Both the position numbers and the translations under genes were made by a program. A stretch of DNA of 34,680 nt. Source: Candidatus Kuenenia stuttgartensis. Its GTDB lineage: Bacteria; Planctomycetota; Planctomycetia; Pirellulales; UBA1268. The notes beneath the pieces were generated by a model. The model did not search any database. It saw only the letters and a program-made list of their open reading frames with translations, and was not told where the DNA came from. Of the stretch, positions 1 to 34,680 are shown in pieces. Positions within the stretch are counted from its first letter, which is position 1, and each line of letters begins with the position of its first letter. The DNA is taken from positions 1 through 34,680 of the forward strand of contig CALQRA010000023.1 in assembly GCA_943332855.1 (NCBI GenBank). Reading direction: 5' to 3'.

Positions 1-165
1 CTCGGCGAGCGCAAACTCCTCCACGAAGCCGATCTCGCCGGCCCGGCCGCACGCACTCCAAAAAGCCACGGTCATCCCCAAGACCGCCAAGCCTCCGACA
101 AGCCTCCGACCGCCGCGCGTTTCGGGCGCCGCGCTGGGAAAAAGCGACTGCTGATGCCGTGACAT
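1..165 (-). CDS. Exported or lipoprotein-like protein, N-terminal fragment
   Basis: Minus-strand reading frame that starts at ATG 165 and is still open at the window edge, so only the first 55 residues are visible. The protein begins with about 21 polar and basic residues. A hydrophobic stretch follows (LVGGLAVLGMTVAFWSAC), ending in a cysteine at residue 39 that could be a lipobox or signal-peptidase site. The first mature residues are GRAGEIGFVEEFALAE. A GAAGGGA purine run lies just upstream of the ATG as a weak ribosome binding site. This indicates an exported protein in a Gram-negative-type cell. The function cannot be told from this fragment; the downstream part lies outside the window. 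The gene is co-directional with the dehydrogenase gene upstream of it, separated by about 180 bases in which I see no other feature. Confidence 0.6.
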   Translation of the reverse strand, partial: MSRHQQSLFPSAAPETRGGRRLVGGLAVLGMTVAFWSACGRAGEIGFVEEFALAE

Positions 166-344
166 GAAAATCCCTTCGACATGGACTGGATACCCCGCGG
201 CCTGCGAGCGCACAGAAGCTCGCGCGGAGAACGGACGGCAGGGGGAATCGTTTCAACTCCTCCGCCGCTCCAATCCCCACCGCTGCAATCCCCGCTCTTT
301 TGAATCATAGTTCAAGGATTGCCGCCCCGCCGGTGGGTGGGGTG

Positions 345-3300
345 TCAGGGGGTGGGGGCTTTTATCGGCACAAAACGGAGGTAGTCGAGGCCGAACATCC
401 AGGCTTTCGTGGCCGCCGGGTTCTCGCCGACGATCTCGACCGTCAACGGCACCGTGCCGGGCTCGAGGTCGAAAACCCCGAGGGACACTTCCGGCGTGAC
501 GGTGACGGCGTCCTTGTCGTAGAGGTCGATCGGAGCGGTCGGCTGCGCGCCGTTCCAGGCCAGGGAGACCGTGCCGTAGTCGTGGGCCTTCGAGCAGACA
601 GCGACGATCTCGTAGCGGCCGCGGACCTCCACCGGCACCTCGAGAACGAGCTTTGCGCCGGGGCGGGCGCCGGTCCACCAGATGTGGGAATTGCCACTCC
701 AGCGGGCTGCCTTGAAGCTCGCCATGTCCTGCAGTTGGGCGTCGCCGGCGCTCTTCGCCGCGATCGTCATCGTCTCCCCCTCGACCGCGCCGGCGATCCG
801 GCCCTCGTCGTTGAACGGCGGCGGCCCTTCACCGGGGAGTGGCACCTGCGACGGGTGCCGCAGATAGGCCACGAGGTCGCGGGCCTCCTCGGGCTTGAGC
901 TGCCCGAGTTGGTTCTCCGGCATCAGCGACTGCGGCGAGAGCACGCGCGTCTCGACGTCGTCGAGGGGGACCGTCACCTGCTCGGTCGGGGTCTGGAGGG
1001 TGACGCTCGTCGGGCTTTCCTTGACGATGATCCCGGCGATCGACCGGCCGTCCTCGGTGAGCACCGTCGTCATCTGGTAGTCGCGGCCGACGATGGCGCT
1101 GGGATCGAGGAGGTTCGCCAGGAGGTACTCGAGATCGGCCCGGTTGGAGCCGGTGATGTCGGGGCCGATCTTTCCCCCCTGCCCATGAAGCAGATGGCAG
1201 GCGCCGCAGGTCTTCACGAACACCTCGCGGCCGTGCGAAAGGTCGGCCCCCTTCATGGCCGCCGGCTTGAAGGCGCCCCGCCACTTGTCAAACTCCCCCT
1301 TGCGGTCCTCTGGGGTCGTGCGGATCGTCCCCCACACCTCATTGAGCCGGGCGATGACTTGCGTATCGGCCGACTGCGCGAGCCGGCCGACGGTGAAGGC
1401 GGAAAGGTCGCCACGCGGCAGCTTGCCAGCGTTGATGGCGTCGAGGAGGGCGATCGTCCAGGCGGGGCGCGAGACGAGCGTGGCGATGGCCGCCTGCCGG
1501 CATTCGTCGGTGAGCCCCTCGTAGGCGTCGAGGAGGACTCCCGGCGTGGCATCGTGGGGCACGGCCGCCAGCGACACGATCGCCCCCTTTTGAAGGACCG
1601 GATCATCGATCAGGGCGTGGAGCACCGGCGGCGTTCCCTCGTCGCGGGAGCTGACGAGCGCCTCGAGCGCCTCCTGACGCTCACTCCTCGGGGCGTCGCG
1701 GTCGGCGAGCACGCCACGCAACTGGGGAAGGACGCGCGGATCTCCGAACCGGACTGCGACCACACCGGCCAGCCGCCGGACGGCCTCGTCGGCGTCGGCG
1801 GTGACCACCTCGTAGCCCTTCTCCCAAGCTGTCGGGGCCTTCATCCGCCCGCGGGCCGCCAGCGCCGACACGATCTCCTCGAGCATCCACTTCCGCGTCG
1901 CCGAATCGGCCGCTGCCAGCCGGGCCACGAGGGCCTCGTAGCAGGCTTCCTCGGAGGCAGCCCGACGGACGATGAATCGCGACACCGTCGGGATCTTTGA
2001 CGCTGCCGCCAACGCCATGGCGCGCTTTGGATCGACCGTTACCAACGGCTCAGAGGCGTACCAATTCATGAGGGGGAGATTGTGGTCGTCGGCGTCCTCG
2101 GCGTGGGCGACAAGCCCCGCGCAGATGTCCCAGCGGACGTCGAGCGGCATCCGCTGGAGCGCCGAGCAGAGGGCGAGGCGGACCACCGGCGAGGGATCGT
2201 CGGCGGCGAGTTGCCGGTAGCGGCCGATGCGGGTCTCGAGGGGAATGCTGCCGGTCTCGTTGGCGAGTTGGATCGCCCAGGCGCGGACGGCAGGATCGGG
2301 GTCGTCGAGGAGCACCTCGCTCCGCACCGCATCGAGCTTTCCGGTGACGTGCATCGCCCAGATCACGCGCAGCCGCTTGGCCGCCGTCGGGGCGGCGGCG
2401 AGTTTGGCGTCGAGCAGGCCGCTGATGTCGTCGGTGAGCCGGCCGGCGACGGCCCGCTCGTGGAGAAGCCGGCGGGCGTGGCGGACGAACCAATCGTTGT
2501 TGTGGGCGAGAAGATCGACGAGCTCGGCGTCGCTCTTCGCCGTGAGGTCGACCTTCACCGCGGCCGTGTCGCCGTGGTCGTACATCACCTTGAAGATCCG
2601 CCCATTCCCGCGATCGTGCGTCTCGTTGTCGTTGTGGTGGCACTGGTTGCGGTCGTACCAGTCGATGAGCACCATCTGGCCGTCGGGCCCGGTCTGGAGC
2701 GAGATGAACTGCGACCAACTGTCGTTGGCGAAGAGGAAGTCGGGCTCTCCGTCGCCGACATAACCCGAACCGACCGGTGTCAGCCGATCCTCGTTGAGCC
2801 GGGCGCCATGGATGTTGTTCATAAAGAGCTTGTTGCGGTAGCGGTCGGGCCAGGTGCCACCGAGGTAGATGCAGGCCCCGCTGTGGGCGTGGCCGCCGCC
2901 GGTGGCGTCCGATTTCTCCCGGTCGGCGTTGTTCCACTGCCCCCCCGTCCAGTGGCGGTGGCGGGCGATCGTCTTGATGTCGTCGAACGTCCAGGGGTTG
3001 AAGTGCTGGCCGGCCTGCCGCTCGTATCGGGCCCCCTGAATGACATGGTAGAGGTGGGGGATCACGCAGGCGGTCTGGAAGGCATGCCCCAGATCGTTGA
3101 AATCGACCCCCCAGGGATTGCTCGTCCCTTCTGAAAAAACTTCGAATTCATGACGCACCGGATGGTAGCGCCAGATGCCGGCATTGAGCTTCGTGCGCTC
3201 GTCGGCCGGGGTGCCCGGCTTGCCGACGCTCGAGTGGGTGAAGACGCCGTGACAGCCGTACAGCCAGCCATCGGGGCCCCAGATGAAGGCATTGAGGGTC

Positions 3301-4994
3301 TCGTGGGTGTCTTGCCAGCCCCAGCCGTCGAGGAGGACCTGCGGCTCGCCGTCGGGGATGTCGTCGCCGTTGGCGTCGGGAATGAAGAGGAAGTCGGGGG
3401 CCGCACCGACCCACACGCCGCCGAAACCGACCGCGAGGCCACTGACGAGGTTCAAGCCCTCCTTGAACACCTTGCGGGAATCGAGCCGATGGTCGCCGTC
3501 GGTGTCCTCAAAGATCAGGATCCGATCGCGGGCCTCCTCCGGCGCGACGCGCTTCGGATAGGCATAGGCCTCGGCGACCCACAGCCGCCCGCGGTCGTCG
3601 AAGCACATCGCGATCGGCTGTTGAACATCGGGCTCGGAGGCGAGGAGCTTGACCGAGAATCCGGGGGGTGCCGACATCGCCTTGGCCGCGTCCTCGGGCT
3701 CGAGGCCGTCGGCCATTGGGCGGCGCTTCTGCGGCTGGGCCTCCTCGTGGCGGGCGAGCGGCACCGGCTCGCGCGACTGCGTGTGGACGAAGATCCCCTG
3801 CTTGTTGGCGACGACGATGTCGGGAAGGCCGTCGCCGGTCGCGTCGGCCGCGGTCACCTGGACGCCGACGCCGGAGTTGTCGTCGACGAGTTGCGGAACG
3901 AACTCCGCCTCGCCGGGGGCGGGACGAGTGCCGCGGAACCAATAGAGCACCGCCGGGGCCGCCGGCTCCGGATCACCGTCGGGACCGTGGGCCCAGAAGC
4001 GCTTGCCGGTGACGATGTCGTCGAGACCGTCGCCGTCGATATCGGCGACGTCGATGGCGTGGATCTGAGAGAAGACGGTGCGGTAGGGGCTGTCGGAGGC
4101 TTTCTCACCGGTGATCGGCCGGTAGTCGAACGACCGGCCGCCGTCGGGGCCCGTTCCCTGCTTCCACCACCCCAGGCCGTAGCCATGGGCGGCGAGGCTC
4201 GTGATCACGTCGTTGAGCCCGTCGCCATCGACGTCGCGAACGTGCATCTGGGCCCCCCCGGGGCCGGCGAAGGGGACGGGGTGGAAGGCCCACAGGGGGT
4301 CGCCGGCAAGCGACGCCGGTTGCTGCCACCAGCCGTTCTTCTCGAGGATGTCCGCCTTGCCGTCACCGTCGACGTCCCCCACCCCCATGCCATGCGTGAA
4401 CCGGCCGCCGGCCACTTCCCGCGAGATCCGGTGGAAGACCCAGGGCTTCGTCGGATCGTTCTTCCCGATCGGGGCATAGCCAAAAAACCCCCCGACCGAG
4501 CAGACGATCTCGGGCGTGAGGTCGCCATCGAGGTCGGCGAACGTCGGCGACTCGTTGTCGACTTGTGCGAGGACGCGGTGGCGCGGCCATGGCCCCTCGC
4601 GCCCCTGTGGGTTCTCGAACCACGACGCATCCTGTCCCGGGAAGCCGTAGACGAGGACGTCGTCCCAGCCGTCGGCGTTGAAGTCGTGGCCCCAGCAGAA
4701 GAAGTTGTCGGAGTAACCGCGCGGGTCGAACGGCTTCGGCGCAGAGATCTCGTGACGCTCGGCGAAGGAGGGCCCGGCAAACCACCACGGCCCGGCGGCG
4801 ATGTCGGGGACGCCGTCCTTGTTGAAGTCGCCCACGCCGGCCCCCTCGGCGACGAACCGACCGTCGAGTTGCTGCCGGGAGAACGTCACCAGCGGCAGGG
4901 TCGCCTCGTCGGCAGTGCCCGGGGCGGGCATCGACGTCGCCGTCAGGAGGGCGACGACGAACGACGCCCGGAGGCGGATGGTGGTGCGGTACAT
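345..4994 (-). CDS. FG-GAP propeller / PVC-type dehydrogenase / HEAT / cytochrome c fusion protein
   Basis: A 1549-aa exported multidomain protein. A signal peptide (about residues 1-28, ending MPAPGTADEA) is followed by seven FG-GAP/calcium-loop repeats of the type GDVDGDGKADI (about 40-400), enough for a complete seven-bladed propeller. Next is the PVC-type membrane-bound dehydrogenase domain, related to soluble glucose dehydrogenase propellers (about 440-870, beginning PPGFSVKLLASEPDVQQP). HEAT-like helical repeats follow (about 870-1220). A heme-binding module carries C1263-G-A-C-H1267 and a later methionine region (SLMPENQLGQL). A C-terminal beta-sandwich (about 1400-1549) may bind carbohydrate. 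The family is expanded in planctomycetes and is thought to oxidise sugars or related substrates and pass electrons to a cytochrome; the substrate is unknown. An AGGGGGG run lies upstream of the ATG. The domain order is seen in the sequence; the redox role is inferred from the families. Confidence 0.9.
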   Translation of the reverse strand: MYRTTIRLRASFVVALLTATSMPAPGTADEATLPLVTFSRQQLDGRFVAEGAGVGDFNKDGVPDIAAGPWWFAGPSFAERHEISAPKPFDPRGYSDNFFCWGHDFNADGWDDVLVYGFPGQDASWFENPQGREGPWPRHRVLAQVDNESPTFADLDGDLTPEIVCSVGGFFGYAPIGKNDPTKPWVFHRISREVAGGRFTHGMGVGDVDGDGKADILEKNGWWQQPASLAGDPLWAFHPVPFAGPGGAQMHVRDVDGDGLNDVITSLAAHGYGLGWWKQGTGPDGGRSFDYRPITGEKASDSPYRTVFSQIHAIDVADIDGDGLDDIVTGKRFWAHGPDGDPEPAAPAVLYWFRGTRPAPGEAEFVPQLVDDNSGVGVQVTAADATGDGLPDIVVANKQGIFVHTQSREPVPLARHEEAQPQKRRPMADGLEPEDAAKAMSAPPGFSVKLLASEPDVQQPIAMCFDDRGRLWVAEAYAYPKRVAPEEARDRILIFEDTDGDHRLDSRKVFKEGLNLVSGLAVGFGGVWVGAAPDFLFIPDANGDDIPDGEPQVLLDGWGWQDTHETLNAFIWGPDGWLYGCHGVFTHSSVGKPGTPADERTKLNAGIWRYHPVRHEFEVFSEGTSNPWGVDFNDLGHAFQTACVIPHLYHVIQGARYERQAGQHFNPWTFDDIKTIARHRHWTGGQWNNADREKSDATGGGHAHSGACIYLGGTWPDRYRNKLFMNNIHGARLNEDRLTPVGSGYVGDGEPDFLFANDSWSQFISLQTGPDGQMVLIDWYDRNQCHHNDNETHDRGNGRIFKVMYDHGDTAAVKVDLTAKSDAELVDLLAHNNDWFVRHARRLLHERAVAGRLTDDISGLLDAKLAAAPTAAKRLRVIWAMHVTGKLDAVRSEVLLDDPDPAVRAWAIQLANETGSIPLETRIGRYRQLAADDPSPVVRLALCSALQRMPLDVRWDICAGLVAHAEDADDHNLPLMNWYASEPLVTVDPKRAMALAAASKIPTVSRFIVRRAASEEACYEALVARLAAADSATRKWMLEEIVSALAARGRMKAPTAWEKGYEVVTADADEAVRRLAGVVAVRFGDPRVLPQLRGVLADRDAPRSERQEALEALVSSRDEGTPPVLHALIDDPVLQKGAIVSLAAVPHDATPGVLLDAYEGLTDECRQAAIATLVSRPAWTIALLDAINAGKLPRGDLSAFTVGRLAQSADTQVIARLNEVWGTIRTTPEDRKGEFDKWRGAFKPAAMKGADLSHGREVFVKTCGACHLLHGQGGKIGPDITGSNRADLEYLLANLLDPSAIVGRDYQMTTVLTEDGRSIAGIIVKESPTSVTLQTPTEQVTVPLDDVETRVLSPQSLMPENQLGQLKPEEARDLVAYLRHPSQVPLPGEGPPPFNDEGRIAGAVEGETMTIAAKSAGDAQLQDMASFKAARWSGNSHIWWTGARPGAKLVLEVPVEVRGRYEIVAVCSKAHDYGTVSLAWNGAQPTAPIDLYDKDAVTVTPEVSLGVFDLEPGTVPLTVEIVGENPAATKAWMFGLDYLRFVPIKAPTP

Positions 4995-5126
4995 GACGGT
5001 AGACCCCCCTGGAACAGGCGACTAGACGCGGATCGTCTGGGGCTCCCCCCGACCATTCCCCGCGTTTCTGTCTGGGAGCGTATCCCGTGCCGGGGGGTGC
5101 GGGCAACGGAACCCTTGCCCCGGGCG

Positions 5127-5891
5127 TCACCACAGCCCCATCAGCCTCGTCGCGGCGGTCGCCGTGAAGGCGAGGATGAGGGTGTCGAAGAGCCGCTGCG
5201 GGATCTGTTTCACGACCTGCTTCCCGGCGAGCATCCCGACGAGGACCATCGGCGCGAGGAGGAGATTGAGGAGGAGCGTTTCCGGGGTGATCAATCCGAG
5301 CTGCCAGCTGAACGGGAGCTTGAGGATGTTGAGGACGAGAAACAGCCAGGCCGCCGTGGCGATGAGGATCTCCTTGGGGAGCGCCACCGCGAGCAGATAG
5401 AGCGCGATGATCGGCCCCGCCGCGTTGGCCAACATCGTCGTCACGCCGGCGAAGCCCCCCGCCAGCCACCCGAACCAGACGGCGTGCGGAAAGTGTCCGA
5501 ACCAATCGGGTCTCCACAGTCGCGCCACCTGGAGAAGGGTGAGCCCGAGGATGATCCCCCCCACCACCGGTTTGATCGCCCCTTCGTCGAGCCGGTCGAG
5601 GAGGCACCAGCCGACGAGGATCCCCGCCACCGATGGGGGGAGGAGCCTGGCCACCATCGGCCACCGCACGGCCCGGCCGACGAAGAAAACGGCGAGGATG
5701 TCCCCCAGTACGAGGAGGGGGAGGAGGACGCCGGTCGAGGCTCGGGCCCCGAACACCGCCGCAAAAATCACGATGTGAACCATCCCCAGGCCGGCCAGGC
5801 CGCTCTTCGACATCCCCACGCCGGCGGCCGCGAGGGCCAGCCATGCGAGCGTGGCCGGGGAGAGGGCAGGGAGGAAGTTGGTGTCGGGCAC
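5127..5891 (-). CDS. TSUP (TauE/SafE) family membrane permease
   Basis: About 254 aa from a GTG start at 5891. An upstream ATG at 6059 would add 56 Pro/Arg-rich residues unlike the family, so I prefer the GTG. The sequence is almost all hydrophobic, with about seven to eight membrane segments. It has the family's paired signature: an N-terminal GVGMSKSGLAGLGMVH block and a central GGFAGVTTMLANAAGPI block, the two half-repeats of TauE/SafE-type transporters. Members export sulfite, sulfoacetate, taurine-related or other small organic anions across the inner membrane; the substrate cannot be read from the sequence. The gene lies 132 bases upstream of the dehydrogenase gene on the same strand and diverges from the gene at 6106. 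The family assignment is firm; the exact start is uncertain because no Shine-Dalgarno site is visible. Confidence 0.87.
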   Translation of the reverse strand: MPDTNFLPALSPATLAWLALAAAGVGMSKSGLAGLGMVHIVIFAAVFGARASTGVLLPLLVLGDILAVFFVGRAVRWPMVARLLPPSVAGILVGWCLLDRLDEGAIKPVVGGIILGLTLLQVARLWRPDWFGHFPHAVWFGWLAGGFAGVTTMLANAAGPIIALYLLAVALPKEILIATAAWLFLVLNILKLPFSWQLGLITPETLLLNLLLAPMVLVGMLAGKQVVKQIPQRLFDTLILAFTATAATRLMGLW

Positions 5892-5994
5892 GGCTGGTGG
5901 ATGGGGCGGTGGGGGCCGGGGGCCGCGGGGAGACGATACCACGGCCGGCGCGGGTCTTGAGATTGCGCCACGCTCACTCGATTTTGACCCGACG

Positions 5995-6016
5995 CGAACT
6001 ATCCTCGAACAATCCT
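5995..6016. repeat. 11-bp tandem direct repeat in a divergent intergenic region
   Basis: Two adjacent 11-bp copies, CGAACTATCCT and CGAACAATCCT (10 of 11 identical), in the region between the permease gene and the divergent small acidic protein gene. One helical turn of spacing and the location between divergent starts would suit an operator, but no regulator is known and the copies may be chance. Confidence 0.35.
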
Positions 6017-6105
6017 CGTAGATGATCTCCTCCGGGCCCGGCTTGTCCGGGTTGCCCATGAACAGGCCTGCTCGACACCACAGCGCCGAAAGTGGAGAAG
6101 TAGCG

Positions 6106-6513
6106 ATGGATCGCGAGACGCTCGAGACCCTCTGTCAGACGTTTGCCGCCCGCCAATGCTCCTGGCCGCAGCCACCGGCCCCCGCGGGGACCGATCCGGT
6201 GCCGGAGATCCTCCGCAGCTTCCGCCTCGCCGAGATCTCCGCGGCAGAGATGGAGTCGCTCCTCGGCTTGGTCACCGCCGACGAGGCCGACGACACAACC
6301 GGCCTCGTCCTGGCCGGTTTCGACGCCGGCCTCGACGAACCGCCGGTGCTCATCGATGATTTCCCCGACTTCGACGAGATCGTCGCCGCCGGGATCGTCG
6401 AGGACGAAGATGCCGACGCCTCGCCCGCTGGACGTTTCCAGGGCGTCGTCGAGATCCGAGTCTCCTCCGCCCGACCCGGTGCCGATGTGCGCCGGGATCG
6501 ACCGGGAGGGTGA
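6106..6513 (+). CDS. Small acidic protein of unknown function, coupled to the pseudouridine synthase
   Basis: A 135-aa protein starting at ATG 6106, with GGAG about ten bases upstream; the frame is open from 6022 but the earlier start has no ribosome binding site. The composition is strongly acidic, with runs such as DDFPDFDEIVAAGIVEDEDA in the last third, and a short basic C-terminus (RRDRPGG). An earlier segment (ILRSFRLAEISAAEMESLLG) looks helical. There is no signal peptide, membrane segment or motif I recognise. The stop codon overlaps the GTG start of the RluA-type gene (GTGA), which suggests translational coupling and possibly a shared role. Function unknown. That it is a real gene is supported by the clean start, the coupling and a plausible soluble composition. 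Confidence 0.6.
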   Translation: MDRETLETLCQTFAARQCSWPQPPAPAGTDPVPEILRSFRLAEISAAEMESLLGLVTADEADDTTGLVLAGFDAGLDEPPVLIDDFPDFDEIVAAGIVEDEDADASPAGRFQGVVEIRVSSARPGADVRRDRPGG

Positions 6514-7244
6514 CGGTGCCGGAGGGAGAGGGCGTGTCCGATCTACCGACGGTCCTCCTCGAACGGTCGGGAGTCGTGGCGCTGGCCAAGCCCTTCGGCC
6601 TCGCCACCCAGGCTCCCGCCGGATTCCCCTCGGTCGAGTCGTGGCTCCGTGACCGGCTCCCTGTCGGCGCCTATCTCGGCGTGCCCCACCGACTCGACCG
6701 CGCCGTGTCGGGCGTCCTCCTCATGGCGACGACGCCCCGCGCCGCCCGCCAGCTTTCGAGGCAGTTCGAGCGGCGCCAGGTGACGAAGACCTACGTCGCG
6801 ATCGTGGCCCCCGGCGCCGCTGTCAGCCCCGTGGCAGGTGCGCTGGTCGAATGGTGCGACCGGATTGCGAAATGCGCCGATGCTGCTGCGGCGGCGGTCG
6901 TCGGTGCGGAGGATCCGGCGGGACGGGAGGGGGTGACCTCGGTTCGGACCCTCGGGGAGGTGGCGCCCGGAAGATGGCTCCTCGAGCTCACGCCCCTCAC
7001 CGGCAGGATGCACCAGCTGCGGGTCCAGGCCGCCGCCCGCGGTATGCCGGTCGTCGGTGACACGCTCTACGGCGGGCCGGCGCTCGCGGAGGGCAGCGAC
7101 CCCGACCACCGTCGGCTGCCGATCACCCTCCATGCCCTCGCGATCCGCTTCCGCGATCCCGACTCGGCCGAGGAGCTTGTCGTCACCGCGGCGCTCCCCT
7201 CCTTCTGGCCCGCGACCGCCGCCTCCCTCCTGCCGGGCCGCTGA
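6510..7244 (+). CDS. RluA-family pseudouridine synthase
   Basis: A 244-aa cytoplasmic RNA-modifying enzyme that isomerises uridine to pseudouridine in rRNA or tRNA. The catalytic motif is H60-R-L-D63-R-A-V-S-G, with Asp63 as the predicted nucleophile. The C-terminal block GRMHQLRVQAAARGMPVVGD followed by TLYGG is typical of RluA/RluC/RluD. No S4 RNA-binding domain precedes the catalytic domain; the protein begins almost directly with the ALAKPFGLATQAP strand, so it is of the short RluA type. The GTG start at 6510 overlaps the stop of the acidic-protein gene. An internal GTG at residue 9 is an alternative start. The gene is convergent with the glycosyltransferase fusion, 22 bases away. Target nucleotide not predictable; the family call is secure. 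Confidence 0.92.
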   Translation: MTVPEGEGVSDLPTVLLERSGVVALAKPFGLATQAPAGFPSVESWLRDRLPVGAYLGVPHRLDRAVSGVLLMATTPRAARQLSRQFERRQVTKTYVAIVAPGAAVSPVAGALVEWCDRIAKCADAAAAAVVGAEDPAGREGVTSVRTLGEVAPGRWLLELTPLTGRMHQLRVQAAARGMPVVGDTLYGGPALAEGSDPDHRRLPITLHALAIRFRDPDSAEELVVTAALPSFWPATAASLLPGR

Positions 7245-7266
7245 TGGCCAGGAGTGCACGGCGCCG

Positions 7267-9570
7267 TCATCCCCGCGGCAGACTGCCGAGGTGACGCAGC
7301 CACTGCTCGATCCACGGGGGCGACCACGGGTTCCAGGTGGGGTAGGCGACTGACACCACCGAGAGGGCGAGGAGCAGCAGCGCCAGCCACCGCCCGGCCC
7401 GGTGACGCGCCAAGCTGTCGGCCGCCGGCACCGCAGCCACCGTCCACAGCGGCGCGAGCCAGAACACCCAGCGGAAACCACTCGACACCCCGCCGTAGTT
7501 GCGGTCGATCTGGGAACGCGTCAGATAGAAGAGGATCACGACGGCCGACACGAGGAGGATCGCCACGGCGAGATGCGCCTGGCCGGGGGGGGCGGGCCGG
7601 CGCCGGGCCATGATCAGGAGCCCGAGGCCCCAGGGAACGAGGATCCAAGCGGGGGTCAGCGAAAAGATCCCATGGTGCCCGACCAACGCGTGCCAGGCGT
7701 AGACCAGCGCCGAGGGCTCTCCCCGATCGACCCCCTTCGGATCGCGCCAGTAGCTTGTCAGCTGCTTGCCGTTGGAGAGCGCGAGCGAGTAGTCGTACCA
7801 GTTGTCGGGATTGGCCGAGGAGGTCCCGGGGGCCGGCGCGGCCGCCGCGGCCGGCAGCTGTGGGCCAGCGGCGTGGCGGTGAGCGTAGGGGGGAAAAACC
7901 GATCCGTGGGCCAGCCAGTTCGTGCCCAGGGCGACCGCGGCGACGACGAGGGCCGCCGGGAGCGCGGCGCGGAGCGTGGGCCGCGGGTCGACCAGCCACA
8001 GCATTCCGAGGACCGCAACGCACCAGGCGAGGGCGGGGAGTTCGAAGGCCGCGGTCAGGGCGGCGAGGGCCCCGGCGGCGGCGAAGGCCGGCAGCGAGCC
8101 CCCCCGGCTGACGATCCGCAGGAGCCACCACCCGCTCCAGGCGGCCGCGGCTGCCGCCGGGAGGTGGTTGGTGAGCGACACGGCGAACGGGGAGAGGAGC
8201 GTGCCAAAACAGATCAGGGCGGTCCCCCAGCCGCGCCCCCAGTCGGTGCCGCCGACCGACTCAATCATCTGCTGGGTGGCCACGAGGAGGAGGCCGAAGG
8301 GGAGGAGGCAGCAGGCGACCAGGAGCATCCGCGCCATCTCAAACGGATGGTCGCCGAGTGTCCAGCCGGTGATCCGATGGAGGGCCCAGTAGGGGGCGGC
8401 ACAGAGCACGGTGAGGAGCGGCGGCTTGCTCGAGTAGAGGCGGATCCGGCCGGTCGCGTCGGCGTGGGCCACCGCGTCGATGGTGTCCCAGCCCGGTTCG
8501 ACGACGAGGTCGTCGATCGCAAACGTCCCCCGTTCCACCAGGGCCCGGACGGCGAGCCAGCGACTGCGGTCGTTGGCCGAGAGAAAGGGGCGCTGGAGGC
8601 GCCGTCCCTGTTCGATTGAGGCCGAGATCGCCTCGGCGTCGACCGCCGGCCCACCAGCCGCTTCGGCGTCGCGGGCCTTGGCCACGGCCTCCGCGACGAG
8701 GCGCTTCTCGAGCGCGATCTTGTCGACGCTCGTGACGGCGCCGATCCGGCCGAGGAGGCTGCCGAGGGCCACAGCGAACAGGATCGCCGCCAGGTGCCGC
8801 CGGTTGCGCGCCCGGGCGGAGGGGACGATCGCGCCGAGCGCGGCGATCCGGCGGCGGCGGATGTCAGCGGCGATCCGGGTCAGATCGATGAGGCCGGTGA
8901 AGAACCGGGCGAAGCCATACTTCGACCGCCCCAGCTTCCGCGGCCGGTGATGGACCGCCTTCTCGACGACCCGGTGGCCATCCGCGGCGGCGAGCACGGT
9001 GATGAAACGGTGCATGTCGTCGCCGAGCCGCAGCGACCGTGCCGCCGGGGCACGGAAAACCTTCAGGCCACAGTTGTGGTCGTGGAGCAGAAGCCCGCTG
9101 ACCCAGCCGACGAGAAGATTGAAGATCCGCGACGGGAGGGTCTTGTGCCAGGGGTCGAGTCGCGGGGTCTTCCAGCCGTTGACCACGTCGGCGCCAGCCC
9201 GGCCGGTCGCCGGGTCGGCGAGGAGGGCGAGCATGGCGGGGATCTCGGCCGGGTCGTCCTGGCCGTCGCCGTCGAGCATCACGATCCGCGGGCTCCGGCA
9301 GCGGGCAAAGCCCTCCATGAGAGCCGCCGACTTCCCCTCGCCCCGGGGCTTGTGGATTCCCACCACGCGCGGATCACCCCCCGCGGCGGAGTCGATTTCC
9401 CCGCGGGTGTTGTCGCTCGATCCGTCGTCGATGACAAACAGCTCCCAGGCGAGCCCGGCGCCATCGAGCACGGTGCGGATCTCGGCGATCAGCGGGCCGA
9501 TGTTCCCCGCTTCGTTGCGCACAGGGACGACGAGCGAGACGTCCGGCGGCGAGGCGTCGGGTGCGTTCAT
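7267..9570 (-). CDS. Family 2 glycosyltransferase fused to a polytopic membrane domain
   Basis: A 767-aa protein from ATG 9570. Residues 1 to about 250 are a GT-A family 2 glycosyltransferase of the dolichyl-phosphate mannosyltransferase/undecaprenyl type. They show VVPVRNEAGNI, VIDDGSSDNT with D48-D49, the D100-G-D102 metal-binding motif in MLDGDGQDDP, and the GRSKYGFARFFTGL segment. From about residue 260 the sequence becomes a membrane protein with roughly nine or more segments and large loops. One loop carries FLSANDRSRWLAVRALVERG and YSSKPPLLTVL, which look like the periplasmic loop of GT-C/PMT-type glycosyltransferases or a planctomycete-specific membrane protein. The likely role is transfer of a sugar to a lipid carrier and its use in envelope glycoconjugates. 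The frame upstream of 9570 continues antisense to the next gene and is not coding. The fusion is seen; the role of the second half is inferred. Confidence 0.85.
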   Translation of the reverse strand: MNAPDASPPDVSLVVPVRNEAGNIGPLIAEIRTVLDGAGLAWELFVIDDGSSDNTRGEIDSAAGGDPRVVGIHKPRGEGKSAALMEGFARCRSPRIVMLDGDGQDDPAEIPAMLALLADPATGRAGADVVNGWKTPRLDPWHKTLPSRIFNLLVGWVSGLLLHDHNCGLKVFRAPAARSLRLGDDMHRFITVLAAADGHRVVEKAVHHRPRKLGRSKYGFARFFTGLIDLTRIAADIRRRRIAALGAIVPSARARNRRHLAAILFAVALGSLLGRIGAVTSVDKIALEKRLVAEAVAKARDAEAAGGPAVDAEAISASIEQGRRLQRPFLSANDRSRWLAVRALVERGTFAIDDLVVEPGWDTIDAVAHADATGRIRLYSSKPPLLTVLCAAPYWALHRITGWTLGDHPFEMARMLLVACCLLPFGLLLVATQQMIESVGGTDWGRGWGTALICFGTLLSPFAVSLTNHLPAAAAAAWSGWWLLRIVSRGGSLPAFAAAGALAALTAAFELPALAWCVAVLGMLWLVDPRPTLRAALPAALVVAAVALGTNWLAHGSVFPPYAHRHAAGPQLPAAAAAPAPGTSSANPDNWYDYSLALSNGKQLTSYWRDPKGVDRGEPSALVYAWHALVGHHGIFSLTPAWILVPWGLGLLIMARRRPAPPGQAHLAVAILLVSAVVILFYLTRSQIDRNYGGVSSGFRWVFWLAPLWTVAAVPAADSLARHRAGRWLALLLLALSVVSVAYPTWNPWSPPWIEQWLRHLGSLPRG

Positions 9571-9840
9571 GCATTCGGACCAGACGGAAGCCCCTTCCGG
9601 CCGGGCTGGCGGCAAGGGACGCGTGGAGGGTGCGCCGGACGACAGCGGTGCCGAGGAGGCCGGCCGCGGCGAACCGGGCAGGATACCCCCCGGGAGCCCG
9701 ATCCGCCATGCCGGAACGGCGCCGACCGCCATGACGGGCGGGGAGCACTTTTTCAAACCACCGTTACAATTCGTCCACGAGTGCCAGCCCTGTCCCCTAG
9801 CCCCCGTCCTCTGGACCCGCGGTTCCCACCGCGCCGCGGA
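9571..9840. other. Divergent intergenic region
   Basis: 270 bases between the divergent glycosyltransferase fusion and AI-2E-type permease genes, expected to hold both promoters. An AT-richer patch around 9747-9772 contains TACAAT at 9765-9770, a possible plus-strand -10 element, but I see no convincing -35 at the right spacing. Long antisense frames cross it, but nothing protein-like is seen. Confidence 0.35.
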
Positions 9841-11010
9841 ATGCTCCTCAACAACCAGATCCCGACCGACACGCCGCCGAAGCGCGTGGCGCGGATCGTC
9901 TCCTTCGGCGTCCTCCTCGCACTCGTCGCCATCTTCGGCCTGCTTTCGCTGCGGGTGATGTCGAGCTTCCTGCTGCCGTTGCTCCTGGCGGCGATGCTCG
10001 TCGTCATCTTCGGGCCGCTCCATCGCTGGCTGCGCATTCGGATCATCGGTTTGGACAAGGGGCCGGAGTGGATCCCCGCCCTCCTCACGACGCTGTTTGT
10101 GCTTCTCATCGTCCTCGTGCCGCTGTTTCTCCTCGTCGCCCGCGCCGGTGGCGATGCCGTGCGGATCTTCCGGGCGGAGAACGGGCTGAAGCTCGATCCG
10201 GCGGTCCTGTCGGGGCTCGTTGAACGGATCAATGATGCCACCGGGATGCATCTGACCGCCGAGTCGGTCAACGGCGAGCTGCGGCGGATCGCCGAGGACT
10301 GGATCGGGCCGGTGGCGGCGCGGACCCCGGTCGTGATCGTCAAGGGGATCATCGGCCTCGTGGTGATGACGGTGGCGCTCTTCTACTTCCTCGCCGACGG
10401 GCGGCGGATGCTCGCCGCGGTCACCCGTCTGATCCCCCTCGATCCCCGCTATCAGTGGCAGCTCCTCCAGGAGTTTGAGGAGGTGAGCCGGGCGGTCGTC
10501 AGCTCGACGCTCCTGGCGGCGATCGTTCAGGCGGTGCTGGCGGGATTCGGCTTCTGGGTGGCGGGGCTGGGGAACGTCTTCCTCCTCACGCTCCTGACGT
10601 TCTTCGGGGCCCTCGTCCCGTTCGTCGGAGCCGCGGCCATCTGGGGGAGCGCCAGCCTTTATCTCCTGTTCTTCGCCAAAAACACCTTTGCTGCGGCCGG
10701 CCTGGCCGTGTGGGGGATGGGGGTGGTCTCCACCGTCGACAACATCATCAAACCGATCGTCCTCCACGGACAGTCGAAGCTCCATCCCCTCCTGGCGCTG
10801 TTGAGCGTCCTGGGGGGCGTCGGCGCTCTGGGGCCGATCGGGATTTTCGTCGGTCCGATCGCCGTGGCCTTCCTCCAGGCGGCCCTGACGATGCTCCAGA
10901 CCGAGCTCGACAGCCTTGACGTCGGGAATCTGGCCAGCGGCGCCTCCGCCGGACCGTCCGATTCCGGGCCAGTTGCACAAACCGCCGTCGAGAGGTTGAA
11001 ATCGCCCTGA
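9841..11010 (+). CDS. AI-2E family transporter (TqsA/PerM-like permease)
   Basis: A 389-aa inner-membrane protein from ATG 9841. Hydrophobic segments lie at about 16-37, 40-60, 77-99 and 163-188, followed by a dense block at about 220-355. This is the usual two-plus-one, long loop, then five-segment layout of the AI-2E/UPF0118 family. Family blocks are visible: ALFYFLADGRRM, FGALVPFVGAAAIWG, and STVDNIIKPIVLHGQSKLHP with the conserved Asp-Asn-...-Pro. The C-terminal segment LGPIGIFVGPIAVAF is also typical. Members have been linked to autoinducer-2 export, sodium/proton antiport or unspecified efflux; which applies here cannot be told. The gene is followed 30 bases later by a small membrane protein on the same strand, likely one transcript. 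An upstream GTG at 9780 in the same frame is possible but adds non-family residues. Confidence 0.9.
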   Translation: MLLNNQIPTDTPPKRVARIVSFGVLLALVAIFGLLSLRVMSSFLLPLLLAAMLVVIFGPLHRWLRIRIIGLDKGPEWIPALLTTLFVLLIVLVPLFLLVARAGGDAVRIFRAENGLKLDPAVLSGLVERINDATGMHLTAESVNGELRRIAEDWIGPVAARTPVVIVKGIIGLVVMTVALFYFLADGRRMLAAVTRLIPLDPRYQWQLLQEFEEVSRAVVSSTLLAAIVQAVLAGFGFWVAGLGNVFLLTLLTFFGALVPFVGAAAIWGSASLYLLFFAKNTFAAAGLAVWGMGVVSTVDNIIKPIVLHGQSKLHPLLALLSVLGGVGALGPIGIFVGPIAVAFLQAALTMLQTELDSLDVGNLASGASAGPSDSGPVAQTAVERLKSP

Positions 11011-11040
11011 CGGAGAGCCTGTTCACCGGAGAGTATTCGC

Positions 11041-11514
11041 ATGTTCCTCGAAACCCTTTTCTTCCTCGCCGGGATCCTCGCCATGGGGATCGAGGGCGCC
11101 TACGTGCCGACCGAGGGAGGGGGCGGGGACTACCTCGTGCGCGTCGAACCCGATCTGATGCGCAACGGCACCCAGGCCAGTCCGCTGACCAGCGACGTGC
11201 CGGCCGACGCCCGGGATGTCCGGCGCGTGAAGATCTTCGTCTCCGACACCTGGCCGGCCGGTGTCGATCGGCTCGTTTCCGACGCGGCGAAGCGGCCGCG
11301 GGCCGAGCGGACGTCGCAGAAGACCTCGCTCCTCTCCGGTGGCGAGGTGGGAGCAACGGGGGGAGCGGTCACCGACCGCCCCTGGCCCCTCCTCATCGGC
11401 AGCCTTCTGACGCTCTTTCTCTCGCTCGGTGCCAACGCCTACCTGGGACTCCTCCTGGCGAGCATGCGGCAGCGCTACCTGCGGGATGTCCAGCAGGGGG
11501 TGGCCGTCAGGTAG
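11041..11514 (+). CDS. Small membrane-anchored protein of unknown function
   Basis: A 157-aa protein from ATG 11041, preceded by a GGAG core about ten bases upstream. It has an N-terminal hydrophobic segment (about residues 2-22, LETLFFLAGILAMGIEGAYV), a polar middle, and a C-terminal membrane segment (about 116-140, PLLIGSLLTLFLSLGANAYL) followed by a basic tail. The middle holds the strand-like stretch DVRRVKIFVSDTWPAGVDRL, which recalls a small interaction domain. I do not recognise a family. It sits 30 bases after the AI-2E-type permease gene on the same strand, so it is probably co-transcribed with it and could be an accessory subunit. That link is inference from position alone. Confidence 0.65.
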   Translation: MFLETLFFLAGILAMGIEGAYVPTEGGGGDYLVRVEPDLMRNGTQASPLTSDVPADARDVRRVKIFVSDTWPAGVDRLVSDAAKRPRAERTSQKTSLLSGGEVGATGGAVTDRPWPLLIGSLLTLFLSLGANAYLGLLLASMRQRYLRDVQQGVAVR

Positions 11515-11589
11515 CCGTCCTCCGAGAGGGCTCCTGACGCCGGGGCGTTGTCGGTCAGAGGGTTGTCTGGCGGTCGTCCCGTTGTCTGG

Positions 11590-11670
11590 GATCGTGTGGT
11601 GGACTGGGATCGTGTGGTGGACTGGGATCGTGTGGTGGACTGGGATCGTGTGGTGGACTGGGATCGTGTG
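11590..11670 (+). repeat. 18-bp in-frame tandem repeat (4.5 copies)
   Basis: Four perfect copies of GATCGTGTGGTGGACTGG (11590-11661) and a fifth half copy (11662-11670). The period is a multiple of three and the frame stays open, giving D-R-V-V-D-W units directly before the first membrane segment of the spermidine-synthase-like gene. Each unit carries an in-frame GTG. The GGTGG of one unit lies nine bases before the GTG of the next. Confidence 0.95.
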
Positions 11671-13947
11671 GGGCTCTTCGTGCTGCCGTTTGCGCTGGCG
11701 ATTTTCACCGGGGCCTTCCTCCTCTTCATCGGGCAACCGCTGGTCGGGAAGTACATCCTCCCCTGGTATGGCGGTGGTCCCGGCGTCTGGACGACCTGCC
11801 TCCTCTTCTTCCAGGGCGTGCTGCTGGCGGGCTATGCCTATGCCCACCTCCTCACGACCTGGCTGTCGCCGCGGCGGCAGGCGCTGGTCCATGGCGTCGG
11901 TCTCGCGGTGGCCCTCGCCTTCCTCCCCATCGCCCCTGGGGAAGGCTGGCGCCCCCGTCCCGGCGATGACCCCGTCGCCTCGATCCTCCTCCTCCTCACG
12001 GCGACGATCGGCCTGCCGTTTGTCGTCCTCTCGGCCACCGGCCCGCTCCTCCAGCGGTGGTTCAGCCTGGTCCACCCAGGCCTGTCGCCCTACCGGCTCT
12101 ATGCCCTCTCCAATGTTGGTTCGCTCCTCGCCCTCCTCGCCTATCCGACGGTGGTCGAGCCGCGGCTGACGCGTGCGGCCCAGGCCGGTGCCTGGTCGAT
12201 CGGCCTGGCCTGCTTCGCCACGGCCTGTGCGGCCTGTGCCGCGCGGGTGTGGACGGGCGCTGGCCGTGCGGAGCTCGAAAGCGGGGCTGTCGACGCCGGG
12301 CTCGAAGACGAACAGGCCGGCGACGGCATGCTCTGGGTGGTACTCCCGGCGATCGCGTCGGTGCTCCTGGTGTCGACGACGACCCGGCTGTGCCAGGACG
12401 TGGCGGCGATGCCGCTGTTGTGGGTGCTGCCGCTGGGGATCTACCTGGTGACGTTCATCGTCGCCTTCGACCACGCAGCCTGGTACCGCCGGGGGCCCTT
12501 CACGGCCCTCGCCGCGCTCGGTGTCGTCGTCACCTGGCAGATCCTGGCGGAGGGCAACTCCGCCCCGCTCAAGCTCCAGTTGGCAGGGCATCTCGCGACG
12601 CTGTTGGTCACCTGCATGGTCTGCCACGGCGAGCTTTACCGGCTCCGGCCCGCCCCCCGTCACCTCACCCGCTACTTCCTCGCCATCGCCGCCGGAGGAG
12701 CGATCGGCGGCTTGGCGGTGGCCGTTGTCGCCCCGAGCTTGTTCAACGACGACTACGAACTTCCGGCCGGACTGTGGATGCTTTTGGTGGCGCTGGGGGC
12801 CCTGTCGTTTCGACACCACAGCCGGGCAATCCCGCTGGCCGCGGGCCTGGGAACGCTCGTCGGCGTGGCAGCGGTGCCGTGGCTCCGGAGCCTGTGCAAC
12901 GACGGCGGCACGTTCACCTCCGAGGCGGCCCGATTCCTCCCCACCGCCGCCCCGTGGGTGGCAGGCTTCGTTCTCGTCTTTCTCGCCTGCCTGTGTGACG
13001 TGCGGCACCGTCGGCTCGACCCCCCCTGGCGGCCGGCGGCGGGGGGCTTTCTGATGCTCCTTGCCGGCGCTGCCGGCACTGCCTTTCTCCTCCTCACCGG
13101 GGATCCGGGCGACCGCGGAATCGTCCGCAGCCGCAACTTCTACGGGACGCTCGAGGTGATCGAGCCGGCGGTGAGCGACTCCCGCGAGCGCCATCGGCTC
13201 CTCGTTCACGGGGCGACGACTCACGGCCTGCAACTGACCGAGCCGGGGAGGACCCGGATTCCAACCACCTACTACGCCACCACGAGTGGGGTCGGGCGGG
13301 CAATCGCGAGCCTCGGGGAGGGGAAGGGAGATGGGGATGGATGGCTCGAGCCGCAGGCCATCGGCCTGGTCGGCCTCGGTGTGGGGACGCTCGCGGCCTA
13401 TGCTCAGGAAGGGGATTCGCTCCGGGTCTACGAGATCAACCCGGCGATCCGCGACCTCGCGCGGGAGCGGTTCAGCTTCCTCGACGAATGCCCGACGACG
13501 GTCGAGGTGGTGATGGGGGACGCGCGGCTCTCGATGGAGCGGGAGATCGCCGCCGGCGAGCTCCAGGCCTTCGACCTCCTCGCCCTCGATGCTTTTTCGA
13601 GCGATGCGATCCCCGTTCATCTCCTCACGCGCGAGGCCTTCGAGATTTACCTCGCGCACCTCGCACCGGAGGGGATCCTCGCCATCCACATCTCCAACCG
13701 GTACCTCGATCTCGCCCCGGTGGTGGAGCGCCTCGCCGACCACTTCGGCCTCGAGATCGTTTCCGTGAACGATTCCGGAGGCGATGAATGGTGGGGGTAC
13801 AGTTCGACGTGGATGCTGCTTTCGCGCGACGGGGCCGTGCTCGAGCGCGAGGGGATCGCCACCGCCGCTGATCCCTGCGGGAAGGGGGCGGGGTGCAGGC
13901 TGTGGACAGACGACTTCGCGAGTGTCTGGTCGATCCTCATCCCGTGA
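11668..13947 (+). CDS. Fused MFS/spermidine-synthase-like membrane protein
   Basis: About 759 aa from GTG 11668; the frame is open back to a TTG at 11548 through the 18-bp repeat, and any repeat GTG could also start it. The N-terminal half is a polytopic membrane domain beginning AFLLFIGQPLVGKYILPWYG and PGVWTTCLLFFQG, diagnostic of the fused MFS/spermidine synthase family. The C-terminal third is a methyltransferase fold: the SAM-type glycine loop GLVGLGVGTLAA (about residue 565), the acidic strand-2 end VYEINP, GDARL, and LLALDAFSSDAIPVHLLTRE. The usual spermidine synthase DSTDP-like catalytic segment is replaced by DAFSSDAIP, as in other membrane-fused members, so aminopropyl transfer is doubtful. 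The gene is convergent with the coiled-coil ATPase. The biological role of the family is not established. Confidence 0.87.
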   Translation: MGLFVLPFALAIFTGAFLLFIGQPLVGKYILPWYGGGPGVWTTCLLFFQGVLLAGYAYAHLLTTWLSPRRQALVHGVGLAVALAFLPIAPGEGWRPRPGDDPVASILLLLTATIGLPFVVLSATGPLLQRWFSLVHPGLSPYRLYALSNVGSLLALLAYPTVVEPRLTRAAQAGAWSIGLACFATACAACAARVWTGAGRAELESGAVDAGLEDEQAGDGMLWVVLPAIASVLLVSTTTRLCQDVAAMPLLWVLPLGIYLVTFIVAFDHAAWYRRGPFTALAALGVVVTWQILAEGNSAPLKLQLAGHLATLLVTCMVCHGELYRLRPAPRHLTRYFLAIAAGGAIGGLAVAVVAPSLFNDDYELPAGLWMLLVALGALSFRHHSRAIPLAAGLGTLVGVAAVPWLRSLCNDGGTFTSEAARFLPTAAPWVAGFVLVFLACLCDVRHRRLDPPWRPAAGGFLMLLAGAAGTAFLLLTGDPGDRGIVRSRNFYGTLEVIEPAVSDSRERHRLLVHGATTHGLQLTEPGRTRIPTTYYATTSGVGRAIASLGEGKGDGDGWLEPQAIGLVGLGVGTLAAYAQEGDSLRVYEINPAIRDLARERFSFLDECPTTVEVVMGDARLSMEREIAAGELQAFDLLALDAFSSDAIPVHLLTREAFEIYLAHLAPEGILAIHISNRYLDLAPVVERLADHFGLEIVSVNDSGGDEWWGYSSTWMLLSRDGAVLEREGIATAADPCGKGAGCRLWTDDFASVWSILIP

Positions 13948-13958
13948 CGCGCCCGCGC

Positions 13959-13978
13959 CGGGGCCCGATCAGGCCCCG
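13959..13978. terminator. GC-rich hairpin between convergent genes
   Basis: Perfect 7-bp stem CGGGGCC/GGCCCCG with the six-base loop CGATCA, in the junction of two convergent genes. The loop overlaps the stop codon of the minus-strand ATPase gene (13969-13971). The symmetry suits a bidirectional terminator, but there is no T-tract on either side. Confidence 0.35.
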
Positions 13979-16900
13979 CGGCCGCGGGATTGCTTGCCGC
14001 GCGGAGCAGGCTTCGAGGCTCCCCTCGCCTTCGTCTCCCGCCGCGGTCGGCCGGTATCGGCCTCGTCGGCATCGTGGTCGTTGGCCCTGTCGAGATCCTC
14101 GCTCGCTTGGGATTGCGGGATCATCCCTGCGACCATCTCCAGGTGCGGGTAGCTTGTGCGGCCGTGGCCGACGCGCGGGACCGGCGTGGTGCCGACCGAC
14201 GTCGGGAATGTGGCGGCGCCGGCGGCCGTCGCGGAGGGGGCTGTGACATACCCGACATAGCCGAGCCCGGCGAGGTGTTCGGAGTGGATCACCGTGTGCG
14301 TCGGGAGACGGTGGCCGTCGTGCGCGGGGTAGCCGAGGCCCCCCTGCGAATGCCGCGGCATCACGGCGGGGAACGGGGTGGGGAAAGGGGTGGGGAAAGG
14401 GGTGGGGAAAGGGGACTGGAGCGCTGTCGCCGGCGCCGGTGGCGCGGGGTGGACAACCGCTGGCGACAGATGCTGGACGACAACCCGGGCCCGCGGAGCG
14501 GGCTCCGGTGGCAGTGGCAGGGGGAGGGGGAGGGAGTGGTCAGCGACAGGCTCCGGCCGGCGGACCTCCACCCGCACCGTCTCCGGTTCTGGCGCGACGA
14601 CCCGCGCCGCAGGGAGGGAGGCGACGGTGGGGTCGGCCCCCGAGAGCGAGCGCACTGACGCTCCCACCCCGCGGAAGATCTGCGCCACGTGGGTATGGCA
14701 GGTGAGCACGAGCATCTGCCGCTCGCGGGGCTGGTCGGCGACGAACTCCATGAGCACCTCCGCCGCGGCCCGGGCCCGGCTGTCGTCGAAGTTCACCAGC
14801 GCGTCGTCGATGACGACCGGCAGATGGACGCCGTGCCGCTCGAGATCGCGGACGAGCGCCAGTCGGAGGGCGAGGAACACCTGCTCGCGCGTCCCGCGGC
14901 TGAGCCGGTCGGGGCTCCAGGTGAGGTCGTGGGTGTCGTGGATCTCGAGCCGGGCTTCGTGGATCGAGGTCGTAATCCGGGTGTAATGCCCCTCGGTCAG
15001 CCGGACGAGCCAGCGGGAGGCCTCGCGGAGGACCGCCGGCTGATGGTCGCGGGCGAAGGCGGCCCGCGTCGACTCGAGCATCTCCCGGGCCCCCTCGAGG
15101 GTCCGGCGGCGGTGGAGGTGGCGGTCGAGATCGTGTTCGAGGGTGGCGATCTCGAGTTGGATTCCCTCGGTGGAATGGTCCTTGGCGGCCGCCTCGACGC
15201 GGCCGGCGGCAGCCTTGCGCGCTTCGCGGGCCCGGTCGAGCGCCTCGCGGGTGGCGACCGTCACGAGGTGGGCCTCGGCGATCCGCTGCTCGAGGGTCAC
15301 TTGCTTCGTCCCGGTCATCCACTGCTCGAGTTCGGGGAGGTCGGCGAGCCGGCGGCGCGCGTCGCCCCAGGCCCGTTCGGCCACCTGGGCCTCCAGCCGC
15401 GCCTCGTCGACGAGGGGGCGGCGGTCGACGAGGGGGAGGAACTCCTTCTCCGTCTCGACATTCCAGCGGGCGATGATCTCGCGCACGCGACGATCGGCGA
15501 GCTTGACCCGCGCCAACGCCTCGCGGTGCCGGCGACGGGCGCGGACGAGCCGGGCGGTCATCTTGCCCCGCAGACGGTGAAACGTGGTCTCCCGGCGGAG
15601 CCGCTCCCGCAGCTGGAGGAGGTTCTCCAGCGCCGTGCCCTCGGGGAGCATGTCGCATTCGACCAGGATCTCCTCGACCTGGTGCCCCATCGCAGCGAGC
15701 TCGTCGCGGCGCAGTCGCGCCTCCTCCGAGGTCCGCTGCCGCTCCTCGTCGAGGGCCAGGAGGGCCGTCTGGTGCCGGGAGAGCTGACGGACATCGGCGG
15801 GGGAGAGGGTGGCGGGGAGGGCGCGGGCCTCGAGGGCCTTTCGCCACGCCGTCCGGGCGGCGACGCGCCGCTGCGCCGCGTGGCCGAGATCCTGCTGGGC
15901 GGCTTCGAGCCGATCGGAGAGGAGGTGGAGCGAGCCCTCGCGCGTGGCGAGGGCCTCGAGTCGCTCGACCTCGTTTTGGGCCGCGACGAGCCGACGGTCG
16001 ATCGTCGGGGCATGCTCCCCCGGCCAGCGCTCCACGGTGCCGCGGAGGGCCTCGAGCTTCTTGTCGAAGAGGCCGCACTGGGCCGAGGCGTCGTCGCGCT
16101 GCTTCCGGACCATCGTCACCTGCTGGCGGGCCGACTCGAGGCGGTCGCTGGCGGCGCGGTCGAGCGACCAGGTGACCACCGAAGCCAGGCCGGTGCCGAC
16201 CAGGCCGAGCGCGGCCATCGCGTAGGCCAGCGATCCGGTGACCGCCGCGGGGAGGAACAGGCCCGAGAGGACCAGCGCGGCTCCGGTGATGAACATTGCC
16301 CCCAGGCCGAGGAGCCATTCCAGCGGGATCAGCTGCCCGCGGAGACTCGCGGCCACGTCCCGGTCGAGCGCGGTGAGCGACTTCTCCAGCTCGATCACCT
16401 GGTCGCCGGAGGCGATCCGGTTGCGGAGAAGGGCGGCCCGTCCGGCCGCCTCCTCGATCGCGGTGGCGAGCGACGCTCCCGCGGTTTGCGTGGCAGGTGA
16501 CTTGAGCGCGCCGCGCGTCGACTCGACGGCCGCCTTGGCCTCGGATACCGCCTGCTTCGCCCCTTTCAGGGCGCGGGCCGCCGCGGCCAAATCGCGCGCC
16601 CTCCCGCGGAGGCTGCCGAGGGAGCGGGCGAATCCGCTGGGGAGCTGCATCTCCGAGAGCGTGTCGGGAGAGGCCCCGGGCTTGGCCTCCGCCACCAGCA
16701 GCCGGACGAGCCCTGCAGCCCCGAGCTGCTCGCCGAAGCGGCGCGCCGCCTGCCGCGCCGTCGCGGCGGCTCGGGCCGACTCGGCCGCGAGCCGTTCCAG
16801 CCGCGGCTGCTCCTCGCACAGCGCCGCCACCGCGGTGCGCTTCTTCCAGATCTTCTCGTCAGCAGCGTGCGACTTGATCTCCCGGGCGATCTTTCCGCGG

Positions 16901-17835
16901 ATCCGCTTCCGCTTCGCCGCCGACCGGGCCAAGCCATCGCGCCGTTTCGTGGCCAGCTGCCAGGCGTCGAGATCGGCGTGGATCAGCGGGGCGGCCTCGA
17001 GCTGCGCCAGATGGTCGGTGGTCCGCCGCCATTGGCGGAACAACGGCTCGAGGGGGACGACCGCGCGGATCGTCTCCTCCGCCAGCTTCGCTTGGTGGTG
17101 GCCGCTCTCGCAGGCGGCGATCTCGGTATCGATCCGCGCAAGCTCGCTCCCCAGGGCGCCGGCGGCGACGGCCGGTGCCCCCATGCTCGCCAGCCTCCCC
17201 AGCGCGGCGCTGCGGCGCTGCCGGAGCGATTCGATCGGCGACACCTCCGGGTCGGTGGAGTCGAGCCGTTCAATGGCGACCCGCAGACTGTCGAGGACGC
17301 GCGTCACCCGGCCCCGATCGAGGCCGCTGGCCAGTTCGTAGAGCCGGCTCCCACAACCTTCCGCTTCGAGGGTGTGGAGCTCCTGGAGCTCGTCGAGGCC
17401 GAAGGCCATCACGGCGGTGAAGGTCCGTTCGTCGATGTCCCCCATGTAGTCTTGGAGGAAGAGGGTCGTGGCGGTGCCGCCGTCGGCCGCCGAGACGGTG
17501 AGATGGTCGGCGACCGGAAGATCCTTCTCGGCGGTGTAGTCCTGCCGCGAGAGGCGCTCGAGGTGGGGGCCCTCGTGGCGGCGTTCGACGAGGATCCGCC
17601 GGGCATCGAGCCCGGCGCGCGCCTGGAGGCGGCCGCCGCAGGGGAGGTGTGGATCGAGGATCCCCCGGCGGAAAAGATGGCCGAAACCGAAGAGGACGCC
17701 GCGGACGAACTCGAGGAGCGAGGTCTTGCCGGTCTCGTTCGTGCCATGGAGCACTTCGACGCCCGCGCCGAGCCCTTCGACCGTGACCCCCTCGAGGGCG
17801 CCGAAGCGGTCGATGTGGATCCGCTCGATGATCAT
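13969..17835 (-). CDS. YhaN/SbcC/Rad50-type coiled-coil ATPase with membrane hairpin
   Basis: A 1288-aa SMC-like ATPase. The N-terminal IERIHIDRFGAL strand is followed by Walker A (G31-T-N-E-T-G-K37-T38), then long Arg/Glu/Ala-rich coiled coils. In the middle (about 501-556) are two hydrophobic segments (LLGLGAMFITGAALVLSGLF and SLAYAMAALGLVGTGLASVV) that look like a membrane hairpin. After a second coiled coil come the ABC signature LSRGTREQ (978-985), Walker B with D1010-D1011 in PVVIDDALVNFDD, and the His switch LVLTCHTH (about 1045). The last roughly 220 residues are a Pro/Arg-rich low-complexity tail with PFPTP repeats, not part of the ATPase. No CxxC zinc hook is seen. YhaN-type proteins pair with SbcD-like nucleases in DNA repair or processing. 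Here the gene follows, after 49 bases, a gene whose product looks like an inactivated SbcD. Confidence 0.9.
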   Translation of the reverse strand: MIIERIHIDRFGALEGVTVEGLGAGVEVLHGTNETGKTSLLEFVRGVLFGFGHLFRRGILDPHLPCGGRLQARAGLDARRILVERRHEGPHLERLSRQDYTAEKDLPVADHLTVSAADGGTATTLFLQDYMGDIDERTFTAVMAFGLDELQELHTLEAEGCGSRLYELASGLDRGRVTRVLDSLRVAIERLDSTDPEVSPIESLRQRRSAALGRLASMGAPAVAAGALGSELARIDTEIAACESGHHQAKLAEETIRAVVPLEPLFRQWRRTTDHLAQLEAAPLIHADLDAWQLATKRRDGLARSAAKRKRIRGKIAREIKSHAADEKIWKKRTAVAALCEEQPRLERLAAESARAAATARQAARRFGEQLGAAGLVRLLVAEAKPGASPDTLSEMQLPSGFARSLGSLRGRARDLAAAARALKGAKQAVSEAKAAVESTRGALKSPATQTAGASLATAIEEAAGRAALLRNRIASGDQVIELEKSLTALDRDVAASLRGQLIPLEWLLGLGAMFITGAALVLSGLFLPAAVTGSLAYAMAALGLVGTGLASVVTWSLDRAASDRLESARQQVTMVRKQRDDASAQCGLFDKKLEALRGTVERWPGEHAPTIDRRLVAAQNEVERLEALATREGSLHLLSDRLEAAQQDLGHAAQRRVAARTAWRKALEARALPATLSPADVRQLSRHQTALLALDEERQRTSEEARLRRDELAAMGHQVEEILVECDMLPEGTALENLLQLRERLRRETTFHRLRGKMTARLVRARRRHREALARVKLADRRVREIIARWNVETEKEFLPLVDRRPLVDEARLEAQVAERAWGDARRRLADLPELEQWMTGTKQVTLEQRIAEAHLVTVATREALDRAREARKAAAGRVEAAAKDHSTEGIQLEIATLEHDLDRHLHRRRTLEGAREMLESTRAAFARDHQPAVLREASRWLVRLTEGHYTRITTSIHEARLEIHDTHDLTWSPDRLSRGTREQVFLALRLALVRDLERHGVHLPVVIDDALVNFDDSRARAAAEVLMEFVADQPRERQMLVLTCHTHVAQIFRGVGASVRSLSGADPTVASLPAARVVAPEPETVRVEVRRPEPVADHSLPLPLPLPPEPAPRARVVVQHLSPAVVHPAPPAPATALQSPFPTPFPTPFPTPFPAVMPRHSQGGLGYPAHDGHRLPTHTVIHSEHLAGLGYVGYVTAPSATAAGAATFPTSVGTTPVPRVGHGRTSYPHLEMVAGMIPQSQASEDLDRANDHDADEADTGRPRRETKARGASKPAPRGKQSRGRGA
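14375..14414 (-). repeat. 12-bp in-frame tandem repeat in the ATPase tail
   Basis: Three perfect copies of GGGGTGGGGAAA (plus strand, 14375-14410) and a partial fourth. On the coding strand each unit reads Phe-Pro-Thr-Pro, giving the PFPTPFPTPFPTPF stretch in the C-terminal tail of the coiled-coil ATPase. The period keeps the frame, so copy number can change without breaking the gene. Confidence 0.93.
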
Positions 17836-17884
17836 TCGGATGCTCCTCCGGTGGCGGGGCGCCGGCCCCGCCGTGGTCGATTCT

Positions 17885-19168
17885 TCAGGTTGATTCCATC
17901 AACTCAAGCGCCACCCAGGCCGACTCGCGTCCCCCCGGCGCACCGGCATGCTTCTCTGCCTCGAGGACCTTCTCGGCGAGGAGTGATGCGAACGAAGCCG
18001 TCGTGCCTGAGGCGCTCGAGGAGGCGTTGCGCACCAGCGGCAAGAGCGGTTCATTGCGGTCGGCCTCGAGATCCTGGCACCAGACGCGGAACGATCGGGG
18101 GTCGAACAATTCCCGCAGCCGCCCCATCGTCTCGGCGGAGATCTCGGAGACATGGATGCGGCGGGTGAGGCTCCCCCCGCAGTCGATGGCGATGCGGACG
18201 ACGTGGAGGGGACCGGCCGGATCGGGCGTCATCGACTCAAGCGTTCCCCAGATCGTCGTGGCGAGCTCCTCGTCGTTACCGGCCAGGGACTCGAGCGTCA
18301 GCGTCCGCCAGGTGACCCGGTGTGTCGGCACCTCCCGCCAGGCCGGACGGGCATCCGAACTGACGGGGTGGATCAACGCCGACGGCAATCCGCTGCCCCC
18401 CCCGGGGCCCGGCGACGTCGGGTGGAGAGGGGCCGGGCCGAGCGTCGTCAGCGTCACCGCGCCGCAGTGCCCGGCCGCCGCCTCGCTGGCGACGCGGGCC
18501 TGAAGTGCGGGGAGGGGGTGGACCCCGGCCGGGACTGCCTGGAGGCGTCTCGATCCCCACACGAAGAATGTTCCCGACGCGGGCCCCGAGCCTGCGGCCA
18601 GCGGGGCATGGAGGCCATGCATCGGCGCCGCCCCCTCGGCATGGATGGAGCTCCAGGCGTCGTCCCAGCCGACGACGATCCGTCGCTGGGCGGGGAGAAG
18701 GGAGGAGTGCGCGGAGGCGAAGGAGGGGACGAGTTGGCCGACGCCGGTCGTCGCCACCACTGGGCCGCGCGCCGAACAGATCTCGACCGACAAGCCGCGG
18801 ACGTCGAGCCGTTGCGGCGCCGCCGGCGTCACGAACGACAGGCCGGTCGGTTCGGCGAGGGCCCGGGCGACATTGGCGCAATCGGTGGCGTCGTCGGCGA
18901 CCCACACCGTCAGACAGCCCTCGGCCGCCAGAGCGCTGACAAGGCCGCGGAGTCGCGCCGCCTGGGCGGGGCTGGCGCGGAGGACATCGAGCGTCGAGCC
19001 GAACAGCACCAGCGCCGCCGCACGCGATTGACGGGCCGTGGTCACCGCCACCTCGAACGCCTCCCACGGCGCGGCAGCGAAGGCGTCAATGACATCGGCC
19101 GGGGCGGCGGCCGGCAGCGGGAGCGGGCGGTCGAGCGCCGCATCGAAGGCGAAGACGATGTCTGCCAC
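17885..19168 (-). CDS. SbcD/YhaO-like metallophosphoesterase homologue lacking catalytic residues
   Basis: A 427-aa protein from GTG 19168. The start is fixed by GGAGG eight bases upstream; the open frame runs on to 19582 but that part is not protein-like. The N-terminus follows the SbcD/YhaO layout strand by strand. FAFDAALDRPL stands where HASDLHLDRPL is usual; LVLFGSTLD for GDLFD (G57-S58); VWVADDATD for GNHD (93-96); VVGWDD for GHVH (167-170). A following AAPMHGLHAPLAAGSGPASG segment recalls the PGN-x-QGRH-x-x-E-x-G-x-x-G block. A C-terminal cap-like domain (about 330-400) contains RRIHVSEISAETMGRL. Metal ligands Asp and His are thus largely gone. It lies 49 bases upstream of the YhaN-type ATPase gene, the expected partner order. 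I infer a non-catalytic structural subunit. The alignment was made by eye, so homology is likely but not proven. Confidence 0.6.
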   Translation of the reverse strand: MADIVFAFDAALDRPLPLPAAAPADVIDAFAAAPWEAFEVAVTTARQSRAAALVLFGSTLDVLRASPAQAARLRGLVSALAAEGCLTVWVADDATDCANVARALAEPTGLSFVTPAAPQRLDVRGLSVEICSARGPVVATTGVGQLVPSFASAHSSLLPAQRRIVVGWDDAWSSIHAEGAAPMHGLHAPLAAGSGPASGTFFVWGSRRLQAVPAGVHPLPALQARVASEAAAGHCGAVTLTTLGPAPLHPTSPGPGGGSGLPSALIHPVSSDARPAWREVPTHRVTWRTLTLESLAGNDEELATTIWGTLESMTPDPAGPLHVVRIAIDCGGSLTRRIHVSEISAETMGRLRELFDPRSFRVWCQDLEADRNEPLLPLVRNASSSASGTTASFASLLAEKVLEAEKHAGAPGGRESAWVALELMEST

Positions 19169-19176
19169 GGCGAGGC

Positions 19177-19181
19177 CCTCC
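19177..19181 (-). promoter_or_regulatory. Shine-Dalgarno site deciding a GTG start
   Basis: GGAGG on the minus strand, eight bases before GTG 19168. It is one of the few canonical sites in this window and decides the start of the SbcD-like gene against the longer open frame. Confidence 0.7.
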
Positions 19182-19183
19182 AA

Positions 19184-19203
19184 TGACCACTGACCACTGA
19201 CCA
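19184..19203. repeat. TGACCAC heptamer tandem repeat
   Basis: TGACCAC twice and TGACCA once in tandem (2.9 copies), in the leader of the SbcD-like gene just upstream of its Shine-Dalgarno site. The period of seven would shift any reading frame, so it supports a non-coding leader here. Confidence 0.8.
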
Positions 19204-19332
19204 AGTCCGTACCCTGTGGGCCACGCCCCCGGGCGGGGGCCGTCGAGGGGCGCGGCGCCGGCTGCGGCAGTGCGCCCCGCTGAATGGGGCCCTTCCGGTG
19301 CCGATCCATGGCCCGTGAAAGGTAGGGAAGAT

Positions 19333-19356
19333 GGGGGCAATGTAACGCGTGCCCCC
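19333..19356 (-). terminator. Possible GC hairpin after the unknown minus-strand gene
   Basis: GGGGGC and GCCCCC separated by a 12-base loop, about 80 bases beyond the stop at 19437 in the minus direction and upstream of the SbcD-like gene. There is only a weak pyrimidine run after it. It may be a terminator or attenuator, or chance in GC-rich sequence. Confidence 0.25.
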
Positions 19357-19436
19357 CGATCGCTCCAGCGGAAAAACCGTGGCGGGGAGAGGGGCCTTCC
19401 CCTGACGGTCCGACCGGAATCGACGATCGACTCCGG

Positions 19437-20159
19437 TCAGGTGGAGAGGAGCGGCGGGGAGGCAGCGAATCTCGCGGCGAGTCGGGGGCCCCAGGCAGCG
19501 TCGTCGGCCGTCGGCCCAACGGCGGCGAAAACCCGACTCCGCAGCAAGACCCCCTTCTCGACCCCCGCCGGGAACAGCGCACACTCCACGCGGGCCCGTC
19601 CCCCTTCGCAGACCACCGTCAGCGTCTGGTGTTCGGAGGGGTGGAGCATCATCAGCACGCTCCGGCCGTCGCCGCGGCGGACGAGGATGATGGCAGGGTG
19701 GGGGATGGCCCGGGGGGAGAAGACGGGAGACGCCCCAGGGTGCCAGGTGGCCGAGAAGATCTCGGCCGCCGCAACCACGGAGCTGACTGCCAGCGTGGCG
19801 TCGGCCCGCAGCTGCCGCGTCGTCGCCGAGGCGACGAGTTCCCAGGCGGCCAGCCCAGCGTCGGCGGGATGAGCGCGCCACAGCCCGGTAGCGCGGAGGC
19901 CGCGGTCATCCCCCGGCTCCCAAATGGCGGAGATGTCGTCGCCGCGCACCCAGGCATCGATTGGCGGCCACCCCTCCCCGACATCGAATCCGAGCAACCG
20001 ATCCCCCGCCGGGGTGACGAGTCCTGAAGCGGGGGCCGTCAGATCGAGGACGGCGTGAGCGGCGCGATCGTGCGCCTGCCCCCCCGCGAGCGACCAGGCT
20101 GCAACGCCGTGATCGCGGCCGGCGGTGGAGTGGGGCGACACGGAGGCCGATCGCGACAT
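19437..20159 (-). CDS. Soluble protein of unknown function
   Basis: A 240-aa product from ATG 20159. The open frame extends to 20330, but those residues are Arg/Pro-rich and lack a better start. The composition is that of a globular cytoplasmic protein with many predicted strands: WPPIDAWVRGDDISAIWEPG in the N-terminal half, then ATWHPGASPVFSPRAIPHPA and ILVRRGDGRSVLMMLHPSEH. It has no signal peptide, membrane segment, Walker or metal motif. I do not recognise the family. It lies upstream of the SbcD-like and ATPase genes on the same strand but is separated by about 270 bases with a possible hairpin, so joint transcription is uncertain. It diverges from the inositol-monophosphatase-family gene, with 296 bases of shared upstream region. 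Confidence 0.6.
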   Translation of the reverse strand: MSRSASVSPHSTAGRDHGVAAWSLAGGQAHDRAAHAVLDLTAPASGLVTPAGDRLLGFDVGEGWPPIDAWVRGDDISAIWEPGDDRGLRATGLWRAHPADAGLAAWELVASATTRQLRADATLAVSSVVAAAEIFSATWHPGASPVFSPRAIPHPAIILVRRGDGRSVLMMLHPSEHQTLTVVCEGGRARVECALFPAGVEKGVLLRSRVFAAVGPTADDAAWGPRLAARFAASPPLLST

Positions 20160-20455
20160 GGGAAACCTCGGCGGAGAGGCGATGGAGCTGGGGCAGGGAG
20201 AGCGCAGGGGGGAACCGCGATCCACCGGCGAGTGTAGCCGGCGGTGCGGGAAGTCCTCCATGGGAACGCGCCGGTTCGACCCGCGGCGACCCCCGACCGG
20301 TGCGCGGGGAAAAACCCCCCGGCTCGTCACCGGCAGAGCGGCCTTGAAGCGTCTCCTGGCGCGGTTCGGTGGCGGTCTGGTAGGGTGGAGGGGCGGAGGC
20401 GGCCGCGGTGCCCAAAAGCCGCCCCAGCGTTGCGTCTGTCGAGGAGTCTCCGCCG

Positions 20456-21265
20456 ATGCCCGATCCGCTCGCCGTCTGTGAAGCCGCTGCCCGTGCCGGA
20501 GGGGGCGTGCTTCAGGATTGGGTGGGCCGGTTCGCGGTCTCGTCGAAGGGACCGCGCGACTACGTCACCGAGGCCGACGTGGCGGCGCAGGCTGAGGTTC
20601 AGCGGATCGTGCTCGGGGCGTTTCCCGACCACGGATTCGTCGGCGAGGAGTCGACCCCTGACGAGCAGACCCGATCGGCCGGCGAACACCGCTGGATCGT
20701 CGATCCGCTCGATGGCACCACCAACTATGTCAAGGGGATCCCCGCCTACTGCACGTCGGTGGCCCTGGCACGCGGCGACGAGCTTCTCGTCGGGGCGATC
20801 TACGATCCAGTCCGTGACGAATGCTTCACCGCCCGTGCCGGAGCGGGCGCGTGGCTCAACGGGAAGCGGATCGCCGCCGCGGCGACCGCCGACCTCGGCG
20901 CGGCCGTGGTGGCGGTGAGCTTCCCCGCCCAGGTCGACGGCACTTCCCCCGCCGTCCAGGATTTTCTCGCCGTCGTCCCCGAGGCGCTGGCGATCCGCCG
21001 GAGCGGTTCGTCGGCCATCAATCTCGCCTACGTCGCCTGCGGGCGATTCGACGCCTTCTGGGTGCGGAGCATCAAGTCGTGGGATGTCGCCGCCGGGCTC
21101 CTTCTCGTCCGCGAGGCCGGGGGCTGCATCGGCCCGTTCGCCGCCGGGCCGGAGTTCGTCCTCGACACCCCCGCGTTCATCAGTGCCGCCACGCCGCGGC
21201 TCCTCAGCGAGCTTCAGCGCGTTCTCCCCCGGTGGCTCGACGGGAACGAGACCGCTCCGCGGTGA
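20456..21265 (+). CDS. Inositol monophosphatase family protein
   Basis: A 269-aa Mg-dependent sugar or inositol phosphate phosphatase of the IMPase/SuhB/CysQ fold. ATG 20456 is chosen because GAGGAG lies about ten bases upstream and the sequence then begins like the family; the open frame starts earlier at 20408. The metal ligands are all present: E65 in VGEES, D83 and D86 in WIVDPLDGTTNYVKGIP (motif 1), and D210 in SWDVAAGLLLVREAGG (motif 2). The length is normal. Substrates in the family include myo-inositol 1-phosphate, histidinol phosphate, 3'-phosphoadenosine phosphate and fructose bisphosphate; the motif spacing is closest to generic IMPase, but I cannot assign the substrate. It stands alone on its transcript as far as can be seen, with about 180 bases before the next gene. 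Confidence 0.92.
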   Translation: MPDPLAVCEAAARAGGGVLQDWVGRFAVSSKGPRDYVTEADVAAQAEVQRIVLGAFPDHGFVGEESTPDEQTRSAGEHRWIVDPLDGTTNYVKGIPAYCTSVALARGDELLVGAIYDPVRDECFTARAGAGAWLNGKRIAAAATADLGAAVVAVSFPAQVDGTSPAVQDFLAVVPEALAIRRSGSSAINLAYVACGRFDAFWVRSIKSWDVAAGLLLVREAGGCIGPFAAGPEFVLDTPAFISAATPRLLSELQRVLPRWLDGNETAPR

Positions 21266-21448
21266 ACCGGGGTGTCGGTGGTGCCGGTCGTGCCGATCGG
21301 TGGTGTCGTGCCGTGCGCGTCGGGCTGTCGGGCGCCGTCGCTTCCCCAGGGCGCGGCGTGCGGCCGTGATTGCGGGAAGCTAGTGTCGAGGGGTGAAGCC
21401 CTTGATGACGTTCGACCGAGCTGTGGACCGAAAACCCCCGGGGTGGTG

Positions 21449-24400
21449 ATGACGAGGCGGAATCGATCCATCACCGCGCCCCATCCCATGGTCGTGCGCC
21501 TCCTGTTGTTGTTGCTGGCGACCGCCTGGGGGACGCTTGTCTGGGCACGCCCACAGGCGGAGCCGCCCGTAGTGGGGGGGATCGCCGTCCCTTCGATCCC
21601 CGGGACCGTTGGCGGCGGGCCTGTTGGCGGCGGGCCTGTTGGCGGCGGGCCCGGCCCGGGTGTCTCCGCGACGGCGCCGCCCCGGGGGGAGAGCGTTCAG
21701 ACGGCGCGCGCCGAGAGCGAAAGACCACGCCCTCTCGAGCAGCCCCCGGAGATCTTCTATCTGCCCGACGACGGGGGGCGTCTGGTCCCCGTGCCCGGCT
21801 TCCAGTACCGCGACTTTCTCGAATTGCTCGGGTTGCGCGACCGCCTGCCCGGCGTGCCCCGGCCCCCCTCCTTCGTCATCGAGCGCCTCGTCGTCGAGGC
21901 CCGTCCCGACCCTCGCGATGGGGGCGATGGGGGCGATGCCTGTGGTGTTGAGATCACCCTCGGGATCCGCCAACTGCGCGACGGCTGGGTCGACGTCCCG
22001 TTGCGACTTGGTGGGTTGATCCTCTCCGCCGATCCGCGGGTCGATGGGCCGGGGAGATTCCTCCTCGAGGGCCCGCGGCCCGCTCGCGAGGCCTTGGACA
22101 ATGGCTACCGCGGGTGGGTGTCGGGGAGCCGCGACGATCGGCACACGGTGACCATGAACGGTGTCGTGGCCCTCGAAGCGCTCGCCGATCGCGAGACGTT
22201 CCTCCTTGATCTTCCCGTCGCGACGACGTCCCGGTGCGTGATCCGCACTCCCCGGGCGGAGCCAGTGGTAACCGTCCAGCCCGTCGGCCTCCCTCCGCGC
22301 GTCGAGCCCGACGAGGGGGGCGGGAGCCGCGTCGTCTGCGAAGGGATCGGCGGGGAGACGAGATTCCGGATTGCGGGACGGGGCGCCACGGCGGCGGGGG
22401 CCGGCGTTCTGCCGCAGGTCAACGTGGAAAGCCTCGTGCGGATCGATGGCCGTGTTGCCGTGATCGACGCGACGGTGCGGATCGAGGGGCTGCCGGCGGA
22501 GCAAGGGTCGGTGCGGTTGACGCTCCCCCCGCGCTGCACGCTCGTCGGTGTCCGCGAGCCGGCCTCCCGGGTCCATGCCGCCGACGAGACCGGCGCAGGA
22601 GGCGAGGGCCCGGCGACGATCGAGGTGCAGTTGGACCGGAGGGGGGATGGAGTGGCAGTGATCGATCTCGAATGCGAGCGCCCGGTCGATCCCTCCGGCC
22701 GCACGCCGTTGGATCCACTCGGCTTCGTCGTCGAGGGGGTGCCCGGCTGGAGACAGCGGGGACGGACGGCGCTGGTGGTTGCAGGGGAATGGCAGCTCGA
22801 TTGGGACGACCCTGGCGCCAATCGGCGCGTCGATCCGGCACCGGCCGCCCGACAGCCCGGGTTCGTTGCCGCCTTCGCCCACGACGCCCAGCCGGCGAGC
22901 CTGCCGATGCGGGTCCGCCCCCGCAGCAGCCGGGTCGTCGTCGAACCGGAATACCGCTATTCGATCGGCGCTGCCCGCGTCGTCCTCGAGGCCAAGTTCC
23001 GCGTCTCCGTCCGGGGCGCGCCGGTGACGCGGCTGTCGCTGGGCCTCGAGGATTGGACGATTGACGAGGTCTCCCCCGCGACCCTCGTCGATGCCGCCGC
23101 GGTCGCGTCGCGCGACGGGGAGATCGTGATCCCGTTCCTCCAACCGCTCGTCGGCGATGCCGTCGTCGAACTGCGGGCCGCCCTCCCCGTCGACCGGTCG
23201 GGCGACCGCCTCTCCTGGACGATGCCGCAGCCGCGCGCCGACCTCGTCGGCCCGGCGACGGTGACCGTGGTCGCCGATGCCGACATCGAGGTCCTCCCCG
23301 ACAGCGAAAGGATCCGCGGATTGGTGCGCCAGGTCGTGCCGGCCTCGCGGCGCAGCGACGGGGACCGGGGGCAACTCGTCTACCGACTCGACGGCGCGGT
23401 GGGGGAGTTTCAGGCGACGCGTCGATCGTTGCCGCGCCGCGTCGAGGTGGCGCTCGACGTCCGCGCCACGGTCGGCGAGCGCCAGACCGTCGTCGAGGAG
23501 ACGCTCCGGCTCGACGTCGCCCATCTCCCCCTCGAATCGATCGATGTCGTCCTCCCCGCCGCCGTCTCGGCCACGGGGACGTTCGAGATCCGGCAGGGAG
23601 CGCAGCTCCTCTCCCCCTTCGAACTTCCCAACGGCGATCCGGCGTCGCCCGGCGTGGAGGGCACGCCGCTGCGCGCCCTCCTGGCCGTGCCGCTGCTGGG
23701 AGCGGGGGAGGTCGCCCTCCGGTGGACCGTGCCAACGCCGCGGCCGGAGGGAGACGGCGAGGTGTCGGAATGGCCGCTGGTCCTCCCCCGTGGGGCGCGG
23801 ATCGGACGGCAGTCGTTCACGCTCGTGACCGACGACAGCGCCGTCGTCGATGTCCGCGGCGACGTCTGGAAACGGGACGCGGCGGCGAACCTGTCGGCGG
23901 CCGAGCGGACCTGGGTGGCGACGCGGATCCAGGAATCGGTGCCACTGACGTTCTCTCCGCAGCTGGGGAACGGCAGCGGCGACACCGTCGTCGAGGCGGC
24001 GTGGCTGGAGACGCGGCTCCTCGCCGATCGGCGCGAGGATCGATTCCGCTACGCCGTCACCACCACCGGCCGGAGGCTGGTGCTCGCAATCTCCCCGACC
24101 AGTCTGCCGCTGCGTGACGGGAAGCCCGATGCCGCAGCGGTGGAGGTCCGTCTCGACGGACGGCCGATCGTCGGGGCAGTCCGCCCCGACGGTGCCGTGG
24201 CGATCGACATGCCGCGCGGCCCGGGATCCGGCGCGGACCGCGCTTCAGTGCTCGTGACGATCGGGATGTCGCGACCGCGGAGCGTTGCCGAGGGGGGCGG
24301 ATCGGCGTGGCTCGTCGGAGGCGTGGTCGGTCCGCTCCTCCTCGAGGCGCCGCGGTTCGCCGAGGGAACGCTCCAGCGCCGGTTTTTCTGGGACCTGATC

Positions 24401-25054
24401 CTCGACGATGACGAACACCTCCTCGCCGGCCCGGCCCAGTGGACGTCGCAGCAGCGCTGGGAATGGGGCGCGCTGGGGCTGAAGCGGGCGCCGATCGTGT
24501 CGCGTGGGGTCCTCGCCGATTGGGTGTCGGCGGCGGTCCGGTCGGCGGTGCCGCGGTCCGCGGTGGCCGATCCGATCGGGGGGAGCGACCCGGCCAGATC
24601 GAACGTCCCCCAGGAGCCGCCGGTCGTGACGGGGCGGGTGGTGTTCGCCGGGACCGGATCGCCCGGCTCGGGCACCGTCTGGCTCCTCCCCACCTGGCTC
24701 CTTGTCCTCCTCGTCTCGGGCCCTCTCCTCGCCCTCGGGCTGACGATGGTCTACCGCCCCGCCTGGCGCCGGGTGCCGGCGGTCTTCGCGCTGGCGTTGC
24801 CGGCAACGCTGGCGGCGGCGGCGTTCCCTGCCATCGCCCCGCTCGTCGTCCAAGCGGCGATCCCGGCATGCCTGCTGTCGTTCCTTGCGGCCCTTCTGCG
24901 CCGGGGCGCCGGGGAGGTGGACCCGACGGTCGCGCCGCCGCGGCCCCTCCCCCTCGACGACTCGACGCGGTTCGCTGCCAACCCATCGCTGATCGTCAAT
25001 CTCGCCCCGCCGTCGGGGGTCCGGACGGAGTCGCCGGGAAGGGTGTTGCCATGA
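21449..25054 (+). CDS. Giant exported membrane-anchored protein, module A
   Basis: A 1201-aa protein from ATG 21449 (an ATG at 21488, residue 14, is equally possible). A signal peptide (about residues 14-38, VVRLLLLLLATAWGTLVWA) is followed by a Pro/Gly linker with VGGGP repeats. About 1000 residues of strand-rich, Arg/Asp-rich sequence come next, with recurring patterns such as RVAVIDATVRIEGLPAE and RVVLEAKFRVSV that suggest repeated beta-sandwich units. The C-terminus has about three membrane segments (1077-1152, starting WLLPTWLLVLLVSGPLLALG) and a short cytoplasmic tail. It is therefore probably a large extracytoplasmic domain held in the inner membrane. No catalytic motif is recognised and I cannot assign a function. 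It overlaps the next gene by ATGA, so the two are co-translated and probably act together. The frame is also open upstream to 21272 without a good start. Confidence 0.8.
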   Translation: MTRRNRSITAPHPMVVRLLLLLLATAWGTLVWARPQAEPPVVGGIAVPSIPGTVGGGPVGGGPVGGGPGPGVSATAPPRGESVQTARAESERPRPLEQPPEIFYLPDDGGRLVPVPGFQYRDFLELLGLRDRLPGVPRPPSFVIERLVVEARPDPRDGGDGGDACGVEITLGIRQLRDGWVDVPLRLGGLILSADPRVDGPGRFLLEGPRPAREALDNGYRGWVSGSRDDRHTVTMNGVVALEALADRETFLLDLPVATTSRCVIRTPRAEPVVTVQPVGLPPRVEPDEGGGSRVVCEGIGGETRFRIAGRGATAAGAGVLPQVNVESLVRIDGRVAVIDATVRIEGLPAEQGSVRLTLPPRCTLVGVREPASRVHAADETGAGGEGPATIEVQLDRRGDGVAVIDLECERPVDPSGRTPLDPLGFVVEGVPGWRQRGRTALVVAGEWQLDWDDPGANRRVDPAPAARQPGFVAAFAHDAQPASLPMRVRPRSSRVVVEPEYRYSIGAARVVLEAKFRVSVRGAPVTRLSLGLEDWTIDEVSPATLVDAAAVASRDGEIVIPFLQPLVGDAVVELRAALPVDRSGDRLSWTMPQPRADLVGPATVTVVADADIEVLPDSERIRGLVRQVVPASRRSDGDRGQLVYRLDGAVGEFQATRRSLPRRVEVALDVRATVGERQTVVEETLRLDVAHLPLESIDVVLPAAVSATGTFEIRQGAQLLSPFELPNGDPASPGVEGTPLRALLAVPLLGAGEVALRWTVPTPRPEGDGEVSEWPLVLPRGARIGRQSFTLVTDDSAVVDVRGDVWKRDAAANLSAAERTWVATRIQESVPLTFSPQLGNGSGDTVVEAAWLETRLLADRREDRFRYAVTTTGRRLVLAISPTSLPLRDGKPDAAAVEVRLDGRPIVGAVRPDGAVAIDMPRGPGSGADRASVLVTIGMSRPRSVAEGGGSAWLVGGVVGPLLLEAPRFAEGTLQRRFFWDLILDDDEHLLAGPAQWTSQQRWEWGALGLKRAPIVSRGVLADWVSAAVRSAVPRSAVADPIGGSDPARSNVPQEPPVVTGRVVFAGTGSPGSGTVWLLPTWLLVLLVSGPLLALGLTMVYRPAWRRVPAVFALALPATLAAAAFPAIAPLVVQAAIPACLLSFLAALLRRGAGEVDPTVAPPRPLPLDDSTRFAANPSLIVNLAPPSGVRTESPGRVLP
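21608..21652 (+). repeat. 15-bp in-frame tandem repeat
   Basis: Three copies of GTTGGCGGCGGGCCT (the last ending C) encoding VGGGP units in the linker between the signal peptide and the exodomain of the first giant protein. The period keeps the reading frame. Confidence 0.93.
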
Positions 25055-28000
25055 TCCGTCCCCGCGGCACCAGACTGTGGATCGCGCTGCTTGCGCTGAC
25101 GATCCCAGGCGCGGCCGCCGAGCCCCCGCCCCCTGCGGCTCCCTCCTCCGGCGCGGCGCCCGCGGCAACGATGCCGTTCCACCGCGTCCGGGTTCCGGCG
25201 GGGAGGCTCGGGGACGTTCCCCTCGGAGGGCACCGGCTCGTGCCAGTCCCCCTCGAGGAGTTCGAAGCGGCCCTGGCGGCCACCGAGGGGGATCCCGCGG
25301 TGATCGGCACGCTGCCATCCGACCACCGATCCGCCAGCGTCGTCAGGGAAGTGACCTGCGGCGTCACGCTCGCCCCGGACGGTCGCTTGCTCGGCACGTC
25401 GACGATCGACCTGACGGCGGACGATCTTCCCGCCGCGATCTCCCTGGGGATGGTGCCGGTCCTCCGCGGCGCCTGGCAGGGGGATGATGCCGGCGGCGAG
25501 GTGACCCTTCATGGCGGTGTGAAGGGGCTCGGCTGCATGGCATCGCGCCCGGGGCGCTACCGTTTCGAGTGGGAGCTGCCACCACCGGAGGAGGGGAGCA
25601 GGTTCGTCGTGCCGCTCATCCCCGCGCTGCGGACGCGCGTCGACCTCGGGCTTCCTGCGGGATCGTCGCCGCTCATCCACGGAGAGGCCGGTGCGGTGCA
25701 GGTCGTGGGCGGGCCCGACGTCGGGCCTGCCGGGGAGGGGATCTGGCGGATCGACGTCGGGCCCCTCGCGGCCCTCGCCTTCACACCGCTGACGGCCAAG
25801 GAGTCGCCGCAGCAGTTCGGCTGCTGGCAACGGGCCGCCATCGGGCGTGGGGAGATGCGGGTCACCGCCGTGTTCGTGCCGACGGCGCCGTGGCGGACGG
25901 CGCTGCTCGCGGTCGACGCCGATCCGCGCCTCTCGCTCGAGTCGGCGACCGTCACCCTTCCCCGGGCCGGGGTCCGTCCTGCCGAGATCGGCCCGGGCGC
26001 CGCGGCGGGGACGACGGCGGTCCGGCTCCCCGCCGCATCCCTCGGCACGATGGCGCCGGTGACGATCACCGCAGTCGCCCCGCTGCCGGTGCGCGGGGAG
26101 GGGGGTGAAAAGCCGGCGGAGTCGGGCGACGGGTGGCTGCCGCTGGTGTGGCCGAGCGCGGCCGAGTGGGCCGGCGGCGGGATCGTGGTCGACTGCGATC
26201 CTGGGCTGGCGCTGGTCGACATCAGTGCCGAGTCGTGCCTGCCGGTGGCGGAGGAGAAGATCGTCGCCTGGCCGATCGTGGCCGGCACGGAGCCGGCGGG
26301 AGAACGGGCGCGGGTGTTGTTTGAGGTGCAGGCCCCGCAGGCCCGGGTGCGGGTCGGCGTGGCGTCACGGGGGGCGGAGCTCGACGTCGCCCGGGTGACC
26401 ACCGTCGACATCGGCCCGGCGGTCGTCACGGGGCGCGCCGCGTGTGATCTCCGCGTCCGCAGGGGCGAGGCGTTCGAGGTCACCGGCCGGGTCGCGCCGG
26501 GGTGGTTCATCGATTCCGTCGAGGCTCTCGAGTGGCGTGGCATCGGCGTCGAGCGGACGTCGGCGAGCGCCTCGCTCGACTGGCGGATGGTGCGTGACCT
26601 GGGCGGAGACTTGCTGCGGATCGGTTTTCCTACCGCCGCGACCCCGCAGCGGGGATTCACGCTCGCGATCGCCGGTCATCGCGCCGGGATCACCACCGAG
26701 GTGCCGTTCACCGGCGCCGAGATGGACATGCTGCGCCTCGACGGGGAGACCGTCGGCCAGGCCGTCCTCGCCCTCACCTCCCCGCCAGAGACGACGATCG
26801 AACTCGATCCCCCGGCACCCCCCCCGGCGGCGCCGCCGGAGCGGTTGGCGGGCTTGACGGCCAAGGCCGCCATCCGGGCCTGGATCCCGGTCGAGGACGG
26901 GGCGATGGCGGCTCCGGCCAGCCTGCTCGAGCGCCGTCCCCCGGTCGAGGCCGACACCAGGGTGCGGCTCACGGTCCTCGACGACCGGATCACCGAGTCG
27001 TTCACCTTCTCCTGCACCCCGGGAGCCTCGGCGCTCGATGCGGTTGTCGTCCATTTCTCCGAGCCGACCGACGACCTCCTCGAGTGGTCGCTCCTGCCCC
27101 CCGCCGGCGGGACCCTGGCCGTGCGGCGGATTGATCGTCGTGGTGAGGGGGGGGGAAGCATCGACGAGGGGGAGTCGTGGCTCGTCGAACTCCAGCCCCC
27201 GGTTCGCGGCAACGTGCGGATCCGGGCTGCACGCGCCATCCCCTTCGGCGGTCCTGTGCCGGTTCCGTTGGCGTGGGTCGACGGCAGCGATCCCCAGCAG
27301 GGGGGCGTCGTGATCGTCAACGCCAGCCGTCGTCGGCCCCAGATCGTCAACCGCCGCCTCGAGGAGATGCCTCCGGCCGGACGGTCGGGGGATGACGACC
27401 TGCCGAAGGGAACGCTCGCCGAGTTCGCTTTCACGCCGCCGACCGACCGCTCACCGGCGGTCACCCCCGCGGCCGAGATCGTGCCCGGGGGGCGCGATCG
27501 TGATGACGAGGCCCGGGCCTGGGTGTGGAACGAGGGGACGACCTGCTGGTGCCATCCGACCGGCGTGACCGAGTACGAGACCTGTTTCGACATCGAGAAC
27601 CATGGCCGGACGGGGGTGGCCGTCACCCCGCCGGCGGGAGTGTTGGCGCGGGGCGTGGTGATCGACGGCGTGCCAGCGACGGTGCTGCCCGACGCGATCA
27701 CGGGGGCATGGCGGGTCGATCTCCCGGCGGACCGGCGCTTCATCCGGCTCGTGGTCCGCTCCGAGACCTCGGCCGCCCCCTCCCCTTTCGCCTGGAATGT
27801 TCCCCTCGCCGGCGCCGGGATCGATGTCCCGGTGCTCGAGAGGATCTGGCAGGTGCTTCTGCCCGACGGCGTCGACATCGTCACGCTGCCGATCGGATTC
27901 CGCGAGGTTGGCGCTGCCCGCACCGGTTGGCTCGAGCGCCTCCTCCCCGTGACGCTCCGGGGGCGATCAAGCCCCGGGGCCGAGGTCGCGCCCCCACGAA

Positions 28001-31000
28001 GCCGGCAGGGAACGATCGACGCCGGCTTCCGCGAGCGGGTCCTCGTGCAGCGCGTCGGGCGCGGTGCCGGGGTGAGCGTCCGTCTGGTCCACTCGCGCTG
28101 GCTGTGGGGGGGTGCGTTGCTGGTCTGTCTCGCCTTCGCGACCCTCGGGTTTCTCACCGCCAGCCGCGTGAGGCGACTCCTCGTGGCGGTCGCCCTCGCC
28201 GTCGCAGGCTTGTGGGTGCCGCTGCCGCTCGACGGCCTGGCCCGCGCCGGCCTGTGGGGGCTGGCGGTCGCCGCGCTCCTCCGGCAGGCCGTCGGCCGGT
28301 GGCGCGGCACGCTCCCCCTCTTCTTCGTGGCACTGCTCCTAGTGCCCGCTTCCGCCGCCGCCCGGCAACCGCTCCCCAACGGCCAGGCGCCGCCGCCTGC
28401 GGCCGACCCATCCACGGCGGAGGAGTCGCTTCCGGTGTTCATCGTTCCCGGGCTGCGCTCCTCAGGGGGGGGTGACCCCTCCAGTGAGCGCGGCGATACG
28501 GCCCTCGTTCCCGAGCCGCTCTACCGGGCCCTCTCGGCGGCCCTCGGGCGGAGGGCGGCCTTCGGGGTCCGCATCCACGCCGTCCGCCTCCGCGCACGCC
28601 CCGGAGCCGACGGGGCATGGACGCTCGACGTCGACCTCGATGCCGATGCCGGCGGGCTGATCACGCTCCTCCAAGAGGACGGGGCCCGCTGGGATGAAGC
28701 CGGGCCGCGCGTCGATGGCCAGACGGTCGTGCCGACGCCCGACAGCGATGGCCGTCGGCTCGGCGTCGGATTCGCCCATGCCGGCCGGCACCGGCTCGAG
28801 GTCGGCGTGGTCGTCCGGCCGACCCGCGCCGGCGAGGTCGACAGCGCGATTGTCGCGATCCCGTTTGCTCCCCGCGCTGAGTTGGTTGTCGAGGGCCCCC
28901 TCCCCGTGGCGCGCGGCGATGCGTCGGTGCTTCAGGTCGATGCGCTCGGTGCCGACGGCGTCCTCCGGCGCGTCCGCCGCCCTGCGGATGGCAAGCGGGC
29001 GGCGAGCGAATTCGATGTCAGCCGCGCGACGCGCGTCCGCCTCGCCTGGGCGGGGGATGGCGGAACGCGGATCGTCGACACCATCCCGATGGCGGAGAGT
29101 CGCAACGACCTCGCCTGGGCCGACGGTGGCTGTCGACTGACGGCGACCTACGCGATCGACCCCGGCGATCAGATCGTCCGCAGCGTTGTTCTCCGCGCCG
29201 ATCCGCGCCTCGGGGCCTTCGCCCTCACCGAGCCGGGATTCATCCCGACGGCGCTCGGTGGGGGGAGGTTTCTTGTCGAGGTGGCGAATCCCCGTCGGGG
29301 CCGGATCGCCTTCGGGGCGACCTTCCTGATGCCGTTGATCGACCCGGTCGGCGTCTTCGATCTGCCGTCGGCCTGGCTCGAGGGAGCGACCAGCGACGCC
29401 CGCACGACCCAGCTCGAACCGTCGGCTGAATTGATCGTCAAGGCGACGCTCCCGGAGGATGCGACACTCCTTCCCCCGCGCGGCGCGGGGGCGCCGGTCG
29501 GGGGGCTCATGTGGCGGAGCGAGAGCGGGCGCGGCGCCCGACAGGGGGAGTTTGAAGGGGGAGTGTCGGGCGGGGTGGCGCGCGTGAGCACGCTTGCCTC
29601 CGTGGCGGCGCGAGTCTCCGTCGAGCGGCGCCGGCAGCCGCCGCGGGGGAGCCAGCGGATGGATGTCGGGTTTGTTGCCGATGGGATCCGCCTCCGGCTC
29701 GAGGCCCGCATCGATGCACTGCTCGCGCCGCTGGTGACCATCGGGCTCGAAATCCCGGAGGGTTGTGACATCGATCAGGTGTCGCTCCGCGAGGATCCGG
29801 GGGGCGCTCCCGCCGCAGCGGAGATCGCTCCGATCGGGGTCCGGTGGCGCCGTGACGGCCCCCGGCGGATCGTCGTCGTCGTCCAGCGCCCGCGCCCCGG
29901 GGTGTTCCTTCTCGACGTCGCCGCCAGCCTTCCCGGAGCGCCGCCCAGCGCTGGCAGCCTCCCTCTGATCCGGTCCCTTTTCGATCCGGGCGGACCGCTG
30001 ACGGCGACTTGGCGAATGGCGGAGGGGCGCGTCGCGATCGTCGGCGGCGGTGGACCGGGGGGCGAGGCGGTCTTCGCCCCGAGCGGATCGGTGGAGGTCG
30101 CCGCCGATGCTCCGGCCCCCGCATACCGGGTCATCGACCGCGCGCCGGACGAGGCCGTGGCCGCGCCGGTCGCTGCGCCGGCGCCGCTCCGCGAGCCGGG
30201 GGTCGAGGTTGCTTCCGGTGCAGGGCTCGGGGAGGCCCGGGTCGAGTTCGCCGAGACCCACCTGGCGATCGATGCCCGGGGCCGGGCCTGGGGGGTGTCG
30301 CGATTCGATGTCGTCGCCGCCGATCCGCTGATCCGCATCCGGATCCCGGCGGGGATGCGGATGTTCGACGTGTTTGTCGACGGGCGGATCGCCAACGACG
30401 CCATCCCCGCCCGCTCGAGCATCGCCGAGAACGCCTGGGAACTGCGGTTGCTCGACGTCGGCTGGCCCCGATCGATCGTCGCGGTCTATGCCGGCGACGT
30501 CAGCGACGGCCTGCCGGTCGACGGCATCCTCGAGATCCCCGAGCCGGGCATCGTCGGGCTCTCCTCCCTCCGCGCCGCGTGGATCCTCGAGCTCCCCGAT
30601 GGGATCGTGGCCCGAGCGCTCCCGCCGACGGCCACCGTCGACGAAGAGACGATGACGGCGGCCCGGCAGGGGGCGATCGAGCGACTCGCGACCGGCTTCG
30701 ACCGGGCGATCGCCCGGGCCGCGCCCGACGACGCCCGCCGGCTCGGGGATTTTCTCCGGCAGCGGCGCCGCGAGGCGGTCTTGCCGTTGCCCGCGGCCTG
30801 GTCGCACGTCGGCATGCGCGATAGCCATGCCGCCGCCGCGTGGGCCCCCCCGATGCGGTTCCTCCAGGGGCGGGATGTGCCCAGTCTGCGGATCGTCGTC
30901 GCCCGCCGCACCGACGCCTCGTTGTCGGGGCGGGCGATCACGACGGCCGTCCTGCTCCTCGGCATCGTCGCCCTCCTCGAGGCCCGCCGGAGGAGCCCGC

Positions 31001-31329
31001 TGGTGGCGCGCTTCGCCTCGGCGCTCCTCGGTCCCTGGTGGGTAGCGCCGATCTTCTTGGTCGTGGCAGGGGGCGTGTGGATCGCGACGCTCGATCCGAC
31101 CTGGCCGGGATGGCTGGGGATGGCCATCGGTGTGGCGCTGGTGTCGGTATGGATGCCGCGGCAGTCACGGCGCTGGTTCGGCTGGCGAGCGCTGCGAGGG
31201 GGAGGGCCAACCGGGCGCATCGTGACCGGAGAGACCGCCACCCGGCTTGCCCCCGGCCCCCGGCTTGCCACGGGGAGCAGCGCTGCGGCCGGCGCGCCCT
31301 CCGGTTCGACCGTCCGCCCAACCGGCTGA
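25051..31329 (+). CDS. Giant exported membrane protein, apparent fusion of two modules
   Basis: A 2092-aa protein from ATG 25051, which overlaps the previous stop (ATGA) and is preceded by GGAAGGG. A signal peptide (MIRPRGTRLWIALLALTIPG, then AAAEPPPP) leads to a strand-rich exodomain. A block of about three to four membrane segments lies at about 1016-1107. Its last segment, LPLFFVALLLVPASAAARQP, is followed by a Pro/Ala linker and looks like a second signal peptide. A second strand-rich exodomain (about 1110-1955) ends in three membrane segments (about 1962-2040, including AITTAVLLLGIVALL and GWLGMAIGVALVSVW). Each half thus repeats the layout of the preceding gene product: leader, linker, large exodomain, C-terminal membrane bundle. 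No enzyme motif is recognised. I infer an envelope-spanning or surface structural role. The long open frame upstream of 25051 lies inside the previous gene and is a shadow. Confidence 0.82.
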   Translation: MIRPRGTRLWIALLALTIPGAAAEPPPPAAPSSGAAPAATMPFHRVRVPAGRLGDVPLGGHRLVPVPLEEFEAALAATEGDPAVIGTLPSDHRSASVVREVTCGVTLAPDGRLLGTSTIDLTADDLPAAISLGMVPVLRGAWQGDDAGGEVTLHGGVKGLGCMASRPGRYRFEWELPPPEEGSRFVVPLIPALRTRVDLGLPAGSSPLIHGEAGAVQVVGGPDVGPAGEGIWRIDVGPLAALAFTPLTAKESPQQFGCWQRAAIGRGEMRVTAVFVPTAPWRTALLAVDADPRLSLESATVTLPRAGVRPAEIGPGAAAGTTAVRLPAASLGTMAPVTITAVAPLPVRGEGGEKPAESGDGWLPLVWPSAAEWAGGGIVVDCDPGLALVDISAESCLPVAEEKIVAWPIVAGTEPAGERARVLFEVQAPQARVRVGVASRGAELDVARVTTVDIGPAVVTGRAACDLRVRRGEAFEVTGRVAPGWFIDSVEALEWRGIGVERTSASASLDWRMVRDLGGDLLRIGFPTAATPQRGFTLAIAGHRAGITTEVPFTGAEMDMLRLDGETVGQAVLALTSPPETTIELDPPAPPPAAPPERLAGLTAKAAIRAWIPVEDGAMAAPASLLERRPPVEADTRVRLTVLDDRITESFTFSCTPGASALDAVVVHFSEPTDDLLEWSLLPPAGGTLAVRRIDRRGEGGGSIDEGESWLVELQPPVRGNVRIRAARAIPFGGPVPVPLAWVDGSDPQQGGVVIVNASRRRPQIVNRRLEEMPPAGRSGDDDLPKGTLAEFAFTPPTDRSPAVTPAAEIVPGGRDRDDEARAWVWNEGTTCWCHPTGVTEYETCFDIENHGRTGVAVTPPAGVLARGVVIDGVPATVLPDAITGAWRVDLPADRRFIRLVVRSETSAAPSPFAWNVPLAGAGIDVPVLERIWQVLLPDGVDIVTLPIGFREVGAARTGWLERLLPVTLRGRSSPGAEVAPPRSRQGTIDAGFRERVLVQRVGRGAGVSVRLVHSRWLWGGALLVCLAFATLGFLTASRVRRLLVAVALAVAGLWVPLPLDGLARAGLWGLAVAALLRQAVGRWRGTLPLFFVALLLVPASAAARQPLPNGQAPPPAADPSTAEESLPVFIVPGLRSSGGGDPSSERGDTALVPEPLYRALSAALGRRAAFGVRIHAVRLRARPGADGAWTLDVDLDADAGGLITLLQEDGARWDEAGPRVDGQTVVPTPDSDGRRLGVGFAHAGRHRLEVGVVVRPTRAGEVDSAIVAIPFAPRAELVVEGPLPVARGDASVLQVDALGADGVLRRVRRPADGKRAASEFDVSRATRVRLAWAGDGGTRIVDTIPMAESRNDLAWADGGCRLTATYAIDPGDQIVRSVVLRADPRLGAFALTEPGFIPTALGGGRFLVEVANPRRGRIAFGATFLMPLIDPVGVFDLPSAWLEGATSDARTTQLEPSAELIVKATLPEDATLLPPRGAGAPVGGLMWRSESGRGARQGEFEGGVSGGVARVSTLASVAARVSVERRRQPPRGSQRMDVGFVADGIRLRLEARIDALLAPLVTIGLEIPEGCDIDQVSLREDPGGAPAAAEIAPIGVRWRRDGPRRIVVVVQRPRPGVFLLDVAASLPGAPPSAGSLPLIRSLFDPGGPLTATWRMAEGRVAIVGGGGPGGEAVFAPSGSVEVAADAPAPAYRVIDRAPDEAVAAPVAAPAPLREPGVEVASGAGLGEARVEFAETHLAIDARGRAWGVSRFDVVAADPLIRIRIPAGMRMFDVFVDGRIANDAIPARSSIAENAWELRLLDVGWPRSIVAVYAGDVSDGLPVDGILEIPEPGIVGLSSLRAAWILELPDGIVARALPPTATVDEETMTAARQGAIERLATGFDRAIARAAPDDARRLGDFLRQRRREAVLPLPAAWSHVGMRDSHAAAAWAPPMRFLQGRDVPSLRIVVARRTDASLSGRAITTAVLLLGIVALLEARRRSPLVARFASALLGPWWVAPIFLVVAGGVWIATLDPTWPGWLGMAIGVALVSVWMPRQSRRWFGWRALRGGGPTGRIVTGETATRLAPGPRLATGSSAAAGAPSGSTVRPTG

Positions 31330-31362
31330 TTGGGCCGACCGCCCTCCGCGGGCGACCGCTGC

Positions 31363-31379
31363 CGAGCCCTGTCGGCTCG
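31363..31379 (+). terminator. Possible hairpin after the giant-protein operon
   Basis: CGAGCC/GGCTCG stem with five-base loop CTGTC, about 34 bases after the stop at 31329, followed by a C-rich run rather than T. It is a weak terminator candidate. The rest of 31330-31561 holds a possible promoter element (GCTAGTGTC, 31467-31475) and the peptidase gene's ribosome site. Confidence 0.3.
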
Positions 31380-31561
31380 CCCCCCCGCCGGAGCGTCGTC
31401 GCCGCAAGAGCGTTTTTCCCGTGGTTGCGTGGGGGAAAGCGGTCTGGTTCCGCGTCGCGGCGGTTCGCTAGTGTCCGCCCCCCCGCGATCGGCATGACCG
31501 CGGGAACCGCAATCGCGTGCCGAAGGAACGGCACGTTGATTCCCACGGAGGTGGAGCCGAC

Positions 31562-32572
31562 ATGCTGGAACGATGCTTCGTGCGACCGGTGCTCGTGGTG
31601 CTCGCTGCCGTGCTCGCCCTAGGGGCCGGACGGGTCAGTGCCGCCAGCCATCGGACCGCGAACTTCGTCATCGACGCGCCGACCGACGGCCAGGCGAGAA
31701 AGATCGGCGCCGCCGCCGAGCAGTATCGTCATGACCTCGCGGTGGAATGGCTCGGCAAACCGCTGCCGCGGTGGAACCGCCCCTGTCCGATCAAGGCCCA
31801 GGTCGCCCCGCATCTCGGGGCCGGCGGCGCCACGAGCTTTGTCTTCGACGCCGGCGAGGTGTTCGGCTGGACGATGACGATCCAGGGGAGCGAGGAACGG
31901 ATCCTCGACTCGGTCCTCCCCCACGAGATCACCCACACGATCTTCGCCAGCCACTTCCGCCGTCCGCTGCCGCGCTGGGCCGACGAGGGGGCCTGCACGA
32001 CGGTGGAGCATCCGGTGGAGCGTGCCCGGCAGCACCGCCTGCTGATCGAGCACCTCACGACCGGCCGGGGGATCGCCTTTCCGGAGATGTTCGCGATGCG
32101 CGAATATCCCGCCGACGTCCTCCCTCTCTACTCGCAGGGCTATTCGCTGGCCCGCTATCTGATCGAGCGCGGCGGCCGGCACCGCTACGTCGCCTTCGTC
32201 GGCGACGGCCTCGCCACCGACGACTGGACCGGCGCCCTCCAGCGTCACTACGCCGTTCCGGGCGTGGCCCAGCTCCAGCACACCTGGCTCGACTGGGTCC
32301 GTCAGGGCTGCCCGGCCCCCCCGGCGTCACTCTTGGTCGCGGCGCCGGCCCCTCCGGCCGCGCTCGCTCAAGGTTCCACGGCCCGTGGGCAGAGCCCGGA
32401 GCCGCTCCCCGTCCCGCTTCCCGAGCCGCTTCCCGAGCCCGCCGCTCCCCAGGCCCGTCCGGTGGCGATGGCGGGGCGGCGTTCGATCTACGCCCTCCAG
32501 GCCCGCCGCATTCCCGACGGCGGCCTGCCATCGGACCGGCCCGAGCCGGCCGTCCCCACGCTCGCCCCCTGA
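31562..32572 (+). CDS. Exported HExxH zinc-peptidase-like protein
   Basis: A 336-aa protein from ATG 31562, chosen because GGAGGTGGAG lies immediately upstream (31547-31556); the open frame reaches back to 31517. The signal peptide is about residues 1-28 (VRPVLVVLAAVLALGAGRVS, then AASH). The mature domain carries H121-E-I-T-H125 and, 17 residues on, E142 in RWADEGACTTVE. This is the HExxH plus Glu arrangement of gluzincin-type metallopeptidases of the peptidase-MA-like group. A following YSQGYSLARYLIERGG helix is also typical of that group. The last roughly 80 residues are Pro/Ala-rich with a PLPEP repeat, probably disordered. Catalytic residues are intact, so zinc-dependent proteolysis in the periplasm is plausible; the substrate is unknown. 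It stands 232 bases after the giant-protein operon. Confidence 0.83.
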   Translation: MLERCFVRPVLVVLAAVLALGAGRVSAASHRTANFVIDAPTDGQARKIGAAAEQYRHDLAVEWLGKPLPRWNRPCPIKAQVAPHLGAGGATSFVFDAGEVFGWTMTIQGSEERILDSVLPHEITHTIFASHFRRPLPRWADEGACTTVEHPVERARQHRLLIEHLTTGRGIAFPEMFAMREYPADVLPLYSQGYSLARYLIERGGRHRYVAFVGDGLATDDWTGALQRHYAVPGVAQLQHTWLDWVRQGCPAPPASLLVAAPAPPAALAQGSTARGQSPEPLPVPLPEPLPEPAAPQARPVAMAGRRSIYALQARRIPDGGLPSDRPEPAVPTLAP

Positions 32573-32690
32573 GCGATTCGCGAGCACGCGGCAGCCCTGC
32601 AGGCGACGCGGCTTCCGGGGGCGATGAGTGCTCACCGCGCAGGATCGGGTGATTCTCCAGACCGTATCAACACCTGTTGGCCAGGCTTGC

Positions 32691-33101
32691 ATGGTGACGG
32701 AGTTCCGGAAACTCAATCACGACTGGAATGCCGAGCCCAACGCTCCGGAGCCATCCGTGCAGGTTGATGGCTGCGACGTCGTTCTGGAGTTCTTTGCCAA
32801 CTCTTTTCTGTTCCCCCGATTCTCGGAGGGGCAACGCCTGCGACTGCGGTTCACGAATGCGAGGAGATACCGCCTTGGACCAACCAACGACGAAGGGTGG
32901 TATCGTGGGCAGTGCCGCTTCAGTGGAGAGGCACCCGCCTGGGGAGAGTTCTACGAGGTGACGGGCGACCTCAAGCTCGAGCGGAGTCCGCACGACTGGC
33001 ATCGAGTCGGAGACGCTCGCCCAGCGGGGAGGAGTTTTCTCTTCTATTTCCGCGACGAGACCTTCGAATGCGAAGCCGATGACTGGGTCCTAGAACAGTG
33101 A
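32691..33101 (+). CDS. Small soluble protein, possibly immunity-like
   Basis: A 136-aa protein from ATG 32691; a GTG at 32628 in the same frame would add 21 residues and no ribosome site decides between them. It is Trp/Tyr/Phe-rich and strand-rich: NHDWNAEPNAPEPSVQVDG, DVVLEFFANSFLFPRF, RYRLGPTNDEGWYRGQCRF, WGEFYEVTGDLKLE. It has no signal peptide or membrane segment. The small acidic all-beta look and the position among other small orphan genes recall polymorphic-toxin immunity proteins, but this is an impression, not a recognised family. Base composition is visibly less GC-rich than the genes to the left, with more A/T at third codon positions, which suggests more recent arrival. The gaps before and after (about 115 bases each) show no other feature. 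Confidence 0.6.
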   Translation: MVTEFRKLNHDWNAEPNAPEPSVQVDGCDVVLEFFANSFLFPRFSEGQRLRLRFTNARRYRLGPTNDEGWYRGQCRFSGEAPAWGEFYEVTGDLKLERSPHDWHRVGDARPAGRSFLFYFRDETFECEADDWVLEQ

Positions 33102-33214
33102 CTGGCGACCAAGGCGCTTCGGCCGGTCAGCGGCGTCGCTGAAGTTGTTTGAGGGGCGGCGCTCCAGCGAGCCAATCGCTGCCGATCGGGAGCGTTCTTT
33201 CGTGTGGTAGTCTC

Positions 33215-33442
33215 ATGGTCGTGGCCCGACTCCGCGACGTCCTCGAACGCCTTAAAGCGATACCGGAACTGCACGGTTTCGCTTGGCAGGACGTCCTCGC
33301 GGTACGCCTGAAACAGTTCCAGCATGTGGTGTACGACGTCGTGTTTGCCGACCGCATTGAGGTGCTGGCCGTCTTGCACGGCGCCCGCGATGCGTCTTCG
33401 TGGCAGTCGCGGGCGCCACAGACGAAAAAGGCTCGCGAATGA
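33215..33442 (+). CDS. N-terminally shortened RelE/ParE-superfamily toxin
   Basis: A 75-aa product from ATG 33215 (the frame is open from 33149 with a TTG start). The C-terminal two thirds match the end of ParE/RelE-type toxins: PELHGFAWQDVLAVRLKQFQ, then HVVYDVVFADRIEVLAVLHG and ARDASSWQSR, which corresponds to the typical R-x-F-x-Y-x-V-x-Y...VLAVLHGRRDPxxW pattern. A full-length member has about 95-105 residues beginning with a helical segment (often Y-x-P-x-A-x-x-E-L). I do not find that segment in any frame of 33102-33214, so the gene has probably lost its N-terminus and may be inactive. Intact members act as mRNA interferases or gyrase poisons. The stop overlaps the next start (ATGA). 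Confidence 0.6.
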   Translation: MVVARLRDVLERLKAIPELHGFAWQDVLAVRLKQFQHVVYDVVFADRIEVLAVLHGARDASSWQSRAPQTKKARE

Positions 33443-33780
33443 GAGTCAACGGTACGTGTGATTCGTCGGCGATCGATGAGGCGAGCCTGCTCACGCGTGA
33501 AAACGTCCGCCGGCAGTTCGCGGACTTCCTCGACCGGCTCGCCTCGGGGACAGCCCATGCCAACGAGTGGCTGAACTTTGTGGTCACTCACTACCAGGAC
33601 GAGTTCTTGGAAGAGATGCGACGCTGCACGGTGCGGCTTTCCAGCGGTGAGATGTCGCCTGTGCTTCAGTCGACCGAGGGACGACACCTTCTCACGGCGT
33701 GGGCCGTTGCTCTCCGCTCGGCCGCAGGTGGGGACGCGGAACCAGGAGCTGGGACAGACCCAGGGGGAAGGGTAGGCTGA
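33439..33780 (+). CDS. Small protein overlapping the toxin remnant
   Basis: A 113-aa protein from ATG 33439, overlapping the ParE-like stop by ATGA, so translation is probably coupled. The central part is helical and amphipathic (ENVRRQFADFLDRLASGTAH, ANEWLNFVVTHYQDEFLEEM). The last 25 residues are Gly/Ala-rich and look like a read-on tail. It lacks the ribbon-helix-helix or AbrB-type N-terminus of usual ParD/RelB antitoxins, and antitoxins normally precede the toxin, so I do not call it an antitoxin. The helical stretch may bind a small partner, as expected for an immunity protein. I do not recognise a family. Composition is less GC-rich than the main genes of the window. Confidence 0.5.
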   Translation: MRVNGTCDSSAIDEASLLTRENVRRQFADFLDRLASGTAHANEWLNFVVTHYQDEFLEEMRRCTVRLSSGEMSPVLQSTEGRHLLTAWAVALRSAAGGDAEPGAGTDPGGRVG

Positions 33781-33852
33781 TCGAGGGTCGAGGCTCCGGC
33801 AGGCATGCTGCCTCTGAGCGGGATGGTGTGGCGGCCCTGAGGAATCGACCGG

Positions 33853-34257
33853 ATGGCGTTCTCAGTTCACTGGCGGCTGATGTTTCGGGTCGGCAGTCGC
33901 GACGCATTCCAAAAGTGCTTGGATCGCTCGCTTGCCTTGCTCGGACCGGACAGCGTGCCGCGCGAGGGGCAGCCGTACTGGAAGATTCCCGACCTGTGGG
34001 AGTGCCGCGTTTCGGCTCCCGTTCCGGCTGGCACGGTAGCCGACCAAGTGTTGGGCACCCTGCTTGCAGCCAACCGTCTGGGCACCGGGTGGCACCTCAA
34101 CGGGTCCTTGTCTCCTGTGTCGGCGACCGGATTCAGTGGGGTGCTGGCGGTTGGCAAGAGCGGTGCATCGGCTCACATCGCGGGCTTGGAGTGGGCGTCT
34201 TTTGATCTGGCCGTCGATGCCGAACCGGGCGATTCCACCGATGGCGGTGTTGGGTAG
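33853..34257 (+). CDS. Small protein of unknown function
   Basis: A 134-aa protein from ATG 33853, with AGGA about ten bases upstream. It appears soluble and mixed alpha/beta: VHWRLMFRVGSRDAFQKCLD, YWKIPDLWECRVSAPVPAGT, ADQVLGTLLAANRLGTGWHL, then GVLAVGKSGASAHIAGLEWA. No signal peptide or membrane segment is seen. I do not recognise the family. Size, lack of a partner enzyme and position in a run of small orphan genes again recall an immunity-type protein, but nothing in the sequence proves it. It is separated by 72 bases from the preceding gene and about 80 from the next; those gaps hold only the ribosome binding sites. Confidence 0.55.
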   Translation: MAFSVHWRLMFRVGSRDAFQKCLDRSLALLGPDSVPREGQPYWKIPDLWECRVSAPVPAGTVADQVLGTLLAANRLGTGWHLNGSLSPVSATGFSGVLAVGKSGASAHIAGLEWASFDLAVDAEPGDSTDGGVG

Positions 34258-34326
34258 GATATCAGAGGGTCGGCGCGACAGGGGGCCGATCGCTGATCGG
34301 CGTGGTCGTTCGCGAGAGAAGATAAC

Positions 34327-34331
34327 GGAGG
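34327..34331 (+). promoter_or_regulatory. Shine-Dalgarno site for the last gene
   Basis: GGAGG with a six-base spacer to GTG 34338 (twelve bases to ATG 34344). It marks the start of a gene that runs off the window and favours the GTG. Confidence 0.6.
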
Positions 34332-34337
34332 CTGCCG

Positions 34338-34680
34338 GTGGAAATGCCACGTCTGCTACGGCCTGACGGCTGGTTGATCGAAGACCATCCACGAGGGTGG
34401 GATCTTCGATGGTTGCCGTGGACCTGCTCTATCGGCCCCCAGGCTCTCTTCGCGATCATTTCCTTATGGATTATCGCTGACGGCATCCGAAGCTATCTGC
34501 GAGGCATTCCCCCCATTCCGATCTCGACCTACCTGTTCGCGTACTCGCTTTTTCTGCTGACCGAGCTGTCGCTGCTCCTGGCGTGCTTGAACCCGTTCAG
34601 AGAGATCACGGCCCGGGATGGCCTCGTCACCTGTCTGGCCGGCACCTTTCCCGAGCGGTGCCTCGGGTCGCTTCGCCGCA
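34338..34680 (+). CDS. Two-TM membrane protein, partial at the right edge
   Basis: A frame open from GTG 34338 to the window end, 114 codons visible. The GTG is chosen for its GGAGG site; ATG 34344 is the alternative. The N-terminus is polar (LLRPDGWLIEDHPRGWDLRW). Two membrane segments follow (about residues 38-56, GPQALFAIISLWIIADGI, and about 66-86, TYLFAYSLFLLTELSLLLAC), with a short basic loop between them. After that the chain becomes polar again and continues beyond the edge. No family recognised. It is the last of the run of small, less GC-rich genes on the plus strand. Confidence 0.55.
   Translation, partial: MEMPRLLRPDGWLIEDHPRGWDLRWLPWTCSIGPQALFAIISLWIIADGIRSYLRGIPPIPISTYLFAYSLFLLTELSLLLACLNPFREITARDGLVTCLAGTFPERCLGSLRR

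Follow-up and report, generated by a model that had tools for sequence, protein, structure and literature searches.

Some roles of Mre11-Rad50 complexes involve cutting and others do not, and the two kinds are hard to part by mutation; nuclease-dead Mre11 alleles elsewhere retain roles in tethering and signalling. Loss of the metals from a metallophosphoesterase fold is also known for the B-subunits of eukaryotic DNA polymerases alpha and delta, where the fold is kept as a structural subunit. The locus described here encodes a Mre11-like protein, P0001, and a Rad50-like ATPase, P0002. Like the polymerase B-subunits, P0001 has what appears to be a dead calcineurin fold; it differs from them in its complex and partners, the loss lying within a Mre11-Rad50-like pair. 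With Mre11-Rad50 and SbcCD, the pair shares the predicted fold of P0001 and the Rad50-like heads and coiled-coil arms of P0002. Unlike in those systems, the catalytic set of P0001 is lost, and P0002 has a predicted membrane hairpin in place of the zinc hook. YhaO/YhaN (SbcEF) of Bacillota is similar in its YhaO-then-YhaN gene order and in having an AAA_27 ATPase, and the YhaON pairs of Latilactobacillus and Enterococcus also have a mid-coil membrane hairpin. However, YhaO of Bacillota keeps the GNHD and GHIH motifs, whereas the catalytic histidine is gone from every relative in the P0001 lineage. Moreover, an HD-domain gene (the YhaM position) comes next after the Latilactobacillus and Enterococcus pairs, unlike in the pair studied here. 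A literature search returned no account of Mre11 or SbcD in planctomycetes, or of a Mre11 pseudo-nuclease, which is weak evidence of novelty.

The window, i.e., the whole stretch of DNA that was analysed, comprises 34,680 nucleotides of contig CALQRA010000023.1 (assembly GCA_943332855.1) from Candidatus Kuenenia stuttgartensis (GTDB lineage Bacteria; Planctomycetota; Planctomycetia; Pirellulales; UBA1268). The two open reading frames named in the original prediction were present on its minus strand:

17885–19168, minus strand: P0001, pseudo-YhaO (Mre11/SbcD-fold subunit without the catalytic residues), 427 aa, GTG start
13969–17835, minus strand: P0002, YhaN-type (AAA_27) Rad50/SMC-like coiled-coil ATPase, 1288 aa, ATG start

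The sequence GGAGG lies upstream of the GTG start of P0001. The P0001 gene is directly upstream of the ATPase gene, at a distance of 49 nucleotides, and the same order was observed in all relatives in which both genes were readable. No third gene fused or linked to either was found in the window, and the next gene downstream of the pair is convergent. Elsewhere in the window, a 799-aa open reading frame (11548–13947, plus strand) contains near its start a perfect 18-nt tandem repeat of 4.8 copies (11586–11671) that gives repeated VVDWDR, and an AI-2E family transporter with a long N-terminal extension is encoded at 8794–11010 (plus strand).

When P0001 was compared with Pfam and NCBIfam, no match was obtained, a result that is uninformative taken alone. 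A phmmer search of PDB sequences gave only chance matches to acetyltransferases, and neither P0001 nor P0002 matched the SbcC (TIGR00618) or SbcD (TIGR00619) models. By hhalign, a profile of P0001 and its relatives aligned with the intact YhaO profile at 99.9% probability (E 1e-33, 324 columns), and the profile of close orthologues only gave E 2e-5 across 315 columns. P0001 is a homologue of YhaO, SbcD, and Mre11, as the original prediction had proposed. Its AlphaFold2 model, the input alignment for which included less degenerate relatives, had a mean pLDDT of 80.6 and a pTM of 0.80. When the model was compared with the PDB, ranks 1–39 were all Mre11 or SbcD (Z 17.4–14.6, 271–319 residues aligned), and other phosphoesterases started at rank 40, with Z of ~12 and below. 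P0001 is thus predicted to have a calcineurin-like fold of the Mre11 type, in line with the earlier expectation. The model also has C-terminal helices (residues 376–384, 389–408, and 412–425), which may correspond to the C-terminal helix-loop-helix by which Mre11-type nucleases bind the base of the Rad50 coiled coil.

The ligand and catalytic positions were mapped on the intact relative L122. We take D1, H1, D2, and H5b to bind metal 1, D2, N3, H4, and H5a to bind metal 2, and H3 to be catalytic. At D1/H1/D2/N3/H3/H4/H5a/H5b, P0001 has D/A/S/D/A/D/S/R, so that a single one of the eight residues is kept. The corresponding motifs are as follows:

19130–19147, minus strand: motif I counterpart FDAALD (residues 8–13; ADIHLD in intact relatives), Asp retained, His replaced by Ala
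18986–19000, minus strand: motif II counterpart GSTLD (residues 57–61; intact GDLYD), bridging Asp replaced by Ser
18884–18895, minus strand: motif III counterpart DDAT (residues 92–95; intact GNHD), lacking the metal-2 Asn and the catalytic His
18659–18670, minus strand: motif IV counterpart GWDD (residues 167–170; intact GVLH), metal-2 His replaced by Asp
18545–18556, minus strand: motif V counterpart GSRR (residues 205–208; intact GHIH), lacking both His

In P. furiosus Mre11, H173, H206, and H208 have been named as involved in nuclease activity (PMC3175470). Judged from the replacements listed above, P0001 would be devoid of nuclease activity. The loss of at least five metal or catalytic positions, as originally claimed, was borne out, but two of the motif readings behind it had to be corrected. 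GWDD, which had been read against GHxH, lies at the motif IV histidine (LHT), the true GHxH counterpart being GSRR; DATD, read against GNHD, is one residue off the best alignment, DDAT. Two of the refuting conditions that the original prediction had set for itself, a model lacking the calcineurin-like fold and motif loss confined to this strain, were examined, and neither held. Overall, the original prediction is partly supported, and the hairpin, the class-wide single origin, the stepwise loss, and the separate SbcCD described below were absent from it.

Ten orthologues, 60–95% identical to P0001, were found in planctomycete MAGs, and of the 36 genomes sampled from the window's family, 35 carried the gene. 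All 39 distinct sequences of this family shared the motif loss, each keeping 0–2 of the eight residues. Conservation of the loss in relatives was thus confirmed, and intact relatives were seen only in a lineage apart, either paralogous or outgroup, with no intact orthologue in the family. A loss of this kind, shared throughout the family, cannot be due to chance. A loss private to the source genome was rejected, the orthologues in relatives sharing it.

When 126 YhaO-like proteins from the family, order, and class were aligned, they split cleanly into 33 with all eight residues and 93 with 0–5. Among the latter, the catalytic histidine (H3) and H5a were never found, and N3 occurred in three. 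In the order outside the window's family, the metal-1 ligands were often kept (D1 in 44, H1 in 36, D2 in 33, and H5b in 24 of 50 proteins; all four in 20), and of the metal-2 and catalytic residues N3, H3, and H5a occurred in none of the 50 and H4 in 14. In the window's family, H1 was kept in none of the 39 sequences, and D2 and H5b in two each; L050, L102, and L136 retained none of the eight residues. These counts, which ignore relatedness, suggest a stepwise path in which metal 2 and catalysis were lost first and metal 1 later.

Other partly altered phosphoesterases were also observed. L178 and L179 (family f22) have a partly degenerate YhaO with GQHD, in which the catalytic histidine is retained and the Asn and other ligands are lost; they are possible intermediates or cases of independent loss. 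A phylum-level YhaO (L182, 1228–2583, minus strand) has GNED for GNHD, with 7 of the 8 ligands kept; here the catalytic histidine may have been lost independently. A family-wide phosphoesterase (L017, 116–1711, minus strand, and L154–L164) carries DWQ, GNHD, AHGST, and GDWH, with DxH changed to DxQ and the first His of GHxH to Asp.

In a YhaO tree built without the motif columns, the pseudo proteins formed one side of a branch with bootstrap/SH-aLRT support of 100/100. The tree of ATPase heads gave the same pseudo clade (support 99), and this agreement implies that the two genes were inherited together. The loss of the catalytic set has a single ancient origin, deep in this class. The pseudo-YhaO stem of the window's family diverged very fast, with 2–3 changes per site, so the surfaces that contact DNA or the ATPase may have changed too. 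Pseudo and intact pairs occur together in several genomes of the order (e.g., G008, G015, G016, G021, G038, G082, G084, G110, and G130). In the window's family, 60 genomes were searched, many of them incomplete, and 59 yielded no intact YhaO copy. The sole intact-type YhaO there (L153/L206, G121:C183) is 5′-truncated, lies at the very start of a 5.6-kb contig, and is possibly contamination or a retained copy. Between close orthologues of P0001, dN/dS (NG86) over the whole gene was 0.08–0.20; values for the N-terminal part, which bears the motifs, were about as low, and those for the C-terminal part were in most cases the lowest. The P0001 gene is under purifying selection and is not a pseudogene.

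P0002 matched Pfam AAA_27 with 31.2 bits (cut-off 22), and its features are the following:

17722–17745, minus strand: Walker A, GTNETGKT (residues 31–38)
14881–14904, minus strand: ABC signature, LSRGTREQ (residues 978–985)
14785–14820, minus strand: Walker B and D-loop region, PVVIDDALVNFD (residues 1006–1017)
16168–16323, minus strand: predicted transmembrane hairpin (residues 505–556) at the coiled-coil apex, the place of the Rad50 zinc hook
13972–14640, minus strand: proline-rich C-terminal tail (residues 1066–1288)

Walker A, signature, and Walker B are all complete, and the ATPase is intact as had been predicted. A 12-nt tandem repeat (14368–14414) within the proline-rich tail gives FPTP repeats. 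In the AlphaFold2 model of residues 1–1065, coiled-coil helices span 174–930; the mean pLDDT was 80.7, and the pTM of 0.39 leaves the relative placement unsure. Only local structure was therefore used, and it places apex helices at 456–500, 505–527, and 530–596. The hairpin is a hydrophobic stretch of 52 residues midway along the coiled coil, and no CxxC (zinc hook) is found in P0002. All 47 ATPases paired with a pseudo-YhaO have the hairpin (maximum KD19 hydropathy 1.76–2.83), and among the soluble ATPases of the intact lineage it appeared in 1 of 34, marginally. Four pairs with an intact YhaO, found in other classes of the phylum, have it too (L185, L186, L187, and L199), and L185–L187 branch beside the pseudo clade (support 98/93). 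Intact pairs of Latilactobacillus, Enterococcus, Natrinema, and Deinococcus carry it as well, and the pairs of Methylomonas and Sphingomonas lack it. Since pairs with an intact nuclease have the hairpin, the predicted anchor is older than the nuclease loss; the hairpin belongs to one YhaN type that is already known. That it arose together with the nuclease loss was rejected on account of L185–L187, L199, and the pairs of the four other genera.

A canonical SbcD, separate from the P0001/P0002 pair, is encoded in the source genome (L014, contig C63 of G000; over the NCBIfam SbcD cut-off). Its neighbour is an SbcC-like frame of 1272 aa with an SbcC match of 141 bits, below the cut-off of 478.5. 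With this separate machinery in the genome, cutting need not come from P0001 and P0002.

On balance, we favour the reading that the pair derives from SbcEF/YhaON and would serve as a DNA clamp that is anchored in the membrane, gated by ATP, and does not cut. Most economically, it would be an SbcEF-type complex, anchored in the membrane, in which cutting was lost in an ancestor of the class and which has since been retained for a task that needs no nuclease. P0002 would supply complete ATPase heads and long coiled-coil arms with the two-helix membrane hairpin at their apex, and the complex is most likely held in the membrane by this apex, with the heads in the cytoplasm. Pseudo-YhaO has kept the predicted Mre11 fold and the helices at its C-terminus, and it most likely continues to cap and dimerise the heads and to contact DNA, so that the complex would act as an ATP-gated clamp, sensor, or tether, and any cutting would be done by other nucleases. 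The physical pairing of P0001 with P0002, DNA as the substrate, and the membrane tethering are all presumed here. More tentatively, and with less than even confidence, the pair may be a class-wide, dedicated, nuclease-free, membrane-anchored Mre11-Rad50-like machine that exists beside SbcCD and YhaON and senses or holds DNA ends at the membrane, the pocket in the window's family being fully dissolved and replaced by salt bridges.

The pair could instead be a platform by which a separate nuclease, such as the SbcCD of the same genome or some other exonuclease, is brought to membrane-located DNA ends, with P0001 as an adaptor and not the DNA contact. The separate SbcD with its adjoining SbcC-like frame agrees with this, as does the HD-domain gene next to the Latilactobacillus and Enterococcus pairs; but the window has no linked third gene and a convergent downstream neighbour, and we regard such a platform as unlikely. 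Still less likely is a complex that has left DNA altogether, an ATP-driven, membrane-anchored structure of the envelope or division made from an old repair complex. The hairpin in every partner ATPase, the dissolved active site, and the very fast change of the Mre11-like part in the window's family would fit it. However, the intact-nuclease pairs of four other genera also have the hairpin, and membrane location alone is therefore no argument against work on DNA.

Two further explanations concern P0001 itself. Its pocket may have been repurposed for other chemistry or another ligand (e.g., through the acids D9, D13, D61, D93, and D170) or for non-catalytic binding. In the window's family, D9 is retained in 36 of 39 members, N3 has become Asp or Glu in 33, and position D2 or H5b is occupied by a basic residue or His in 33; a salt bridge could replace the metals, so the pocket may retain a shape suited to some role. 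We consider this improbable, since no set of residues at the ligand positions is conserved across the pseudo lineage and three members keep none of the eight. Plain decay, with P0001 a pseudogene on its way out, has only the motif losses themselves in its favour, and is scarcely credible given the presence of the gene in nearly all sampled family genomes, the intact frame, the low dN/dS, and the single origin deep in the class.

On the favoured reading of a non-cutting clamp, evolution has parted the two roles of Mre11-Rad50: one lineage would have lost cutting once, while the ATPase and the Mre11 shape were kept under strong purifying selection. In many genomes of the order the pseudo pair stands beside an intact paralogous pair, and a nuclease-independent job of Mre11-Rad50-like complexes becomes directly testable in a culturable planctomycete. 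That the protein has been retained next to its motor partner after the loss suggests that such machines can do useful work without cutting DNA. For annotation, one of the two YhaO copies in the class would be misdescribed by the automatic label ‘DNA repair exonuclease’.

When the pair was compared with the anti-phage defence systems of PADLOC, P0001 gave no match and P0002 gave weak generic ATPase matches (LmuB, E 2e-5); an identity as an anti-phage defence system was rejected on this outcome. As a separate observation, a YhaO/YhaN pair on a Methylomonas koyamae plasmid (L218) lies directly behind the BREX-1 genes pglZ and brxL, a position hinting at use in a defence island.
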